Shown here piece by piece: positions 1-64,000 of a stretch of 64,000 bases of DNA (its first letter is position 1; every line of letters begins with the position of its first letter). The translations under genes and the position numbers were made by a program. Source of the stretch: a virus; the IMG/VR virus record IMGVR_UViG_3300031857_000037, positions 59,865 to 123,864 of that record; one strand, 5' to 3'. The notes beneath the pieces were generated by a model. That model made no database searches and was not told the origin of the DNA. It saw only the letters and a program-made list of their open reading frames with translations.

Positions 1-374
1 TGGGTAAAGTTTATATTGAAGAATATGAAAAAGAATATGGAAAAATTCCAGAATACGAACGTTGGGTATTCATGGAATCTTCTTATTTTATTCCGGGTGA
101 AGGACACTCGACTTGCCTATTAGTGACACAAGCTTTACCATGTGATGAAGATTCCCTTGAAGGGACTAATGAAGTGATCACAACGCAAATTGATCGTGCG
201 GTAAGGGAGTTTTTCAAAGAGTTCGGTACTATGTCTTTGTATAATCTTGGATTTCATGATCGAGAGGGATTTTTTGAAAAATATTCGATTATGATTCCAC
301 ATGCAGTAATAAAATTCAAAGACAAGCCGTGCGATTTCACATTCAAACTAAAGTTTCATTATAATTTTCCCTAA
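1..374 (+). CDS. Hypothetical protein, 5' end at the window edge
   Basis: The reading frame is open from the first bases (frame of position 3) to the stop at 372-374. Positions 1-2 are TG, so the start may be an ATG whose A lies one base before the window; the protein would then begin MGKVYIEEYEKEYG. An internal ATG at 72 is a less likely start because the upstream codons are charged and well behaved. The product would be about 123 residues, soluble, with many aromatic residues. I recognise no domain. It abuts the next gene directly, so the two are probably co-translated. Confidence 0.7.
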   Translation, partial: GKVYIEEYEKEYGKIPEYERWVFMESSYFIPGEGHSTCLLVTQALPCDEDSLEGTNEVITTQIDRAVREFFKEFGTMSLYNLGFHDREGFFEKYSIMIPHAVIKFKDKPCDFTFKLKFHYNFP

Positions 375-680
375 ATGACCTACAAACTTGATGAAAATGT
401 CAAAGCATTCTCTTACACCCGTGAAGAGTTGTTTGATTGTATCATGCGAATCGTAGCACATCCACACACCGCTATCACTCAACACGATAAGGCTCGTGCC
501 ATGGCAATCTTCCTCACCTTTGCTGATTATCTTGGCAATTACACTGAGAGTGACAACAACTTTGGTCATGTCATTTATGAGTCTGACTCTACAGATTTCG
601 AGGGGCATGTATTACAGTTGTTAGGTAAAAATAAGCCAATGGATTTTTATCGCACTGACGCCGATGAGTTACTGAAATGA
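375..680 (+). CDS. Hypothetical protein (101 aa)
   Basis: The ATG follows the upstream stop codon with no gap. The predicted protein is helical, with a histidine-rich stretch (AHPHTAITQHDK) near residue 30 and an acidic C-terminal half. No known domain is recognised. It overlaps the next gene by four bases (ATGA), the usual coupling pattern of this cluster. Confidence 0.75.
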   Translation: MTYKLDENVKAFSYTREELFDCIMRIVAHPHTAITQHDKARAMAIFLTFADYLGNYTESDNNFGHVIYESDSTDFEGHVLQLLGKNKPMDFYRTDADELLK

Positions 681-877
681 AAGAATGGATTGAAGATGCT
701 TGGTGGTCTTGGGTCAATTGCATCAACTTTCGATTTGTGAAGTATGGTGATGATATAGATCGTTTTGCCTTCTTCGAAGAACTAAACAACGGTTGGTATC
801 AGATGTATATCTACCCTTACGATGATTGGTATCATCCGACTATCTCAGAAGAACGAAAAAAGTTTCTAGGGCCATGA
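677..877 (+). CDS. Hypothetical Trp/Tyr-rich small protein (66 aa)
   Basis: It starts in an ATGA overlap with the upstream stop. The protein is unusually aromatic (WWSWVNC near residue 10, YPYDDWYHP near residue 50) and has no membrane-length hydrophobic run, so it is probably a small soluble domain. It is part of the co-directional run of tiny genes. Function unknown. Confidence 0.75.
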   Translation: MKEWIEDAWWSWVNCINFRFVKYGDDIDRFAFFEELNNGWYQMYIYPYDDWYHPTISEERKKFLGP

Positions 878-917
878 TTCAAACTGGCACACAAGGGGCG
901 CTGATGCTCTCGATAGG

Positions 918-1142
918 TTGTATAATGAAAACAATGAAGGACTGAAACGACTTGCTATGGTTGAAAAAGTAAAGTTTGTAAGTGTCACCCGTGTGATTGA
1001 TGACCGCAAAGGTATTCATTACCTTGATGCTATTGATGAGAATGGGTATCACTGGACTGCTGAAATGGATAACAAACAAGAGAAATGGTTAGTGTATACG
1101 AAAGTGTGGACTAAAGACCCTCAAATGCCGTATGATATATGA
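918..1142 (+). CDS. Hypothetical protein, start uncertain, possible upstream frameshift
   Basis: The frame reaches a stop at 1140-1142. The first plausible starts are a TTG at 918 (74 aa) or an ATG at 957 (61 aa). The codons before 918 also look coding (ADALDRLY), back to about 870. An ATG at 874 overlaps the preceding stop as ATGA but lies in another frame; moving by one base in the GGGG run at 895-898 would join it to this frame. The start could therefore be 874 with a frameshift. The protein contains VTRVIDDRKGIHYLDAIDE, probably a small beta-rich fold. Function unknown. Confidence 0.6.
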   Translation: MYNENNEGLKRLAMVEKVKFVSVTRVIDDRKGIHYLDAIDENGYHWTAEMDNKQEKWLVYTKVWTKDPQMPYDI

Positions 1143-1360
1143 AAAACTACCGCATCAAAAAAGTCACAGACGGACACTCAACCAGATACTACCCACAACA
1201 CAAAAGATTTGGATTGTTCTGGTATAATCTATTTGTAGACGAATATAGGGATGGTGATTATTCTACATTTGAAGAAGCACAGTGGCACCTTTGTAACTAT
1301 TTGAGGGAACCTGTGGTAGAATACCTTGACTTTGATTGTGATTGTGGAGAACCTCTGTGA
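1139..1360 (+). CDS. Hypothetical protein (73 aa)
   Basis: It starts in an ATGA overlap. It begins MKNYRIKKVTDGHSTRYYPQ, a pattern I recall from small conserved cyanophage proteins of unknown function. The C-terminus is acidic and carries two cysteines (DFDCDCGEPL). The following gene starts on a GTG that overlaps its stop. Confidence 0.75.
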   Translation: MKNYRIKKVTDGHSTRYYPQHKRFGLFWYNLFVDEYRDGDYSTFEEAQWHLCNYLREPVVEYLDFDCDCGEPL

Positions 1361-1572
1361 CTGAACCTATCAAACTCTGTAAGGATTGTAAGCACTACAA
1401 AAGAGATTGGAATGCTCGTTTTACTGGATTTGGAGATACTTTTGATTTGTGTCTCCATCCTGCTTTGACTGGAAATCTTGTGACTGCAAAAAATAATGGT
1501 CGTTATTGTGATAGTATGAGAAAGTATCACGAATGTGGGATGGACGGAAAACTTTTTGAGGCACGTAAATGA
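1357..1572 (+). CDS. Small Cys-rich, possibly zinc-binding protein (71 aa)
   Basis: I place the start at the GTG at 1357: it overlaps the upstream stop as GTGA and has GGAGA nearby upstream. A TTG at 1342 is the alternative. The protein has a CxxC pair near the N-terminus (LCKDCKHY), then CLHP, then YC and HECG, ending GKLFEARK. This spacing resembles small phage proteins with a Cys-based metal site. Zinc binding is inferred from the cysteine pattern only; the partner and role are unknown. Confidence 0.75.
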   Translation: MTEPIKLCKDCKHYKRDWNARFTGFGDTFDLCLHPALTGNLVTAKNNGRYCDSMRKYHECGMDGKLFEARK

Positions 1573-1772
1573 CTGAAGAATTGTATAAAACACAATACCC
1601 AGCACTTCAAATCAACAATCCAAAGCTATCTAACTGGAATTGTTATATGTTCGGCAATCGTCCTGGTGGTGTTGGAATAATGTATACTCCAGAAGAAGGA
1701 AGAGTGCCTAATAGGTTTGTGAGGTTCATGATGAAGATTTGTTTTGATTGCACTTGGGTGGAGAAGAAGTGA
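1569..1772 (+). CDS. Hypothetical protein (67 aa)
   Basis: It starts in an ATGA overlap with the Cys-rich gene. It reads YPALQINNPKLSNWNCYMFG followed by RPGGVGIMYTPEEG, a pattern I recall from conserved cyanophage genes of unknown function. It is glycine-bearing and probably soluble. It overlaps the next gene, which starts on GTG. Confidence 0.75.
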   Translation: MTEELYKTQYPALQINNPKLSNWNCYMFGNRPGGVGIMYTPEEGRVPNRFVRFMMKICFDCTWVEKK

Positions 1773-1996
1773 ATAAAGAAGAATACTATAAACACATAGA
1801 AGAAAACGACACTTACCCAGAACATTCTCATAAGTGGATTGTGAGAACTTATACTGGTGAGTTGTTCTATCGCAACTTCGGCACATTTGAGACTAAAGAA
1901 GAAACAAAAGAGTTTATTGAGAATTATAAGGTAAAATATACAACCAAAGGATTTATTACAAGATATAGTATTCAAGGAGTTTGTGAGGTATTATGA
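1769..1996 (+). CDS. Hypothetical protein (75 aa)
   Basis: The start is the GTG at 1769, overlapping the preceding TGA and preceded by GGAGAAGAA; a TTG at 1748 would add seven residues. The protein is rich in Glu, Lys and Tyr. It ends just before a hairpin-promoter unit, so it is probably the last gene of this first operon. Confidence 0.7.
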   Translation: MNKEEYYKHIEENDTYPEHSHKWIVRTYTGELFYRNFGTFETKEETKEFIENYKVKYTTKGFITRYSIQGVCEVL

Positions 1997-2015
1997 GGGA
2001 CACTTGAAGAACTGT

Positions 2016-2054
2016 CACAGGGACACTCCAAAGCCCCCTGTGATGCCTTATAAT
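2016..2054 (+). promoter_or_regulatory. Hairpin followed by a sigma70-like -10 box
   Basis: CACAGGG (2016-2022) pairs with CCCTGTG (2036-2042) across a 13-nt loop. A perfect TATAAT (2049-2054) follows, and the next gene starts at 2077. No good -35 box is visible at 17 bp. The arrangement resembles the hairpin-promoter cassettes further on but lacks their shared leader. Confidence 0.55.
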
Positions 2055-2076
2055 ACACTCATAATCAACCAAACCG

Positions 2077-2268
2077 ATGCCTACTCCCAAAGAAACCTAC
2101 GAATACGTTGAACAACTGATTGATGAAGAACTCAACACTTTGATTGATACAGCATATCTCAACAAAGAAGGTGAAGCACTCGTAAGGTTCAAACAAGACT
2201 TCAAAGACCTTTACAAACATTTGGAGAACATTCAACAAATGAAAAAATCTTATCTTTCAGGACGATGA
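2077..2268 (+). CDS. Hypothetical helical protein (63 aa)
   Basis: First gene after the TATAAT promoter. It is nearly all helical and charged (YEYVEQLIDEELNTLIDTAY), possibly a short coiled coil. It overlaps the next gene by ATGA. No function recognised. Confidence 0.75.
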   Translation: MPTPKETYEYVEQLIDEELNTLIDTAYLNKEGEALVRFKQDFKDLYKHLENIQQMKKSYLSGR

Positions 2269-2510
2269 AACTCTACCAGCACTCCAAACAAACTTATCAG
2301 GATGGTGAAGTAGATCACACTTGGCAGTTTGGTATCATCAAAAACCGAGCACTACTCTGGGTGAATTTTGAAAGCCCTGGTGGTGTCATTCATTCTTCTG
2401 GTGGTATCAACCTCTTGTTTTCTTTCTTTGGTAATTCTCTTATGAGTGTAGATTTTCAACAACGCAAATTTTGTTTAGCAGTTGCTTTTATTACTGAATA
2501 CGATGACTGA
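2265..2510 (+). CDS. Hypothetical protein (81 aa)
   Basis: It starts in an ATGA overlap. The middle (GGVIHSSGGINLLFSFFGNS) is glycine-rich and hydrophobic but too short to call a membrane segment. It overlaps the next gene by eight bases. Function unknown. Confidence 0.72.
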   Translation: MKLYQHSKQTYQDGEVDHTWQFGIIKNRALLWVNFESPGGVIHSSGGINLLFSFFGNSLMSVDFQQRKFCLAVAFITEYDD

Positions 2511-2709
2511 ACGCAATTTCAAACAAGAACTTGTACACTCCTGTTATTATGACATGGAAGATGGACATGACAGCGAAACAATTGATTATGATTGTTTGAT
2601 TGGTGTTATCACTGAATTGTGTGATAGAATAGAACAACTTGAATCTGAAGTCAAGATTCTAAACCGAAAACTTACGGAAGACACATTTGAAGTGATTAAA
2701 AATGACTGA
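2503..2709 (+). CDS. Hypothetical protein with C-terminal coiled coil (68 aa)
   Basis: The start is the ATG at 2503 just before the upstream stop; the in-frame extension to 2482 would lie wholly inside the previous gene. The C-terminal half (RIEQLESEVKILNRKL) has clear heptads and is probably a coiled coil, which suggests self-association or a partner. The N-terminus is acidic. Confidence 0.72.
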   Translation: MTERNFKQELVHSCYYDMEDGHDSETIDYDCLIGVITELCDRIEQLESEVKILNRKLTEDTFEVIKND

Positions 2710-2995
2710 CCCAACCCACGAAGAAATGCTTGAAGAAGCAGAACGAAGAGAAGCAGCAAACAAAGCAGCATTAGAATCACTTGGAATTGACTACGAATCT
2801 TTCGGACAGAAACCTTGGAATGAAGGTCATTTGGATTATGAAGCACCGAATGGTGATTACATCAAAAACTATCCACTCATCAATCGGGTGGAGGTAATTG
2901 GACCGAATGGACGAGAGTATGTTAATTACGAATGCTCTAACATCCAAGTATCAGAACAAGACAACGGACGCACACTTAAGGTATTTCTATCATGA
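2702..2995 (+). CDS. Hypothetical acidic protein (97 aa)
   Basis: It starts eight bases inside the upstream gene. It has a Glu/Ala-rich helix (residues about 5-27), then a beta-rich region with VEVIGPNGREYVNYECSN. No known domain is recognised. It is coupled by ATGA to the next gene. Confidence 0.75.
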   Translation: MTDPTHEEMLEEAERREAANKAALESLGIDYESFGQKPWNEGHLDYEAPNGDYIKNYPLINRVEVIGPNGREYVNYECSNIQVSEQDNGRTLKVFLS

Positions 2996-3180
2996 CACGA
3001 TTTACAGAAAACCCAGACGAAATCGTGCTGGAAGAAGTGAAGATGTTTCACCTGGAAAGTATGAATGAACGCACCTTATGGGTCGGGGTTTATACTCAAA
3101 ATGGTAAAACCTATCACTTGAATATTTCTGCGGATGGTGATAAACTGCGTTATTATTGGAGTGATGAAACCTGTGACTAG
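2992..3180 (+). CDS. Hypothetical small beta-type protein (62 aa)
   Basis: It starts in an ATGA overlap. The pattern MFHLESMNERTLWVGVYTQNG followed by LNISADGDKLRYYW recalls a small conserved cyanophage protein of alternating beta strands. Function unknown. The following gene starts inside its end. Confidence 0.75.
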   Translation: MTRFTENPDEIVLEEVKMFHLESMNERTLWVGVYTQNGKTYHLNISADGDKLRYYWSDETCD

Positions 3181-3364
3181 GCGTGCTCAATATCTTCTAG
3201 ATGCTTCAATGGAACTCACACTTCGTCCACAGAAAGGTGATCGTCAGAGACTGATTGCGTTTATTCTTCGTGAAGTTGCTGATCGATTTTGTACTGATTG
3301 GGGAGAACTTGAACATCCTTATGATGTGTTGAATAATATAGCTAATGAAGTAGAGTCACTCTAA
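3164..3364 (+). CDS. Hypothetical helical protein (66 aa)
   Basis: The start is the ATG at 3164, with GGAG five bases upstream; a GTG at 3173 and an upstream extension are less likely. The overlap with the previous gene is 17 bases. The protein is basic at the N-terminus, then helical. It overlaps the next gene by TAATG. Confidence 0.7.
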   Translation: MKPVTRRAQYLLDASMELTLRPQKGDRQRLIAFILREVADRFCTDWGELEHPYDVLNNIANEVESL

Positions 3365-3594
3365 TGTTTGAAACTGAAAAAACTTGGTATCACGAAAGGG
3401 ATTGGGATTCGTGTGAAAAACTTCGCCACATCCAAGATGCGGAGTATAATACTCTTGTCGCAAAGTCAGAACAGATGCGTGATATTGAAGAGATGAAAAG
3501 AGATCTTCGTGATCTTTATGAACTTGTGAGATATTTGGAAAATAAGTGTGACTTTCTTGAGAGTCAAGTTGAAGAAAACTATTACGACAGATAA
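3364..3594 (+). CDS. Hypothetical coiled-coil protein (76 aa)
   Basis: It starts at TAATG. The central and C-terminal parts (RDIEEMKRDLRDLYELVRYL) are strongly charged with heptad-like spacing, so a dimeric coiled coil is likely. No catalytic motif is seen. Confidence 0.75.
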   Translation: MFETEKTWYHERDWDSCEKLRHIQDAEYNTLVAKSEQMRDIEEMKRDLRDLYELVRYLENKCDFLESQVEENYYDR

Positions 3595-3596
3595 TC

Positions 3597-3761
3597 ATGA
3601 TTGATGTAAAAGAAAACAAAGATGGATCACTTGACATCTCATGGGATGAAAATGATCCTCAAGAAAGTATTTTGAACACTTGGACAGAACAAGACTTTAT
3701 TAAGGCTATCACTGATCGTTTAGAGGAATTGAAAGTTGGACTTACCGATGTGGATGAATAA
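3597..3761 (+). CDS. Hypothetical acidic protein (54 aa)
   Basis: The ATG is two bases after the upstream stop. The protein reads ISWDENDPQESILNTWTEQD, a motif I recall from short conserved cyanophage proteins. It is strongly acidic. It overlaps the next gene by eight bases. Confidence 0.75.
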   Translation: MIDVKENKDGSLDISWDENDPQESILNTWTEQDFIKAITDRLEELKVGLTDVDE

Positions 3762-4080
3762 GTGGATCATCGGATTTAAACCGATTAAATATACACCATT
3801 CTGGTGGTGGTATCGTCTGATATCTCATCAAGGATTTCGCTTTGATGATTATCATATGTGGGGGTCTTTCTGGCATTCACTTAATCATGGATGGGAACAT
3901 ATGGAATATGTTTATAAGTTTGAAGAGTATTGGGGCAAGGGTTCTTATCCACCAGAACGCATTTTCTTAAAAGAAGGAGATTTTGATGCTCTAGTGGAAA
4001 GATTATCACTTCCGAGTGAATCAACAATGGAAAGTATTAAGAGAATTATGGACCGTAAAGCACCTTGGGATGAAGAATGA
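3754..4080 (+). CDS. Hypothetical Trp-rich protein (108 aa)
   Basis: I chose the ATG at 3754; an ATG at 3748 is equally possible and neither has a strong ribosome site. The N-terminal half is extremely aromatic (YTPFWWWYRL), followed by HMWGSFWHSLNHGWEHMEY. The tryptophans could form a membrane-surface or carbohydrate-binding face, but this is only an inference from composition. Function unknown. Confidence 0.72.
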   Translation: MNKWIIGFKPIKYTPFWWWYRLISHQGFRFDDYHMWGSFWHSLNHGWEHMEYVYKFEEYWGKGSYPPERIFLKEGDFDALVERLSLPSESTMESIKRIMDRKAPWDEE

Positions 4081-4247
4081 AACGCAACCGTTCTCAAATA
4101 CCTGAGTTTTACAAAGTCGGTTATATTTTAGATTATGAACAGAAATGGGCCTGTTACTTTGACTTTAATTGTGCTCAGGAAGCCATGATGAAGATGATTC
4201 AACGTGGTATAAATGTCACTGGAATGGAAACACAAATGATGGTGTGA
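4077..4247 (+). CDS. Hypothetical protein (56 aa)
   Basis: It starts in an ATGA overlap. It has a basic N-terminus (MKRNRSQIPEFYKVGY) and a methionine-rich helix (QEAMMKMI). The stop codon TGA is inside the first bases of the downstream cassette hairpin, so this gene ends on the cassette edge. Confidence 0.72.
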   Translation: MKRNRSQIPEFYKVGYILDYEQKWACYFDFNCAQEAMMKMIQRGINVTGMETQMMV

Positions 4248-4314
4248 CAGTCTTTTGGCTGTCCACTGATCTCGCCGAAGGGGCTCTGATCTTGGTATCT
4301 TAGCCATGTTGAGA
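4246..4314 (+). promoter_or_regulatory. Hairpin-promoter cassette 1
   Basis: GACAG (4246-4250) pairs with CTGTC (4259-4263). CGCCGA at 4273-4278 lies 17 bp before the -10 box TATCTT (4296-4301), which continues into AGCCATGTTGAGA. This is the first full member of a family repeated through the left half of the window. An AC-rich leader follows to the ATG at 4369. Confidence 0.7.
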
Positions 4315-4368
4315 CACGGATGTGGTCTTGACGCAACACAAACCCCTCTCAAGTAACTTCAAGACAAC

Positions 4369-4752
4369 ATGGCGACTCGTTCTCGCATCGGTGTTCAACT
4401 TAAGAATGGCTCTGTCCTTTCGGTGTATTGTCACTGGGACGGCTATCCTGAGTGGAATGGTAAGAAACTGAAAGAACACTTCAACACTCGTCAGAAAGCT
4501 GCAGAGTTGGTTGATGGTGGTGACATCAGTTCTCTGTGGACTGATAAAGATTGGGACGGTAAAGAACAGGAGTTTGGTACTCTTTACTACGAAGGCCGTG
4601 GTGATGTAGATACCGAACCTAATCTGGACAACTCTTTCCAAGCTTTCATTGGTTCTGTGAACGATTCTTGGTGTGACTACGCTTACCTGTTTACAAATGG
4701 TGAGTGGAAGTGTTATACTACTAAAGGTAATGAAGAACAAATCCCTGCGTGA
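4369..4752 (+). CDS. Conserved phage protein, MATRSRIG family (127 aa)
   Basis: It begins MATRSRIGVQLKNGSVLSVY followed by CHWDGYP, an N-terminus I recall as highly conserved in small proteins of many phages and some bacteria, all without known function. There is no signal peptide or membrane segment. It is headed by its own hairpin cassette, so it is probably transcribed early. The leader is unusually long and AC-rich. Confidence 0.85.
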   Translation: MATRSRIGVQLKNGSVLSVYCHWDGYPEWNGKKLKEHFNTRQKAAELVDGGDISSLWTDKDWDGKEQEFGTLYYEGRGDVDTEPNLDNSFQAFIGSVNDSWCDYAYLFTNGEWKCYTTKGNEEQIPA

Positions 4753-4753
4753 T

Positions 4754-4894
4754 ATGAAAGACCTCATTCAAGTGAAGTATTACTTCAAAGAACATCCGAA
4801 CACTACTCTTTCCGTCTTTCTTAAGACTGTAGAACAAGTGGAGGCTTTCAAAGCCAAACATCCTGACTATGTTTATGTTGGAGAAACTAAATGA
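4754..4894 (+). CDS. Hypothetical protein (46 aa)
   Basis: I chose the ATG at 4754, one base after the upstream stop; the longer in-frame reading lies inside the previous gene. It is short, lysine-rich, helix then strand (EAFKAKHPDYVYVGETK). It overlaps the next gene by ATGA. Confidence 0.65.
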   Translation: MKDLIQVKYYFKEHPNTTLSVFLKTVEQVEAFKAKHPDYVYVGETK

Positions 4895-5295
4895 CTCAAG
4901 ACAACACTATGCGTAACGCCAGTATCATCGGCGTTTCTTTTCTTCTGTCTCTGTTGATTATCAATGCAGTTGTTGGTCCTCTCTATAATGTGTGGGCCCA
5001 ATCACTACAAGGTAAAGCAGAACTGCAAAAGGCAGAGTATACTCGTCAGGTAGCAGTGCTGGAAGCACAAGCAAAGAAAGATTCGGCACAACAACTTGCT
5101 GATGCTGAAGTGATCCGTGCTACTGGTGTCGCTAAGGCAAACCAAATTATTGGTGATAGCCTGAAGGACAACCGTGAGTATCTCCAATACCTGTACATCA
5201 CTGGTCTTGAAGATGGTAGCAAGAATGGTAATGTGACCATCTATGTGCCCACCGAAGGTGGAATGCCCGTCCCTACTCTCCAAATGAACAAGTGA
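4891..5295 (+). CDS. Mini SPFH/prohibitin-like membrane protein (134 aa)
   Basis: A hydrophobic segment at about residues 11-34 anchors the protein. It is followed by an Ala/Glu/Lys helix (LEAQAKKDSAQQLADAE), then EVIRATGVAKANQIIGDSL, then YLQYLYITGL and the terminal VTIYVPTEGGMPVP. This order matches the C-terminal part of Band 7/SPFH (prohibitin, HflK/C-like) proteins, but the SPFH beta domain itself is missing. Known relatives form membrane scaffolds that regulate proteases. Here it may join host SPFH rings or cap them (inference). It starts in an ATGA overlap; the next gene, a secreted protein, overlaps its stop. Confidence 0.75.
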   Translation: MTQDNTMRNASIIGVSFLLSLLIINAVVGPLYNVWAQSLQGKAELQKAEYTRQVAVLEAQAKKDSAQQLADAEVIRATGVAKANQIIGDSLKDNREYLQYLYITGLEDGSKNGNVTIYVPTEGGMPVPTLQMNK

Positions 5296-5678
5296 TTAAA
5301 TCTCTGTTGATTTTGACTTCGCTGGTGTTCACTGCACCAGTATTTGCACAGACCACACCACCAAAACCAAAGGTGTATCGTCCATTTGTGTATGAAACTC
5401 CATGTGTACTTGAGGCAGGACTTCAAACCTATCCAGATACATGTAAAGTTGTAGAAACTCGTGAGACTGGCGGTGCTCTGCGTACTCGTAACATCTTTTC
5501 TAACAAGTTTGGCCTTACTATTAAGGGTAGATTTGACAAAGAGAAGGGTTATATGACTTGGGATAGTCATAACAAGTATGAGTATAAGTGGGAGTACAAG
5601 GTTGGCGGTAATCAAGAGTCTGGTTCATGGACTTATGTGATGCCTGGCTTCCTTCTACAAAACGTATCTTGGGACTAA
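5292..5678 (+). CDS. Secreted or periplasmic protein with signal peptide (128 aa)
   Basis: It starts on a GTG overlapping the upstream TGA. The N-terminus (IKSLLILTSLVFTAPVFAQ) is a classic Sec signal with an APVFA-Q cleavage site near residue 19. The mature part has two cysteines (TPCVLEAG and DTCKVVE) that could form a disulfide, and a beta-rich Trp/Tyr region near the C-terminus. Coupling with the SPFH-like membrane protein suggests a joint role at the host envelope (inference). No family recognised. Confidence 0.8.
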   Translation: MIKSLLILTSLVFTAPVFAQTTPPKPKVYRPFVYETPCVLEAGLQTYPDTCKVVETRETGGALRTRNIFSNKFGLTIKGRFDKEKGYMTWDSHNKYEYKWEYKVGGNQESGSWTYVMPGFLLQNVSWD

Positions 5679-5681
5679 ATA
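5675..5681 (+). promoter_or_regulatory. T4-type late promoter-like CTAAATA
   Basis: CTAAATA overlaps the end of the secreted-protein gene and lies 20 bases before the next start codon, the usual place for cyanophage late -10 boxes. The neighbouring genes are not virion genes, so it may be a chance match. Confidence 0.35.
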
Positions 5682-5700
5682 CTGAATTTCGGGGACTCAA

Positions 5701-6321
5701 ATGTTCATCAAAAATAATAAACCAGTTAAAATAATTGGATTTCCCGAATCTTCAATCACTCAACAATACTTTGAAGTTTTCAATAAGGAAGGATTGAAAG
5801 ATATTTCTATAATCACTCCCAAAGACTTCAAAGCTTTAATTTCAAAAGATAACTATCAATACATTATTGCTTTCTATCTTGACATGGATCTTAGAAAAGA
5901 GGTCTGTGATTTATTAGATAATCTTAATCTAGATTGTTTAACATACATAGATGATTCGGTTTACATGTTCTCCTCTTCCAAAATTGGAAGGGGATCTTTT
6001 ATTGGTCATTTGTGTGAGATTTGTTGGAATGCTTCAGTAGGCGATCATTGTTATTTTGATAACCAATCTGGTATTGGTCATGATGTTATCCTAGGTAGAA
6101 ATAGTATCATTAGTTCAAGAGTTTATGTTGGTGGGAGAACAAAAATAGGAGAAAACTGTAAGTTCTTTTTGAATGGAACAGTTATGAATAACTTAAACAT
6201 TTGTGATAATGTAATTTTATGCACACACAGTAACATAACAAAAGACATCACAATTCCTGGGAAGTATGTTGGTAGAAATGCAAGACTTATGAAATCTGAA
6301 GAGTCCGATAAGGATCTCTGA
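5701..6321 (+). CDS. Left-handed beta-helix (hexapeptide) acyltransferase, PglD-like (206 aa)
   Basis: Residues 1 to about 90 form a nucleotide-fold-like domain (KIIGFPESSITQQYFEVF) as in PglD/NeuD sugar acetyltransferases. Residues 92 to about 195 have hexapeptide turns (IGRGSFIGH, VGDHCYFDN, IGHDVILGR, IGENCKFFLNG) that build a left-handed beta helix. Such enzymes are trimers that move an acetyl group from acetyl-CoA to an amino sugar or serine. A role in modifying surface sugars or phage glycans is an inference. The codon use is more AT-rich than its neighbours, like the late block, suggesting a separate origin. Confidence 0.85.
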   Translation: MFIKNNKPVKIIGFPESSITQQYFEVFNKEGLKDISIITPKDFKALISKDNYQYIIAFYLDMDLRKEVCDLLDNLNLDCLTYIDDSVYMFSSSKIGRGSFIGHLCEICWNASVGDHCYFDNQSGIGHDVILGRNSIISSRVYVGGRTKIGENCKFFLNGTVMNNLNICDNVILCTHSNITKDITIPGKYVGRNARLMKSEESDKDL

Positions 6322-6333
6322 TCGGTCAGCCCC

Positions 6334-6362
6334 TTGACTCTCCCCCGAATCCACAGTATTTT
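6334..6362 (+). promoter_or_regulatory. Sigma70-like promoter TTGACT-N17-TATTTT
   Basis: TTGACT (6334-6339) and TATTTT (6357-6362) are 17 bp apart. The -10 box continues as GGCCTTGTTCA, close to the leader of the hairpin cassettes. The next ATG is at 6386. The 16 bases ATAAGGATCTCTGATC just upstream (6308-6323) recur before the promoter at 8247. Confidence 0.75.
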
Positions 6363-6385
6363 GGCCTTGTTCAACTGATTCACCC

Positions 6386-6532
6386 ATGAACGACGATTTC
6401 AACTACGATTCCTTTGATGAGAACGATCTTTATCAATCCATGATGGAAACTGGTCCTGAAGATTGGCTTCCTGATTCTGGTATTCGAGAGGAGTTTGATC
6501 GTGAAACTCTTGCACTTCTAAAGAACTTCTGA
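6386..6532 (+). CDS. Hypothetical acidic protein (48 aa)
   Basis: First gene after the TTGACT promoter. It is very acidic, with DSFDENDLYQSMMETG and the end ETLALLKNF. Short acidic phage early proteins often bind host enzymes, but nothing here identifies a target. It overlaps the next gene by TGATG. Confidence 0.7.
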   Translation: MNDDFNYDSFDENDLYQSMMETGPEDWLPDSGIREEFDRETLALLKNF

Positions 6533-7038
6533 TGAAAGAAGTTGTAAGACATTCTTACAAAGATGGAGAAATCTCTGAGACTCGTACTCTGAGGTTTCTC
6601 CCGTTTTATTATAACCAAGAGATTGCGGAGTCAATGATGATGATTATTCGCAATCATCTGACTCCAGATCTTCTCACTAAAAAATATCGGGAAGAAAATG
6701 TAAAGAACCCGATGTATGGTCATTGTTACCATTCAACTCAGGCCCTATTCTATCTCTTGGATCCTCATGATTTGATTCCAATGAGCGGGATAGATTACAG
6801 AGGTGATACACATTGGTGGTTGTATGATGACCGAGGAGTTACCTACGACACCACAGCTGATCAGTATTACTCTGTGGGTCAAGTTCCGCCCTACGATGTA
6901 GGTAAGAGAACACAATGGTATGGTTGGAAACAACGACCACACCAAAGATCACTGGACTTAATTATGCGAGTCCTTTATGCTTGTAACATTGAGTATTGTT
7001 ACGAAACCCTCAAACCTCAGACAGGGCCCTTGACATAG
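6532..7038 (+). CDS. Papain/transglutaminase-like protein (168 aa)
   Basis: The order Cys65 (YGHCYHSTQALFYLL), His94 (GDTHWWLYDD) and Asp106 (VTYDTTADQY) matches the Cys-His-Asp triad of the papain/transglutaminase superfamily: a helix-starting Cys, then strand-borne His and Asp. Such folds act as peptidases, deamidases or amide crosslinkers. No signal peptide is present, so it would act in the cytoplasm. Fold and activity are inferred from this spacing alone. It is co-transcribed with the 48-aa acidic gene. Confidence 0.7.
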   Translation: MKEVVRHSYKDGEISETRTLRFLPFYYNQEIAESMMMIIRNHLTPDLLTKKYREENVKNPMYGHCYHSTQALFYLLDPHDLIPMSGIDYRGDTHWWLYDDRGVTYDTTADQYYSVGQVPPYDVGKRTQWYGWKQRPHQRSLDLIMRVLYACNIEYCYETLKPQTGPLT

Positions 7039-7058
7039 TTCTTTGTCTGATGTATTCT
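7030..7058 (+). promoter_or_regulatory. Sigma70-like promoter TTGACA-N17-TATTCT
   Basis: A perfect TTGACA (7030-7035) is followed at 17 bp by TATTCT (7053-7058), continuing GGCCTCATGAGA, a variant of the cassette leader. It overlaps the end of the upstream gene. The ATG of the ParB-like gene is about 70 bases downstream, behind an A/C-rich leader. Confidence 0.85.
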
Positions 7059-7128
7059 GGCCTCATGAGATAAATGCCTCTGGCAAACAAAATCTCATCA
7101 CCAACTGCTCTTAGCAAAAACAAACACT

Positions 7129-8217
7129 ATGAAAAAACGCATTATTTTTGGCAAGGAAATTGACCTTGCTGAGTACGAAAAGAATTGGTCTAAAGAAGAG
7201 ATTGAATCCAAGTTTAATGGAGAGTTTGTAGACTTCAGCTTCATTAACTTGGCTAAGAAAAACCCAGATGATCCTGAGTTTGCCAATGCTGGTGTTAGGT
7301 GTGAACAGAACTCTAACAATAGTGTTCTTGACATGCAAGTTTCATACCAACTCCGAGGTTGGGACACTAAGGATCTCCCCCCAGTTGTCCGAGTTACTGA
7401 CAACGAGTTTGAGGATGGCCGTACTCGGGCTCTTGCAGCTATGGCTGAGAACGAACCTTTCCTTCCTGTTGTTCGTATCCGACCAAAAGAGAACACCAAA
7501 GCTTGCTCTTTTGCTAACGGACTTCTGCTGAACAACTTTCCTCCCCGTCGCAAAGTAGTCCAAGAAGACTTCATTGTTGCTGGTGCTGAATTGGTTCGGA
7601 TTGGTGAACTTCAACGAGACATCACTGCGATTGAAGACTGGCTCATCAAGATGTGCAAAATTGATGAGGTTTATCCTAACAATGCTGGTGGTGCATTTAC
7701 GAAGATTGTCAACGCAATCTATAACCGCACCGAGAATGGTGGTGATCCTATTGTTCGCAAGATGGATCGTGAAGAATGGTTGAAGTGGTTGTCTACTTCT
7801 CCCGACATGAAAGATGAGTCGGGCAATCGTATTGATCCCTTTGTGCAACTGGATCATGACCCAGATTTTGTTCTCTATGATGCTCCGAGTTCCACCAACG
7901 AAGCACGACTTCTGAGGAAACTTCTTGAGAATGGTTCTAAGGGTCGTCACACTTACATTGTGTTGTATTCTGCAAAAGAAAACACTCATGAGGTTCTGAA
8001 ACTGGGCTTTAAGTCTTTTGTTACCACTACCGAAACCCAACATTCTTCTATCATTCGGTATTCTCAGGCATCCATTGGTCTTGATGGTATTGATCTGACT
8101 AAGATGCCTAATGAAAAGATGTTCACTTTCTTGGGTGTTGTTCCTATCCTGTTTGATGGGAATGGTCACGAAGCTGCTTTTAAAGCTCATCGTATCCTTC
8201 CTATTGATAAGTTCTGA
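7129..8217 (+). CDS. ParB-like (ParB/sulfiredoxin fold) protein (362 aa)
   Basis: Residues about 68-118 read LRGWDTKDLPPVVRV, then EDGRTRALAA, then FLPVVRIRP. This resembles the ParB N-terminal fold, with its phosphate-binding DGRTR loop. ParB folds bind CTP or act as nucleases or adaptors. The remaining 240 residues (long helical segment, then a C-terminal domain with NTHEVLKLGFKSFVT) are not recognised, and no helix-turn-helix is obvious. It has its own promoter and sits before an SF2 helicase with a twin promoter, which suggests joint work on DNA, such as replication control or defence/counter-defence. This is inference. Confidence 0.7.
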   Translation: MKKRIIFGKEIDLAEYEKNWSKEEIESKFNGEFVDFSFINLAKKNPDDPEFANAGVRCEQNSNNSVLDMQVSYQLRGWDTKDLPPVVRVTDNEFEDGRTRALAAMAENEPFLPVVRIRPKENTKACSFANGLLLNNFPPRRKVVQEDFIVAGAELVRIGELQRDITAIEDWLIKMCKIDEVYPNNAGGAFTKIVNAIYNRTENGGDPIVRKMDREEWLKWLSTSPDMKDESGNRIDPFVQLDHDPDFVLYDAPSSTNEARLLRKLLENGSKGRHTYIVLYSAKENTHEVLKLGFKSFVTTTETQHSSIIRYSQASIGLDGIDLTKMPNEKMFTFLGVVPILFDGNGHEAAFKAHRILPIDKF

Positions 8218-8246
8218 CCCATAAGGATCTCTGATCAATGGCCCCA

Positions 8247-8275
8247 TTGCCCTGCGCCGGGTGATGGGGTATTCT
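8247..8275 (+). promoter_or_regulatory. Sigma70-like promoter TTGCCC-N17-TATTCT
   Basis: TTGCCC (8247-8252) and TATTCT (8270-8275) are 17 bp apart, and the sequence continues AGCTGTATTGA. The 16-mer ATAAGGATCTCTGATC is at 8221-8236, as before the promoter at 6334. Transcription would start near 8282, making the ATG at 8298 the better helicase start than the TTG at 8283. Confidence 0.7.
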
Positions 8276-8297
8276 AGCTGTATTGAAACGCAATTTG

Positions 8298-9521
8298 ATG
8301 ATTCTTCGTCCCCACCAACAACGCGCAGTTGAGTTAATGCAACTGCATAAACTTGGTCAAATGGTGATGCCTACTGGTGCCGGTAAAACACCTACAATGA
8401 GTTTTGATTGTATGCGTCAGTTTGAGTCTGAAACTCCTCAAACGATTGTTATTGTTGCACCTCGCATTTTGCTTGCAGAACAACTCTGTTCCGAGTTTCT
8501 GGAGTTTATCACCAATGCAAGTGTGATGCACGTTCACAGTGGTGAAACTCATCACTTTTCGACTACCAAACCTCAAGAGATTGTTGACTGGTGGGTGAAC
8601 ACTCGTGGCCATAAACTGATCTTCACGACCTACAATTCTCTGGAGCGACTACAACAATCTCGCATCAAGGTTGATACCATTTATTTTGACGAAGCTCACA
8701 ACTCCGTCAAACGTAACTTCTTCCCTGCAACTGAATACTTCAGTCAAGAAGCCGACCGTTGTTACTTCTTCACTGCGACTCCCAAACATTCTCTCGCAGT
8801 CGGTAAGCCTGGGATGAATGATGTAGATGTTTATGGTCAGGTCATTTGTAATGTTCCTGCACCTGAACTTGTGCAAGGTGGTTACATTCTCCCTCCGAAA
8901 GTGATTGCAAAACAACTTCCAATGGTGAAGTCTGGTAAGATTCCTGCGGATCGTGATTGTGAGAATCTGATTGAGACTCTGGATGAATGTGGTAAGGGCA
9001 AAGTGTTGATCTGTGCGAAAGCTACTAAACAGATCTCTGCACTGATGTCTGAGACTGATTTCATCCAACAGTTGCAAGATCGTGGATTCTCTTACCTCTA
9101 CATCACCGCAAAGACTGGTGCAATTATTGATGGTAAGAAGGTGAATCGTGAGGTGTTCTTTGAGACCCTAAGTGCATGGGGTAAGGATGACTCTAAGAAG
9201 TTCGTTGTGTTGCATCACTCCATCCTCTCTGAGGGTATCAACGTCTCTGGACTTGAGGGTGTCATCTTTATGCGTTCGATGGACTACATTGGTATCTCCC
9301 AAACCATCGGCCGTGTGATTCGGATGCACCACAATGATGCAGCTCGCATCCGTAGTGGTGAACTGGTTCCTGGTGATGTCAACAACTACACCAAATCTTT
9401 CGGTCTAGTTGTTGTTCCCGTCTTCAACAAAGTTGGGATCTCTACTCACCAGAAGATCCAAGCTGTGGTCGATACTATCTTCCAACAAGGTCAACCTGCA
9501 ATCTCGGTGGTACGCAAGTGA
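8298..9521 (+). CDS. SF2 DEAD/DEAH-type helicase (407 aa)
   Basis: Motif I is MPTGAGKT at about residues 24-31, motif II is DEAH at 131-134 (YFDEAHNSV), motif III is TATP at 159-162, and motif VI is QTIGRVIRMH from about 335. This is a complete two-domain SF2 ATPase with little before motif I, like the cores of UvsW or type III restriction helicases. It should translocate on or unwind DNA or RNA with ATP. I chose ATG 8298; TTG 8283 lies at the likely transcript start. It sits between a ParB-like protein and an unknown protein whose start overlaps its stop. Confidence 0.9.
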   Translation: MILRPHQQRAVELMQLHKLGQMVMPTGAGKTPTMSFDCMRQFESETPQTIVIVAPRILLAEQLCSEFLEFITNASVMHVHSGETHHFSTTKPQEIVDWWVNTRGHKLIFTTYNSLERLQQSRIKVDTIYFDEAHNSVKRNFFPATEYFSQEADRCYFFTATPKHSLAVGKPGMNDVDVYGQVICNVPAPELVQGGYILPPKVIAKQLPMVKSGKIPADRDCENLIETLDECGKGKVLICAKATKQISALMSETDFIQQLQDRGFSYLYITAKTGAIIDGKKVNREVFFETLSAWGKDDSKKFVVLHHSILSEGINVSGLEGVIFMRSMDYIGISQTIGRVIRMHHNDAARIRSGELVPGDVNNYTKSFGLVVVPVFNKVGISTHQKIQAVVDTIFQQGQPAISVVRK

Positions 9522-10072
9522 TGGAAAAGTGGGAAGTCTACGCTGAAGGCACCTTCAACAACATGAGGGCCAATGCACACAACTGGGCCCGATCTTTTGA
9601 TGACAAACGAAAGATCTCCCGTGATTTTTACTACGGGGTTTTTGATGCAGGTAATCCAAATCCTACGAACCTGATTAGTGAGAAAGCTCTGGAGAATCAA
9701 CTCTCCAAACAGTACAGGCTAAATACTCTGGATCACTACCATTCCCCGCAATTTGTGGGTCGGATGATTATGTCGAACCAGGAAAAGTATCTAGGGGATT
9801 ACGAGGAGTTCAAGAAGATCTTTTTGGTCTGCACACAACAAATTGTTGTGACCAAGAAAGAGAATGAATCTCTGTCATTCTTGACTGCACCTGATAAGGA
9901 AGATTACAAGGTTCTTGTACCTACCAACCTCAAGTACAACCATCTTGGTATCAATTTGTATCAGAGGCAAGAGGGTAAAGTTAGGTGGAAAAACTCTGAT
10001 CCGATTGACTCTAACATCTTGGAAGTTCCTGAAGATCTGTTAGAATACGAGAAAAGATATTTGATCGGCTAA
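9521..10072 (+). CDS. Hypothetical protein coupled to the helicase (183 aa)
   Basis: The ATG at 9521 overlaps the helicase stop; a GTG at 9518 is in frame. The N-terminus reads MEKWEVYAEGTFNNMRANAH, followed by a charged helical region and a mixed C-terminal half. No domain is recognised. The tight coupling says it is made with the helicase, so a partner or cofactor role is likely (inference). Confidence 0.75.
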   Translation: MEKWEVYAEGTFNNMRANAHNWARSFDDKRKISRDFYYGVFDAGNPNPTNLISEKALENQLSKQYRLNTLDHYHSPQFVGRMIMSNQEKYLGDYEEFKKIFLVCTQQIVVTKKENESLSFLTAPDKEDYKVLVPTNLKYNHLGINLYQRQEGKVRWKNSDPIDSNILEVPEDLLEYEKRYLIG

Positions 10073-10100
10073 CTACATACTGTATCTGGATAAATCTTAA

Positions 10101-11144
10101 ATGAAAACAAAATCACTAGAAAATTATAACTCAAGTGTTGGACTTGAAGTTTATGACATTGATTGGAATTGTGAAGAAGAACTATTGGAACTCGGTAGGC
10201 TATGTGCATCTGAGTGTGTTGTTTTCCTGAATGAAAATATCTCCACTGAGAATCTATTTGATGTGATGAGTAAGTGGGGAGATCCAAGTCGAGCTTTCAC
10301 CCATGAGTATATCTGTGACAAGAAACTCACAGGTCGTCACTGGAGAGAGATCCTTGCTAACCTAGGTTACATTAGTAATGCAGCTGGTAACTATTTGAGT
10401 CAAGCAGTTGCCTATGTCAGTTACAAACAGGAAGACAAAGGCCGTCCAGCTGGAATGTTCCAGAATGGGGAACTAAATTGGCACAGCGATCAGTGTGCAT
10501 TTGAGGATGCACAGAGAGTTATTGGTCTTAAGAGTGTCAGTGATTCTGAGAACAGTCAAACGCAGTTCCTATGTACTCATGACGCTTATGAATCTCTGAG
10601 TTCAGAGATGAAAAGTATGATCAAAGAACTTGTGGTAAAACATAAGTGGATTGACAATGAAATGGCTCCTGTTCTCAACGATGTTCAGTCATCTTTGCTC
10701 CGTTACAACATGGTTCCCCTTGACGGAATGGAGACCTCCCTTTACACTGAGACTGCATCTGGCCTATCTGGAATGAAGATTCCAAGTTGTTCTTTTGATG
10801 GATTTGTTGGACTCTCCAGAGAAGAAAGTAATAAGATCCTGAATGAAATTAAAAAGGTAGTCTTTCAGGACAAATATGTGTACACACAAAACTGGAAAGA
10901 TGGCCAAGTAGTTTTCATGGATCAGGAGATTACTCTACACAAGAGACCAACAAACATCCAAGCCGGAAATAAACGAACAATGGCTAGATCAATCTTTTAT
11001 GTCAACAAACTGTTCGACACAGAAAAAGCTCAAAGGGTTACAACAGTCAAACACAACGGTTCTGTCTACAGTATAGAAGATTTTGTGAAACTTGTTGATG
11101 AAGACCGAAAGAAAAACTACGAGAAAAAGTATCAACCTGCATGA
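10101..11144 (+). CDS. TauD/TfdA-type 2-oxoglutarate/Fe(II) dioxygenase (347 aa)
   Basis: Iron ligands are visible: H128-x-D130 (LNWHSDQ) and a distal His at 280 (ITLHKRP), with Arg296 (MARS) placed to bind 2-oxoglutarate. N-terminal VVFLNENIS and FDVMSKWGDP are typical of the family. Such enzymes hydroxylate small molecules such as sulfonates, amino acids or carnitine-like compounds. The substrate cannot be told. Cyanophages often carry 2OG oxygenases. It overlaps the next gene as ATGATG. A weak GATAAATC lies before the start. Confidence 0.88.
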   Translation: MKTKSLENYNSSVGLEVYDIDWNCEEELLELGRLCASECVVFLNENISTENLFDVMSKWGDPSRAFTHEYICDKKLTGRHWREILANLGYISNAAGNYLSQAVAYVSYKQEDKGRPAGMFQNGELNWHSDQCAFEDAQRVIGLKSVSDSENSQTQFLCTHDAYESLSSEMKSMIKELVVKHKWIDNEMAPVLNDVQSSLLRYNMVPLDGMETSLYTETASGLSGMKIPSCSFDGFVGLSREESNKILNEIKKVVFQDKYVYTQNWKDGQVVFMDQEITLHKRPTNIQAGNKRTMARSIFYVNKLFDTEKAQRVTTVKHNGSVYSIEDFVKLVDEDRKKNYEKKYQPA

Positions 11145-11530
11145 TGTTTCCCAACACAAGTATCCTGGATCCAGACAATGGCCCAACAGGATTTGCTACT
11201 GATGACTTCCAATTTGCTGCTATCCCGTTCGGCAAAAAGTATATGATCATTGCAAATGGTCAACAACTTGAAGTAGTCAAGACCCGACAACTTGCTGAGA
11301 TTCGGCTTGAACAATTAAAAAACTCGCATCGGAAACTCAAGAAGGGTACTAAGACTCCTGTGCAACCAAAATCGCAAAAAAAGGCGAAAACGCCTAGTGG
11401 CCAACAGGGATCTCAGGGGACAAAACCCAAGGCCACCAAGGGTTCCCCCACAAAACCAAAATCCAAGAGTGTGACAGTCAAGAAACCGTACACTCTTCAT
11501 CCAAATCCGCTCCTTGACGCATTAAGTTAG
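11141..11530 (+). CDS. Hypothetical protein with basic low-complexity tail (129 aa)
   Basis: The start is ATG 11141 (or 11144), overlapping the dioxygenase stop. Residues 1-70 form a compact domain (DDFQFAAIPFGKKYMIIANG). Residues 75-115 are a Lys/Pro/Gly/Ser/Gln tail with repeated KPK and KSK steps, probably disordered and nucleic-acid binding. Function unknown. Confidence 0.7.
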   Translation: MMFPNTSILDPDNGPTGFATDDFQFAAIPFGKKYMIIANGQQLEVVKTRQLAEIRLEQLKNSHRKLKKGTKTPVQPKSQKKAKTPSGQQGSQGTKPKATKGSPTKPKSKSVTVKKPYTLHPNPLLDALS

Positions 11531-11540
11531 CCATGTTGGT
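11523..11540 (+). promoter_or_regulatory. Decayed cassette leader
   Basis: AAGTTAGCCATGTTGG matches the cassette leader (CTTAGCCATGTTGAG) but lacks the hairpin, a good -10 box and the GAGAGG ribosome site. It overlaps the end of the upstream gene and lies just before the next start. It looks like a remnant of a cassette, or an incoming one. Confidence 0.5.
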
Positions 11541-11547
11541 AAAGACT

Positions 11548-11760
11548 ATGACTACGAAAACAAAACGGGTTTCCGTTGTACCACTGTCCAGTAAAGCTAA
11601 GAACCGATTCCATAATGTTATGGATCAGTTCCACATGTGTACTGTAGAACAGGAAAAGACGATTGATGGTGTACCTCACTTGTTCCTAGTTTCTATGAAC
11701 AAAATGTACTGTTTCTGGGTTCCTGTCAAGGGTAACGAACACTGGAAAATTGAACGGTGA
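11548..11760 (+). CDS. Conserved cyanophage hypothetical protein (70 aa)
   Basis: I chose ATG 11548 (MTTKTKRVSVVPLSSKAKNR), because the ATG at 11533 lies inside the cassette-like leader. The basic N-terminus followed by VEQEKTIDGVPHLFLVSMN and a WKIER end recalls a small protein conserved in cyanophages. Function unknown. The stop overlaps the GTG start of the next gene. Confidence 0.75.
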   Translation: MTTKTKRVSVVPLSSKAKNRFHNVMDQFHMCTVEQEKTIDGVPHLFLVSMNKMYCFWVPVKGNEHWKIER

Positions 11761-12041
11761 CGGTAGAACTATTCCATAAAGCCCCAGAGGGTTATCATTA
11801 TGAACAACAAAAGGATTTCAAGAGGAACACTACTGCTATTTGGTTGCATCACCATCAGCGGTACGACTATAATCTTGGGAAACCAGTTAAAACCATCTGG
11901 GGATTCTACAACACCAAAACCAGGCAATTCCACGCCCCAGTTAATAGCCAGACAGTGGGTAATGTAGTTGACATTGAAGAGACAACACCTTATACTGCAA
12001 TGCCTATCAAACAAACTCCCCTTGAGGCTGCATTTGGATGA
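11757..12041 (+). CDS. Conserved cyanophage hypothetical protein (94 aa)
   Basis: The GTG start overlaps the upstream TGA. Features are PEGYHYEQQKDFKRNTTAIW, TIWGFYNTKT and a C-terminal TPLEAAFG. I recall this arrangement from conserved cyanophage genes without function. It is probably a small beta domain. It overlaps the next gene by ATGA. Confidence 0.75.
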   Translation: MTVELFHKAPEGYHYEQQKDFKRNTTAIWLHHHQRYDYNLGKPVKTIWGFYNTKTRQFHAPVNSQTVGNVVDIEETTPYTAMPIKQTPLEAAFG

Positions 12042-12214
12042 TTAAAAATCAAAGAGAACTTATCAAGTATTTGGAAAACTACCACGAGTCAAGGTGTTCT
12101 GACCTTGCAGAAGCTGGCAGGAAAAAAGATGCACAATCCATCTACTATGAGATCGTAGTAGATGAACAAGACCCCAAAGATTACCTATTTGTTTCACTCC
12201 ACCGCGCACGATGA
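12038..12214 (+). CDS. Hypothetical helical protein (58 aa)
   Basis: It starts in an ATGA overlap and ends in another. Basic N-terminus, helical middle (DLAEAGRKKDAQSIYYEIV), acidic turn (DEQDPKD). No domain recognised. Confidence 0.7.
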   Translation: MIKNQRELIKYLENYHESRCSDLAEAGRKKDAQSIYYEIVVDEQDPKDYLFVSLHRAR

Positions 12215-12594
12215 AGTATAAAGTAGACTGGACTTCTCCCCGTCAGGGCATCCAATCAACCACTGTTGATGCTCTTGGTCCTATGCAGGCTGAAGAACAA
12301 GTCAACTCCATGTATGCACATGTTGAGGGATTTAGGTCATTCTGTGTTAGTCCTGTTTTCGATAAAAAAGAATACTCAGAACCACAACAATCTTATAGTT
12401 CTAGTTCTGAAAGTTCTGGAGGATCTGATGACTTTAGCACTATAGTTGGTGGAGGAGCTGTTGCTGCGGGATTCTTCATTGCACTTTTTGGATTGTTCAC
12501 ACTTCCCACTGGTATTGTTGCTATGGTGATCGGTGGAGCTGTGGGTTGGATTGGTTGGAAAGTGGCCTGCTGGTTGAGTGATCGAGGCTGGTGA
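12211..12594 (+). CDS. Predicted membrane protein with Ser-rich linker (127 aa)
   Basis: Residues 1-55 are soluble (KYKVDWTSPRQGIQSTTVDA). A Ser/Gly linker (about 58-75, SYSSSSESSGGSDDF) leads to a Gly/Ala-rich hydrophobic stretch at about 79-118 that can form two membrane helices. The soluble part would sit on one side as a tethered domain. No family recognised; a host-membrane role is likely. It overlaps the next gene. Confidence 0.72.
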   Translation: MKYKVDWTSPRQGIQSTTVDALGPMQAEEQVNSMYAHVEGFRSFCVSPVFDKKEYSEPQQSYSSSSESSGGSDDFSTIVGGGAVAAGFFIALFGLFTLPTGIVAMVIGGAVGWIGWKVACWLSDRGW

Positions 12595-12974
12595 TGGATT
12601 ATTTGACTCCAACTCATCAAGAGATTCTCGATGTGTTGAATCAATCTGGTGTTACGGTAATTGTCAACAATCACAAGGTCTGTGAGAGTAGAAAATACGA
12701 TGGCATGGTGTTGACAAGAAAAGATCCCAACAATCGGTCGGGTAGGACACAATTAGTCTTGTGTGAGGATGTTGTCCAACAAAACTATCCTGATTGGCAA
12801 GGTGAAATGAGTCGTACCATAGCTCATGAGTCAGTTCATGTAGCACAAGTCTGCAAAGTTCCCAATGGGTATTTCTATCCATTAGGATTCAAAAATGATG
12901 TTGAGAAAGAGGCTTTTGCAATTCAGGATCAACCGAGAGAGGTTCTTCGTATTCTGAAAAAGTATTGTCTCTGA
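12594..12974 (+). CDS. Zincin-like protein with HExxH motif (126 aa)
   Basis: The motif HESVH at residues 78-82 (RTIAHESVHVAQVC), followed by an acidic helix (VEKEAFAI, about 103-110), matches the zinc site and third ligand of gluzincin-type metallopeptidases. The protein is small, like minimal zincins. It may cut a host protein or have lost activity. The start is ATG 12594; GTG 12591 is in frame. It is coupled to the membrane protein upstream. Confidence 0.7.
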   Translation: MDYLTPTHQEILDVLNQSGVTVIVNNHKVCESRKYDGMVLTRKDPNNRSGRTQLVLCEDVVQQNYPDWQGEMSRTIAHESVHVAQVCKVPNGYFYPLGFKNDVEKEAFAIQDQPREVLRILKKYCL

Positions 12975-12975
12975 C

Positions 12976-13004
12976 TTGACAAATTCAAACAAAACATCTA
13001 CACT
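12976..13004 (+). promoter_or_regulatory. Sigma70-like promoter TTGACA-N17-TACACT
   Basis: TTGACA (12976-12981) and TACACT (12999-13004) are 17 bp apart, directly after the zincin stop. The leader to ATG 13028 is A/C-rich (TTTACAAACAACA) with no Shine-Dalgarno site. Confidence 0.75.
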
Positions 13005-13027
13005 AAAAGAGTAATTTACAAACAACA

Positions 13028-13261
13028 ATGAAGTATCTTTATCTGGTTGATTATTGGGTTCCTTTTCCTTCTTCTGAGTATGGTGGCGTTGTAAGTGTCA
13101 TCGCAGAAAATGACAATGAGTGTCACGATGTTCTCCTAGATTGGCGGGATGAGTATGAGAATACTCACGATTCTCGAATCATGGAACGTGTGGTAAATGC
13201 ACACAAGTTTGCTCTTGTTGATGAGGAAACATCTCGTGTCGTTGATAGTTTTACAACCTGA
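13028..13261 (+). CDS. Conserved cyanophage hypothetical protein (77 aa)
   Basis: It begins MKYLYLVDYWVPFPSSEYGG and ends SRVVDSFTT, a pattern I recall from short conserved cyanophage proteins of unknown function. Probably a small alpha/beta domain. It has its own TTGACA promoter, and its stop overlaps the next ATG. Confidence 0.8.
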   Translation: MKYLYLVDYWVPFPSSEYGGVVSVIAENDNECHDVLLDWRDEYENTHDSRIMERVVNAHKFALVDEETSRVVDSFTT

Positions 13262-13434
13262 TGAACTTCAGCGGTCACGAGTGTAGTCTGCTTCATAAAG
13301 CTCTGAGGTACTACCAAATTAACAAAACAATTACAGATAGTAAAGAATACTGGGAATGTGACTTTATCTTGAGAAAGTTGCAACCACATGTTGAGATCAA
13401 TGGAATAGAACCGATGTTCAGAACCGATACATAA
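13261..13434 (+). CDS. Hypothetical protein (57 aa)
   Basis: It starts on the A of the upstream stop. Mixed composition with two cysteines and a HEC pair near the N-terminus. No domain recognised. Confidence 0.65.
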   Translation: MNFSGHECSLLHKALRYYQINKTITDSKEYWECDFILRKLQPHVEINGIEPMFRTDT

Positions 13435-13453
13435 ATTAGAGTTTAATGATACA

Positions 13454-13633
13454 ATGATTGATCCTAACTTTAATGATCCAGAGAAACTTCATAGACTTCA
13501 TGCACAAAAATTAGAAGCAATGAAAACTCTGATGAATGAAATTGTAGCTAATCCTGAAAGTGTAAAAGTAAGTGATATGCAAAAAGTAATAAACTTTTTA
13601 GATCAATCTTCAGACAGTGTGACAGATCAATAA
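13454..13633 (+). CDS. Hypothetical helical protein (59 aa)
   Basis: I chose the ATG at 13454; the ATG at 13446 stops at once. The protein is almost all helix (KLHRLHAQKLEAMKTLMNEI) with an acidic C-terminus. Its stop codon lies in the loop of a perfect hairpin, so the end of the gene is part of the downstream regulatory structure. Confidence 0.65.
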   Translation: MIDPNFNDPEKLHRLHAQKLEAMKTLMNEIVANPESVKVSDMQKVINFLDQSSDSVTDQ

Positions 13634-13640
13634 CTGTCAC
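13619..13640 (+). promoter_or_regulatory. Hairpin around a stop codon
   Basis: GTGACAG (13619-13625) pairs perfectly with CTGTCAC (13634-13640) over an 8-nt loop that contains the TAA of the upstream gene. It resembles the GTGACAG stems of the cassette family. Confidence 0.6.
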
Positions 13641-13667
13641 AGGGGCTCTTCACAGGGCCCTTTTTTC
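13641..13667 (+). terminator. Rho-independent terminator-like stem with T run
   Basis: An imperfect AGGGGC/GCCCT stem is followed directly by six T (13661-13666). A -10-like TATTAT sits at 13671-13676, so termination and new initiation are packed together. Confidence 0.55.
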
Positions 13668-13670
13668 GTG

Positions 13671-13682
13671 TATTATGGCTAT
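13671..13682 (+). promoter_or_regulatory. Extended -10 promoter TGTATTATGGC
   Basis: TATTAT (13671-13676) preceded by TG and followed by GGCTATATGA resembles the promoters with TATTCTGGCC. No -35 box is visible because the terminator occupies that place. Confidence 0.45.
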
Positions 13683-14597
13683 ATGAAGAACACACATCTC
13701 GAACATCCCGAAGATTCTGCACTTCTCGGTAAGAAAGCCGTGCAGGATACTATCAATTACCTGCGTAACTGCAAAGGTGATTGTAGTGTGAAATATGATG
13801 GTGCTCCTGCTATTGTTTTTGGGACTAATCCCGAGAATGGTAAGAAGTTTGTAGGTACAAAAAGTGTATTCAATAAGGTCAAAGTTAAGATCAATTATAC
13901 ACACTCCGACATCGAAAAGAATCACGGCACGAATCCTAAAGTTGCAGCGATTCTTCATACCTGCCTTTCTCACTTCCCGCAGTTTGATGGGATTTATCAG
14001 TGCGATTGGATTGGTTATGGTGGTGAAACAACTTTTACGCCTAATACTATTACCTACAATTTTGATTCCGTTCCAGGTATTCTGGACGTTGATCTTATTG
14101 TCGCTGCTCATACACATTACACTGGAGATTCCATCAAGGAACTGGAGGCACATTTTGGTGTCCCTAACTATCTTTCTGGTCGTTTTCTTGGTATTCATTT
14201 TGTAGATGGAAATGCACAATTTACCTCCCGTCGTCGTAGGATTGATTACATTCTTGGTCTTGCAAGTGTGGTTAGCAATTTTGTTAGATACCCTGATGAA
14301 AAAGAAGTAGCGAACCTTAAAATTGCAATCAATAAGTGTATCCGAGAGAATCGACCTGTTGATTGTATTGATGGCAATCTCCTCCTGTTGTTCAACCTGT
14401 TGACCAAAGCTAAAGAATTGATCATGGAAGGAATCTCCGTGACTGGTGATCAGGTTGATGCACGGATTGATATGGGCATTGATTACATTCCTTCTGGCCA
14501 TGAGGGTTATGTTCACTCCAACGATTACGGGACTTTCAAGTTAGTTAATCGTCGTATGTTCTCTTACTACAACTTCACCAAACCTAAAGGTTGGTGA
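13683..14597 (+). CDS. Ligase-like nucleotidyltransferase (304 aa)
   Basis: Residues 37-40 KYDG (SVKYDGAPAIVFG) match motif I of the DNA/RNA ligase and capping-enzyme superfamily, with Lys37 as the nucleotide acceptor. GTKSVFNK follows at about residue 60. Near the C-terminus EGYV (274-277) matches motif IV and FKLVNR (Lys286) matches motif V. The core is thus ligase-like but lacks an OB domain. I recall related cyanophage proteins filed under DUF6267, without a known role. A role in nucleic-acid repair or end modification is inferred. The start is ATG 13683; a GTG at 13668 lies in the promoter. Confidence 0.75.
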   Translation: MKNTHLEHPEDSALLGKKAVQDTINYLRNCKGDCSVKYDGAPAIVFGTNPENGKKFVGTKSVFNKVKVKINYTHSDIEKNHGTNPKVAAILHTCLSHFPQFDGIYQCDWIGYGGETTFTPNTITYNFDSVPGILDVDLIVAAHTHYTGDSIKELEAHFGVPNYLSGRFLGIHFVDGNAQFTSRRRRIDYILGLASVVSNFVRYPDEKEVANLKIAINKCIRENRPVDCIDGNLLLLFNLLTKAKELIMEGISVTGDQVDARIDMGIDYIPSGHEGYVHSNDYGTFKLVNRRMFSYYNFTKPKGW

Positions 14598-14669
14598 GGA
14601 CAGTTACGGAACCGTCCACTAGAGGCGCCAGGCGACTCCCTGGCGATGTATCTTAGCCATGTTGAGAGG
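14598..14669 (+). promoter_or_regulatory. Hairpin-promoter cassette 2
   Basis: Stem 1 (14598-14617) is GGAC..GTT/AAC..GTCC with one mismatch. Stem 2 is a perfect CGCCAGG/CCTGGCG (14626-14632 with 14639-14645). TATCTT is at 14649-14654, then AGCCATGTTGAGAGG. Stem 2 overlaps the -35 position. Confidence 0.75.
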
Positions 14670-14676
14670 TTCACCC

Positions 14677-14850
14677 ATGAATCGCATTGAGATCCAACGG
14701 GCACTGTATGATGCCCGCAACAACTACCTCAAAGCGAAAGCTTCGGTAGAGTTCTATCGTAAGGAGATCATGTTCCTCAAGGAATGTGAAGCAAACCTCG
14801 ACAAACCTGAAAACTGGTTGTATCAGGAAATGTTCGGAGTTGAAGCATGA
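14677..14850 (+). CDS. Hypothetical helical protein (57 aa)
   Basis: The start is ATG 14677, seven bases after GAGAGG; the in-frame ATG at 14659 is part of the shared cassette leader and is not used as a start here. The protein is helical and charged (EIQRALYDARNNYLKAKASV), possibly a coiled coil. It overlaps the next gene by ATGA. Confidence 0.75.
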   Translation: MNRIEIQRALYDARNNYLKAKASVEFYRKEIMFLKECEANLDKPENWLYQEMFGVEA

Positions 14851-15002
14851 AAGTTGATCTTACTGACTATCAAATCAATCTGATTCTCTATTGCCTTGAA
14901 CAACAGGCTTCTGAGTTCACTTGGGATGAAAACCTTGACTATAAAGGCATTCTAAGGGCTGTTGAGTCTGCTGCTAACTTTGAATACGATTTTGGTTACT
15001 AA
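14847..15002 (+). CDS. Hypothetical protein (51 aa)
   Basis: It starts in an ATGA overlap. Acidic, helix-forming, aromatic C-terminus (AANFEYDFGY). The next gene starts one base after its stop. Function unknown. Confidence 0.7.
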   Translation: MKVDLTDYQINLILYCLEQQASEFTWDENLDYKGILRAVESAANFEYDFGY

Positions 15003-15251
15003 ATGACCCGCACTCTTGCTGAACTCCGTCAAGCTATCAATCAACTGATTGTCCGACAGGGTGAACATGCACCTGTAGCTGCATGGATCTACACTAAAGA
15101 TGATGTTCTCGATTATCCCGATGATGAAGTAACTGTAACCGAAGAAGTTGCAAACAAAGTGATTGAAAATCTAGATCAGTATGATCACATTTACACCGAA
15201 ATCTTTGATTGTATTGATGAAGAACTCCGTCAAGTTGAGGTACTAAAATGA
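15003..15251 (+). CDS. Hypothetical acidic protein (82 aa)
   Basis: It follows the upstream stop immediately. The N-terminal helix RTLAELRQAINQLIVRQGEH leads into an acidic, beta-rich part with DDVLDYPDDEVTVTEEV. No domain recognised. It overlaps the next gene by ATGA. Confidence 0.72.
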   Translation: MTRTLAELRQAINQLIVRQGEHAPVAAWIYTKDDVLDYPDDEVTVTEEVANKVIENLDQYDHIYTEIFDCIDEELRQVEVLK

Positions 15252-15397
15252 CTGAGTTTATGCCTTGGAATGAAATGAAAAAGCAGATGACGATTGAAGC
15301 CGTTGAATACTACATCTATCGGATGAAGAAAGACAACGCCAATCAAGCTGCGATTGATGTCTACACTAAGTTTCTGGAGGAACTTGAAGCGGAATGA
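15248..15397 (+). CDS. Hypothetical helical protein (49 aa)
   Basis: It has ATGA overlaps at both ends. All-helical, Met/Lys-rich start (MPWNEMKKQM) and an acidic end (FLEELEAE). Confidence 0.7.
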   Translation: MTEFMPWNEMKKQMTIEAVEYYIYRMKKDNANQAAIDVYTKFLEELEAE

Positions 15398-15567
15398 ACT
15401 ACCTTTGTCTCGTTGATGGTGTTGTTGAGTACGGCAGCACAAGTCTCTCCGACTTTGCACACTATCAATTAGTGTATGCTGAAGAGCATAGAAATGCTGA
15501 TGTTCAGTATCTTACTCTAACTGACGAAGAATACGACGAAATGTTCCCTTACGAGGAGGATGAATGA
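15394..15567 (+). CDS. Hypothetical acidic protein (57 aa)
   Basis: It has ATGA overlaps at both ends. It begins MNYLCLVDGVVEYGSTSLSD and ends in a strongly acidic DEMFPYEEDE. Function unknown. Confidence 0.7.
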   Translation: MNYLCLVDGVVEYGSTSLSDFAHYQLVYAEEHRNADVQYLTLTDEEYDEMFPYEEDE

Positions 15568-15749
15568 CTTACACTATTACCAAACACATCAAAATTGAGC
15601 ACGAAGAAGATGGTTGGAGTTTTGATTTTACTGCTGATGAGTGTGGAACTGTGAGTGTGGAAGATGGTAATGGACCAGGATTTCAAACCATTCATATTCC
15701 TAAAGATTGTATTCAACACTTCATTGATGTCCTGGGACAATACAAATGA
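15564..15749 (+). CDS. Hypothetical protein (61 aa)
   Basis: It starts in an ATGA overlap. Beta-rich (TITKHIKIEHEEDGWSFDF), then HIPKDCIQHFIDVLGQYK. No domain recognised. Confidence 0.72.
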   Translation: MTYTITKHIKIEHEEDGWSFDFTADECGTVSVEDGNGPGFQTIHIPKDCIQHFIDVLGQYK

Positions 15750-16009
15750 CTTACTCTAACCTCTCCAAGATTCGTCCCAAACTGAGAACAACTGGGCGTG
15801 TGTCAGGAAACTTCGGACGCAACAAAGTTGTTAGTGGATCTCCCCTAAATGATGTAGGTATGAGTAACGCAGAAGTCGTAAAGTGTATGAAACAGGATGA
15901 ATACCTTGCACGGCTTTGGTACGCATTTGATAACACTGATGATGACAAACTAAAACAATTCGTTTATACTGAAATTAAAAAGATTCACATTCAACGAGGT
16001 ACATGGTGA
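15746..16009 (+). CDS. Hypothetical basic protein (87 aa)
   Basis: It starts in an ATGA overlap. The N-terminus is basic and Gly/Ser-rich (RPKLRTTGRVSGNFGRNK), followed by a helical part (MSNAEVVKCMKQDEYLARLW). Nucleic-acid contact by the basic end is possible. The next gene starts in its stop. Confidence 0.7.
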   Translation: MTYSNLSKIRPKLRTTGRVSGNFGRNKVVSGSPLNDVGMSNAEVVKCMKQDEYLARLWYAFDNTDDDKLKQFVYTEIKKIHIQRGTW

Positions 16010-16221
16010 TGAGCTACAACCGATTCGGTGACAAATCTCTTGCATGGCTTCTTGGAGCCGCTACAGGTATTATTGCAGTTTCATTTCTGTTTCTTTGTTT
16101 TGAAGCTTGGTTACTTGGATTGATCCTATCCTGGTTCGCAGTTCAACTTACATTCTGGCAATGTTTCGCTATTATCTTCCTCATTCAGGCCCTTCTAGGT
16201 GCCGCAAAGAGCAACAAATGA
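16009..16221 (+). CDS. Small membrane protein (70 aa)
   Basis: I chose ATG 16009 (TGATG overlap); ATG 16003 is in frame. Two hydrophobic segments, about residues 11-30 and 33-60 (AVSFLFLCFEAWLLGLILSW), should span the membrane as a hairpin. Short phage membrane proteins of this kind may act on host envelope or thylakoid; the role is not known. Confidence 0.75.
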   Translation: MSYNRFGDKSLAWLLGAATGIIAVSFLFLCFEAWLLGLILSWFAVQLTFWQCFAIIFLIQALLGAAKSNK

Positions 16222-16234
16222 TCTAGTGTGACAG

Positions 16235-16298
16235 TTGGCGGGCTGGACACCAAACCCGCCAAACCCAGCCAGATCCTGTATCTTGGCCATGTTGAGAG
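16235..16298 (+). promoter_or_regulatory. Hairpin-promoter cassette 3
   Basis: TTGGCGGG (16235-16242) pairs perfectly with CCCGCCAA (16255-16262) over a 12-nt loop. The 3' arm carries the CCGCCA block. TATCTT is at 16279-16284, then GGCCATGTTGAGAG. Confidence 0.78.
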
Positions 16299-16307
16299 AT
16301 GAATCAA

Positions 16308-16472
16308 ATGCGAATCGACATCCGTTGCCCTGCAGCTCCTTGGGAGAATCACACCACTGATCATGACAAAGCTTATGACATTGCATTTAATTTGAGTGAA
16401 GAGTATCAGTGCGATGTTGACCTCTTTTACAACTCCACTGGTGGACTTTACTCTGTTGTTTCTGCATACTGA
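16308..16472 (+). CDS. Hypothetical protein (54 aa)
   Basis: I chose ATG 16308, nine bases after GAGAG; ATG 16299 adds three residues but sits against the ribosome site. Mixed alpha/beta with two cysteines (IRCPAAPW and YQCDVDLF). The stop overlaps the next ATG. Confidence 0.7.
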   Translation: MRIDIRCPAAPWENHTTDHDKAYDIAFNLSEEYQCDVDLFYNSTGGLYSVVSAY

Positions 16473-16669
16473 TGGACACCAAATACGCACAAGATCGCAT
16501 CAATTATGTGATCACATCACTTGAAGATGCACTTCTAAAGTGTATCTCAGTGGATTTCACTGATGATGCAAAGATGGACCAATCACCCGCTTATGTGATT
16601 GGTTACACAAGTTCAATGATTAAAAATGCACTGGCAGATCTTAAGGGTGTTGCCAACGATCTAAACTAA
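16472..16669 (+). CDS. Hypothetical helical protein (65 aa)
   Basis: It starts on TGATG. Two helices (QDRINYVITSLEDALLKC; SSMIKNALADLKGVANDL) around an acidic loop. No domain recognised. Confidence 0.72.
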   Translation: MDTKYAQDRINYVITSLEDALLKCISVDFTDDAKMDQSPAYVIGYTSSMIKNALADLKGVANDLN

Positions 16670-16694
16670 TGTCTTAAGTTATCGGAGAAAAATT

Positions 16695-16832
16695 ATGTTC
16701 ACTGCACTGACTGTTGCTGCTGCATGGTTTTCATTTGGCTATTGCGTTACTGACATTGTATTGAATCGACGTAGTGCTAAACGACTGGATGAGATGTTGA
16801 AAGATATTGTAGAAGCTGAAACGGACAGATGA
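16695..16832 (+). CDS. Small single-span membrane protein (45 aa)
   Basis: GGAG lies eight to eleven bases before the ATG. The N-terminal hydrophobic segment (FTALTVAAAWFSFGYCVTDIV) spans the membrane; a basic patch (NRRSAKR) and an acidic tail follow. It overlaps the next small membrane gene by ATGA. Confidence 0.7.
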   Translation: MFTALTVAAAWFSFGYCVTDIVLNRRSAKRLDEMLKDIVEAETDR

Positions 16833-16927
16833 TTTATTTTGTCATCTATTTGGCCGCAGTTGCCATAGCAGTTGCGATCAATTATGCTCTTTGTTCCGTA
16901 AATCCGAGAGACAATGATCCTAGCTAG
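16829..16927 (+). CDS. Very small membrane protein (32 aa)
   Basis: It has an ATGA overlap with the previous gene. Residues 2-24 are hydrophobic (IYFVIYLAAVAIAVAINYAL), the rest polar. It overlaps the RlpA-like gene start by 14 bases, so three envelope-related genes are coupled. Confidence 0.6.
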   Translation: MIYFVIYLAAVAIAVAINYALCSVNPRDNDPS

Positions 16928-17219
16928 TTTGATGTGTGGAATCGCCACATTCTATGGCGTTGGTGATGGATTCCATGGCCAAGTTACTGCAAGTGGCAAG
17001 ACCTTTAATGCCTACGAATTAACTGCTGCTCACCCTTATCTTCCAATGGGTAGCAAACTACGCATCACCAATCAAGATAACATGAAGCAGGTGATTGTGC
17101 GAGTGAATGATAGAGGTCCGTACAGCCATGCAGATATTGATTTATCTTATGGGGCTTTCAGAAAGATTGCTCCACCTTCCAATGGTAATGCAACTGTATG
17201 TTTTAGGGTGATTGGTTAA
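16914..17219 (+). CDS. RlpA-like double-psi beta-barrel protein (101 aa)
   Basis: The pattern GIATFYGVGDGFHGQVTASG, ELTAAHPYLP, RITNQDNMKQVIVRVNDRGPY and ADIDLSYGA matches the RlpA catalytic domain, with His40 and Asp66 in the catalytic places. RlpA is a lytic transglycosylase of peptidoglycan that prefers denuded strands. The N-terminus is very short and only weakly signal-like, so export is uncertain. Coupling with two small membrane proteins suggests a cell-wall remodelling or lysis-assisting unit (inference). It has no SPOR domain. Confidence 0.85.
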   Translation: MILASLMCGIATFYGVGDGFHGQVTASGKTFNAYELTAAHPYLPMGSKLRITNQDNMKQVIVRVNDRGPYSHADIDLSYGAFRKIAPPSNGNATVCFRVIG

Positions 17220-17239
17220 TTAACAACAATTGATTTTTG

Positions 17240-17449
17240 ATGAATCTGATTGCAGGGGATGACCTAATCCCCTACTGGGGTAAAATTGCAGAAAAATCAT
17301 TGTTTGCTCAAACTCAAATCCCTTGCCACGACAGGGATCTTAAAGTGAGAACCATGCGACGATTTGAGGGTTGGACGGATCAGAGACAAACCGAGCCAGA
17401 GTGTGACAATCCGCAAACCGCACACCAATTCAACCAAAGGTGGCCATGA
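17240..17449 (+). CDS. Doubtful hypothetical protein (69 aa)
   Basis: Open frame MNLIAGDDLIPYWGKIAEKS running into the next cassette-like region; the last 15 or so codons lie in sequence that looks regulatory. It may be real with its 3' end replaced by the cassette, or chance. The last bases form CCATGA before the next promoter. Confidence 0.4.
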   Translation: MNLIAGDDLIPYWGKIAEKSLFAQTQIPCHDRDLKVRTMRRFEGWTDQRQTEPECDNPQTAHQFNQRWP

Positions 17450-17473
17450 GGATGTATCTTAGCTATGTTGAGA
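17401..17473 (+). promoter_or_regulatory. Hairpin-promoter cassette 4 (divergent)
   Basis: TATCTT (17455-17460) is followed by AGCTATGTTGAGA. Upstream is a GTGTGACAATCCGCAAACCG block, related to the GTGACAG..CCGCC part of other cassettes but with only a weak GTGTG/CACAC stem (17401-17405 with 17421-17425). Confidence 0.6.
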
Positions 17474-17489
17474 CAAACACACAAACCCC

Positions 17490-17711
17490 ATGACTTTCGT
17501 TGACGCACTGATCGCATCTGGTTATGTCTTTGATGATGAGAATTATGATGGTTGTTATGTGAAACAAGACTCAGAGGGTTTCATTCACTGTTATCAGGAA
17601 AATGTGGATGATGACACTGACACTCTCTGGAATTATGTCAAAATGACTGAGGATTTTGATGTGATTCATGAGGTTACTTTTGATCCCAATGTTGATACTA
17701 TTGTTGAGTGA
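17490..17711 (+). CDS. Hypothetical acidic protein (73 aa)
   Basis: ATG follows the A/C-rich leader ACAAACACACAAACCCC. Very acidic (DDENYDGCYVKQDSEG; NVDDDTDTLW). It could mimic DNA or bind a basic host partner, but only the charge supports that. Confidence 0.75.
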   Translation: MTFVDALIASGYVFDDENYDGCYVKQDSEGFIHCYQENVDDDTDTLWNYVKMTEDFDVIHEVTFDPNVDTIVE

Positions 17712-17715
17712 ATCA

Positions 17716-17958
17716 ATGAACTTCACTCATAAAGTTAGAAGTTGGTCTGTAACTCTTCCAAGAGAGTTAGAAGAAGAGAAGAAATGGTGGAGGAGAAAAC
17801 CAGGAAAACCCAGAAAGATGGGTGATCCGTTACCACCACCAAAGGGTAAATTACCCAAGAAAAATAGTGACAAACGCATGTTGCAAGGTTACTATTTGTT
17901 GAAGAGAAGTGGTCAACCTGTTGATGCACTTGAATCTCTGATTGCACACCTTCTGTGA
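17716..17958 (+). CDS. Hypothetical basic, Pro-rich protein (80 aa)
   Basis: I chose ATG 17716; a longer reading overlaps the upstream gene. Residues about 25-50 are basic and proline-rich (WWRRKPGKPRKMGDPLPPPK), with a helical C-terminus. The stop overlaps the GTG start of the next gene. Confidence 0.7.
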   Translation: MNFTHKVRSWSVTLPRELEEEKKWWRRKPGKPRKMGDPLPPPKGKLPKKNSDKRMLQGYYLLKRSGQPVDALESLIAHLL

Positions 17959-18149
17959 CACAAATCATGAACGACAAAACTAAACTCATTTTCGCATTGA
18001 TGCAGATTGATAACATCACCAACCTGATGAAAGAGAATGAGTATGAGCACTTTATGGTGTCACACTTAATTCCACTTCAGGTAGAGATTCAACGACAACT
18101 GAGCAACATAAACCATAGGGAGTGTGCCAGTCTGCAGACCGTCCACTAA
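17955..18149 (+). CDS. Hypothetical protein ending inside a cassette (64 aa)
   Basis: The GTG at 17955 overlaps the upstream TGA (an ATG at 17967 is possible). The main part is helical (FALMQIDNITNLMKENEYEH). The last nine codons and the TAA stop come from the cassette (CCACTAAA), so the C-terminus seems to have been set by cassette insertion. Confidence 0.65.
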   Translation: MTQIMNDKTKLIFALMQIDNITNLMKENEYEHFMVSHLIPLQVEIQRQLSNINHRECASLQTVH

Positions 18150-18196
18150 ACCTGCCGAAGGGGGCCGTGGCCTTGTATCTTAGCCATGTTGAGAGG
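18127..18196 (+). promoter_or_regulatory. Hairpin-promoter cassette 5
   Basis: CAGTC/GAC around TGCA (GTCTGCAGAC, 18130-18139) forms the stem; GGCC repeats (18163-18172) form a second small hairpin. TGCCGA at 18153-18158 is 17 bp before TATCTT (18176-18181), then AGCCATGTTGAGAGG. Confidence 0.7.
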
Positions 18197-18203
18197 AACG
18201 CAA

Positions 18204-18446
18204 ATGACCCGCAAGTTTCACACCATGAGCATCGAAGATCGTGAAATGTTTGCTTACAATTCTGCCTACCAAAAGCAACAGGCCGAGATGAAGCGTATTC
18301 TTGCACAACCCGAGCAACGCATTAAGTATGCCTTTGAGTTTCTGAAAGGTTATGTTGCTGATGGTGATCAAATGATGGCAGCAAAGTGTTACAATGCCAT
18401 CGCAAAGTACAGTGAAATGCTTGACACTTCTGAGGCCCACTTCTGA
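18204..18446 (+). CDS. Hypothetical helical protein (80 aa)
   Basis: ATG seven bases after GAGAGG; the ATG at 18186 belongs to the leader. Gln/Met/Lys-rich helices (NSAYQKQQAEMKRILAQPEQ). The stop overlaps the next ATG. Confidence 0.75.
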   Translation: MTRKFHTMSIEDREMFAYNSAYQKQQAEMKRILAQPEQRIKYAFEFLKGYVADGDQMMAAKCYNAIAKYSEMLDTSEAHF

Positions 18447-18610
18447 TGAAAACTAACTACATTCCCAAACAACATTGGGACGATTTATATGATCGTCTCC
18501 ATGATGCTTATGTTGAGTGCATGAAGTATCACAATCCAACTTATGAGCAGAAACTTGCTCAAATCTTGGATCATATGATTATCAACAAACCCCATCTGGC
18601 TATCAAATGA
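18446..18610 (+). CDS. Hypothetical helical protein (54 aa)
   Basis: It starts on TGATG. Rich in His, Tyr and Asp (KQHWDDLYDRLHDAYVE). It overlaps the next gene by ATGA. Confidence 0.7.
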   Translation: MKTNYIPKQHWDDLYDRLHDAYVECMKYHNPTYEQKLAQILDHMIINKPHLAIK

Positions 18611-18783
18611 CTTACAAAGAACTCCTGCAACAGCTTCAACAACTCGACGAAGATCAGCTCAATTCTGATGTTGTTATCTATGATGAAGGCATCAATGAGT
18701 ATTATCAACTCAAAGTTGAGTTAGTGTTTGCAACTGAGCGATGTCAGGTACTTAATCTAGACCACCCTATCATTCGTTTCTGA
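18607..18783 (+). CDS. Hypothetical protein (58 aa)
   Basis: It has an ATGA overlap. The Gln/Leu-rich N-terminal helix (YKELLQQLQQLDEDQL) leads to strands DVVIYDEG and YYQLKVELVFA. It resembles small phage proteins that begin with a target-binding helix, but none is identified. Confidence 0.7.
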   Translation: MTYKELLQQLQQLDEDQLNSDVVIYDEGINEYYQLKVELVFATERCQVLNLDHPIIRF

Positions 18784-19007
18784 TGATGTACGCAACCCTA
18801 GCTGAGTTTCATAGTTACGTCTTCAAGTTCTATGGCCGTGGTGGTGTGTATCCTATGGGTGCAACTTTGAAGGAGATTGCATCAGCAACTGAGATTCTGT
18901 TGGAGCAACTTACTGCAACAGATGGTGAGTTTCATGGTGATAGTATGGATCGTGAGCTTGTGCGGGACATTCTCATTTCAGAATACGGCTTAGAGTTTCC
19001 CGATTAA
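18783..19007 (+). CDS. Hypothetical protein (74 aa)
   Basis: It starts at TGATGATG (18783 or 18786). Helical, with FKFYGRGGVYPMGAT near residue 15. No domain recognised. Last gene before a cassette. Confidence 0.72.
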   Translation: MMYATLAEFHSYVFKFYGRGGVYPMGATLKEIASATEILLEQLTATDGEFHGDSMDRELVRDILISEYGLEFPD

Positions 19008-19012
19008 GCTTG

Positions 19013-19082
19013 TGACAGTTGGCGGGCCGTCCACCAAACCCGCCAAAGGGGCCCAGGGCCCTGTATCTTAGCCATGTTGAGA
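19013..19082 (+). promoter_or_regulatory. Hairpin-promoter cassette 6
   Basis: TTGGCGGG (19019-19026) pairs perfectly with CCCGCCAA (19039-19046), the same stem as cassette 3. A second GGGCCC element is at 19049-19061. CGCCAA at 19041-19046 is 17 bp before TATCTT (19064-19069), then AGCCATGTTGAGA. Confidence 0.78.
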
Positions 19083-19094
19083 CAAACAAACGCA

Positions 19095-19376
19095 ATGCGC
19101 TACATCACTATCACCTTCGGCCCTCGCAACGATGATCCTAGCCAGTTCTACAACGAGCGTACTTGGTGGGATCGTCAGAGTCAAGCTGAGAAGTGGGGGC
19201 TTCAGTCTCTCTCAATCGCAGGTTGTTTCGGTTATGTTGTGATTGAAGAGGGAGAGGATTCGTGGAAGATTGTGGATGAACTTGGTGCTCCTTCTAATGC
19301 TGTGAGTGTGTCTGCTGAGTATAAAGGTGGAGTCACCTATTCTGTTCAACCTGCACCTAAACTTGTTCTGGTTTGA
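19095..19376 (+). CDS. Hypothetical protein (93 aa)
   Basis: ATG follows the leader ACAAACAAACGCA. Beta-rich, with ITITFGPRNDDPSQFYNE and SWKIVDELGAPSNAVSVS. No domain recognised. The stop overlaps the next ATG. Confidence 0.75.
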   Translation: MRYITITFGPRNDDPSQFYNERTWWDRQSQAEKWGLQSLSIAGCFGYVVIEEGEDSWKIVDELGAPSNAVSVSAEYKGGVTYSVQPAPKLVLV

Positions 19377-19513
19377 TGAACTACCGAATGAGAATTATGT
19401 TGTCTCCAATTATCTCCTGGCACCGACATGTTACAGGATACTGGGAGAAGAAACTCCCACACATTCCTGGAGCAAACTCTAAACAATTCTGGAACATTAT
19501 CAACGGAAACTGA
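19376..19513 (+). CDS. Hypothetical basic protein (45 aa)
   Basis: It starts on TGATG. Basic and aromatic (SWHRHVTGYWEKKLPHIPG). The stop overlaps the next ATG. Confidence 0.62.
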   Translation: MNYRMRIMLSPIISWHRHVTGYWEKKLPHIPGANSKQFWNIINGN

Positions 19514-19707
19514 TGCACACTGGTTACACTTTCAACCGAGTTGAGTTCACTCAAGATGAGGAAACTTGTCTCTTGCGTTTGATGTTCCAAGCACGAGATT
19601 GTGGGAACTGTAATGTTGATGAAGAATGGCTGCCTTTGTGTAATGATCTGATCACAAAGTATTACAACAGCCACATCAAAGAAGCTCAACCTTTCCAAAC
19701 TCTCTGA
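19513..19707 (+). CDS. Hypothetical protein with CxxC (64 aa)
   Basis: It starts on TGATG. Cysteines at ETCLLRLM and RDCGNCNVDEEW, LPLCNDL could bind a metal. Function unknown. Confidence 0.7.
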   Translation: MHTGYTFNRVEFTQDEETCLLRLMFQARDCGNCNVDEEWLPLCNDLITKYYNSHIKEAQPFQTL

Positions 19708-19714
19708 AATTATC

Positions 19715-19870
19715 ATGGTCGTTCACTTCTACGAAGGTCAATCCTACTCCTGGAATTATGCCAACCGCAGCTACGATGATAGTGGTTGCTGGGAAGATTA
19801 TCTGTCTGGGGATGAGTATGAAGAGGCTCTAGATCGTAAGCGGTTTGAGCAATCAAATCGGGACTGGTAG
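19715..19870 (+). CDS. Hypothetical acidic protein (51 aa)
   Basis: ATG seven bases after the upstream stop. Aromatic and acidic (YSWNYANRSYDDSGCWEDY), ending in Trp. Function unknown. Confidence 0.65.
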   Translation: MVVHFYEGQSYSWNYANRSYDDSGCWEDYLSGDEYEEALDRKRFEQSNRDW

Positions 19871-19879
19871 GCCAATTTA

Positions 19880-19940
19880 CTGGCTGCACACTAAATCCGC
19901 CGAGTGCAGCCAGAACCTGTATCTTAGCCATGTTGAGAGG
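19880..19940 (+). promoter_or_regulatory. Hairpin-promoter cassette 7 with 10-bp stem
   Basis: CTGGCTGCAC (19880-19889) pairs perfectly with GTGCAGCCAG (19904-19913). The 14-nt loop is ACTAAATCCGCCGA, the conserved block itself. TATCTT is at 19920-19925, then AGCCATGTTGAGAGG. Confidence 0.8.
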
Positions 19941-19947
19941 AATCGCA

Positions 19948-20157
19948 ATGACCGAGTTCCAAACTATCATCAACGATCTGACTCCCGAAGAGCGTAAAGC
20001 TCTAAAAGAAGCAACTGCTCCCGAATGGGTCAAAGCTATCCGTGAGACTGTCAATGATCCAAACTTTTGGAATGACATGGCTATTGCTTTTGCTCAAGGA
20101 GTTATCAACGGATTGAATGATGCTCTGGATGACAACAACAATCGCCGTCACCGCTGA
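19948..20157 (+). CDS. Hypothetical helical protein (69 aa)
   Basis: ATG seven bases after GAGAGG. It reads FQTIINDLTPEERKALKEAT and ends in basic RRHR. Probably helical. The stop overlaps the next ATG. Confidence 0.75.
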   Translation: MTEFQTIINDLTPEERKALKEATAPEWVKAIRETVNDPNFWNDMAIAFAQGVINGLNDALDDNNNRRHR

Positions 20158-20351
20158 TGACTGACGCACAAAAGCTTGAGGCACTGACTGACCTTCTCTC
20201 CAATGTCATTCACTCTCTGGAGATGACAAAGTATGAGATTGAAGATGTATCAGAGGCAGCAAATGTGGTTCGTGAGGCAGACCACTATCACCAACAAATG
20301 CTAGACATTCTTCATGGTGGCCCAGTTGAAGAACCTGCACAAGCCCCCTAG
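20157..20351 (+). CDS. Hypothetical helical protein (64 aa)
   Basis: It starts on TGATG. Acidic and helical (KLEALTDLLSNVIHSLEM). The Pro-rich end (VEEPAQAP) runs into the next cassette. Confidence 0.7.
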   Translation: MTDAQKLEALTDLLSNVIHSLEMTKYEIEDVSEAANVVREADHYHQQMLDILHGGPVEEPAQAP

Positions 20352-20355
20352 ACTT

Positions 20356-20392
20356 CTCCAGCCAGATCCTGTATCTTAGCCATGTTGAGAGG
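20356..20392 (+). promoter_or_regulatory. Promoter cassette 8 (without hairpin)
   Basis: CCAGCCAGATCCTG leads to TATCTT (20372-20377) and AGCCATGTTGAGAGG. The hairpin and CCGCC block are missing, so only the -10 and leader remain. Confidence 0.6.
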
Positions 20393-20404
20393 AATCGCTC
20401 CCCA

Positions 20405-20548
20405 ATGTTTGACGAACTCTGGTCCGAGATTGCTGACATGCCTGGTGAAATCTTTGACACCACGATGACAGCAGAAGAACGAGCTGAGTTTCAGCGAGTT
20501 TGTGAAATGTCTGAAGAAGAGTATTACTACTACATGGAAGCTGCCTGA
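20405..20548 (+). CDS. Hypothetical acidic protein (47 aa)
   Basis: ATG after AATCGCTCCCCA. Strongly acidic, with FDELWSEIADMPGEIFD and a Tyr run (EEYYYYMEAA). The next gene starts one base after its stop. Confidence 0.7.
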   Translation: MFDELWSEIADMPGEIFDTTMTAEERAEFQRVCEMSEEEYYYYMEAA

Positions 20549-20549
20549 A

Positions 20550-20729
20550 ATGATGAACGATCTCCGTCAACGTTGCATGGATCTCGCCGATGAAATGTCG
20601 GCCGAGGTGAATGGAAACCTGTTCTATGTTCCCGATGAAGACATAGAGGATTGTCTGAAAGCTTTGACTGAGGATAACATCCAAGATGTCGCAGCTGAAC
20701 TTGCAAACTTAGCTCACTGGTTTAACTGA
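20550..20729 (+). CDS. Hypothetical acidic protein (59 aa)
   Basis: The start is ATGATG at 20550; the upstream reading overlaps the previous gene. Helical, acidic (RQRCMDLADEMSAEVNG; DEDIEDCLKALTEDN). Function unknown. Confidence 0.7.
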   Translation: MMNDLRQRCMDLADEMSAEVNGNLFYVPDEDIEDCLKALTEDNIQDVAAELANLAHWFN

Positions 20730-20731
20730 TC

Positions 20732-20929
20732 ATGAACCTGAACACTCTTGAATTGCTCATTGCTGACTGCTTTGAGTACATTTATGACCGCGACGCCAAA
20801 GCTGGTGCGTATTGGTGTGAACAACTCTTCACCAAGCAAGGTGACATCAAGCGTCACATGATCACTGAGATGACGCTACAACGGCTTGAGAACATCGCCG
20901 CTGACCTTTATGATCATCAGGAAGCCTGA
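20732..20929 (+). CDS. Hypothetical helical protein (65 aa)
   Basis: ATG two bases after the stop (TGATCATG). Helical, with LLIADCFEYIYDRDAKAGAY. The next ATG is at 20931. Confidence 0.7.
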   Translation: MNLNTLELLIADCFEYIYDRDAKAGAYWCEQLFTKQGDIKRHMITEMTLQRLENIAADLYDHQEA

Positions 20930-20930
20930 A

Positions 20931-21125
20931 ATGACGAATCAAGAATGGGTTGATGGCTTCAAGATTGTGCTGATCATCCTATTTGTGATTGGTGTGATCA
21001 TTCTTTATGTTCACAACATCAAAGTTGAGCATGCTGATTGTATCGCACACGGCGGCCAATGGGTGCATGGACTCAGCTCAGATGGTGGGGCTCAATTCTA
21101 CTGCATTGAGCCCCCTGGAATCTAA
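20931..21125 (+). CDS. Single-span membrane protein with Cys pair (64 aa)
   Basis: I chose ATG 20931. A hydrophobic segment at about residues 9-30 (FKIVLIILFVIGVIILYVHN) is followed by a periplasm-type tail with two cysteines (ADCIAHGG and QFYCIEPP) that could form a disulfide. Small envelope protein, role unknown. Confidence 0.75.
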   Translation: MTNQEWVDGFKIVLIILFVIGVIILYVHNIKVEHADCIAHGGQWVHGLSSDGGAQFYCIEPPGI

Positions 21126-21147
21126 CACAAACACAACACACAAAACA

Positions 21148-21474
21148 ATGCAAACCACCAAAGCTTTCCCTCCCGCTGACGATCTGATTATGAAACTGCA
21201 AGAGATTGACTACATCAAACAACTGAACAAATACATGGACATTGTTGAAACTATTGTGGTATGGATTGCCGCAATCGCTACTATCATCTTTGAGAAGTTT
21301 CAAACTCTAAAGATCACAACTCCTCAAGCTATCTCCGATTACTTCTACTTTAGCTTTAACATGCGCTATGCTCCTGGTGATGAGATTATGGCTCTGAGTG
21401 TAGGTAATCTTTACCTCGGTTTGTATAGCGATTCGCTGAACTGGGGTGTGCTTGACGAGAACGGCTGCCTCTGA
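21148..21474 (+). CDS. Hypothetical membrane-associated protein (108 aa)
   Basis: I chose ATG 21148 after an AC-rich leader; a longer frame overlaps the upstream gene. A hydrophobic stretch (about 33-47, IVETIVVWIAAIATIIF) lies between a helical N-terminus and a beta-rich C-terminal half (EIMALSVGNLYLGLYSD). The C-terminus is probably a soluble domain. Confidence 0.72.
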   Translation: MQTTKAFPPADDLIMKLQEIDYIKQLNKYMDIVETIVVWIAAIATIIFEKFQTLKITTPQAISDYFYFSFNMRYAPGDEIMALSVGNLYLGLYSDSLNWGVLDENGCL

Positions 21475-21765
21475 TTTGATCAAACATCTAATTTGATGCA
21501 ATTCTGGCTGCATGGGATGATCCAATCTACCTGTCAGCCAGTTTTAACGCTTTTTTCGGTTTCTGTCCTAGTGGTGGCCACGAGTCTCACCGCTTCCAAC
21601 CTGAGACCAGCAGGGGGCTTCTGCGATCCTGACCAAACCTGGGGGCTTGTGACAATTGGCTCCCTGGGCCAGATTCTCGCCAAAGGGCCCCTCGGCCCCA
21701 TATATTGGCCACATGAGGGAGAGGGAACGACCCCGACCCCGACCAAACCATTCTCTGCTCAAACC
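21475..21765 (+). promoter_or_regulatory. Long regulatory gap: terminator and promoter cassette 9
   Basis: This gap of about 290 bases holds ATCAAA/TTTGAT (about 21479-21497), a CTGGCTG/CAGCCAG stem (21504-21510 with 21535-21541) followed by TTTTAACGCTTTTTT, likely a terminator, and then a GC-rich part with GGGCC/GGCCC stem. TATATT (21701-21706), with CGCCAA 17 bp upstream (21678-21683), continues GGCCACATGAGGGAGAGG. I see no gene in it. Confidence 0.7.
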
Positions 21766-22080
21766 ATGCGTAAGATCGAAACCCTGATGAACAAAGCTAT
21801 CCAGCAAGAAATTGACTGGAAGCTGGACAACACCGAAGTCATCAGCTGCTCCAACGTTTCTGATGTCTACCTGCATGGCAATCTGATTGCTCGCATCGGT
21901 GAAACTTGGCTGGAACTGTTCGACGGTGGTTGGCAGACTGCTACCACGAAGTCCCGTCTGAATGCTATTCTCGCTGCACACGGCTGCCCTGGTGAGCGTG
22001 TCTTCCAACAGAAAGGCCAGTGGTTCATCACTATCAACGGAGCTAAGGTTCCTTTCTTCTCCGGTATGCGCCTGAACTGA
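21766..22080 (+). CDS. Conserved cyanophage hypothetical protein (104 aa)
   Basis: The start is ATG 21766; the in-frame region upstream is regulatory. It reads TEVISCSNVSDVYLHGNLIA, LELFDGGWQTATTKSRLNAI and GERVFQQKGQWFI. I recall this pattern from a conserved small cyanophage protein of unknown function. It has the longest leader of the early genes. The stop overlaps the next ATG. Confidence 0.82.
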   Translation: MRKIETLMNKAIQQEIDWKLDNTEVISCSNVSDVYLHGNLIARIGETWLELFDGGWQTATTKSRLNAILAAHGCPGERVFQQKGQWFITINGAKVPFFSGMRLN

Positions 22081-22238
22081 TGGCTAGAACCAAGACGCTA
22101 ACATTCAAGTCACCCGACAAAATGAAAACAATTGGCCTGATCTTTGTGATAGCGTTCTTGTTTTTCCCATCAGTTCGTTACACCACGGGGAGCATGATGC
22201 ACTCTGCCGCTGATTTCATCCAATCCACAGCTAACTGA
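22080..22238 (+). CDS. Single-span membrane protein (52 aa)
   Basis: It starts on TGATGG. Basic N-terminus (RTKTLTFKSPDKMK), hydrophobic span at about 17-30 (TIGLIFVIAFLFFPS), then a short polar tail. Orientation probably N-in. Confidence 0.7.
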   Translation: MARTKTLTFKSPDKMKTIGLIFVIAFLFFPSVRYTTGSMMHSAADFIQSTAN

Positions 22239-22240
22239 TC

Positions 22241-22390
22241 ATGATGACACTTACCGCTCTTAATTTTCAAGAACTCGATACACTTTTGGCTGTTCTTGAG
22301 TCTAGCGATTGGTGCTACTTGACTGAACTTACAGAGACAGACATTCCGGCTCTGTATGATAAACTTTCTGAAATGCGGGACGAAGTGTAA
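22241..22390 (+). CDS. Hypothetical acidic protein (49 aa)
   Basis: ATGATG two bases after the stop. Leu/Glu-rich helix (ALNFQELDTLLAVLESSDW). It overlaps the next gene by TAATG. Confidence 0.68.
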   Translation: MMTLTALNFQELDTLLAVLESSDWCYLTELTETDIPALYDKLSEMRDEV

Positions 22391-22551
22391 TGAAACACAC
22401 CAACACAGTTCGCATCATCGACCGACTTGGCTTGTTCCCTGAGACTAGAGGAAAAGCCCGCTACATCTCGGTCAAAACTTATGCTCATGCAATGGAGATT
22501 GTGGATGAGCAGAACAAACTCGGCAACACAGCTACCCTGATTAACTGGTAA
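22390..22551 (+). CDS. Hypothetical protein (53 aa)
   Basis: It starts on TAATG. Basic N-terminal half, then VKTYAHAMEIVDEQNKLG. No domain recognised. Confidence 0.68.
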   Translation: MKHTNTVRIIDRLGLFPETRGKARYISVKTYAHAMEIVDEQNKLGNTATLINW

Positions 22552-22557
22552 CAAATT

Positions 22558-22725
22558 ATGGGACATCATCGCACAATGGTTGAAACTGAACACTACGAGC
22601 TTCCGCTTGACTTTTATCTCAAGTGTGAGTTCATTGCTGCTCAATTAGAGGTCACAGTTGATTACCTTCTCGATGAGTTTTACGATGACGGGGAGCTCAT
22701 TGTGCCAGACTTTGTGCAAGAATGA
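22558..22725 (+). CDS. Hypothetical acidic protein (55 aa)
   Basis: ATG six bases after the stop. N-terminal GHHRTMVETEHYE, then LKCEFIAAQLEVTVDYLLDE and an acidic end. It reads like a small helix-turn-helix-like fold, without proof. Confidence 0.68.
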   Translation: MGHHRTMVETEHYELPLDFYLKCEFIAAQLEVTVDYLLDEFYDDGELIVPDFVQE

Positions 22726-22735
22726 GCAGCGATGT

Positions 22736-22806
22736 GACAGTCTTCGGACTGTCCACTAAATCCGCCAAACCCCAGCCAGTCTTGGTATCTTAGCCATGTT
22801 GAGAGG
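22736..22806 (+). promoter_or_regulatory. Hairpin-promoter cassette 10 with UUCG tetraloop
   Basis: GACAGTC (22736-22742) pairs perfectly with GACTGTC (22747-22753) over TTCG, the very stable cUUCGg tetraloop in RNA. The CCACTAAATCCGCCAAA block follows, with CGCCAA at 22763-22768, then 17 bp to TATCTT (22786-22791) and AGCCATGTTGAGAGG. Confidence 0.82.
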
Positions 22807-22813
22807 TTCACGA

Positions 22814-22984
22814 ATGACCAACGCAACCAACTTCATTCCCTGCACTGACATCGAAACCCGTCAAGCTATGTGGGTTGGTATGAAATACGATGAGCAACTT
22901 GGTATCTTCAATGCTGTTCAAGTTGCATCGGCTTTCGCAGATCGTTATGCGGAAGATTACAAGCCTGTGACCTTCTGTGACTGA
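22814..22984 (+). CDS. Hypothetical protein (56 aa)
   Basis: ATG seven bases after GAGAGG. Mixed fold (FIPCTDIETRQAMWVGMKYD; VQVASAFADRYAEDYK). No domain recognised. Confidence 0.72.
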   Translation: MTNATNFIPCTDIETRQAMWVGMKYDEQLGIFNAVQVASAFADRYAEDYKPVTFCD

Positions 22985-23009
22985 ATCCAACTCTACATCT
23001 TCCAAACAA

Positions 23010-23141
23010 ATGTTCACAATCACCTATCAAGTTCCTTACAACAACTGTGAGTGGAGGACTCAAAGCTTCAAGACTCTTGAAGAAGCACAACGGATGATAG
23101 ATTTCTACCGTTCTTGTGGTTCACCTTGCAAACTTGTTTGA
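23010..23141 (+). CDS. Hypothetical small protein (43 aa)
   Basis: The ATG follows an A/C-rich stretch (CCAAACAA). It reads TYQVPYNNCEWRTQSFKTLE with three cysteines in all; a typical cyanophage small beta-alpha fold. Function unknown. Confidence 0.65.
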   Translation: MFTITYQVPYNNCEWRTQSFKTLEEAQRMIDFYRSCGSPCKLV

Positions 23142-23152
23142 GTAATTTAATC

Positions 23153-23299
23153 ATGCGAATCGCTCTTCTGATTGCTACTCTTGCTCTTGGACTGAAGACT
23201 GGTCTTGCTGCTCATGCTACGGTGAATGCCTATCAAGAAGCACAAGCCGAACGGCTGTGCCAGATTGATCCAAGCTACTGCGGACTGAAGCAAAAGTAG
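23153..23299 (+). CDS. Small secreted protein with signal peptide (48 aa)
   Basis: I chose ATG 23153. The N-terminus RIALLIATLALGLKTGLAAH is a signal peptide with cleavage near AAHA. The mature part of about 25 residues has two cysteines (RLCQIDPSYCGL). It could be a tiny disulfide peptide acting in the periplasm. Confidence 0.7.
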   Translation: MRIALLIATLALGLKTGLAAHATVNAYQEAQAERLCQIDPSYCGLKQK

Positions 23300-23361
23300 G
23301 ACAGTCTGATGGCTGTCCACCAAATCCGCCGAACCGACCCGTTTGGCCCTATATTGGCCAC
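23299..23361 (+). promoter_or_regulatory. Hairpin-promoter cassette 11
   Basis: GGACAG (23299-23304) pairs with CTGTCC (23313-23318). The CCACCAAATCCGCCGA block follows; CGCCGA (23327-23332) is 17 bp before TATATT (23350-23355), then GGCCACATGA. The first G of the stem is the last base of the upstream stop. Confidence 0.75.
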
Positions 23362-23382
23362 ATGAAGAACAACACCACTCAA

Positions 23383-23685
23383 ATGTCACTTTTCTCCCAA
23401 GGCTGGAAAGCTGAAGAATACTTCGGTAGCGAGCTGACTGCTCATCACATGAACACTCGTTCGGTGTATCGTTTCAAGGAGAATGCCAATGTGAGCATCA
23501 CTCACTCCGGAAAGTATGCTGAAGATGGAACTGTTGATGTGTTCACAGTTTCTGTTCGTGAGGAGATCAATCCTCGCCACTCGGTTACTCAAACTGTTGA
23601 GACCTTTGCTAACTTTTTGGACGCATACTACTGCGGTGTGCAGTGTGTCAACAATCTGAATCTTGATCTCATCACTATTAACTGA
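23383..23685 (+). CDS. Conserved hypothetical protein (100 aa)
   Basis: I chose ATG 23383; ATG 23362 is in frame but lies at the likely transcript start, inside the shared leader. It reads FGSELTAHHMNTRSVYRFKE and ends FANFLDAYYCGVQCVNNLN. Probably a beta-rich small domain. I recall similar small cyanophage proteins, without function. Confidence 0.75.
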   Translation: MSLFSQGWKAEEYFGSELTAHHMNTRSVYRFKENANVSITHSGKYAEDGTVDVFTVSVREEINPRHSVTQTVETFANFLDAYYCGVQCVNNLNLDLITIN

Positions 23686-23707
23686 ATCAATTTACTGAGC
23701 AACTATC

Positions 23708-24157
23708 ATGAACATTTTTGACCTGCAACGTGATCTCCAGAAGGAAAAGCTTTCTCTGGAAGAATTGCTGACTGAAGTGAAGGCTTCACTGGTGACGATC
23801 AACGAAAACCTAGAAGCTGTTGATCGAGTTGCCAAGATGTTTGGTGGAAAAGCCACATCGCCCGAACACAATCAAGAGTTCATGGCTAAACTACGTTCGC
23901 TGCTCTCTCAGAAGTTCAGCCAGAGGGAAGTTGATGAACTCATTGAAATTATTGAGCAAGATGATGTGCGGAGGCTGAACGGCAAACTGAATAAGAACCC
24001 TGCAAGCTACACTCACCAAGTTCTCGCATTGTGCTATCAGATGCGAATTGTGAATGGTAACATTCAAGATCACATGAAGGATGCGATTAAGCGTCTGCGT
24101 GAAGCTGGCCACATTTCAGTGGAGCAATCTAAGTGGTTTGTTTCACAAGGTTTCTAA
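23708..24157 (+). CDS. Hypothetical protein with N-terminal coiled coil (149 aa)
   Basis: Residues 5-45 (LQRDLQKEKLSLEELLTEVK) have heptads typical of a coiled coil. The rest is helical with KFSQREVDELIEIIEQDDVR and a C-terminal helix KDAIKRLREAGHISVEQSKW. One of the largest genes in this early cluster. No domain recognised. Confidence 0.78.
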   Translation: MNIFDLQRDLQKEKLSLEELLTEVKASLVTINENLEAVDRVAKMFGGKATSPEHNQEFMAKLRSLLSQKFSQREVDELIEIIEQDDVRRLNGKLNKNPASYTHQVLALCYQMRIVNGNIQDHMKDAIKRLREAGHISVEQSKWFVSQGF

Positions 24158-24163
24158 TCATGT

Positions 24164-24233
24164 GACAGCCATGCGGCTGTCCACCAAATCCGCCGAGACC
24201 CGCCATCTGATGTATTCTAGCCATGTTGAGAGG
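24164..24233 (+). promoter_or_regulatory. Hairpin-promoter cassette 12
   Basis: GACAGCC (24164-24170) pairs perfectly with GGCTGTC (24175-24181) over ATGC. CCACCAAATCCGCCGA follows; CGCCGA (24191-24196) is 16 bp before TATTCT (24213-24218), then AGCCATGTTGAGAGG. Confidence 0.8.
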
Positions 24234-24246
24234 AATCGGAACCCAA

Positions 24247-24423
24247 ATGAAAGTCTACGCTGTGATCGGTGGTTGGGATTATGAAGGCGAAGACTTTCAA
24301 TCCCTGCGCCTGTTTGATTGTTTCTCTGCTGCTGATGCGTACCTGAAGCAACTTGATGAAGAATACGATTATGCTAAGATGGACACCCGCGAGGTGTGCA
24401 TGGAATCTGCAATCGCTGCTTGA
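24247..24423 (+). CDS. Hypothetical protein (58 aa)
   Basis: ATG 14 bases after GAGAGG. It reads YAVIGGWDYEGEDFQSLRLF then FSAADAYLKQLDEEYDY: the layout of a small alpha/beta fold seen in other small phage proteins. Function unknown. Confidence 0.75.
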   Translation: MKVYAVIGGWDYEGEDFQSLRLFDCFSAADAYLKQLDEEYDYAKMDTREVCMESAIAA

Positions 24424-24425
24424 TC

Positions 24426-24587
24426 ATGAAAAACTATCGCGTTCGTGTTGAAACTAACGATGGCTGTGTCACGATTTGGTATGAGAAATCAAACGCAAAA
24501 CGTGCTTGTGATCTTATCAACAATCGGGTCTACAATCAGCTCTGTGGGTTGAACATCAAGGAAGTTGAAGTAACTCCTTCCGTCTGA
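24426..24587 (+). CDS. Hypothetical protein (53 aa)
   Basis: I chose ATG 24426, two bases after the upstream stop (TGATCATG). Beta-alpha-beta pattern (YRVRVETNDGCVTIWYEKSN; KEVEVTPSV). No function recognised. Confidence 0.7.
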   Translation: MKNYRVRVETNDGCVTIWYEKSNAKRACDLINNRVYNQLCGLNIKEVEVTPSV

Positions 24588-24620
24588 ACTTTTCTTCTTA
24601 ATTAACACAAACACAAACTC

Positions 24621-24806
24621 ATGACTAACACTTTCGACCGCGCACAACTCGTTGAAGATTACATTCAACAACTGATTGAGGGAATGGACTATAAAACAAT
24701 GGAGTGCTTTGTTTATGATACTATGAAAGAGAATCTTTCTAGTTATACTGATGAAGAATTGATTACAGAGGTTCAAGACTACTATCCTGAGCTGATTGAA
24801 GGCTGA
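24621..24806 (+). CDS. Hypothetical acidic protein (61 aa)
   Basis: ATG follows the AC-rich leader TTAACACAAACACAAACTC with no ribosome site. Acidic and helical (LVEDYIQQLIEGMDYKTMEC), ending DYYPELIEG. No domain recognised. Confidence 0.72.
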   Translation: MTNTFDRAQLVEDYIQQLIEGMDYKTMECFVYDTMKENLSSYTDEELITEVQDYYPELIEG

Positions 24807-24822
24807 TTCGCCATTTGCGAAT
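24806..24822 (+). promoter_or_regulatory. Small hairpin before a start codon
   Basis: ATTCGC (24806-24811) pairs with GCGAAT (24817-24822) over a 5-nt loop, overlapping the upstream stop and about 10 bases before the next ATG. It may affect translation of the next gene. Confidence 0.35.
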
Positions 24823-24832
24823 AGAGAATGAG

Positions 24833-25003
24833 ATGCGCTCTAAAGACACTCACATTCCCAAACACTTTGCTACTCTCATGATTCAAACTCGTAAAGACTT
24901 CTTCATTCAAGTTCTCGATCAGTTTGCTACTAATGGTAACGAACTTCTGCAGATTCTGGATGACATCGAATCTGGCGAATGTGAATGCTTTCTCGAAGAT
25001 TGA
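24833..25003 (+). CDS. Hypothetical protein with NGxEx2x3LD motif (56 aa)
   Basis: I chose ATG 24833 after GAGAATGAG; a TTG at 24815 is in frame. The C-terminal part (LDQFATNGNELLQILDDIES) resembles the middle of the next gene. Very acidic end. Probably a paralogue of that gene, function unknown. Confidence 0.7.
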   Translation: MRSKDTHIPKHFATLMIQTRKDFFIQVLDQFATNGNELLQILDDIESGECECFLED

Positions 25004-25049
25004 GCTCTAATTCTTTACACTTTTCCCAAACACTTTTCTTCTTTTTCTC

Positions 25050-25208
25050 ATGACTCTTCAAACTGCAATCTCCATGCTTCAGAGTGCTCGCAACGGCGCC
25101 GAAATGCTTGAGGTTCTTGATAGTCTCGCAGGTGGCTATGAGTACATCGAGTCCCCCATGATTGCTCAGGTGCTCGGAGTGCCCACGCTTGAACCAATGG
25201 AGTTCTGA
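25050..25208 (+). CDS. Hypothetical protein with NGAEMLEVLD motif (52 aa)
   Basis: ATG after a pyrimidine-rich leader. It reads ISMLQSARNGAEMLEVLDSL, aligning with the upstream protein's NGNELLQILDDIE. I recall this short helical unit from several cyanophage proteins. No function is known. A terminator follows. Confidence 0.75.
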   Translation: MTLQTAISMLQSARNGAEMLEVLDSLAGGYEYIESPMIAQVLGVPTLEPMEF

Positions 25209-25220
25209 TGATAGAATAGA

Positions 25221-25247
25221 GGGGGCTGAATAAGTCCCCTTTTGTGT
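25221..25247 (+). terminator. Rho-independent terminator
   Basis: GGGGGCT (25221-25227) pairs with AGTCCCC (25233-25239) over GAATA, followed by TTTT. One G-T pair. It closes the operon ending at 25208. Confidence 0.75.
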
Positions 25248-25292
25248 CAACTTAACCCCGTAAATTGACTTCAATTCGTCACAACTTACGAC

Positions 25293-25421
25293 ATGAAGAA
25301 ACGCTACCTGATTGCTGCATCAATTCTGCCATTGACTCTGCTTGTGTTCGCAACAGTTCGGGACAGTTGTGCTAATCCCAGCTATGCCCAATACTTTACA
25401 GAATCATGCCAGACAAAATGA
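25293..25421 (+). CDS. Small secreted or anchored protein (42 aa)
   Basis: N-terminus MKKRYLIAASILPLTLLVF is a signal or anchor. The outer part has two cysteines (RDSCANPS, ESCQTK). It overlaps the next gene by ATGA. A TTGACT lies upstream without a clear -10 box. Confidence 0.68.
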   Translation: MKKRYLIAASILPLTLLVFATVRDSCANPSYAQYFTESCQTK

Positions 25422-25567
25422 CACAATCAAATTGGGCTGAGAATCTAACACCTGAAGAGCAACAACAAACTTACAACGAGATCGTCAATTATCTCAAAGA
25501 AGAAGTGCTTTCACAGGTGTCAGAAAAGTATGACAAACCCATTGCCTATAAGTACAGAAACGTATAA
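25418..25567 (+). CDS. Hypothetical protein (49 aa)
   Basis: It has an ATGA overlap. Helical, Glu/Gln-rich (NLTPEEQQQTYNEIVNYL). No domain recognised. Confidence 0.68.
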   Translation: MTQSNWAENLTPEEQQQTYNEIVNYLKEEVLSQVSEKYDKPIAYKYRNV

Positions 25568-25608
25568 AATAGTAACGTACCTTCAACCACATTCAAGGAC
25601 ACACACTC

Positions 25609-25794
25609 ATGCAAACCATCAACAACAAAGTTACACGCTATCGAGTTACGTTAGACTTTACAGTTGATACATCTAACTGTGTAAGTCCTAAGGAATGGAA
25701 CTGGGCTCAACTTCTCGAACTTGGTAACAGCGAATCAGTCAATGAGGTTTATGTAGAGAATCTCGGAGAATATAACATTCGTAGGAGCAAGTGA
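25609..25794 (+). CDS. Hypothetical protein (61 aa)
   Basis: ATG follows AAGGACACACACTC. Beta-rich N-terminus (NKVTRYRVTLDFTVDTSN), then WNWAQLLELGNSESVNEVYV. Typical of small phage proteins without function. Confidence 0.72.
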   Translation: MQTINNKVTRYRVTLDFTVDTSNCVSPKEWNWAQLLELGNSESVNEVYVENLGEYNIRRSK

Positions 25795-25796
25795 AG

Positions 25797-25919
25797 ATGG
25801 GAGAAGATCAAGAGTTTTTTTACAACGAAATGATCGAACAAAGTTACTACGAAGAGGGAACGATTGACTGGGATGATTGCTCTCAAGGTGCGACTGAAGT
25901 AGAGTCTTATGATCCATAA
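25797..25919 (+). CDS. Hypothetical acidic protein (40 aa)
   Basis: ATG after GTGAAG. Extremely acidic (GEDQEFFYNEMIEQSYYEEG). Last gene before the gene-free DnaA-box region. Confidence 0.65.
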   Translation: MGEDQEFFYNEMIEQSYYEEGTIDWDDCSQGATEVESYDP

Positions 25920-26119
25920 GCTTTCAACGGAGACAACAGCAAAGGAGGAGTGGAGTTACATTGCTTTAGTCCTCAAAGAGTTGTTATCAATGAGTTATGA
26001 AAGCTTTTCCACAAGGCTGTTGAAAAAGCTGTGGAAAAATGGCTTTAAAATAAATGGCTAAAAAAACATGGCTTGTGTGAAAGCTTTCTCGTTTATGTTC
26101 TCTCTGTGGCCCCTCTGAT

Positions 26120-26135
26120 GGCTTATAAAAAAGCC
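26120..26135 (+). repeat. Small hairpin within the gene-free region
   Basis: GGCTT pairs with AAGCC around ATAAAA. It belongs to the GGCTTATAA/GCCTTATG word family of this gap. Confidence 0.4.
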
Positions 26136-26291
26136 TCTGAGCCTTATGCTTATGTCCTCTAGAAAGCCTCTGAGACCTTGTGATCTAAGCGTGCAGGCTA
26201 TCACACGACCGCATAAATGTCAAGAGGCACCTCACATAAGTCTCCGGGACCACACAATTTGAGCAACTTACCCCCCTCACAGTTCTTATAG

Positions 26292-26314
26292 TTTTCCACA
26301 GCACTTGTGGAAAA
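26292..26314. repeat. Perfect inverted pair of DnaA-box-like sites
   Basis: TTTTCCACA and its reverse complement TGTGGAAAA flank a 5-base spacer (GCACT), giving a 9-bp dyad. A third direct copy starts 11 bases on. Confidence 0.8.
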
Positions 26315-26534
26315 AGTCTATAAGTTTTCCACAGCCTTATGAGCACTCTAAGTCCCCCACATCTCGGAGCTTGACATAAGCCCTCTGAAAGCCTTATAAT
26401 AACTCTGTGGGAGTGCATAAAGGGGCTGAGTGCTTAAGCCTAAGCTAAAGGACTTATGTAAAGCTCAAGCCACAGAGACTTATGAGCCTACCATAGATTG
26501 CTGAGATCCAGAGACACAATGGACACTTATCTAA

Positions 26535-26591
26535 CTGGCCACAGAATGTGCCAGAGGGAGCCAGATCCCGTATATTAGCCATGTTGAGAGG
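26535..26591 (+). promoter_or_regulatory. Hairpin-promoter cassette 13
   Basis: CTGG and CACA pair with TGTG and CCAG (26535-26554) with one bulged C. TGCCAG (26549-26554) is 16 bp before TATATT (26571-26576), followed by AGCCATGTTGAGAGG. The cassette bounds the origin-like gap. Confidence 0.72.
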
Positions 26592-26598
26592 AACACAC

Positions 26599-26844
26599 AT
26601 GAGCACCACCCAAACCACTCAAGCTACCTACAACGGTTACGCTAACTACGAGACCTGGAATGCTGCTCTGTGGATTGGTAATGATTACGGTCTGTATAAG
26701 CTTGCTCTTCAGTGTCGTGATTATGCCGAGTTCCAAGAGCTTATGATTGACGACCTCGGTATGAGCTGCACTCCTGATGGTGTACTCTGGAACGACTCTG
26801 AGCTGAACCACGATGAGCTTGATGAGGTGATCAAAGAACTCTGA
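26599..26844 (+). CDS. Conserved phage protein with NYETWN motif (81 aa)
   Basis: ATG seven bases after GAGAGG. The core YNGYANYETWNAALWIGND is a sharp signature that I recall from many phage and plasmid proteins (I think DUF7249). It continues with LALQCRDYAEFQELMIDDLG. No function is established. It is the first gene after the origin-like region. Confidence 0.82.
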   Translation: MSTTQTTQATYNGYANYETWNAALWIGNDYGLYKLALQCRDYAEFQELMIDDLGMSCTPDGVLWNDSELNHDELDEVIKEL

Positions 26845-26875
26845 GCTTCATTAACACTTTTCTCACTTAAGATTC

Positions 26876-27064
26876 ATGATGATCACTAACACTGAGACCC
26901 GTCCATTCTTCGTTCAACAAGCAAAGTCTGGCAGGTGGAATGTATGGGTCTTTCAGAGAGAAACTGAGGACGGTTACAAGTATGCCGTCAAGCAAACATT
27001 CAAAGATCCTGATGTTGCTCATGACTGGGGCTTGAACTACATCAACCACGTCATTCGTTACTGA
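26876..27064 (+). CDS. Hypothetical protein (62 aa)
   Basis: The start is ATGATG at 26876 or 26879. Beta-rich, aromatic (RPFFVQQAKSGRWNVWVFQR). No domain recognised. Confidence 0.7.
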   Translation: MMITNTETRPFFVQQAKSGRWNVWVFQRETEDGYKYAVKQTFKDPDVAHDWGLNYINHVIRY

Positions 27065-27101
27065 TTCGTTTACTCTAACTCACCCACACACACTAACACT
27101 C

Positions 27102-27344
27102 ATGACTCTGAACATCGCCACCGCAACTAAGCTCGACCTGTTGATTGCTGATATCCAAGGAGAGATTAAGTACACTGTGCTCCCCACCCGTAAGGCTCGG
27201 AAATCTGAACTGCTCATGAGCCGCACGAATGGCCCTCGGACTAACACTAACCGTCGTGGTCAAGCATACAGCGGACATGCCACACATGCACAGAATGCTG
27301 TGATTCAGGGCAATGATGCTGCATACTTCAAGACCAGCGGCTGA
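27102..27344 (+). CDS. Hypothetical basic protein (80 aa)
   Basis: ATG follows the leader CACCCACACACACTAACACTC. Helical N-terminus (TATKLDLLIADIQGEIKY), then a basic Arg/Asn/Thr-rich part (RKARKSELLMSRTNGPRTNT), likely nucleic-acid binding. Last gene of the early side. Confidence 0.7.
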   Translation: MTLNIATATKLDLLIADIQGEIKYTVLPTRKARKSELLMSRTNGPRTNTNRRGQAYSGHATHAQNAVIQGNDAAYFKTSG

Positions 27345-27582
27345 TGGGTTGAGTGTATGTCCCCTCTGAAGGCTTATGAGCACTTGGAGGGGACACGAAT
27401 ACGACTAGGAGGAGCAGCAGTCTTCGTGTACTTATGACAGTTTGAGCAGTTGTTTGTGCGCCCGTTGTTGTTAGCGCGGGGCGCGGTGGCCCCCGTATAT
27501 AAAAACGCTAAACTACCCTAATCTATAACGACCCCAAAAAGCGCTCGAAAAGCCTTCCGCATTCAAAAAATTTTTTGGTGGC
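27345..27582 (+). other. Gene-free, hairpin-rich gap before the late block
   Basis: TGTCCCCTC (27358-27366) pairs perfectly with GAGGGGACA (27387-27395). ACACGAA (27393-27399) and GACT pair with AGTC and TTCGTGT (27423-27429), leaving AGGAGGAGCAGC as loop. GCGCCC/GGGCGC forms a third, GC-rich stem near 27458-27485. This looks like a terminator region or a structured RNA. Confidence 0.5.
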
Positions 27583-27590
27583 TATAAATA
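27583..27590 (+). promoter_or_regulatory. T4-type late promoter TATAAATA
   Basis: An exact TATAAATA, the T4 late -10 consensus, lies 24 bases before the ATG at 27615. It marks the switch to the late block. Confidence 0.85.
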
Positions 27591-27614
27591 CTCAAAAGAC
27601 GTTTTAAAATATTC

Positions 27615-28739
27615 ATGGAAGTCAAAACACTATCTTTTTATCCTGGAGTACCTTTCAATGATGCGATTGAAAGTTTCTTGGATGCATATGAGCTCGGAGA
27701 AGATATCGAGTGTTATCAATTAATTTTTTGTCCTTATGGGCGTCATACATCCTTTGGTGACTTATATAATATTGAATTTAAGAGTAGAGTTGTAATTTTA
27801 AATGTCATTGATTTTATCATTGATGGATTGGATAATATTGCAACTGAAGAAATTAAACAATTCTGCGAGGATCACCCTGAACAAAATTTTATTATATTCA
27901 ATTACAACATAGGTCTCGGAGACAAACTGAATGTTCCGAACTTACATTGGGATACAATTTTTTCAGGAACTTTAACAGAGAGATTAACTCACTGTGAAAA
28001 GAAAAATCTAACCAATAAATGGTTATCATTGAATGCAGATACAAAGTTACACAGAGTCATGGCGGTGTGTTACTTGTTATCAAAAGACTATCATGAGAAT
28101 GGTTATATTACTTTCAACATGAACGCTGGTCCACTTGCAAGTCATGATAGTTATCGTAATTTTACCAAGATCTCATCGTATCAATTAAAAAGTAGTTTTG
28201 CGAAGGGATACGTCAAGTTTAAGTCAAAAGATTTTAGACGATTGAAAATAAAAAATTTCAGTTCAATTGAAGATAGAGTATCAACTAATTACAATAATAA
28301 TTTAATGCCAATCTACGAAAGAATTGGTGTAGAGATTATTACTGGAACAATGTTCTTTGAGAATGTTCCAAGTTTAAGTGAGAAAGAAGTTCAATCTGTA
28401 TATGCCAAAAATTTTCCAATTTATATTAATGGAATTGGAATGGCAAGAGAAATTAAAAAGCTTTTTGATATTGATATCTTTGAAGATATTGTAGATCATA
28501 GTTATGATGAAATTGAAGATCATTTTGAGAGACTTGCAGCAGCAATTGATAGGAATCAACATTTGTTAGATGGCTCTACCAATATCCATGAATTGTGGTA
28601 TGATAATCAAAAGAGATTTGAGGATAACTGTGAAAAGATGGATCAAATTATTTTTGATTCAAAGTATCAACAGAGCATAAACTATAAAAAGATAGAAAAT
28701 GCTTTGTCTAAGTTTGGAGTCTCTTTTTCAAAAAAATAA
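27615..28739 (+). CDS. Conserved phage protein of unknown function (374 aa)
   Basis: First gene of the late block, with an exact late promoter. The N-terminal 130 residues look like a mixed alpha/beta domain. The C-terminal part contains YINGIGMAREIKKLFDIDIF, then DIVDHSYDEIEDHFERLAAA, a pattern I recall from the C-terminal part of putative glycosyltransferase-like or capsule-related phage proteins. The exact family is uncertain. No DxD motif is obvious. Codon use is much more AT-rich than upstream. Confidence 0.72.
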   Translation: MEVKTLSFYPGVPFNDAIESFLDAYELGEDIECYQLIFCPYGRHTSFGDLYNIEFKSRVVILNVIDFIIDGLDNIATEEIKQFCEDHPEQNFIIFNYNIGLGDKLNVPNLHWDTIFSGTLTERLTHCEKKNLTNKWLSLNADTKLHRVMAVCYLLSKDYHENGYITFNMNAGPLASHDSYRNFTKISSYQLKSSFAKGYVKFKSKDFRRLKIKNFSSIEDRVSTNYNNNLMPIYERIGVEIITGTMFFENVPSLSEKEVQSVYAKNFPIYINGIGMAREIKKLFDIDIFEDIVDHSYDEIEDHFERLAAAIDRNQHLLDGSTNIHELWYDNQKRFEDNCEKMDQIIFDSKYQQSINYKKIENALSKFGVSFSKK

Positions 28740-28750
28740 AATCATATATA

Positions 28751-28927
28751 ATGTTTGAAATGAACTTAAAGGAATATATGGAACTTAAGTTGGATTACCA
28801 GGAAAAAGATCTACTCATTGATTGCATTCAACATCGATTAGATACGGATAAAATTTTAGTCATCAATGATTCTCTCAAGAATGAAATTGAAGATTTATTG
28901 GTCAAAATTGAAGAAGAATGTGTTTGA
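28751..28927 (+). CDS. Hypothetical coiled-coil protein (58 aa)
   Basis: ATG 28751 (alternatives 28760 and 28778). Helical throughout (KLDYQEKDLLIDCIQHRLDT; SLKNEIEDLLVKIEEE). Probably a short coiled coil. No function recognised. Confidence 0.68.
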   Translation: MFEMNLKEYMELKLDYQEKDLLIDCIQHRLDTDKILVINDSLKNEIEDLLVKIEEECV

Positions 28928-28936
28928 TTTGACATT

Positions 28937-28943
28937 CTAAATA
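28937..28943 (+). promoter_or_regulatory. Late promoter-like CTAAATA
   Basis: CTAAATA about 65 bases before the glycosyltransferase start. A TTGACTTGTGGTGGTAGAATG stretch (28967-28987) between them may offer a sigma70-type start. Confidence 0.5.
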
Positions 28944-29007
28944 AACCAGAAACCATTGCATGAATTGACTTGTGGTGGTAGAATGATAACGTTGCAATTC
29001 TAATTTT

Positions 29008-29760
29008 ATGTCTAAAGGATTTACAATTAAAGCTACAGCACCAACTCCAAAAAAGAATGAGGATGATTTTGATATCGATGCTGCAAAAGAAGCGATTCGT
29101 GGTAAATCAATTATCTTCTGTCTCCCTGGTCGTGGATGTTCCTATATCTTCCTGAAGAATTTTGTTCAACTTTGTTTTGATCTAGTCCAGAATGGTGCAT
29201 CCATTCAAATTTCTCAGGACTATTCTTCCATGGTTAACTTTGCACGTTGCAAGGTTCTTGGTGCAAACGTTCTGCGTGGACCAAAACAGATTCCCTGGGA
29301 TGGTAAACTGAAGTATGATTACCAACTCTGGATCGATAACGATATTGTGTTTGATACTGAGAAGTTCTATCGTCTCGTTGCAATGGATCGTGACATTGCG
29401 GCTGGTTGGTATATGACCGAAGATGGTCAAACGACTTCTGTTGCTCATTGGCTTGAAGAAGATGACTTTAAGAACAATGGTGGAGTCATGAACCATGAGA
29501 CCGGAGAGACCATGAGTAAGCGCCGGAAACCCTTTACGGTGGACTATACTGGGTTTGGATGGGTTCTTATCAAGCATGGTGTCTTCGAGTCTCTAGAGTA
29601 CCCCTGGTTCGCTCCTAAGATGCAAGTATTCGACTCTGGAGAAGTTCAAGATATGTGTGGAGAAGACGTTTCGTTCTGTCTCGATGCAATTAAAGCGGGC
29701 TTTGAGATCTGGTGTGATCCGAAGATCCGTGTGGGTCACGAAAAGACTCGTATTATCTGA
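29008..29760 (+). CDS. GT-A glycosyltransferase-like protein (250 aa)
   Basis: WIDNDIVFD (about residues 107-115) has the DxD motif of GT-A glycosyltransferases, which binds the sugar nucleotide through a metal. IIFCLPGRGCSYIFLKNFVQ near the N-terminus and CGEDVSFCLDAIKAGFEIWC with GHEK near the C-terminus are typical of a T4-like cyanophage protein annotated as glycosyltransferase. It could glycosylate virion proteins or host surface sugars. Substrate unknown. It has its own upstream late-type element. Confidence 0.85.
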   Translation: MSKGFTIKATAPTPKKNEDDFDIDAAKEAIRGKSIIFCLPGRGCSYIFLKNFVQLCFDLVQNGASIQISQDYSSMVNFARCKVLGANVLRGPKQIPWDGKLKYDYQLWIDNDIVFDTEKFYRLVAMDRDIAAGWYMTEDGQTTSVAHWLEEDDFKNNGGVMNHETGETMSKRRKPFTVDYTGFGWVLIKHGVFESLEYPWFAPKMQVFDSGEVQDMCGEDVSFCLDAIKAGFEIWCDPKIRVGHEKTRII

Positions 29761-29821
29761 TTTCTGGCGCGTTTGAATTGAATTTCGGCGCGCAAATAAA
29801 CCAACTTTGAGGTATTAAAAA

Positions 29822-29974
29822 ATGGCAGTAAAAGCAAAAGGTGGATTGAATAAGAATACTGGTTATATGCCAGGAAAACCCAAACTGACCCTTCAAGGAA
29901 GGGGAAAGGGAACTAAATATGCTGCAACTAGTCGTAATAAGGCTAGGAAACCATATCGCGGCCAGGGTAAATGA
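29822..29974 (+). CDS. Small basic conserved cyanophage protein (50 aa)
   Basis: ATG after TTTGAGGTATTAAAAA. It reads MAVKAKGGLNKNTGYMPGKP and ends KARKPYRGQGK, a strikingly conserved cyanophage sequence. Highly basic, probably binds nucleic acid or is packaged. It overlaps the next gene by ATGA. Confidence 0.85.
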   Translation: MAVKAKGGLNKNTGYMPGKPKLTLQGRGKGTKYAATSRNKARKPYRGQGK

Positions 29975-30078
29975 CTCGTTGGATTCATAAAGAAGGTTAT
30001 TCTAGACCAGATAAACGTTGCAAAGGGATTAAGACCCAAGCAAAAGCAAATAAAAGTAAAGGAAAAAAGTCTAAATAA
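29971..30078 (+). CDS. Very small basic protein (35 aa)
   Basis: It has an ATGA overlap. MTRWIHKEGYSRPDKRCKG then a lysine-rich tail ending KGKKSK. Coupled to the previous basic gene. Confidence 0.65.
   Translation: MTRWIHKEGYSRPDKRCKGIKTQAKANKSKGKKSK
30071..30077 (+). promoter_or_regulatory. Late promoter-like CTAAATA
   Basis: CTAAATA overlaps the stop of the 35-aa gene, 22 bases before the ATG at 30100. Confidence 0.5.
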
Positions 30079-30099
30079 TTTAAAATAGTAATTAAACAG

Positions 30100-30255
30100 A
30101 TGTCCGATACAACACCAAAAGTAGGTCCAACTGAAGCAGATGCTCCAGCACCAACACCAGAAACTGCAAAAGTTTTTGACTATAATGTAGCTGCAAATGC
30201 AGGAACAGTTGCACCTTCCAGACCAAATCCTGCTTCACCACTCGCTGCAGGATGA
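30100..30255 (+). CDS. Pro/Ala-rich small protein (51 aa)
   Basis: It reads MSDTTPKVGPTEADAPAPTP and continues with TVAPSRPNPASPLAAG. Probably disordered. One base separates it from the next ATG. Confidence 0.68.
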   Translation: MSDTTPKVGPTEADAPAPTPETAKVFDYNVAANAGTVAPSRPNPASPLAAG

Positions 30256-30256
30256 T

Positions 30257-30724
30257 ATGTCTGAAAAAGAAGCATATATTCGCAAATGGATTGGAGAAGT
30301 CTCCGAGAATAGACCTGAATTAGGTGGATTTGCGGTTTGTCCATATGCTCAAAATTCAAAAACTTTAATTGTAGAGACTACTATTGATGACATTGTGCCT
30401 GAACCAGGTCATGATGTCATCATTTTTATTATTGAAGACTTCTGGAGACCAGATCAGGTCATGAAATGGGTATCACACTACAATGAAAAGTTCCAATATT
30501 ACAAATTTTTTGAAGATTTATCCTCCAGAGATACTTTTATAGGAGGAGTAAAGACGAATAATGAGAAATATAACCTAATTTTGTGTCAATCTAAGAAAAA
30601 ATTGAGTACTATTCGTAAAAAATTGTTGCAAACCGACTATTATACCTACTGGACAGAAGATTATCTCAAAGAAATCCTTGGGGATGACTTCCAATACGCA
30701 GAAAAAATCACTGACGAAGAATAA
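30257..30724 (+). CDS. Conserved hypothetical protein (155 aa)
   Basis: I chose ATG 30257; a longer frame lies within the upstream gene. It begins MSEKEAYIRKWIGEVSENRP, then GGFAVCPYAQNSKTLIVE, a C-P-Y/F-A turn that I recall from cyanophage proteins of unknown function, and an alpha/beta C-terminal part. Probably cytoplasmic. Confidence 0.78.
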   Translation: MSEKEAYIRKWIGEVSENRPELGGFAVCPYAQNSKTLIVETTIDDIVPEPGHDVIIFIIEDFWRPDQVMKWVSHYNEKFQYYKFFEDLSSRDTFIGGVKTNNEKYNLILCQSKKKLSTIRKKLLQTDYYTYWTEDYLKEILGDDFQYAEKITDEE

Positions 30725-30766
30725 AATCAATAATCTTTGACATTTCGGGATAGCAACCCCGTAAAA

Positions 30767-30796
30767 AGTTCTGATTTTTTCAAATCAGGAGCTAAA
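30767..30796 (+). promoter_or_regulatory. Hairpin overlapping a ribosome site
   Basis: CTGATTT (30771-30777) pairs with AAATCAG (30782-30788); AGGAGC at 30787-30792 partly lies in the 3' arm, nine bases before the ATG at 30797. The hairpin may control translation of the next gene. Confidence 0.45.
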
Positions 30797-31036
30797 ATGT
30801 CAAACTTATTCGTAGATAGAGACCCAAATTACATGCGTGAAAAGTGGGGAACCACAAAGTTGGTTACAGATTATGGTGCAAGTCCTCAAAAAAGAGTAAT
30901 TCAAGAGGTTATGCACGACTCAGCACCTCACCATGATTTAAAGAAACAAACCGACCTTCATGAGAAGATTCGTAATGATGAAGATTACGATGATTGGGAG
31001 TATGGCACTGAGCCAACCTATGGTAAAAAGTGGTAA
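30797..31036 (+). CDS. Hypothetical protein (79 aa)
   Basis: I chose ATG 30797 (AGGAGC in front); the longer frame passes through the hairpin. It reads SNLFVDRDPNYMREKWGTTK and has an acidic end. Conserved-looking but not recognised. Confidence 0.72.
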   Translation: MSNLFVDRDPNYMREKWGTTKLVTDYGASPQKRVIQEVMHDSAPHHDLKKQTDLHEKIRNDEDYDDWEYGTEPTYGKKW

Positions 31037-31052
31037 AAATGTCTTATACATA

Positions 31053-31061
31053 TAATAAATA
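31053..31061 (+). promoter_or_regulatory. T4-type late promoter AATAAATA
   Basis: TAATAAATAC lies 16-24 bases before the gp25 start, in the position usual for late promoters. Confidence 0.75.
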
Positions 31062-31076
31062 CCCTTAGTTTGAGTA

Positions 31077-31475
31077 ATGACTACGATTTCTCGCAGATTT
31101 AAAGACATAAGTCTCTCGTTTGTGAGAAATCCTGTAACTAATGATATTTTACCTATTAACAATGAGGATGCGATTAAAAAATCTGTTATCAATCTAGTGA
31201 GAACTAGAATGGGTGAAAGAGTTTTTAATTCGCTTTTGGGATCTAGTGTTGAAGATTCTATGTTCCAATTACAAACTCCAGAGATGTCTTATTCTCTGGA
31301 GTTGAACATTACAACTCTTTTAGAAAATTATGAACCTAGAATTTCATTATCTTCTGTTTTAGTTACATATCCGGATGATTCTAATCAAATCAATGTAAGA
31401 ATAGCGTATACTATAATTGGTATACCTGTCCCGGCTCAAACTATAGACTTCATATTACAACCAACTAGAGTCTAA
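31077..31475 (+). CDS. 25: gp25-like baseplate wedge protein (132 aa)
   Basis: T4 gp25 is also 132 residues. The sequence reads SLSFVRNPVTNDILPINNED, AIKKSVINLVRTRMGERVF and an end with IDFILQPTRV, typical of gp25/lysozyme-like baseplate proteins. It is part of the baseplate wedge in contractile tails. It is followed by gp6 through a TAATG overlap, the same order as T4. It carries a late promoter. Confidence 0.92.
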   Translation: MTTISRRFKDISLSFVRNPVTNDILPINNEDAIKKSVINLVRTRMGERVFNSLLGSSVEDSMFQLQTPEMSYSLELNITTLLENYEPRISLSSVLVTYPDDSNQINVRIAYTIIGIPVPAQTIDFILQPTRV

Positions 31476-33349
31476 TGTCATTCAATCAATTCACAAACTT
31501 AGATTTCAGTGATCTTAAGACTCAGATCAAAGATTATTTGCGTGCGAACGGTCAATTTACTGACTTCGATTTTGAGGGTTCAAATTTTTCGGTTTTAATT
31601 GACTTATTAGCATATAATAGCTACATAACTGCCTACAACTCAAATATGGCAGTTAATGAAATGTTTCTTGATAGTGCCACTCTTAGAGAAAATATAGTAT
31701 CCCTAGCCAGAAACATTGGTTATTTACCCAGATCAAAAAGATCATCAAGAGCTTTAATAAATTTTAGCGTTGATATGAGTCAAACAAACGCTAGAAGTGT
31801 AAAGTTACTTGCAGGTCAAGTATCTCTTGGTGCAGTAGTTAATGGAAATTATATTTTTTCAATACCGGAAGATATTGTTACTCCAGTAAATACGGACGGA
31901 ATTGCTATATTTGATAATTTACAAATTTATGAGGGAATATATTTAACAACAACTTTCATAGTAGATGAATCTCAACCAAACCAAAGATTTGTTCTACCTA
32001 ATATTGGAATTGATACCACCACAATTCGAGTAAAAGTTATAAATCAAGTAACAGAAATTTATAATCAATATGATACTCTATTAAATGTTGGTAAAGATTC
32101 AAGAATTTTCTTGATTCAGGAAGTAGGAGATACTAAGTACGAAATTAGATTTGGTGATAATATTATTGGTAAAAAACCATCTAATGGAAGTAGAATAGAA
32201 ATTAGTTATATTGTTACAAATGGATCTTCTGGTAATGGAGCTTCAAACTTTACTTTTTCTGGTAGATTAATTGATAATAATTTATTTGATGTTACCACCG
32301 GAATTTCATTAGTTTTAACTCAATCTAAATCTGAAAATGGTGATAATATTGAATCGATGGATTCTATTAAATATTTCGCACCGAAAGTCTATGCATCTCA
32401 ATATAGGGCAGTGACATCAAATGATTATAAATCACTTATTCCATATGTTTATCCAAACGTAGAGTCCGTAAATTCTTATGGTGGTGATGAATTGGATCCA
32501 CCGGAATATGGAAAAGTTTTTATATCAATAAAGCCAAGAAACGGAACGTTTCTTTCCGAAATTACAAAGCAGAATATTCTAAGTACAATTAAAAAGTATT
32601 CAATTGCAGGTATTAAACCGGAAATAGTTGACTTATCTTACTTGTACGTGGAATTGGATGTTTCAACTTATTATAATGTCAATCTACTAAGTAACCCAGA
32701 AATAGTAAAAACAAAAGTAATTGACACTTTAACCGCATATTCTAACTCCAAAGATGTTAATAGTTTTGGAGGTAGATTCAAATATAGTAAAGTTGTTGGA
32801 CTAATAGATGATTGTGACAAATCAATTACATCTAACATAACAAAAGTTAAGATGAGAAGGGATTTGAATCCAGAGTTAAATACTTTTGCAACATATGAAC
32901 TTTGTTTTGGTAATGAAATACATATTAAAACTGGAGGATACTCTGTAAAGTCTACTGGATTTTTTATTAATGGTGTTTCTGATGTCATTTATATGGCAGA
33001 TGCGGCATCACCTACAAATAAAACTAAAGGAATTATATTTTTCTTTAAATTGGAAAATAATCTTCCAGTAATTATAAAAAATAATGCTGGTACAATAAAT
33101 TATAAACGAGGTGAAATTCTTTTAGACGTTGTTAATATAACATCGTCAGTGTTGGCAAATGGATTCATAGAAGTTCAAGCCATCCCAGAGTCAAACGATA
33201 TTATAGGACTTCAAGATTTGTATTTGCAATTAGATGTTCAAAAATCTGTGGTAAATATTATAGAAGATGTTGTAAGTTCTGGTGAAAATTCTTCTGCAAC
33301 CCAATATGTGGTTACATCAAGTTATCTAAACGGAAAGTATACGAGATAA
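31475..33349 (+). CDS. 6: gp6-like baseplate wedge protein (624 aa)
   Basis: It starts in TAATG. The N-terminus reads FTNLDFSDLKTQIKDYLRAN, then VLIDLLAYNSYITAYNSNMA and TLRENIVSLARNIGYLPRS, which is diagnostic of gp6/J-type proteins. Length is near T4 gp6 (660 aa). It forms the ring that links wedges and changes shape in tail contraction. The C-terminal half (YKSLIPYVYPNVESVNSYGG) is also typical. Confidence 0.92.
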   Translation: MSFNQFTNLDFSDLKTQIKDYLRANGQFTDFDFEGSNFSVLIDLLAYNSYITAYNSNMAVNEMFLDSATLRENIVSLARNIGYLPRSKRSSRALINFSVDMSQTNARSVKLLAGQVSLGAVVNGNYIFSIPEDIVTPVNTDGIAIFDNLQIYEGIYLTTTFIVDESQPNQRFVLPNIGIDTTTIRVKVINQVTEIYNQYDTLLNVGKDSRIFLIQEVGDTKYEIRFGDNIIGKKPSNGSRIEISYIVTNGSSGNGASNFTFSGRLIDNNLFDVTTGISLVLTQSKSENGDNIESMDSIKYFAPKVYASQYRAVTSNDYKSLIPYVYPNVESVNSYGGDELDPPEYGKVFISIKPRNGTFLSEITKQNILSTIKKYSIAGIKPEIVDLSYLYVELDVSTYYNVNLLSNPEIVKTKVIDTLTAYSNSKDVNSFGGRFKYSKVVGLIDDCDKSITSNITKVKMRRDLNPELNTFATYELCFGNEIHIKTGGYSVKSTGFFINGVSDVIYMADAASPTNKTKGIIFFFKLENNLPVIIKNNAGTINYKRGEILLDVVNITSSVLANGFIEVQAIPESNDIIGLQDLYLQLDVQKSVVNIIEDVVSSGENSSATQYVVTSSYLNGKYTR

Positions 33350-33350
33350 A

Positions 33351-36300
33351 ATGTCAGAAATTAAAAGAGTAAAAATCAGCTCGATCATTGGAACCCAAAT
33401 TCCAGAATTCTTATCCATAGAATCTCCGCTTTTTAGTGAGTTTCTTGCACAGTATTACAATTCATTAGAATATCAGTCAGGACCGATTGATATCGTTTCT
33501 AATATTGTAAACTATAAAAATTCTAAAGCATTTAATAATGTAGAGTTAACTGAAAAAACTACTTTAACTTCTGATGTTTTATCTTTTGATGATGTTATAA
33601 ATGTTGAGTCTACTAAAGGTTGGCCAGATTCTTATGGACTGTTGAAAATTAATGATGAAATTATCACTTACTTATCTAAAACTGAAACCTCCTTTCAAAA
33701 TTGCATTAGGGGATTTAGTGGGATTGAGAACCTAGAATCTCTGGATAACCCAGAATTTTTGGTTTTCTCATCAACTAAGGCAGCCGAACATACGGATAAT
33801 AGTGTAGTTCAAAATCTAAGTAATCTATTTTTGATCAAATTTTTTGAAAACTTTAAGTATGAGTTTTTACCTGGTTTTGAATCCAGAGATTTCTACAAAG
33901 ATATTTCCATTGAAAATGTATCTTACAAGATTAAAGACTTATACAAATCAAAAGGAACAGATTTATCATATAAACTTCTCTTCAAAATTTTATATGGCGC
34001 AGATATTGAAATTATAAAACCACAAGATTATACCCTTTCACCATCTTCAAACTCTTATTTTATAACAAAAAATATACTAGTAGAAAAAATTTCTGGCGGT
34101 AATCCAATAGATATCAAGGGTAACTTTTTATTCCAAAACATAACTGGAATTGGTACTGTAAGTGCTTCAATTTTCAACGTTGAGTATCGACCAGTGGGAG
34201 AAAAAGAATTTTATGAAATTTCTTTGGATAGTACATCATTTAGTGGTAATTTTCAAGTTTCGGGTAAAACTAGAATACTGGAAGATGTACAAGTAAACAA
34301 TAGTACTATTTTAGTTGATTCAACTGTAGGATTTGCTAATTCTGGAACTATCCTGGTAAAACCAAAAAATTCCGATTTCATTAAAGTAAGTTATACAGGA
34401 AAGAACATTAATCAATTTACTGGAGTTACAAACGTAACTCAATTTTTAGATTTTGGACTCGATTTAATCGAAGAAAAATTTGCTTTTAGTTATGTTGGAG
34501 TAGGAAATACTTCTAAGGTAGAGTTCCGAGTAGTTAATGTAATTGATAATATTGATTTTTCAAAAACTTCAAATTTAAGAGTTGGAGATAACATATCTTT
34601 ATCTGGATTTGGTAAAGATTTGTATGATACTTATGAGTTTAATAGTTGGATCTATAATATTCCAACTAATCATAACATAAGAAGTATTTCACAAATTGAT
34701 GCCACAAAATACAGAATTAATTTATTTGATAAAATTTATTTTTATCAAAATGAAATTATCTCACTTTCAGATAATCTAGGTAGTTCAATAGAAGCTAAGA
34801 TTATATCCGTTGAATATTCAACTTCAGATTCAATTAAAAAATATAGTAATAGGATACTGATTCAAGTTATAAATCCAGGAACATACAATGTTTTAACTTC
34901 GAAAGTTGTAGGGAAGAAAATTTATAAGTCAAATCATTATAGCAATTATTTTCCAAATCTGGAAAATATTCCTGCAGGCATTCAAAATACATATATTGAT
35001 TCTGAAGAAAAATATTTCTACATTACTTCGTCCGGATTACCAAATTATACAATTTTCTCTACAGATAATAAAAAGACTATATCAACCATAGTAGGAACTT
35101 CCACTACGGATACATTTAATGTTTTTAATCATAACCTGTTTAGTGGAGAATTAGTTTATTATTTGCCGGAAACATCTTCTGGAATATTAACAGGACTTTA
35201 TTATGTCACAAAGATTGATGATAATAGATTAAAATTATCTTATAGTAAGTCTGATATTTTTTCAAGAAAATATATCCAATCCACTTCTACGATTACTAAT
35301 GATTCTCTATATAAGTTTGGATATCAGAATAAAACTCTAAAACACCAGAAACTCTTAAAAAAATTCTATGTTGATAGTAGTAAACCGAGAGAGTCTTTTG
35401 ATGATTTAAATGAAAGAACTACTTTTAACAGAGAAGTGGGGTTATTAGTAAATGGAGTTGAGCTATTATCCCCCAACTTATTTGATGAAAACATTTATTA
35501 TGGCAATATTACTTCAATTAATGTCACTAACTCTGGACAAGATTATGATGTTATAGACGTTCCTCCATTAGAAGTTAAAGATGAGACTGGAACTGGGTTA
35601 AAAGCGCACCTAAACCTCTCAGGCAGTGTTAGAGAAATTAAAATATTAAACGCTGGATATGGATACCAAGAAAAACCAAAAATTACAATAACTGGTGGAA
35701 ATGGTATCGGATGTATACTAGACTCCAACTTTGTTAAAACTAGAGTTTCTGCAGGATTTAAGGCTGATTTAAATGTAAGTACAGCAAATAACACTATACA
35801 ATTTTTAAATACTATCCCATTTGAAGATGGTGAAGAAGTTGTTTATGATTCTAACAAAAATAGTAACGTACCCGGAATTGTAAATAACTCAACCTATTTT
35901 GTAGGCATTCTTACAGATAATAAGATTAAACTCTTTAATACTAAAACAAATGCTCTTCAAAAAGTAAATGAAATTGATATCGTTGGAGTTTCTTCCGGAT
36001 TTCACTTCATAACAACATTAAAAAATAAAAATACTTTTACTAAAATTTATGTTAAAGAGTCTGGACAAGGATACTCAAATAGAAAAGTAAGAGTTCCATC
36101 AATACTTTCTGGAGATAATAGAAGTTCTGGAATTAATACTTTTGATTCGTATATCTTTGCAAAAAGCCACGGATTTAAAGATTTCGATCTTGTAAAGTAT
36201 TCATATCAAGGTTCTGCAATAAGTGGATTATCGACTTCAGTACATTATTATGTCAAAATTATTGATGTCAATAAATTTAGATTATATGAAGCTGGAATTG

Positions 36301-39300
36301 GAACTACTTTAAATAATGAAAATTATGTAAAAAATAAATTTGTAAAATTAAATTCACTTGGAGTAGGTACTCACACTATTGGATATCCTCCTATCGAAAT
36401 ACGTGTAGAATCAAAATTAGCGATAGGATCTACAACTATAATAAATCCAGAACTTAAGCCAATTGTATTGGGATCAATCGAAGATGTTTATCTCGAAGAT
36501 GGTGGAATTGGTTTTGGATGCACAAATATTATTAACTATCATAGAAGACCTAACGTAGGAATTGCAAGTATAACAGCTGAGGCAATTTTAAAACCAATTA
36601 TTATTGATGGATCAATTGTTGATGTTCAAATTATTAACAGAGGAAGGGGATTTAGAGAAAATTCGGAAATTATAATTTATGGCGATGGCAAATATGCACA
36701 AATAGAACCTATTGTTGCGGATGGAAAGTTATCCAATGTAAACATTGTATTTGGTGGTATAGGATACAAGTCATCAAATACTATACTTGTATTGAAAAAT
36801 AGAGGTCAAGATGCTAAGTTCTTAGCCAATGTAAAAGAGTGGAAAATAAATCAAGTTGCAAAAAGTAGAAATGTAATTTCCGAAGAAGATGATGGTGTGC
36901 TTTATCCAAGTAAAAACCCAAATTCGGAACTACAATTCTATAATTTCTATATTCCTAAAAAGTTAAGATATCAGTTATCTGATAATTTTACCGACGATAA
37001 TAAAGAAAATAGTGGAATATTAAATCACTCACCAATTTTAGGTTATGCATATGATGGCAATCCAATCTATGGTGCCTATTCATATGATAAAACTAGTGGT
37101 GGATTCATAAGAAGAATGAATTCTAGCTATGTTTTAAATTTAAATTTAACTCCAGGAATAAGACCTCCATCGTTTGAAAGTGGATTTTTTATTGATGATT
37201 ATGAATATGATGGATCTGGAGATCTTGATCAACATAATGGAAGATTTTGCATTACTCCAGAGTATCCTAATGGAACTTATGCATATTTTTGTACCATAGA
37301 TGTTAATGCCTCTAATGAACCTATCCCAAGATATCCCTACATTGTAGGACCATATTTTTACAATAAACCATTAACTGAAAATTTCTTACCATCGTATAAT
37401 CAGGATCTTGACATCTTTACCAAGAATTTAACTAGAAATGTAGGACCGTATTATTTAAATAGATCCAATTCATATTATGATTTGATTGATAAAGTATCGA
37501 ATGAATACAAACAAGAGTTTTATGTAACCTCAATAAATTCTGGTAAAATAGAAGATGTTTCTATATTCTCCCCTGGAGATAATTATAAAATAAATGACCA
37601 AGTTGATGTTGACATAACAGATACAGAGGGAATACAATCAAATATAGTTGTAAGTGAACTAGATGGTAGAGAAATAGAGTCTTTCAGTTTATTTGAAGAT
37701 TTAATTCCAAATGTAGAATTCTTTATAAGAAATCCAAATACTGTTGTAAAGACAAGTTCTCCACATCAAATTAAAAATGGCCAACCAGTTTTAATAAGTG
37801 GAATATCAACAATTACATCATCAAAATTTGAGGGAATAAAATATGTTGAAGTTGCGGAAAAAACTTCACAATTATTAGATAATATTGCTACAGAAGGTGT
37901 AACTGGACTATCGACATTTATAACATTAAAAGATATCACTGGATTTAAAATTAATGACTTTATCGGTATAGGAACAGAAGTATTATTAATCACTGACATT
38001 GATTCCAAACGATCTGGATTTTATGTAAATAGACTCCAAAATACAGGAGTTCATACCGCAGGAATAGATAGTGTAGTTTTATTACCAAGAGAATTTTCAA
38101 TTCCTACAGGAGATATTAAAGACCTAACTTTTGATAATTATACAACATTTTTTGACCCAAAATTTGCTGTAGGTATTGGTACAAGTGTAACGACTCGCAC
38201 GGTTGTTGGACTTGGCACTACGTCGTTTGAAACCAGATCGATACCACCAAGAAGTATATATTTACCATCACATAAGTTTTATACTGGCCAACCACTAATC
38301 TATAATTCTGGTTTTGCCGGTACATCACTATATGTTAACAATGTAGGATCTGCAACATCCATCAAATTACTTGATAATCAGATAGTTTATGCTGTAAATT
38401 TAGGAAAAGACTATGTTGGACTATCTACGATTGGATTTACTAGTTCTACTGGAATTGGTACTAATTTAAATTCTTTAGAGTTTTGGGATCAAACTTTTGC
38501 TTATGGTGTTATTGGTGCGGCTCATTCATTAACTACTTTAAATCCAAAAATTACGGGAACAGTAGAAAAAGTATTAGGAGTAGTAACTACTAAATCAAAT
38601 CATAATTTAAATAATGATGACATTATTACTCTCAAATTAACTACAGATTATAATGAAGTTGTCAAAGTAGTTTTTGATCCAGTAAATAGAAAAGTTTTAA
38701 TGAGAGAAATTTCTTTCTCGGACAGTAATGTTTCAGTTCAGGAAAGTTCTATAAATGTTTCTTCCTATAATGGTAATATAGAAACTGGTGACAAAGTTGT
38801 TTATATTGCTACATCCCCTATTAATGGACTAGTCAACTATGGTGTTTATTATGTCCTTAAAACAGACTTCAATTCTATAAAATTATGTCAATATAGGAGT
38901 GACATAAATGAATCCAAATTTATTAATTTCTCTTCAACTGGTGGTGTCGGTTCAACTCATAAGTTATATTTTGTCAACCCACAAATTTCATGTGTGAGAA
39001 CTACGAAGATAGAATTTGATTTATCTGATACTAGTTTAATTAATCTTGATTTACAATTCTATTTTGATTCCAATTTCATTCAAAAAATTAATGAAAGAAC
39101 TGGATTTTTTGTAAGTAGACAAGGAGTTCCAGGGAATCCTAATTCCAAAGTTATTTTGGATCTTTCCGCACAGTTTTTCCCAATTTATTATAATCTTTTC
39201 CCCAAAGGTTCTTCAGATGAAAGTAAGAAACAAATATCTTCAGATGATGATGTGAAATCGCATAATAAAATTTCAATCATAAATCATCAACTTAACAGTA

Positions 39301-42300
39301 AATTTAAAGTATCTGTTTCTTCAGATAAAACATTCTCCTTCTATAACACTAAAAAGTTAACTTTTGTTGAAAGTAACATTATTATTCAAAGTGCTACTAA
39401 GTTTTCTTATAAAACAACTTCTACTAATGCATTAGGGCCAATATCTAAATTAAAAATTAATTTCCCAGGTAGAGGTTATAAGAAATTGCCAAATATTAGA
39501 GGAATAAGAAGTTCTTCTGGTAAAAATGCAGTATTGAAACTCATATCTCCAAATATTGGAAGAGTTGAAACTTTTAGTAGAATTAAGGATGGATTTGATT
39601 ATCCAACAGATCCAACATTGTCACCATCCCTAAGTGTTCCTACTGTAATTGGAATAAAAGATATAAGAACCATAGATTATGTTGGAATTATTACTGGCGG
39701 TAAACGTTATAACAGCCCACCAAAACTAGTAGTGAAAAATGATACTAGTGGAATTGAACTTAACGCTAAAATATCTGGTGGATCTGTAATTTCTGTGGAT
39801 GTTATTAAAAACTCCACATCATTATCAACACCATTAGACATTGTTCCAATATACAACTCAAATGGTTATGAAATTGATGCAATTACAGTAGGTGGTGATT
39901 TAGTAACACTCGAATTATTGAATAATTCTACCTTTAATCCTTTCATATCTTCTGGATTTGGAAGAACCGATTTTGTATATCCTTTTAAAATAGGAGATAA
40001 AATTTTTATTGAAAACTGCAGATTGACTGACGTTACATCAGACAATGCCAACTTCAATTCATCTTCATATAATTATTCCTTCTTTGACGTTGTTGGTGTA
40101 AACACTAACAATGCCACTGTAACCTATAACATGGCTGGAATTTCTACAGGATCTTTTGGTACATATAATGATGAACTTAATCTAGGCGTTGTTATTAATA
40201 AAAATGATATGCCAGAATTTACTATGGTGTTAAAAGATGATGTTAGTTATATCTCGAATGAAAAGGTATCTTCAGAAACATTTTTTGGTACAGTAATGGA
40301 AAATGGTTGGGATAATAATCTCAATCAAATGAGATTAAAAAGTATTTCTGGAGAAATAAACGCAGGAGATAAAATTTTTGGAGAAATATCCAAGATAAAT
40401 GGTACAGTTGAATATTTCGATGTATTTAATTTATATGCTACCCTTGGAGTTTCTAGAGATAAAACATCTTCTATAGATCTTTCTTCTGGTATTTTAAACG
40501 ATTCCTTACAAAAAATTTCTGATAATTTTTATTATCAAAAGTTTTCTTATTCAATCAAAGGAAGCATTCCTTACAACGTTTGGAGAGAATCCGTAAGATC
40601 GATTGTACACCCGTCCGGATTTAAGGAATTTTCTGATTTAGAAATTTTTACAAAACCAACTTTAAATGAAGTTAATTTGGGAATTGCTAAATCTACTGGC
40701 ATGAAACCAACTTTACTATCAACAGATTCATTTACTTTTATTAACATTGATCAGACAATACCATTAAATCTGCGGTCAAATTTTGCTAGAGTTTATGAAG
40801 AAGAATTGTTGCCTGATGGATCTATACAAAATGTATATCTTGATGAAGGTGTTGACTTAACATCTTATATAATTAACAAAACAAATAAAGTCATTGAAAT
40901 TGATAACATTAGTGATCAATTTGAAGGAAGTTCCATACAATCGTTAGACCAACGTTTTTATGGAGGTGCTGATTTATTAGAGGGTAATAGAACTTTTATT
41001 CAAGAAGAAGTAGTAGGATTTATTACTACAAAATATCCAGGTATTAGTACAAATGTTGGATGGAGTAAAACTGTATTTTATGATAGTGTTGGATATGTTG
41101 TTGATGCAGTTACCCATGATGTTAAGTATAAATCAAATAATAAATCTATTGAAGGGGGATTGAGTTATTGGGCCGGACTTGGCACTAGTTATGTTGCAGG
41201 AATACCAACCGAAACAATCGATGCATTTAGATATGTTGTAGATTTATCAAAATACATTATTAATAATGTTGGAGTAAAGACATCTTACCAACTATTAAAT
41301 TCTGTTGGAATATCTTCAGTTGTTTATAACAATATAACTGGAGTAACGACTGTTGGAACAACAACTAGCCATGGATTATCTACAACTACTACTAATTATG
41401 TTGTATTAAAGAATATATCCTTCTCATACAATCCAGGCAGTGGAATAACCACTTCAATTTTCCCAAGTTTGAGTTTAACCGGACCATTAACAGCTGAAAA
41501 ATTTGTATATGAGGTTGAAGTTGTCGATTCGGTAAGATTTAGAATAAGAACAGGACCATCAACTATAAGTTATACTTATTTAAGTGGTGGTACAGCTCAA
41601 AAAGCCTTTATATCTACATCTCAATATCTAAGTTATGCAGTTCTACCTGATTTTGATTGTAATCCAAATTACAATGAAAATTGTTATGCAGACGTTCAAG
41701 CATCGGTTAGTAATTATGTTGGAATAATTACTACTATAATTGGGATTGGAACAACAGCAAGTCCTGATACAATAGTATCTCCATCTTTAGCAAAAGGTGG
41801 ATCAGTAGTTGGATTGAGTACTTTTAAATTAAAGAATAAAGGAACTTCTTTGTTTAAACATGAGTTTTCTGGTAGTAAAGTTGATATTGTTAATGACAAG
41901 TTTATAATTCCGAATCATAATTTCCAATCTGGACAAGAGTTAATATATTCATATTCTGGTGGAAGTCCAGTTGGTATTGCAACTACTTCACATGTTACCG
42001 GCAATCTTGATACCCTACTAAATGTTCATAATTTCAGCGGAACAGCTGTTTTTGAAAATGGTTATAATGTTGGAATTACAACTGTTATTTCCGGAACAGT
42101 TCCAACTGGTCCAACTGGAACTGTGAGTTATAATCAAGTAATTGGAGTTAACACTACTGGATTTGGAACAAATGCTGTATTTAATGTTTTAATTAATTAT
42201 AATGGAGGAGGAGTTGCCATATCTACATCTATCATTCCAACTTATGGTGGATATGGATATAGTCTAGGACAACAAGTTTCTATTTCTGGAACTTATTTTG

Positions 42301-45300
42301 GTGGAACAAATCCAACTAATAATTTGACATTCAATATTTCTAAGACAGGCCCTACCGTAATTCAAGCTCAAGCAAATACAAGTTATTCTTCAGTTCCTTC
42401 ATCGGATGCAAGTGGAGCAATTTTTGACGTTTCTAGAGATTCTAACGGTGCTGTTACATATGTAAAAGTACTAAACGGTGGATCCGGCTATACTAGTAAC
42501 TCTGTCATTTCTATAGCAGGAACTTATATTGGAGGAATAAATTCGAGAGATGAACTGTCATTCACACCATTAGAACTTGGCACTAAAAACCTACCAACAT
42601 CAGTGTTTGTCTATAAATTAAATGATAATGAATTTAAACTTTCTGGTTTATCTACAAGTGTATTCTTTGATTTAACTGGTGTAGGTACAGCAACACATTC
42701 ACTTTCATATAAAGAACCAAATGCCAGTGTAGTTATTACCATAGATGGAATAATACAAAAAGCAGTGGCTAGAAAATCACTAAATGTTTCTTTTGCCTCT
42801 AGTGTTTCTTCCGCTTCTACAACAATAATAAGCATTTCCTCTGGAATTTCATCTTTATCCACAGGTGATATTATTAGTATTGATAGTGAATATGTTTCCA
42901 TCAAAACTATTGGTATAACCTCTGCAAATCAAATAGAAGTTGCAAGAGGTTATTTTGGAACAGTTGCAACTGCACATACTGTTGGTGCTAGTGGAACAGT
43001 ATTGGTAGGTGACTTTAATATCGTTGGAGATGTAATATACTTTGATCAAGCTCCAAATGGAAAAATTGGACCAGTTGGATTAGAAACTGGATCTACATTT
43101 GGCGGTAGAGCGTTCAGTAGAAGGTTTGATCCAAATATTCCACAAGATAAAAATATATTATTTGATGATATATCACTATCATTCACTGGTATTGCAGCTA
43201 CAGAATTTACTTTAAAATCTGGTGGACAAACTACTAGTACTGTTTTTAATAACGTAAACAGTTCTACTAATATTAATAACAATCCAATAGTCTTAATTAA
43301 CAATGTATTCCAAAATCCAACAAGTGATTATACAGTTGATGGAGTTGGTACAAACGTAATTAAGTTCTTATCGGGAACTCCAAATTCTGGAAAAATATCA
43401 AAAGTTTCGATTTCAACTAGTTATGGATACGCTCCAAGAATTGGAGCAGCTGCTACTGTAACTGTTTCTGCTGCTGGAACTATTAGTAATGTCATTGTTA
43501 TTGGATCTGGATCTGGATACAGAAATCCTCCTGTTGTTAGTATTGCATCCACTATTGGATTTGGTGCAAGTATTGTAGTTACAGTAAGTGCTGCAGGTAC
43601 AATTTCTGGATTTACTATTGTTAACGCTGGATCTGGATATACCACTACTTCACGACCTGAAGTTGTAATTGGAATCCCAACAGGTTACAGTAACCTAGGT
43701 TTAGGTTATACTGGAGGAACATCTGGAGTCGGCCAAAAGGCAAAACTCACCGTTGAAGTGGGTATGGGATCTAGTATAATAACATATAAATTTGATGAAC
43801 CTGGTATCGGATATAAAGTGGGTGATAAACTTACACCAATTGGAATAGTAACCAATCCAGCACTAAGTTTTCAACCTTTTGTATTAACTGTTGAGGAAGT
43901 AGAGACAGATAGTTTCTCCGGATTTTATCCCGGACAATTTATACAATTTAATGATATTTCCGAATTCTTTAATGGATTCACAAAGAAGTTCACTCTATCA
44001 ACTACGTTAAATGGAGTAAAACAAGTTTTAGGATTAAGAGTTCCTGATGGAACTGATTTGGACATTACCAATAATATTTTTATATACATAAATGACATTT
44101 TACAAGTTCCTAATATAGCATATAAGTTCTCTGGAAGTAGAGTAATATTTACTGAAGCACCTAAGGCTGGATCTAAATGTGTTGTCCTTTACTATAGGGG
44201 ATCTTCAACTGATGTTGAATTAATTGATCCACCTAAAACTATTAAACCTGGAGATACGATAACTATACAGGAAAATCCTACAGATTTATTTGATATTTCT
44301 CAATTTGATAGAGTTGTTAAAAAAATTACATCTGCTGATCAGTTTGAAACATTTAATTATTATTCTGTTGGCATCATTACAGATCCAACAAAGATTAGAC
44401 CTCTTACTTGGAAGAAACAACTTAATGATACTGTCATTAGTGGATCATTATACTCTAAATCTAGACCAAATTTACAGAGCAGTGTTAAACCTTCTGCAAC
44501 TATTATTAAAAAAGTAGATCCCAGTGATACTGTAATATATGTTGATAATGCATATCCATTATTCTCAGATTTGGATGCTCTTCCAGAAGATATAAGAGAT
44601 GCACTAATATTAGAAAATAGAGTTATTCAAGAATCTTTAGGTGAATGTGTAGTTTCATCTGCGTCTACAATTTCATCAATTACCATCATAGATGGTGGAG
44701 TTGGATATGCAAATACACAGTCTCCAAAAGTAATTATTTCCGAGTCACTAATTACTAAAAAAGATCCAATTTTTAATTGGACAGGCGGCGTTGGACTATC
44801 AACTACTTATAGTCTAAAATCTATTAAATATACAAATAAATTCATTTCAGTTGGAGATAATTCAATATATTATACAAGTTTTGATGGAGTAAATTGGCAA
44901 GTTTCTACACTTGGTTTTGGTCAGTCTTCCAATTTTAATTCACTAGAATCGGTTGCTGTTGGATCAAGTAATTTCTTACTTTCTGCAGGAAATCTTGGAC
45001 AAGTAATAAAAGCCACAGATTATGGAAATGTGGTATCTTCATGGACGCAAATCCCATTACAAGAGGATGTTTCAATTCCAGGTTTTGGTGCAGTTAATAG
45101 AGTGAGTAGTGGTTACACGGGAACTTTTGCTGAAATTGTATACTCCAGTACCACTGATACTTGGGTTACAGTTGGTGCTGGTGGATCTATATTTGTCGGA
45201 ACTGGAGTTGCTACTGATTCATTTGTTAGTAGGTATTCGGAAACATTATCTAATTTAAATGGCTTAACTTTTGGAGCTGAGTATTTCGTTGCCGTTGGTA

Positions 45301-46457
45301 ACGATGGAATAATTAGAACATCAAACAATGGAAATATTTGGGAATTTGTAAGTTCTCCAGTTGTTACTAATTTAAATAAGGTTATTTACGTTGATGGGAA
45401 ATATATTGCTGTTGGAGATTATGGAGTAATAATTAGGTCAATAAACAGAAATTCTTATGAAATTATTCCAAATAATCTTGGTATTGTAAACATATCAAGC
45501 ATTTATTATAATTATGGTTTCTATATAATTGTTACATCTTTAGGTGATTTGTACTACTCTTTCGACCTAAGTAATTGGATTTATAGATCAACATCACAAG
45601 CAAACTTCATTAATGATTTAATATTTGTTGATAATCTTGGCTCTGATGGAAGATATGTTGCTATAGGATCTGGAGCTACTGCAATATACGCTGAACCTGT
45701 TTACAATAGAGCGGAAGGTATTTCCAGCGTAACTGCTGGGGTTGTAACTTCTATACAAATTACTAATGGTGGATTTGGATATGATCCAAACAATTCTCCA
45801 CCAGTAATAATAGAACCAGATAGTTGCGATACTGAATTAATTAGATCATTTAAAGTTGTTGGTGATCATGGAATTATTATTGGTATTACAACATATATTA
45901 CTGGAACTCCCGGAATAGGAACAACATCTCCAAAAATTTCCTTTACATTAAAATCGGAACAATATGATAATAGTACTTTAGGAATTGGTTATTCCTCTCT
46001 TAATATTTTTGGAGTTCTTAATAGTCAATTATCTAAAGGAGATTATTTTGTTATTACTGACAGTAATGTTGAGACTGGTGGAGATTTAGTTGGAATTACG
46101 ACACTTCTTGGTGGAATGTCCAACTATCCGAATTCTAAAATTGGTATAGCGAAATCTTTCATAGATGGAGTTTACATTGTAGAAGACATAACCACTCCTT
46201 CGGTTGGTATTGTTACAGTTACTTGTAACTTTGCTCCGATGGTTGATAACTATCTTAAAGTTTATTCTAGAGGTTCTAATAATTCGGGTGTTGGAACGAA
46301 TAATTATTATGGTAGATATAGTTGGGCTAAGATTTTTGATTATCAAAATAGAATTTTGGGTAATCCAAAAACTTTTGAAGTTTTTAATGATAATGGAATT
46401 TCTGGAATTTCATCTTCGCCGAAAATTATAAGAACGAGAAGTGTAATAAGTAAGTAA
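33351..46457 (+). CDS. Giant structural protein in the gp7 position (4368 aa)
   Basis: The N-terminus (QIPEFLSIESPLFSEFLAQY) matches the start of cyanophage baseplate-associated proteins that replace T4 gp7 (1032 aa). At about 1230-1330 is a YHYH-like domain (GYAYDGNPIYGAYSY, DLDQHNGRF, PNGTYAYFCTI). A propeller-like region at about 3820-4120 has BNR-type repeats (SFDGVNWQ, SNNGNIWEF). More than ten GGxGYxxxPxVxI motifs are scattered over the length. It has a repetitive beta-rich build and no frameshift. It probably forms long fibrous or spike parts on the baseplate (inference). Confidence 0.85.
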   Translation: MSEIKRVKISSIIGTQIPEFLSIESPLFSEFLAQYYNSLEYQSGPIDIVSNIVNYKNSKAFNNVELTEKTTLTSDVLSFDDVINVESTKGWPDSYGLLKINDEIITYLSKTETSFQNCIRGFSGIENLESLDNPEFLVFSSTKAAEHTDNSVVQNLSNLFLIKFFENFKYEFLPGFESRDFYKDISIENVSYKIKDLYKSKGTDLSYKLLFKILYGADIEIIKPQDYTLSPSSNSYFITKNILVEKISGGNPIDIKGNFLFQNITGIGTVSASIFNVEYRPVGEKEFYEISLDSTSFSGNFQVSGKTRILEDVQVNNSTILVDSTVGFANSGTILVKPKNSDFIKVSYTGKNINQFTGVTNVTQFLDFGLDLIEEKFAFSYVGVGNTSKVEFRVVNVIDNIDFSKTSNLRVGDNISLSGFGKDLYDTYEFNSWIYNIPTNHNIRSISQIDATKYRINLFDKIYFYQNEIISLSDNLGSSIEAKIISVEYSTSDSIKKYSNRILIQVINPGTYNVLTSKVVGKKIYKSNHYSNYFPNLENIPAGIQNTYIDSEEKYFYITSSGLPNYTIFSTDNKKTISTIVGTSTTDTFNVFNHNLFSGELVYYLPETSSGILTGLYYVTKIDDNRLKLSYSKSDIFSRKYIQSTSTITNDSLYKFGYQNKTLKHQKLLKKFYVDSSKPRESFDDLNERTTFNREVGLLVNGVELLSPNLFDENIYYGNITSINVTNSGQDYDVIDVPPLEVKDETGTGLKAHLNLSGSVREIKILNAGYGYQEKPKITITGGNGIGCILDSNFVKTRVSAGFKADLNVSTANNTIQFLNTIPFEDGEEVVYDSNKNSNVPGIVNNSTYFVGILTDNKIKLFNTKTNALQKVNEIDIVGVSSGFHFITTLKNKNTFTKIYVKESGQGYSNRKVRVPSILSGDNRSSGINTFDSYIFAKSHGFKDFDLVKYSYQGSAISGLSTSVHYYVKIIDVNKFRLYEAGIGTTLNNENYVKNKFVKLNSLGVGTHTIGYPPIEIRVESKLAIGSTTIINPELKPIVLGSIEDVYLEDGGIGFGCTNIINYHRRPNVGIASITAEAILKPIIIDGSIVDVQIINRGRGFRENSEIIIYGDGKYAQIEPIVADGKLSNVNIVFGGIGYKSSNTILVLKNRGQDAKFLANVKEWKINQVAKSRNVISEEDDGVLYPSKNPNSELQFYNFYIPKKLRYQLSDNFTDDNKENSGILNHSPILGYAYDGNPIYGAYSYDKTSGGFIRRMNSSYVLNLNLTPGIRPPSFESGFFIDDYEYDGSGDLDQHNGRFCITPEYPNGTYAYFCTIDVNASNEPIPRYPYIVGPYFYNKPLTENFLPSYNQDLDIFTKNLTRNVGPYYLNRSNSYYDLIDKVSNEYKQEFYVTSINSGKIEDVSIFSPGDNYKINDQVDVDITDTEGIQSNIVVSELDGREIESFSLFEDLIPNVEFFIRNPNTVVKTSSPHQIKNGQPVLISGISTITSSKFEGIKYVEVAEKTSQLLDNIATEGVTGLSTFITLKDITGFKINDFIGIGTEVLLITDIDSKRSGFYVNRLQNTGVHTAGIDSVVLLPREFSIPTGDIKDLTFDNYTTFFDPKFAVGIGTSVTTRTVVGLGTTSFETRSIPPRSIYLPSHKFYTGQPLIYNSGFAGTSLYVNNVGSATSIKLLDNQIVYAVNLGKDYVGLSTIGFTSSTGIGTNLNSLEFWDQTFAYGVIGAAHSLTTLNPKITGTVEKVLGVVTTKSNHNLNNDDIITLKLTTDYNEVVKVVFDPVNRKVLMREISFSDSNVSVQESSINVSSYNGNIETGDKVVYIATSPINGLVNYGVYYVLKTDFNSIKLCQYRSDINESKFINFSSTGGVGSTHKLYFVNPQISCVRTTKIEFDLSDTSLINLDLQFYFDSNFIQKINERTGFFVSRQGVPGNPNSKVILDLSAQFFPIYYNLFPKGSSDESKKQISSDDDVKSHNKISIINHQLNSKFKVSVSSDKTFSFYNTKKLTFVESNIIIQSATKFSYKTTSTNALGPISKLKINFPGRGYKKLPNIRGIRSSSGKNAVLKLISPNIGRVETFSRIKDGFDYPTDPTLSPSLSVPTVIGIKDIRTIDYVGIITGGKRYNSPPKLVVKNDTSGIELNAKISGGSVISVDVIKNSTSLSTPLDIVPIYNSNGYEIDAITVGGDLVTLELLNNSTFNPFISSGFGRTDFVYPFKIGDKIFIENCRLTDVTSDNANFNSSSYNYSFFDVVGVNTNNATVTYNMAGISTGSFGTYNDELNLGVVINKNDMPEFTMVLKDDVSYISNEKVSSETFFGTVMENGWDNNLNQMRLKSISGEINAGDKIFGEISKINGTVEYFDVFNLYATLGVSRDKTSSIDLSSGILNDSLQKISDNFYYQKFSYSIKGSIPYNVWRESVRSIVHPSGFKEFSDLEIFTKPTLNEVNLGIAKSTGMKPTLLSTDSFTFINIDQTIPLNLRSNFARVYEEELLPDGSIQNVYLDEGVDLTSYIINKTNKVIEIDNISDQFEGSSIQSLDQRFYGGADLLEGNRTFIQEEVVGFITTKYPGISTNVGWSKTVFYDSVGYVVDAVTHDVKYKSNNKSIEGGLSYWAGLGTSYVAGIPTETIDAFRYVVDLSKYIINNVGVKTSYQLLNSVGISSVVYNNITGVTTVGTTTSHGLSTTTTNYVVLKNISFSYNPGSGITTSIFPSLSLTGPLTAEKFVYEVEVVDSVRFRIRTGPSTISYTYLSGGTAQKAFISTSQYLSYAVLPDFDCNPNYNENCYADVQASVSNYVGIITTIIGIGTTASPDTIVSPSLAKGGSVVGLSTFKLKNKGTSLFKHEFSGSKVDIVNDKFIIPNHNFQSGQELIYSYSGGSPVGIATTSHVTGNLDTLLNVHNFSGTAVFENGYNVGITTVISGTVPTGPTGTVSYNQVIGVNTTGFGTNAVFNVLINYNGGGVAISTSIIPTYGGYGYSLGQQVSISGTYFGGTNPTNNLTFNISKTGPTVIQAQANTSYSSVPSSDASGAIFDVSRDSNGAVTYVKVLNGGSGYTSNSVISIAGTYIGGINSRDELSFTPLELGTKNLPTSVFVYKLNDNEFKLSGLSTSVFFDLTGVGTATHSLSYKEPNASVVITIDGIIQKAVARKSLNVSFASSVSSASTTIISISSGISSLSTGDIISIDSEYVSIKTIGITSANQIEVARGYFGTVATAHTVGASGTVLVGDFNIVGDVIYFDQAPNGKIGPVGLETGSTFGGRAFSRRFDPNIPQDKNILFDDISLSFTGIAATEFTLKSGGQTTSTVFNNVNSSTNINNNPIVLINNVFQNPTSDYTVDGVGTNVIKFLSGTPNSGKISKVSISTSYGYAPRIGAAATVTVSAAGTISNVIVIGSGSGYRNPPVVSIASTIGFGASIVVTVSAAGTISGFTIVNAGSGYTTTSRPEVVIGIPTGYSNLGLGYTGGTSGVGQKAKLTVEVGMGSSIITYKFDEPGIGYKVGDKLTPIGIVTNPALSFQPFVLTVEEVETDSFSGFYPGQFIQFNDISEFFNGFTKKFTLSTTLNGVKQVLGLRVPDGTDLDITNNIFIYINDILQVPNIAYKFSGSRVIFTEAPKAGSKCVVLYYRGSSTDVELIDPPKTIKPGDTITIQENPTDLFDISQFDRVVKKITSADQFETFNYYSVGIITDPTKIRPLTWKKQLNDTVISGSLYSKSRPNLQSSVKPSATIIKKVDPSDTVIYVDNAYPLFSDLDALPEDIRDALILENRVIQESLGECVVSSASTISSITIIDGGVGYANTQSPKVIISESLITKKDPIFNWTGGVGLSTTYSLKSIKYTNKFISVGDNSIYYTSFDGVNWQVSTLGFGQSSNFNSLESVAVGSSNFLLSAGNLGQVIKATDYGNVVSSWTQIPLQEDVSIPGFGAVNRVSSGYTGTFAEIVYSSTTDTWVTVGAGGSIFVGTGVATDSFVSRYSETLSNLNGLTFGAEYFVAVGNDGIIRTSNNGNIWEFVSSPVVTNLNKVIYVDGKYIAVGDYGVIIRSINRNSYEIIPNNLGIVNISSIYYNYGFYIIVTSLGDLYYSFDLSNWIYRSTSQANFINDLIFVDNLGSDGRYVAIGSGATAIYAEPVYNRAEGISSVTAGVVTSIQITNGGFGYDPNNSPPVIIEPDSCDTELIRSFKVVGDHGIIIGITTYITGTPGIGTTSPKISFTLKSEQYDNSTLGIGYSSLNIFGVLNSQLSKGDYFVITDSNVETGGDLVGITTLLGGMSNYPNSKIGIAKSFIDGVYIVEDITTPSVGIVTVTCNFAPMVDNYLKVYSRGSNNSGVGTNNYYGRYSWAKIFDYQNRILGNPKTFEVFNDNGISGISSSPKIIRTRSVISK

Positions 46458-46464
46458 AATCTAA

Positions 46465-46471
46465 CTAAATA
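46465..46471 (+). promoter_or_regulatory. Late promoter-like CTAAATA
   Basis: AACTAAATAAA lies about 20 bases before gp8, in the only small gap of this stretch. Confidence 0.65.
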
Positions 46472-46490
46472 AAAAAAAGTATGTTCTAAA

Positions 46491-48086
46491 ATGCCCGCCA
46501 TAATATCAGACCAGTTTAGAATTTTAAATGCAGATAACTTTGTAAAAAGTGTCTCTGGAGTAGGTGATACTTCTAACAAATACTATACTTTTATAGGACT
46601 TCCTAATAGTAATAATCCAGCTGCTGGTGGATCTGTGAATTGGGTTTCAAATACTCCATCTCCATTGGATGGATTTAGGGAAGAATATCAGGTTAAAGAA
46701 AGTATTATATCTTTAAAGCAAATTTCAAGTCAAGATGTACGAAGACTTGTTAGAAAAGTTACTTGGGTTGCAGGTAACACTTATGAAATGTATAGACACG
46801 ACTATGATGTATTCAATGTCACCTCTGTTACATCTCAAACAAGTTTATATGAAGCAAATTATTATGTAATAAACGAAGATTTGAGAGTTTATGTATGTTT
46901 GCAAAATGGAACTGATCCTGAAAATCCAAAAGGAAGACCTTCTTTTGACCAACCAACTTTTATTGATTTAGAACCTAGAGCAGCTGGTGCTAGTGGAGAT
47001 GGTTATATATGGAAATATTTGTATACTATCAAACCTTCTGAAATTGTTAAGTTTGACTCTATTGAATATATCCCAGTACCAGAAAATTGGGGCAATACTG
47101 GTGAATCAATATCTACAAAAAATAATGCAATTGATGGTAAAATTGAAGTTATTCTTATTAATAATAGAGGATCAAATTATCAACCAATTTCTACATCATT
47201 TTCAAATGTTCCTATTTTAGGTGATGGTTCTGGAGGAAAAGCAACTATAACTATTGACTCTTTTGGTAAAGTATCTGAAGTTTTTGTTACAGATGGTGGA
47301 AATGGGTATACTTATGGTACAATTCAATTCTATCCAGGAGCTCCTGGTTCCGAAATTACTGGTCCTTTGCGTCAATTAAGTAATACTGGAATCGGAACTA
47401 CATCAGTGGCTTCTTTCAATGTTATTATTCCACCAAAAGGTGGTCATGGATACGATATTTATCGAGAATTGGGTGCATATAGAGTTTTATTATACTCTAG
47501 ATATGAAACTTTAGAAAGTAACCCAGATATTATTTTGGGAAATGACTTTGCTAGAATTGGAATTTTGAAAAATCCAACAATAGTTGGAAGTAGTAACCAA
47601 TTATTAGATGCATCTTTGGTTAGTGGACTAAATGCTCTAAAATTATCTGGAGTTACAACTAATACAACATATGGTGTTGATTCTGTAATCAAACAGACTG
47701 TTGGATTAGGATCTACTGCAATTGGATTTGTATCATCTTGGGATCCAATAACAGGAGTTTTAAAGTATTATCAACCAACTGGTCTAGCTTCAAGTGAAAC
47801 AGGATTCAAGATTATTCCTTTCACATCCAATCCAGATGTTGGATATGGATTGACAATTAATTGTTCATCAATTGTTGGTCCAACATTATCAATTAATTCT
47901 AATTTTAGTGGCGTAAGTACCACAATAAATAATAGAATATATCAGTTGGGTCAAGAGTTTGTAGCGGGTATTTCCTCTGCTGAATATAATAAAAAATCGG
48001 GTGACATTATCTATTTGGATAATAGACAACCAATTCCCAGATCTGCTAACCAAAAAGAAGACATTAAAATTGTACTGGAGTTCTAA
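46491..48086 (+). CDS. 8: gp8-like baseplate wedge protein (531 aa)
   Basis: N-terminus MPAIISDQFRILNADNFVKS, then RRLVRKVTWVAGNTYEMYRH and GDGYIWKYLYTIKPSEIVKF match gp8 of T4-like cyanophages. T4 gp8 is 334 aa; this one is longer, with an insertion containing a GGNGYTYGTIQF motif as in the giant upstream protein. It is part of the wedge. Start at ATG 46491; the ATG at 46481 stops at once. Confidence 0.9.
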   Translation: MPAIISDQFRILNADNFVKSVSGVGDTSNKYYTFIGLPNSNNPAAGGSVNWVSNTPSPLDGFREEYQVKESIISLKQISSQDVRRLVRKVTWVAGNTYEMYRHDYDVFNVTSVTSQTSLYEANYYVINEDLRVYVCLQNGTDPENPKGRPSFDQPTFIDLEPRAAGASGDGYIWKYLYTIKPSEIVKFDSIEYIPVPENWGNTGESISTKNNAIDGKIEVILINNRGSNYQPISTSFSNVPILGDGSGGKATITIDSFGKVSEVFVTDGGNGYTYGTIQFYPGAPGSEITGPLRQLSNTGIGTTSVASFNVIIPPKGGHGYDIYRELGAYRVLLYSRYETLESNPDIILGNDFARIGILKNPTIVGSSNQLLDASLVSGLNALKLSGVTTNTTYGVDSVIKQTVGLGSTAIGFVSSWDPITGVLKYYQPTGLASSETGFKIIPFTSNPDVGYGLTINCSSIVGPTLSINSNFSGVSTTINNRIYQLGQEFVAGISSAEYNKKSGDIIYLDNRQPIPRSANQKEDIKIVLEF

Positions 48087-48091
48087 TAGAA

Positions 48092-51000
48092 ATGGCACAA
48101 AACACTAATTTAAATACGTCTCCATATTTTGATGATTTTGATCCGACAAAAAATTATCAAAGAGTTTTATTTAAGCCAGGAACTCCAATTCAAGCAAGAG
48201 AATTAACAACTCTCCAATCTATCCTACAGAATCAGGTTGAAAAATTTGGTAAACATTTTTTCAAAGAAGGATCTGTAGTAATCCCCGGAAATATCGCATA
48301 TGATTCCGAATATACTTGTGTTCAGATTGATCCTACTCACTTAAGTATCCCAGTAGTAACTTATTTGTCATTTTTAATTGGAAAACAAATAAAGGGTGAG
48401 ACTAGTGGAGTATTTGCTAAAATTGAAAATTATATTACTAGTGAAGAATCCGAAAATGATACATTCACTTTGTATATAAAGTATCAAAGTTCTAGTGAAA
48501 CTGATTTTACTCGTAGTACTTTTGTTGATGGAGAAAATTTAATCGTTCTGGAAAATATTGATTATGGGCTAGGTGTAATTAGATTAGAATCGTCATTTGC
48601 AACTACCATTATATCAAATTCTACTGCAACCGGATCTGCAGCAAAAATAGAATCTGGTGTTTATTTCATAAGGGGATTTTTTGTAGATGTTTTCCCACAA
48701 ACAGTAATATTAGATCAATATTCAAATTTACCATCTTATAGAATTGGTCTATCTATTTTTGAAGATATAGCCGTACCTTCTCAAGAAAATTTAGATTTGT
48801 TTGACAATGCTAGGGGATTTTCAAACTTTGCTGCTCCTGGTGCAGATAGACTCAGAATCGTAACAACTCTAATAAAAAAATCTTTAGATGATTTTAATGA
48901 TGAAAATTTTATTGAATTGTTGAGAATTGAAAATGGAAATATTAAGAGAATTCTCAGAAAGGAAGACATTCCATCACTAATAACGGATGAGTTAGCGAGA
49001 AGAACAACTGATGAATCTGGAGACTATTATGTAACTCCATTTAGAGTTGTTCCTAAAGAATCATTAAACGACAAAATAGGAAACAATGGTGTTTATAATC
49101 TAGGTCAATTAACCAAACAAGGAAGTATCCCTTCAGATGATTTATTGACATTACAAATTTCTCCAGGAAAAGCATATGTCAAAGGGTATGAAGTAGAAAC
49201 TCTTGTAACTGTAAATGCGGATCTAGAAAAACCAAGAACTACAACAACTGTTAATGATATAACTGTTCCTTTTAGTTTAGGCAACCAAGTAGAACTTAAT
49301 AATGTTTATGGATCAATTCCTGTTGGATTTGGTTCAACTAGTCAAGTAACTTTATATTCAAGAAGAACTGCAACTCCAGGTCTTCCTTCTGGTATTCCAG
49401 TAGGAGTTGCTAGAGTTTATGATTTAAAACTAAAAAATACTGCGTATGCCAATTCTTCAACTCCTTTTGAAGCGTCAGTTTACGATGTACAAACTTACAC
49501 ATATTTGACATTAAATACAACCGTAACTCTCACTAAACCATCATTCGTTGAAGGTAAAAATAGTTCAGCTTCTGGATATTTAACATCAGCTGTCACAAAT
49601 AGTAACCAAGTAGTATTATATCAAACTTCTGGCGAATTTATCGTAGGTGAACAATTAAAAATAGATGGTCAAGATATTTCTAGAACAATAGTTAGTGTTA
49701 GGGATTATGATCTAGGAGATATAAAACAACTTGTCGGATATGTTGGAACTACAACGTCTTTCACTGCTGATACTGTATTATCTGTAGGAGTTCCTATTGC
49801 ACCACAGGGTACTACATTTACTATTTCTGCAGGTTCTGGAGGAATAAGTACTGTAACAACATCAACTTCTACTTTTGGAGTGGGAATTAACACTGGAGAT
49901 ATTTTTGTTTATACTAAGTCCGGAGAAACAGTACCTACTTATAATAGAGTTACTTCTGTAAATGCTTCTGCAAAATCTATAAGTATTGAAGCAACTACAA
50001 GTGTTTCTGGTATCAATAGTGGAGGACTACCTACAAGTATAACAAATACGAGTGGATTGTTTAAAGGAGTATCTACACTATTAAACAATAAACAATCATT
50101 TTTATTCGCCGAGTTACAGAATCAAAATGTTGCAAGCGTTGATGTTTCTGATGCTGAAATAGTTTATAGAAAATCCTATTCTGTAACCGTTGCATCTAAC
50201 GGTTTGACAGCAACTTTAGAAAGTGACACTAGTATCACTTTGGAACCATTTGATGAGGAAGACTATTATTTAGTTTTTTCTGATGGTACTGTTGAAACAT
50301 TAACTTCCAGTCAGTTTACAATTACCTCAGGAAGAACTTTAACTTTAGTTAATTTAAGTAAAAATGGTTCTGCAACCTTAACCGCTACTTTAAGAAAAAG
50401 AAGACTAAAATCTAGAAAGAAAGTTTTTAATAGATGTGCAGTTTTAGATATTAGAAATTCTAGTAGTCGTTCATCTGGAATAGGTAGTACCACCCTTAAT
50501 GACGGTCTAACATATAGTTCATATTATGGTACAAGAGTACAAGACTCCAGAATATCATTAAATGTACCTGATGTAATCTTTGTTGCAGGTGTTTTTGAAT
50601 CTTCTGATTCAAATGATGCTGAATTACCCAGATTGGAAGTTGTTGATTTAAATGCTAATATTTTAAATGCAATTAAAGGTGAAATAATTTATGGACAATC
50701 GAGCAATGCAATAGCAAAGTTTGTTGCAACTAATGGAACAAATCAACTAGAATTTGTATACATTAACGAAAATGCTTTCATTAAAGGTGAAAAAATTCTG
50801 TTTGGAGAATCAAACGTCAGTGCAAGAATAAGCTCTTTAATTGAAGGCGATAGAAATATCATGACTGATTTTCTTTTTGATAATGGTCAAACTTTAGAAA
50901 TAGCTGACTATTCTTCGCTTAGAAGAAAATCGGGTGTAACTGCACCAACAAAGAGGTTAAAAATAATTTACGATTATTACTATATTGATCCTAACGATAC

Positions 51001-54000
51001 GGGAGATTTTGTAACGGTTAGTTCATACGAACGTGAAAGATATTCTCAAGACATGCCAAGAATTTCTTACTATAGATCGAGTGATATTATAGACCTAAGA
51101 CCTAGAGTTAGTCCATATAATAGTGCTTTAACTCCATTTTCTCCGTTTGAATTTGATTCAAGAAAGTTTTTAGCTTCAACAAATTCTAGTCCATATAATT
51201 TTGCTAAAGATAGAGATCTATTTTTATCATATTCTTATTATCTTGGTAGAATCGATAAATTATATCTCAATAGATATGGAGAATTTTTCGTTACAAAAGG
51301 AGTAGCATCACAGACTCCAATTGCTCCAAATAATATTGAAAATGCTATGGAAGTAGCTACCATTACTATGAGTCCATATGTTTATAATGTCAAAGATGTA
51401 ATTGTCAAGTTATCATCGCATAAACGTTATAGAATGCAAGATATTGCAAGACTAGAAGATAGAATAAGAAATATTGAATATTATACTTCGTTGTCTCTCT
51501 TAGAAACTGATACTAAGAACCTATCTTTAAGAGACTCTCAAACTCAATTAGATAGATTTAAATGTGGTTTTCTTGTAGATAATTTCAAATCAATACGTTC
51601 AGGATCCTTAGGTGATTCTCAGCATAAGTGCAGTGTTGACACTGAAGAAGGAGTACTTAGACCTCAACACTATACCACTTCCATAGATCTTCTTTTAGGA
51701 TCGGAATCTGTAACCGGAATATCTAATATTTCAAATCCAGACGCTGACTTAAGATTTGTAAAAGACTTAGGAAATCCAAATACAGTCAAAGTTGGAGATG
51801 TTGTTTGTTTGAAATATAGTGATGAAGTATTTTTAAAGAATACTTTTGCAACTAGAGTTGAAAATGTTAACCCATTCAATGTTGTTAACTGGATTGGATC
51901 TATCGAATTAAATCCATCAACAGATACTTGGATTGAGACCAGAGGATCGAAGAGAACAATCGACCAGGAAGGAAATTATGAAGCTACACTGAGAGCTCTT
52001 GGTGCTGATAGTAATACTGGATTATCTCCAATTGATTGGGGTTCTTGGGAAACTACTTGGACTGGTAGACAAGAAATTGCCAGACAAAATGTACATACTA
52101 TATTCCAAGGATCCACCTTTGTGGGTTCTACCGGTACTTGGTGGAGAGAAGAACAAACTTTCAGAGATCAATATTTAACATTTGCAAATGTTACTACTCT
52201 TAATACTACAAGACAATCTAGACAAGGTGTTCAATATAAAGTTGGTGAAAGAATAGATTCTGTTAACTTGGGAACTTCTGTTGTATCTACAGAAATTATT
52301 CATGTAATGAGATCTAGAAATATTGAGTTCATAGCAAAAAGATTAAAACCAAAAACAAAAGTTTATGCGTTTTTTGATAATGTTGATATGAACAAATATG
52401 TTGTTCCAAAACTCATTGAAATTCAAATGGAAAGTGGTACTTTCACTGTTGGAGAAACAGTCGTTGGTACAGTAGGAACTACATCAATTAAATTTAGATT
52501 AGCAACTGCTAACCATAAGTATGGTCCATACAATCAACCTGAACAAGTTTTTACAGATAATCCATATTCTCCCACACAATTAATACCAATATCTTATTCA
52601 ACGACATCAACTATATTAAATGTTGATACAGCTTCTCTAGAGTTACAATCTGCTTCTGGATTCTATGGACACGTCATTCCGAACATGCAACTAAGAGGCG
52701 AAACTTCTAAGGCAGTTGCAAAAATAATGGATGTTAGATTAGTTACTGATGTTTCCGGTACTGTAATTGGATCACTGTTTATTCCTGATTCAAGACTACA
52801 ATCTACTCCATCATTTGAAACAGGAACAAAAACTTTCGTCCTTACAACTAGCTCCACAAACACCCCAATTGTTGGTGCTACAGATAGTATAGCTGATGTT
52901 AAATTTAGATCCTCCGGAACTATAAACAATACAGAAGAAGTTACTCTAAGAACAAGGAATGCAAATGTTGAGAGAACTAGTAGAACCGAAGAAAGAACTT
53001 TAACTTCTCAAGAGACAGAGTTAACAGCAGGAACTACTTTCATAAACCGTACTGTAGTTCAAACTAGATGGGTTGACCCAATTGCACAATCTTTTGAAGT
53101 TCCTGAAGAAACTGGAATTTTCATTACAAAATGTGATCTATTCTTTAGGACTAAAGATACTAATAATTTGCCGATTACAATGCAAATCAGAACTATGCAA
53201 ACTGGTTTGCCTACAACAACAATCATTCCATTTGGTGAGGTTGTTTTAGATCCAAGTCAGGTAAATGTATCGGAAGATGGTAGAACTCCAACAACATTTA
53301 CTTTCTCATCTCCAGTTTATCTTGAGAGTGGAAATGATTACTGTGTAGTATTACTTTCTGTATCTAATGAATACACTGTATGGATTTCTAGAATGGGTGA
53401 GGAAGATATAACAACATTGAATTTACCAGAGTCACAAAAAATAGTTGTGTCACAACAACCTTTATTAGGATCTCTATTTAAATCCCAGAATGGTGCTACA
53501 TGGGATCCTAGTCAATTAGAAGATCTAAAACTAACTCTTTATAGAGCGAAGTTTGTTACCGGATCTTCTACAGTTAGATTCTATAATCCAAAATTAGACA
53601 TCGGTAACAATCAAATCGTAACTTTAAGACCTAATCCATTAGATTGTATTTCTAAATCAACTTTGATTGGATTAGGAAAAAGTTTGACTTCTACAGAAGT
53701 TACTGGATTAACTCCAGGAAGTCCAATACTACAAAACAACAATCAAACTTTTAGATCGAATTTAAAGAGTATAGTTGGTTCTGTAGGAATTGGAAGTACG
53801 TTAGTGGTAACTTCAGCAGGAGCTGCATTTACATCTACATTTAAAACTTATTCTAATGTAGATTTAGTTTCCTTAACTGGTTTTGGTTTTGGTGCTAAAG
53901 TAAATCTAAGTGTTCAAAATGGAGTTGCTATTGCAGCTACAGTTTCTATTGGAGGTACTGGATATGCTTATGGAGATTCACTGAGAGTCAATTATACACA

Positions 54001-55576
54001 AACAGATGGACTTGGTAGTAATTTAATTCTTACTATTCCAAACAATGTAGGAATAATTTCTTCTTTCAATTCTTTATTAGTAGATAGAGTACAGGGAACT
54101 TTAAATCAAAATACTGTAGACAGTCTATACTATGTGGGTTCTTCTGGAACTTCACTTCTTGCTAATGCAACGGTAAATACAATAACTGATTTGACTGATG
54201 GATTGCATTTCAAAGTCAGTCATAATAATCATGGAATGTATTCTTTGGCTGATAAAGTCACACTTTCTGGAATTCAACCAGATCAAAAACCAGAAACATT
54301 GAAGGCTTTATATGATTCTACCTCTACAAGTGATATTTCGGTAAGTTCTGTTGGAATATTCACTAGTTTTGAAAACGTTCCTGTATCTTCAGTAAACCCT
54401 GGATATATTTTAATTGATAATGAAGTTATCAGATATACTGGAATAGTTACATCAACAAGTAGTCTAATTGGAATAACTAGAAATATTGATGATACTATTT
54501 CTGGATCATATGATATTGACTTCCCCATCTTTAAATATGAATTAAACGGAGTATCTCTAAGAAGAATCAACAAAACTCATAATTTATCTGATACAAACTT
54601 AGTAACTTATCCAACTGATTTGGATTACTATTATGTTAAGGTTGGAATGAGTAGTAGGGGTATTGATAGAACACCAGGAAATGGTCTTGGATATCCTGCT
54701 CTATACTTTAACGATGATAAGTCTTGTGGATCATATGATATTGTTCCTCTACTTGGATCACCAAGAGGACCTAAAGCGACTCAGAATATACCATTTAATG
54801 TTATTAGACCAAATATTCAAACATTATTACCACAAAAAACTTCTATATCTGCAAAGGTAAGAACTTTCAGCGGATCTACACCAGATAGCAATTTAACTCC
54901 ATTTTTAGATCAAGGATTTGTTGATGTATCTCTAAACTCAAATAATGAATTTAATTCACCAAGAATTATCTCTTCTCAAGTTAATGAAGAAACATATCTA
55001 TCAAGTTTTCCTGGTAAAAAATCTCTCACTATGGAGTTGACATTATCAACTCAAAATGAAAAAGTTTCTCCAATGATTGATTTGGATAGAGTTAATTTAG
55101 TTACTATTGCTAATAGAATTAATTCTAAAGTCGTAGACTATTCTACTGATCCAAGAGTTAATTCTCTGAAAGATGATCCAACCGCAGCAACATACTTAAG
55201 TAACATCGTTATTTTGGATAAGGCTGCTGATAATTTGAAAGTTTTCTTTGATGCTTTCCGTCATTCTACAAATGACATTAGAGTATGTTATAGAATCTTT
55301 AGATCGGATTCTCCTTCAGAACCTCAACTTTGGCAGTTATTCCCAGGATATGATAACTTGGATGCAAATCTACAAGTCATTAATTCGGCTAAAAACAATG
55401 GAAGACCTGATAAAAATGTAGCAAGTTCTACATCCGAAGATAACTTCAATTCTTATGAATTTACTGCTGCTAATTTACCACAGTTTAATGGATTCCAGAT
55501 AAAGATCTTAATGTCGGGAACTAATTCAGCATTTGTTCCAAAAATTAGAGACTTTAGAGTTATTGCAACGATTTAA
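48092..55576 (+). CDS. Very large DUF4815-type structural protein, gp10-position (2494 aa)
   Basis: The first 60 residues (PYFDDFDPTKNYQRVLFKPG, QARELTTLQSILQNQVEKFG) are the signature I recall as DUF4815, found in large cyanophage baseplate or fibre-base proteins. It follows gp8, where T4 has gp9-gp10. The middle includes a GGTGYAYGDSLRVNY motif shared with the giant protein. The C-terminus (VFFDAFRHSTNDIRVCYRIF, IRDFRVIATI) is a recurring cyanophage end, probably a virion-contact domain. It likely connects baseplate and fibres (inference). Confidence 0.85.
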   Translation: MAQNTNLNTSPYFDDFDPTKNYQRVLFKPGTPIQARELTTLQSILQNQVEKFGKHFFKEGSVVIPGNIAYDSEYTCVQIDPTHLSIPVVTYLSFLIGKQIKGETSGVFAKIENYITSEESENDTFTLYIKYQSSSETDFTRSTFVDGENLIVLENIDYGLGVIRLESSFATTIISNSTATGSAAKIESGVYFIRGFFVDVFPQTVILDQYSNLPSYRIGLSIFEDIAVPSQENLDLFDNARGFSNFAAPGADRLRIVTTLIKKSLDDFNDENFIELLRIENGNIKRILRKEDIPSLITDELARRTTDESGDYYVTPFRVVPKESLNDKIGNNGVYNLGQLTKQGSIPSDDLLTLQISPGKAYVKGYEVETLVTVNADLEKPRTTTTVNDITVPFSLGNQVELNNVYGSIPVGFGSTSQVTLYSRRTATPGLPSGIPVGVARVYDLKLKNTAYANSSTPFEASVYDVQTYTYLTLNTTVTLTKPSFVEGKNSSASGYLTSAVTNSNQVVLYQTSGEFIVGEQLKIDGQDISRTIVSVRDYDLGDIKQLVGYVGTTTSFTADTVLSVGVPIAPQGTTFTISAGSGGISTVTTSTSTFGVGINTGDIFVYTKSGETVPTYNRVTSVNASAKSISIEATTSVSGINSGGLPTSITNTSGLFKGVSTLLNNKQSFLFAELQNQNVASVDVSDAEIVYRKSYSVTVASNGLTATLESDTSITLEPFDEEDYYLVFSDGTVETLTSSQFTITSGRTLTLVNLSKNGSATLTATLRKRRLKSRKKVFNRCAVLDIRNSSSRSSGIGSTTLNDGLTYSSYYGTRVQDSRISLNVPDVIFVAGVFESSDSNDAELPRLEVVDLNANILNAIKGEIIYGQSSNAIAKFVATNGTNQLEFVYINENAFIKGEKILFGESNVSARISSLIEGDRNIMTDFLFDNGQTLEIADYSSLRRKSGVTAPTKRLKIIYDYYYIDPNDTGDFVTVSSYERERYSQDMPRISYYRSSDIIDLRPRVSPYNSALTPFSPFEFDSRKFLASTNSSPYNFAKDRDLFLSYSYYLGRIDKLYLNRYGEFFVTKGVASQTPIAPNNIENAMEVATITMSPYVYNVKDVIVKLSSHKRYRMQDIARLEDRIRNIEYYTSLSLLETDTKNLSLRDSQTQLDRFKCGFLVDNFKSIRSGSLGDSQHKCSVDTEEGVLRPQHYTTSIDLLLGSESVTGISNISNPDADLRFVKDLGNPNTVKVGDVVCLKYSDEVFLKNTFATRVENVNPFNVVNWIGSIELNPSTDTWIETRGSKRTIDQEGNYEATLRALGADSNTGLSPIDWGSWETTWTGRQEIARQNVHTIFQGSTFVGSTGTWWREEQTFRDQYLTFANVTTLNTTRQSRQGVQYKVGERIDSVNLGTSVVSTEIIHVMRSRNIEFIAKRLKPKTKVYAFFDNVDMNKYVVPKLIEIQMESGTFTVGETVVGTVGTTSIKFRLATANHKYGPYNQPEQVFTDNPYSPTQLIPISYSTTSTILNVDTASLELQSASGFYGHVIPNMQLRGETSKAVAKIMDVRLVTDVSGTVIGSLFIPDSRLQSTPSFETGTKTFVLTTSSTNTPIVGATDSIADVKFRSSGTINNTEEVTLRTRNANVERTSRTEERTLTSQETELTAGTTFINRTVVQTRWVDPIAQSFEVPEETGIFITKCDLFFRTKDTNNLPITMQIRTMQTGLPTTTIIPFGEVVLDPSQVNVSEDGRTPTTFTFSSPVYLESGNDYCVVLLSVSNEYTVWISRMGEEDITTLNLPESQKIVVSQQPLLGSLFKSQNGATWDPSQLEDLKLTLYRAKFVTGSSTVRFYNPKLDIGNNQIVTLRPNPLDCISKSTLIGLGKSLTSTEVTGLTPGSPILQNNNQTFRSNLKSIVGSVGIGSTLVVTSAGAAFTSTFKTYSNVDLVSLTGFGFGAKVNLSVQNGVAIAATVSIGGTGYAYGDSLRVNYTQTDGLGSNLILTIPNNVGIISSFNSLLVDRVQGTLNQNTVDSLYYVGSSGTSLLANATVNTITDLTDGLHFKVSHNNHGMYSLADKVTLSGIQPDQKPETLKALYDSTSTSDISVSSVGIFTSFENVPVSSVNPGYILIDNEVIRYTGIVTSTSSLIGITRNIDDTISGSYDIDFPIFKYELNGVSLRRINKTHNLSDTNLVTYPTDLDYYYVKVGMSSRGIDRTPGNGLGYPALYFNDDKSCGSYDIVPLLGSPRGPKATQNIPFNVIRPNIQTLLPQKTSISAKVRTFSGSTPDSNLTPFLDQGFVDVSLNSNNEFNSPRIISSQVNEETYLSSFPGKKSLTMELTLSTQNEKVSPMIDLDRVNLVTIANRINSKVVDYSTDPRVNSLKDDPTAATYLSNIVILDKAADNLKVFFDAFRHSTNDIRVCYRIFRSDSPSEPQLWQLFPGYDNLDANLQVINSAKNNGRPDKNVASSTSEDNFNSYEFTAANLPQFNGFQIKILMSGTNSAFVPKIRDFRVIATI

Positions 55577-55581
55577 AAATT

Positions 55582-55824
55582 ATGTTAGTACCTGTAGAAG
55601 GAAACATGGGGTTGTTTCGAGATGAGAACTCCAACGCTATTCTAAACTGTTCAGATTCTGAGTATAAAAAATATTTGGAATTAAAAACAGAAAAAATAAA
55701 TGAAGTTGATAGATTGAATCAAATTGATAATAAAGTGAATGAAATAGATCAACTGAAGTCTGATGTGAATGAAATGAAGGATATGATGAAGTTAATTTTA
55801 TCTAAATTGGACTCTGGATCATAA
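55582..55824 (+). CDS. Small virion-associated coiled-coil protein (80 aa)
   Basis: It reads VPVEGNMGLFRDENSNAILN, then KKYLELKTEKINEVDRLNQI and a coiled coil (NKVNEIDQLKSDVNEMKDMM). I recall this short protein between structural genes in several T4-like cyanophages. Probably a chaperone-like or minor structural part. Confidence 0.78.
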   Translation: MLVPVEGNMGLFRDENSNAILNCSDSEYKKYLELKTEKINEVDRLNQIDNKVNEIDQLKSDVNEMKDMMKLILSKLDSGS

Positions 55825-55827
55825 ATA
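55821..55827 (+). promoter_or_regulatory. Late promoter-like ATAAATA
   Basis: TCATAAATACTT overlaps the stop of the coiled-coil gene, 21 bases before the next ATG. Confidence 0.6.
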
Positions 55828-55847
55828 CTTAAAAACGGATTCTAATA

Positions 55848-56180
55848 ATGGCGGCAAGGAATGTAAACTTAGTTCTTGAACAAGGGGTTGACTTTCAAGC
55901 CACCTTTACAATCAGGAATACTAATAACGCACCATTAAATTTAACTGGGTATACGGGAATTTCCTCAATTAGGAAACATCCAACATCTTCCACGACATAT
56001 CCATTAACACTAACTTTTCCCGATAGGATCAATGGAAAAATTGCAGTTTCTATGGGATATACTGCAACTGACGCGATTGAAGGTGGTCGTTATGTTTATG
56101 ATGTTATTCTTATTTCTCCTAATTCTTACAGAACCCGAGCTGTTCAAGGAAATGTTCTGGTAACTCCAGGAGTATCATAA
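55848..56180 (+). CDS. Ig-like virion protein (110 aa)
   Basis: It reads VLEQGVDFQATFTIRNTNNA, NLTGYTGISSIRKHPTSST, then GGRYVYDVILISPNSYRTRA and GNVLVTPGVS. This alternating-strand pattern is typical of small Ig-like structural proteins of cyanophages and of tail-base proteins. It probably decorates the baseplate. It overlaps the next gene by TAATG. Confidence 0.82.
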   Translation: MAARNVNLVLEQGVDFQATFTIRNTNNAPLNLTGYTGISSIRKHPTSSTTYPLTLTFPDRINGKIAVSMGYTATDAIEGGRYVYDVILISPNSYRTRAVQGNVLVTPGVS

Positions 56181-56857
56181 TGACAGATTACTTAGTAACG
56201 TTAAATGAACCAGGTCCTTATAGAATTGGTGTTGACTATGAAATTCCCACCAAATCTATTCAGTATGGGAATATCATTCTTGACAATATAAACTCTCAGT
56301 TTACTGGAACTGCACATACTTTTGGATTAGCTGCGACTGGGACATCTTATGTTCCAATCAATGATCAACAACTGATTGTTGTAAAAAACAATCTTGTAAT
56401 GGAACCAATTGAAGATTATACAACATCCACAAATAATATAATATTTACTGTTGCTCCTAATCCTGGAGATGATGTTTTTATTATTGCTCTTGCAACAACA
56501 GCGGATTTAACCAGAACAATCAACTATGTTATAGATAGTGGTTCATTTGCAATGATTCCTGGAAATAAGGGTTCAGTTACTTTGGATGTAAGTGGGGTCA
56601 TAGAATCTTTAGTAATTTTGTCAGACCAACAAGGGGATCTGACTTTAGATATTAAAAAATCAACATACTCGACATTTCCAACCTTTACTTCTATAGTTGG
56701 TGGAGTATATCCACAAATGACAAATGCTAGAAAAGTTAGAGATGATAACCTAGTTAATTGGGACACAACTTTGGTTGCTGGTAATATTTTGACCTTTGAT
56801 GTGGTATCTGTGAACAATATAAATCGTTTTCTAGTTTCTTTAAAATTAAAATTATAA
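56180..56857 (+). CDS. Beta-rich virion protein (225 aa)
   Basis: It starts in TAATG. It reads GPYRIGVDYEIPTKSIQYGN and GNKGSVTLDVSGVIESLVIL, ending INRFLVSLKLKL. Repeating strands suggest a fibre or decoration protein, as in cyanophage genes at this place. No exact family. Confidence 0.75.
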   Translation: MTDYLVTLNEPGPYRIGVDYEIPTKSIQYGNIILDNINSQFTGTAHTFGLAATGTSYVPINDQQLIVVKNNLVMEPIEDYTTSTNNIIFTVAPNPGDDVFIIALATTADLTRTINYVIDSGSFAMIPGNKGSVTLDVSGVIESLVILSDQQGDLTLDIKKSTYSTFPTFTSIVGGVYPQMTNARKVRDDNLVNWDTTLVAGNILTFDVVSVNNINRFLVSLKLKL

Positions 56858-56860
56858 ATA
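56853..56860 (+). promoter_or_regulatory. T4-type late promoter TATAAATA
   Basis: An exact TATAAATA overlaps the end of the upstream gene, 43 bases before the start of the next one. An AGGGGAG ribosome site is near 56889. Confidence 0.85.
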
Positions 56861-56903
56861 AAGATAGTTATTACAAATCATAACCTGTAGGGGAGTTGTT
56901 TAA

Positions 56904-57911
56904 ATGGCGCTATTAGTTCCAAATATTGGAGAACTTGAGTCACTCAGATACTTGGTTGCACAGAACAACCACACCGCAAGTCTTGCTGACCAGTCTCCCA
57001 GAAACCTAGTTTTAAAACTTTTTACAAGTAACACGACTCCAGCTGAGTCTGATGTTCCTTCTGCAACCAGATACTTTGAACCATATGGAATTGGTAATAC
57101 CAATGCTTATGGATTTGCTCCAACCACAGGTTATCCATATTGTGTTAATAATAGATCAGATCAAACATATACTTCACAAACTGGTATTCTACTAAACGGA
57201 TCTCGTTGGAGAATTAACCAGGTCGGTTCTGGTACAACCGCAACATACCCAGAACAAACATTCACCTTTACTGGAGATGCAGGTGATGTCTACGGTTACT
57301 ATGTAACTCGTGCAAACAACATGCCTGTGGCTGTACAAGGCGTTGTTCATGCGGCTTCTGTAGGAATTGGAACCACAGTTTCCAAGGGTGATAACACTGA
57401 TCCAGTTATCGGAGTTATTGGCAATCAATATATTACTATTGACCCAGATCAAAGCGTTGATGATCTAACCTTAGGAATGGTTGTTGGTGGTAATGCTGGA
57501 ATCCAAACCGGAACTCAAGTCATTGGTATTGATAGGGCTCTAAAAGTTGTTTATCTAGATAAATCACTCATTGATAACATTCAGGTTGCAACTGACCCAA
57601 GTGTAACTTTTAGTTATGGTAAGATTGTATCAAATGGCCACCAACTTGTTGCTGGTGATATTCTCTATGTTGCTGCTGGTACAGGAAACACAACTTTAAC
57701 ATCTTCCACGTATACCGTATTCAGTGTTCCAAACGCTAACGAGTTCTATACAACCCCTGCACTTACTCCAACACCAAACGCAACTTCTGGACTAAGCAGT
57801 GCAACTCTTTATAGTTCTATCATGTATGCTGAGAGATTTACGAATGGTCCTTATACCATTCAAAATAACGGCGACCAAATTAAGATCACTCTTAACGTCG
57901 CTCTAGACTGA
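56904..57911 (+). CDS. Virion structural protein (335 aa)
   Basis: N-terminus MALLVPNIGELESLRYLVAQ and LVLKLFTSNTTPAESD, later WRINQVGSGTTATYPEQTFT and DVYGYYVTRANNMPVAVQGV, end IQNNGDQIKITLNVALD. I recall this type from tail-fibre-base or structural proteins of marine phages. It has its own late promoter and is followed by a terminator, so it is probably a major, highly expressed part. Confidence 0.8.
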   Translation: MALLVPNIGELESLRYLVAQNNHTASLADQSPRNLVLKLFTSNTTPAESDVPSATRYFEPYGIGNTNAYGFAPTTGYPYCVNNRSDQTYTSQTGILLNGSRWRINQVGSGTTATYPEQTFTFTGDAGDVYGYYVTRANNMPVAVQGVVHAASVGIGTTVSKGDNTDPVIGVIGNQYITIDPDQSVDDLTLGMVVGGNAGIQTGTQVIGIDRALKVVYLDKSLIDNIQVATDPSVTFSYGKIVSNGHQLVAGDILYVAAGTGNTTLTSSTYTVFSVPNANEFYTTPALTPTPNATSGLSSATLYSSIMYAERFTNGPYTIQNNGDQIKITLNVALD

Positions 57912-57914
57912 TAT

Positions 57915-57921
57915 CTAAATA
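57915..57921 (+). promoter_or_regulatory. Late promoter-like CTAAATA
   Basis: CTAAATA just after the stop of the 335-aa gene, but before the terminator. If used, its transcript would meet the terminator at once, so it may be chance or need read-through. Confidence 0.35.
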
Positions 57922-57940
57922 AATATATCATTGGATTTTT

Positions 57941-57969
57941 GGGGATTGTTGAACACAGTCCCCTTTTTT
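57941..57969 (+). terminator. Rho-independent terminator
   Basis: GGGGA (57941-57945) pairs with TCCCC (57959-57963), with an inner TGT/ACA pair, and six T follow (57964-57969). It closes the 335-aa gene unit. Confidence 0.8.
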
Positions 57970-57995
57970 ATTCTAACTCCCCCTTCCAGGTGAAG

Positions 57996-58370
57996 ATGAA
58001 TATTTACGTCTACGATTCATCTACTATCAATGAATATTTGTCGGACGATTGTGGACTCATTTCATCGTCGCCGATAGAGGTTTTGGATTGTGGTGGAATA
58101 GTTGAAACATATAATTATACTGAAGACTGTTATGCAATTAATTGTTCCGAAACTTTGTATCCTTTTGGAAGTATAAAAATATCCAATTCTAAACAAACTT
58201 GTTATAAGAAAGTTTCTTCTGAATTTGTACGATTTGAAAATTTAAATAAGAAATCTATAATACTAACAGGTATTATTATCACATGGTACGGCTATGGAAC
58301 TTTATTTGAAATTAATGATGGACTAATAAGACAAGTTGTACCTGATGTTTCCGGTGGAGGCATAGTATAA
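57996..58370 (+). CDS. Fibre-related protein homologous to the next gene's repeats (124 aa)
   Basis: I chose ATG 57996 (AGGTGA upstream); a TTG at 57939 lies in the terminator. The part SETLYPFGSIKISNSKQTCY resembles ETLYPFGTITLSGSAITQSN in the 1344-aa protein that follows, so it looks like a short member of the same repeat family. It carries five or so cysteines in DDCGLISS, DCGGI and DCYAINC. It overlaps the next gene by TAATG. Confidence 0.75.
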   Translation: MNIYVYDSSTINEYLSDDCGLISSSPIEVLDCGGIVETYNYTEDCYAINCSETLYPFGSIKISNSKQTCYKKVSSEFVRFENLNKKSIILTGIIITWYGYGTLFEINDGLIRQVVPDVSGGGIV

Positions 58371-61300
58371 TGACATTATACCAATATTCCGGATCAGGTT
58401 CTTTAAGCCAATTTTCAAGTAGTAGTAATAATAAAACGGTTTCATATAACCTATCTTCTGTTTATCTCTACACAACGGAAGATTTCGGTAACGTATTTGA
58501 ATTGCAACCTAATGGTTTTAGTAATAATACTATAGATTTTAGTCAAACAACACATACATTTGATGAGATTAATGTAGGTCTTGAAGGACTTATATTCAAT
58601 GATTATGGAGATCTTTTAGCTGCAAGTGAAACTGAAGATTATGGACCAATAACAGGGTTTGGCGCTACAGAAACCCTCTATCCATTTGGAACTATAACTT
58701 TAAGTGGATCTGCAATAACACAGTCCAACTATAGATTATACTTTACTGGATCTGCAATAGAGAAATTTGTCCATAGTCCAGATAATTTATCTGGTTCTCT
58801 ATTCGGTTTTGGCGAAAAAATTGAAAATAGATCTTATGATTATAATTTGGAATCAGTATTTAATGATTCTGATGATTATGGATCCATTACAAATATTTCT
58901 GGATTTATAGATGATTATGAGACAATAACTGAACCTGGACTTCTTCTAGAATATGGATTAATAACCGAGCCTATAACCGGCGGCATAGTATTACCATTTG
59001 GAACTATAACTTTAAGTGGATCTGCAATAACTCAACCAAATTATAGGTTGTATTTCTCTGGATCTGCAATAGAGAAATTTGTACATAGTCCCGACAATCT
59101 TTCTGGAACTTTATTTGGATTTGGTCAAAAGATAGAGTCTATTACTTTTGATTATAATGAAACATCTATTTCTGAAAATATTCTTGATTATGGATTAATA
59201 TCTAATGAGTTTAGTGGAGTTGGAGATTATGGTAATCTTAGTGAATATTCTGGAAGCTCTGCATTCGATAATTATGGATTGATTTCTGATCCAACTCCAA
59301 CAGAAACATTTACGTATCCATTTGGTACTTTATCATTCTCTGGTTCTTCATCACAATTATTCGTAAAAGGACCATATTCTCCATCAGGATCTATATTTGT
59401 ATTTTCTGGATCTGCTTATGCAGAATCATTTACTGCAGATACTCCAGACAATACTCAACTATTCCAGATCTCTGGATCAGCTTTACCCTCTGATGTAGAC
59501 GTTTATGTTGGTATAGGAACTTTATTCTCTGTTGGGGAAAAGGTTGAAAGTGTTACGTATGATTACAACATAGATTCGATAACTACAAATTCTCTAGAAG
59601 ATTTTGGATTAGTATCTATTGCATCTACGGAATCATCTGATTGGGGATTAATTACCTTATCAGTAGATGATGGTATTGATAATCTTGGATCGTTGATAGG
59701 AAATCCATTTGCATCTACACCATTCGGAACAATTACATTATCCGGCGATTCATTATTAAGTTTCCAGAAAGGTCCATTTATACCATCAGGATCTATTGTA
59801 TTCTCTGGATTTGGTGGTGTACAATCATTCACCGCAAATACCCCAGACAATACTCAACTATTCCAAATTTCTGGATCCGCTCTAACATCAGATGTAGACA
59901 TTTATGTTGGCATAGGAACTCTATTCAAGTTTGGTGAGAAGATTGAGAGTGTCACTTATGATTATAATGAATCTTCAATAAGTGATAATGAAGATGATTT
60001 TGGATTAATAACAAACCTTGATACTCAGTTCAGTGATTATGGATTTATTAGTGAATCTGGTGGCGGTCAGGTTGATGATGATTATGGCCTAATATCACAA
60101 GTTGTAACTGCAATATCTGGATATCCATTTGGATCTCTAGTTATTTCTGGAACAGCTTCAGACATCAAAGAAACCGATTCTTATATTGGTCTTGGAACTA
60201 TATTCTTATCTAGTCAGAGTGAACTTGTTGAAGTTGAATCTTATGATGGATCTGGAACAATCTTTGTTTCTGGAACTGCAGTTGAAAAAGATATAGATTC
60301 CTATGTAGGTGTTGGAACACTTACACTTTCAACATCTGCATTTGAATCAGAAATTGAGATATATGCTGGATCAGGAACTCTTACTCTCTCCGGAATTGCA
60401 ACTGAAAGAGTAACATTTAATCCCCCAGAAACTACCCAACTCTTCCAGATTTCTGGGACCGCAGTTGAGAAAGATGTTGATTCTTATGTGGGCTTTGGAA
60501 CAATCTTTATTAGTGGAGAACTCGTACATCCAAATATTGATTATACCCCACATTATGGTATTGAGAAAAACATTGGAATCGGTACTACAGGAATTCAACT
60601 TTCTGGATCTGCAACAGATGTATATTCTGCACAAACTCCAGAAAATACTCAACTATTCCAGATTTCTGGTATTGCAACCGAAAGAGTAACATTCAATCCT
60701 CCAGAAAATAATCAACTCTTCCAGATTTCTGGTGGATATGTAGACCTAAAGGCTACAAATTCTTATGTTGGTACTGGTGGTACTATAACACTTTCTTCCA
60801 CATTAGTAGAGAAGAATACAGAATCCTATGTTGGAGTTGGCACTGTCACATTCTCTGGAACTGCTCTAGAGTCTCTCTCTGCTCAAACTCCAGAGAATAT
60901 AATTCTCTATACATTCTCTGGAACTGGTTTAGAAAGTGAAACTGAAGTTTATACTGGTCTTGGAACTGCGTTTATTGATGTTTCTTCTAGAAACTACTCT
61001 CCAGTATATCCACGAAATGCTCTACCTACTGATCCAAGTTCCGGTATTGGCACTATCAGAATTAATGATGATGATGGTCTTACAATTACAAGAGCTGTAT
61101 TACCTTACTTCGCCAAAGGTGGAATTGTTCTTTCCAATACAGGTAATGAGAGCTTCACAAGAACAAATTATGATGGCAGTGGTTTAATTACGGTATCTGG
61201 AGTTTCTTCTACAAGAGAAATTGCAGTTTATACTGCAGTTGGATTTGGTACAATTACATTTGCTACCGAAACATTAATTGAAACTGATGTTGATGCTTAT

Positions 61301-62404
61301 TCTGGATCTGGTTCTATTATAGTTTCTGGTGCATCTATTGATAGAAGAATTGATAATTACAACGGAGCTGGTTCGATTGCATTCCTTTCCGGAGCTTCGG
61401 AATCACTCGTAGCGCAGACTCCAGAAAATACTCAACTCTTTACAATTTCTGGATCTGCAGCCGATGCATATTCTGCACAAACTCCAGAAACTGAAGTTCT
61501 TTATCAATTTAGTGGCAATATCAGTGAGTCTAGAACTTATGGATACGAAGGTTCTGGCCAGGCAACCTTTAGTTCTGCTGCAGTACCAATTTTCGAACCA
61601 AGAGTATTTGGTACTGGATTACTAAGGTTTGCAACTTATCTAAGTGATAGTCTATACGATACTTGTGATTCCACTGATCTTACTTCAGATTATCAGATTT
61701 CTGCGTTTGTTAAGTTTGTTTCTAATCCTCCAGAAAATACTGTTCTTTATAATTTCAACGGATCTGCATCTACAACAGAAATTCAAGTTTACACATACTC
61801 TGGATTTGGTTCTGTTGGAATATCTGGATCACATATTAGTAGTAAAACTAAGTCAGTTGTTGGAATTGGAACTCTCAGTATTACTTCAACGGCAGTTAAG
61901 AAAGATATTGATTCTTATGTTGGTTCTGGATCTATTGCAATTCTTTCTGGTTCTGCAGAATCCAAAGTTTCTGTTATTCCACGATCTACTGTTCTATTCA
62001 GTATTTCTGGAGTTTCTTCGACCAGAACATTCAAGATCAAGACTTATTCTGGAGTCGGAACTGCATATTTCAGTGGATCTGCATCTACCAAAGTATTATC
62101 AAGACGTTCTTACTCTGGAGTCGGTACAATTTATCTCTCCGGAGAACTTGTACATCCAAATATTAAATTCATACCAGCATCTAAAGGTGCCGGTCTCATC
62201 AACATTAATGGTTCTGGACTTGAAAAAATTGGATATAAGTATATACCAATACCACAAACTCTATTCGCATTCTCTGGTGGATTTGAATCATTTACAAAAA
62301 CCGGATATATTGGCGTCGGAACAATTTATATTCAACCTACTTCTTCTTCTTCAACTATCAATAATCCTTACCAAATCCCAAGAGTTTATGTCACAATCAT
62401 TTAA
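58370..62404 (+). CDS. Repetitive fibre/adhesin-like protein (1344 aa)
   Basis: The protein is built from short repeats. YPFGTITLSGSA units occur in the first third and TPENTQLFQISGSA units recur at least six times. VEKDIDSYVGVGTLTLS-type units occur in the second half. All consist of Ser/Gly/Thr-rich strands, so a beta-solenoid or fibre is likely. No catalytic motif is seen. It probably binds the host surface or covers a fibre (inference). The near-identical DNA of some repeats suggests recent duplication or recombination. Confidence 0.82.
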   Translation: MTLYQYSGSGSLSQFSSSSNNKTVSYNLSSVYLYTTEDFGNVFELQPNGFSNNTIDFSQTTHTFDEINVGLEGLIFNDYGDLLAASETEDYGPITGFGATETLYPFGTITLSGSAITQSNYRLYFTGSAIEKFVHSPDNLSGSLFGFGEKIENRSYDYNLESVFNDSDDYGSITNISGFIDDYETITEPGLLLEYGLITEPITGGIVLPFGTITLSGSAITQPNYRLYFSGSAIEKFVHSPDNLSGTLFGFGQKIESITFDYNETSISENILDYGLISNEFSGVGDYGNLSEYSGSSAFDNYGLISDPTPTETFTYPFGTLSFSGSSSQLFVKGPYSPSGSIFVFSGSAYAESFTADTPDNTQLFQISGSALPSDVDVYVGIGTLFSVGEKVESVTYDYNIDSITTNSLEDFGLVSIASTESSDWGLITLSVDDGIDNLGSLIGNPFASTPFGTITLSGDSLLSFQKGPFIPSGSIVFSGFGGVQSFTANTPDNTQLFQISGSALTSDVDIYVGIGTLFKFGEKIESVTYDYNESSISDNEDDFGLITNLDTQFSDYGFISESGGGQVDDDYGLISQVVTAISGYPFGSLVISGTASDIKETDSYIGLGTIFLSSQSELVEVESYDGSGTIFVSGTAVEKDIDSYVGVGTLTLSTSAFESEIEIYAGSGTLTLSGIATERVTFNPPETTQLFQISGTAVEKDVDSYVGFGTIFISGELVHPNIDYTPHYGIEKNIGIGTTGIQLSGSATDVYSAQTPENTQLFQISGIATERVTFNPPENNQLFQISGGYVDLKATNSYVGTGGTITLSSTLVEKNTESYVGVGTVTFSGTALESLSAQTPENIILYTFSGTGLESETEVYTGLGTAFIDVSSRNYSPVYPRNALPTDPSSGIGTIRINDDDGLTITRAVLPYFAKGGIVLSNTGNESFTRTNYDGSGLITVSGVSSTREIAVYTAVGFGTITFATETLIETDVDAYSGSGSIIVSGASIDRRIDNYNGAGSIAFLSGASESLVAQTPENTQLFTISGSAADAYSAQTPETEVLYQFSGNISESRTYGYEGSGQATFSSAAVPIFEPRVFGTGLLRFATYLSDSLYDTCDSTDLTSDYQISAFVKFVSNPPENTVLYNFNGSASTTEIQVYTYSGFGSVGISGSHISSKTKSVVGIGTLSITSTAVKKDIDSYVGSGSIAILSGSAESKVSVIPRSTVLFSISGVSSTRTFKIKTYSGVGTAYFSGSASTKVLSRRSYSGVGTIYLSGELVHPNIKFIPASKGAGLININGSGLEKIGYKYIPIPQTLFAFSGGFESFTKTGYIGVGTIYIQPTSSSSTINNPYQIPRVYVTII

Positions 62405-62414
62405 TTAATTTAAT

Positions 62415-62422
62415 GATAAATA
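62415..62422 (+). promoter_or_regulatory. T4-type late promoter GATAAATA
   Basis: GATAAATA lies 37 bases before the ATG at 62459. It drives the tail-fibre gene. Confidence 0.75.
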
Positions 62423-62458
62423 TATCAGAAGAAAGAGTAGTTTGGGTTACGTCGTACT

Positions 62459-64000
62459 ATGACTAAGCAGGTACAGCTCAGAAGAGGAACAACAGCTGAA
62501 CACGCAACATTTACTGGAGCAGTAGGAGAAGTAACCTACGATACTCAGAAAAAAACACTAATATCCCATGATGGAAGCACTGCCGGTGGCACAGAACTGG
62601 CTAGACAAGATTTGGTTAATGTGTCTACAGCTGCCAGTCTTCCTGGTGGATTAACTGTACCAGGAGATTTAACCCTTTTAAGTGATGCTTCTATATCTGG
62701 AAATATTGATATTTCTGGAGTATCTACTTTTTCAGCTGGTGCCGTAATTGTAGGTGGAGCTAATACTACTCTAGTAGTAAATGGGAATTCTAGAATAACA
62801 GGAACACTTTCAATAGGATCTAGTACAATTGTACTTGATGGTGTTAATGATACAATTTATGCACCAAAAGCAGTTTTCGATAATGTAAGATTTACTGGAA
62901 ATAATTTAAAAACATTTGAGTTAAACACTACAGTATCTAAACAAGTCAGTGTAGGAAATACTGGAATTGTACTTTCAAGTATTGTTGGAGTACAAACAGG
63001 AGATAAACTGAGTATTGTTGGTATTTTTACCGACGTTAATATCACAGGGATTTCATCTGTAAGTATACCTCCATATAATGTTGAGTTTACTACTACAGCC
63101 ATTACGACAACAGTAAGTGTCGGCTCTACAGTTATCGCTGTCGGTAACACTGCTGGTGTTTCTATTGGTAGTTCTATAGCTGTATTTTCTCTAGATGGTT
63201 TTACCAGAGCTGGTCAACTTTTAGGAACTTCTAGAGTAGTCGGATTAACTACTGTAGGACTTGCAAGTTTCTTCTCAACTGTTTTAACTTCCACAGTACC
63301 AACTTTAGTTGCAGTGGGATCTACAATTATAGGTAGTGATTCCATCGCAGGCATAATAACCGGCGATTATGTAAATATAACTGGTATTTTCACTTCAGTT
63401 CCTATTGTAGGATTTTCTAGTGTATCTGTAAGTCCTTATAATATTGGTTTTAATACCACATCAATCTCTACTTCAGTAAGTATAGGATCTACAATTATAG
63501 GAATTGCTAACACTGCAGGAATTTCTATAGGGAGTTCCATTTCCATAAGTGGAATTTTTGCCTCAGTTCCAGTAGTAGGATTTACTACTGTAATCACTGG
63601 ATCTTCTTATAATCCTATTTTAAATACAACTACCTCAACATTAATTTCTGCAGGTTCAACAAATATTTTTGTTAATTCCACTAGTGGTGTAAGTACTGGA
63701 AATTATATTGCATTTAATTTTCCTGATGCAATTATTGGTGGTGTTTCCAATTCTGGATCAAGTTATACCAACAATACTTATACTAATGTAGATTTACTTA
63801 GTACTCCAAGTACCACATATACAGTAACTGTAGTTTCTAGTCAATTCTACCTAGATGGATCTGCAAAGCCGGCACTAACTCTTTTAGCTGGAAGAACCTA
63901 TAGATTTGATCAGTCTGCAGCATCAAACTCTGGGCATCCACTAGTATTTACTTCACTTCCTACGGGAGTAGGATTTACTTCAAAAGGAACTCCAGGTAGT
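62459..64000 (+). CDS. Tail fibre-like protein, 3' end outside the window
   Basis: The frame is open for 514 codons to the window end. The N-terminus QVQLRRGTTAEHATFTGAVG followed by EVTYDTQKKTLISHDGSTAG matches the N-terminal domain of Mtd/fibre proteins. The middle has three or four repeats of about 55-64 residues around VGSTIIGIANTAGISIG. The visible end (AGRTYRFDQSAASNSGHPLV, FTSKGTPGS) is a cyanophage domain often found near fibre ends. It likely mediates host binding. The start is ATG 62459. Confidence 0.85.
   Translation, partial: MTKQVQLRRGTTAEHATFTGAVGEVTYDTQKKTLISHDGSTAGGTELARQDLVNVSTAASLPGGLTVPGDLTLLSDASISGNIDISGVSTFSAGAVIVGGANTTLVVNGNSRITGTLSIGSSTIVLDGVNDTIYAPKAVFDNVRFTGNNLKTFELNTTVSKQVSVGNTGIVLSSIVGVQTGDKLSIVGIFTDVNITGISSVSIPPYNVEFTTTAITTTVSVGSTVIAVGNTAGVSIGSSIAVFSLDGFTRAGQLLGTSRVVGLTTVGLASFFSTVLTSTVPTLVAVGSTIIGSDSIAGIITGDYVNITGIFTSVPIVGFSSVSVSPYNIGFNTTSISTSVSIGSTIIGIANTAGISIGSSISISGIFASVPVVGFTTVITGSSYNPILNTTTSTLISAGSTNIFVNSTSGVSTGNYIAFNFPDAIIGGVSNSGSSYTNNTYTNVDLLSTPSTTYTVTVVSSQFYLDGSAKPALTLLAGRTYRFDQSAASNSGHPLVFTSLPTGVGFTSKGTPGS

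Follow-up and report, generated by a model that had tools for sequence, protein, structure and literature searches.

A Ycf48-type propeller module in the giant gp7 baseplate wedge protein of a T4-like cyanophage

Background

What does a protein more than four thousand residues long do in a phage baseplate, and what do the YHYH-like and propeller-like regions within it contribute? The question is raised by a single gene in a viral sequence of 64,000 nucleotides (hereafter the window), a portion of an IMG/VR record of 123,864 bases (IMGVR_UViG_3300031857_000037). An earlier note had described its product as a baseplate protein with a degenerate YHYH motif and a sialidase-like propeller. Propellers often act as binding platforms, and the role of this one is the main subject here. 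We did not find psbA in the parent record, which may be incomplete, so the assignment to a cyanobacterial host comes from the relatives of the virus only.

Results

The open reading frame at 33351..46457 (+) starts with ATG, contains no internal stops and encodes 4368 aa. PHROG 2885, annotated as baseplate wedge subunit, matched aa 5-2531 of the product with E=0, and a tblastn search with its first 1000 aa matched gp7 of S-SSM7, S-SCSM2R and others at 47-54%. The same N-terminal stretch was matched in 466 of 50,697 phage records, nearly all of them cyanophages. Upstream are a gp25-like baseplate wedge subunit (31077..31475, +; PHROG 261, E=1.5e-43) and, directly adjoining, the wedge subunit gp6 (31475..33349, +; PHROG 219, E=1e-197; Pfam Gp6-like_1st, E=1.5e-16). 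The wedge subunit gp8 lies directly downstream (46491..48086, +; PHROG 438, E=1.5e-157; Pfam Phage-Gp8, E=5e-11), and also downstream is a DUF4815 protein of 2494 aa, at the position of which S-SM2 has a gene annotated VrlC. PHROG and Pfam matches give the order gp25-gp6-gp7-gp8, with the giant gene between gp6 and gp8 as for T4-type gp7. Judged from its sequence and gene order, the 4368-aa protein is the gp7 baseplate wedge protein of a T4-like cyanophage, and the earlier description of it as a baseplate protein holds.

The protein had also been put at about four times the size of T4 gp7 (1032 aa), and the ratio is indeed 4.2. Isolates carry gp7 of 5172 aa (S-SCSM2R), 5195 aa (P-SSM2), 4156 aa (S-SM2), 4067 aa (Bellamy), 4024 aa (S-B05), 4307 aa (P-TIM68) and 3884 aa (S-CAM9). 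Since 3884-5195 aa is the normal range among isolates, a length of 4368 aa is ordinary, and we rejected the idea that the window gp7 is unusual in size.

The gene is not always a single frame. In S-SSM7 (L002, 16001-35057) and Sf-FS3 (L213, 17001-34530), gp7 consists of two ORFs around a 340-aa gene of gp9 type, as judged by its match to PHROG 677 ('baseplate wedge tail fiber protein connector'); the break corresponds to about aa 3190 of the window protein. A gene resembling this gp9-type connector sits between gp7 and gp8 in S-B05 and P-TIM68. The gp7 of DSL-LC02 (L258, 11980-23826) is also split, with no gene between the parts, and a split is also possible in L027, where the propeller frame starts at locus position 1054. 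PBPE01000070 (L217/L240), a contig labelled as a Dehalococcoidia MAG that is probably phage, encodes in a frame of 3306 aa both a gp7-like stretch (E=2e-8) and a YHYH region of YAYF type.

Two stretches of the window protein can be anchored on T4 gp7. The first, aa 190-270 (33918..34160, +), corresponds to T4 gp7 aa 726-790 by hhalign and by a profile search of the PDB. Profile-profile comparison with six T4-type gp7 proteins (hhalign) gave a probability of 95% and P=2.8e-8 for this anchor, the longer printed alignment beyond these limits not being reliable. In the PDB search, a profile built from the N-terminal 2,530 aa of gp7 from eleven cyanophages retrieved T4-type gp7 at E=3e-6 and 4e-5, with aa ~188-221 aligned to T4 726-759. 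The second and weaker anchor, aa 2332-2425 (40344..40625, +), corresponds to T4 815-887 (hhalign; PHROG 17744 and 26741) and holds the motif SIKxxxPxxxWxxxVxxxVHPxGF, a colinear but weak match (hhalign P=1.3e-4, probability 54%). The motif spacing is 149-151 aa in the six T4-type gp7 proteins and 2,223 aa in the window protein. PHROG 17744 and 26741, two short gp7-like families, were matched both by T4 gp7 and by the two cyanophage anchor stretches. Profile searches gave no match between T4 gp7 aa 1-725 and the window protein, which has just 190 aa ahead of the first anchor. The anchor matches, their spacing and the two shared PHROG families indicate that cyanophage gp7 is a T4-gp7-like portion split by an insertion of ~2,070 aa, with a long C-terminal tail added. 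In T4, the (gp6)2-gp7 heterotrimer, which includes a trifurcation domain, forms a core unit of the wedge (PMC6300606), and by analogy the gp7-like part of the cyanophage protein would be seated in a (gp6)2-gp7 wedge core.

Within the insertion lies the region that had been called YHYH-like, and the family assignment was confirmed: Pfam PF14240 (YHYH) matched aa 1223-1320 (37017..37310, +) with E=2e-25 and 90.4 bits (cut-off 25) over positions 89-186 of the 193 in the profile. Its motifs GYAYDGNPIYG and GTYAYFCTI start at aa 1231 and aa 1308, respectively. A YHYH region occupies the matching place in all 11 cyanophage gp7 proteins compared (ten isolates and the window), and the stretch was matched in 463 phage records. 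Its form is of YAYF type and lacks the canonical histidines. The first half of canonical YHYH proteins contains GHP..G.YHYH and the second half HGHTH...YHYH, and the motif region of one canonical domain contains eight histidines; the window gp7 has GTYAYF instead of GTYHYH and no histidine within the 130 aa preceding HSP. Both histidine clusters are lost from the gp7 form as far as these alignments reach. The motif had been regarded as degenerate, a description that does not fit, for every gp7 relative examined has GxYAYx as its fixed form: the 11 aligned proteins show no variation in Y-A-Y, all of the ~80 metagenomic relatives have GxYAY[F/Y], and P-TIM68 gp7 has YAYH. A DNA pattern for the canonical GTYHYH gave chance hits only across the viral contigs. 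AlphaFold2 modelled the YHYH region poorly (pLDDT 49), the adjoining GGxGY repeats alone being modelled with confidence.

A YAYF-type subfamily of PF14240 also occurs in Bacteroidetes secreted proteins of ~450-550 aa (L231-L241), which have kept the first histidine cluster (GHPAMGNYHHH) and lost the second, YHYH being absent. The search patterns were biased towards YAYF, so nothing can be read from how often such proteins occur.

GGxGY beta-repeats recur about ten times along gp7, including at 36498-36800. AlphaFold2 gave a pLDDT above 90 for two of them next to the YHYH region, where the gp7 profile also matched the tailspike Dpo31 weakly (28LX, E=0.003). Two further repeats enclose the propeller, at aa 3777-3800 (44679..44750, +) ahead of it and at aa 4136-4164 (45756..45842, +) behind it, as located by a repeat scan and by alignment to empty sites.

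The earlier note had expected a propeller at about aa 3820-4120 and had proposed domain structure prediction as a check. AlphaFold2, run on 24 sequences, predicted a beta-propeller with high confidence at aa 3806-4119 (44766..45707, +; supported by Foldseek and HMM boundaries), with a mean pLDDT of 81 and values above 90 over most of this span. The strands of the model are arranged in fours with an N-terminal strand closing the ring, which by strand order predicts seven blades. The three repeat motifs that had been listed are all present: SFDGVNW at aa 3843 in blade 1 (44877..44897, +), Asp-box-like but one residue shorter than the canonical form, SNNGNIW at aa 3991 in blade 4 (45321..45341, +) and FDLSNW at aa 4071. 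Within the whole of gp7, the form S??G??W occurs in the propeller region only. A looser blade motif occurs three times there and nowhere else, with 0.013 expected from shuffles, a figure that is indicative only since the motif was written after inspection of the sequence. The YHYH, blade-motif and propeller features of gp7 are not due to chance.

Foldseek ranked Ycf48 first (5OJR, 5OJ3, 5OJ5; TM 0.66-0.72 by target length), followed by WD40 proteins, and the structural alignments between the window propeller and Ycf48 showed 14-19% identity. By sequence, the window propeller matched nothing in Pfam, PSII_BNR included, and neither it nor its profiles gave anything significant against the PDB. 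The link by sequence runs through a relative, L031, which is 60% identical to the window propeller, matched PF14870 (PSII_BNR) with 34.3 bits (cut-off 27) and alone reached Ycf48 in the PDB (E=3e-7). Counting hits up to E=10, 13 of 24 relatives matched Pfam PSII_BNR (Ycf48), the best at E=2e-9. Among solved structures, Ycf48 propellers come closest to the window propeller, both in fold and, by way of this relative, in sequence. In the viral library its best match was S-SSM7 gp7, and a 'BNR repeat domain protein' of S-CBWM1 was among those next.

Two family assignments were rejected. We do not class the propeller as a Ycf48 equivalog: with NCBIfam NF010237, L031 scored 29.8 bits (E=3e-7) against a cut-off of 326, and the window protein gave no hit. 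Nor could the label 'sialidase-like' be upheld, since the canonical Asp box (S-x-D-x-G-x-x-W) is lacking from the window propeller, Pfam searches of the window gp7 and 24 relatives gave neither a BNR nor a sialidase family, and Ycf48 and WD40 folds rank first.

Comparison with other gp7 proteins by blast showed that the propeller is absent as a block from several of them. The alignment to S-B05 jumps from 3798 to 4120 in the window protein and only from 3806 to 3815 in S-B05, that to S-SM2 jumps from 3811 to 4129 against 3915 to 3926, and Bellamy and P-SSM2 show an equivalent jump. Once aa 3806-4119 are removed, the flanks align to all four, leaving a short linker of variable length flanked by GGxGY repeats. 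As read from these alignments, the propeller is a module cleanly inserted in the linker between two such repeats. By tblastn it was found at the gp7 site in 14 phage records, as against 466 with the gp7 N-terminus, and all 14 are Synechococcus phages or labelled cyanophage; on these counts it is carried by a minority of gp7 relatives only. The propeller is 36, 39 and 35% identical to those of S-SCSM2R, Sf-FS3 and S-SSM7, while the flanks are 50-60% identical. Among close relatives, dN/dS is 0.15 in the propeller and 0.12-0.13 in the flanks, with no positive selection seen in the propeller. Since this value is low and just above that of the flanks, it gives no sign of the selection expected of a host-range determinant. 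Loop entropy on the propeller faces, assigned from strand order, gave no clear signal of a conserved binding face. A propeller match with in-frame stops lies on a contig of 121,674 bases (L046, 6001-6944), where a frameshift or a sequencing error may be responsible.

Discussion

We hold with moderate confidence that a T4-gp7-like part of this protein sits in the wedge core, split by the insertion, and that the propeller in its tail is a non-catalytic binding module. In this arrangement, the T4-gp7-like part, made up of both anchor stretches, would fix gp7 in each wedge as part of its (gp6)2-gp7 core. The ~2,070-aa insertion between the anchors carries a YHYH domain that lacks the predicted metal ligands. 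The ~1,950-aa tail behind them is rich in beta-repeats and in the window's subgroup has gained a seven-bladed Ycf48-type propeller in the linker between two GGxGY repeats. Insertion and tail would reach outward from the wedge. The T4 baseplate has six copies of gp7 (PMC3004832), and the same number here would give a ring of six non-catalytic propeller binding domains, which would either dock on a component of the cyanobacterial surface, protein or glycan, or secure a tail fibre at the rim; of these roles, adsorption is slightly preferred. We infer the position of the propeller at the rim, its copy number in the window phage and any ligand; the most likely role of the propeller is binding, not catalysis, at the rim of the baseplate. 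Its optional presence and faster divergence slightly favour contact with the host, and, given a low dN/dS in a structural protein, a fibre or connector is nearly as likely to be the partner. Precedents for propellers on or close to a phage baseplate are phi11 Gp45 and phiKZ gp131C (PMC4901313).

The alternative that survives best, a tentative one that we rate below the binding module, is that the propeller is an internal scaffold for a virion protein such as a gp9-like connector or a fibre and has no dealings with the host. The rest of gp7 is structural, dN/dS in the propeller is low, a gp9-type connector gene separates the two gp7 ORFs of S-SSM7 and Sf-FS3, and Ycf48 is known as an assembly factor that binds protein, as in its PDB entries with a D1 peptide. 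Yet most cyanophage gp7 proteins lack the propeller and have a short linker instead where looked at, so the propeller is dispensable for a working baseplate, and it diverges faster than its flanks.

A propeller that recognises decorated host surfaces as a glycan-binding or sialidase-like domain seems unlikely to us. A propeller fold is indeed predicted, the propeller of phi11 Gp45 has a modelled GlcNAc pocket (PMC4901313), and short S-x-[DN]-G-x-x-W boxes occur in the window propeller; but the canonical Asp box is lacking in the window and BNR/sialidase Pfam families are lacking among the 24 members, and the folds ranked first are Ycf48 and WD40, with seven blades by strand order. Glycan binding as such is one possibility among several, with nothing specific in its support.

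A still bolder picture, in which a subgroup of T4-like cyanophages carries in gp7 a ring of propellers derived from Ycf48, a cyanobacterial photosystem assembly factor, as built-in host recognition separate from the fibres, strikes us as improbable. We give even less credence to a propeller captured from a host Ycf48 gene that still binds a host (photosynthetic) protein. Ycf48 is the closest relative by sequence and fold, and L031 matched the NCBIfam Ycf48 model, but its score falls far under the equivalog cut-off, PSII_BNR also occurs outside cyanobacteria (the controls Caulobacter, Deinobacterium and Bacteroides), and a thylakoid target would be beyond the reach of the baseplate before injection. 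Least credible of all is an active tail-associated metal hydrolase in the YHYH region attacking the cell wall: phage YHYH domains have been predicted to be Zn hydrolases with conserved histidines and an aspartate as metal site (PMC7824862) and PF14240 does match, but Y-A-Y is invariant in the gp7 relatives examined, the window has YAYF for YHYH and the canonical histidines are gone, which makes that role unlikely in gp7.

T4 gp7 has been stated to be absent from these cyanophages, with VrlC in its place (PMC7029224); the anchors point instead to a portion of T4 gp7 in these phages that a giant insertion interrupts, with the VrlC-like gene standing apart from it as a neighbour. With its histidines invariably lost, gp7 sets a limit to the published metal-hydrolase proposal for phage YHYH domains (PMC7824862). 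Because the propeller is cleanly there or missing at one site, natural pairs are available, S-SSM7 or S-SCSM2R with it against S-B05 or Bellamy without, in which the role of the module can be tested. The gp7 family is known, but we found neither the insertion architecture nor the Ycf48-type module described in the literature searched, which makes no mention of a propeller in cyanophage gp7.

Set against known systems, the window protein is closest to the cyanophage gp7 annotated as 'baseplate wedge initiator' (PHROG 2885). The gp7 proteins of S-SSM7, S-SCSM2R, Sf-FS3 and S-CAM9 share its locus order and have the core with the YHYH region and the propeller at the same positions; lengths vary through inserts, and the window gp7 is a single ORF whereas those of S-SSM7 and Sf-FS3 are two ORFs around a gp9-type gene. 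T4 gp7 (PDB 5IV5, 5HX2) shares the position by gp6 and gp8 and matches over aa 726-790 and, more weakly, 815-887, but it lacks the ~2,070 extra aa between the anchors and has ~145 aa behind the second anchor where the window protein has ~1,950. In the PF14240 YHYH domain, gp7 matches the C-terminal half well and leaves the N-terminal half unmatched, with the canonical histidines lost; its NGRFC...GxYAYF form is common to the Bacteroidetes secreted proteins of that family. Ycf48/PSII_BNR (PF14870; PDB 2XBG, 5OJR) likewise has seven blades, gives the best Foldseek hits and is matched by sequence in relatives, but Ycf48 is a free photosystem factor, whereas the window propeller lies inside a giant virion protein. 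The phiKZ gp131C propeller also has seven blades, as predicted for the window propeller; phi11 Gp45 and phiKZ gp131C are dedicated receptor-binding or periphery proteins, whereas the window propeller is an insert in gp7 (PMC4901313).
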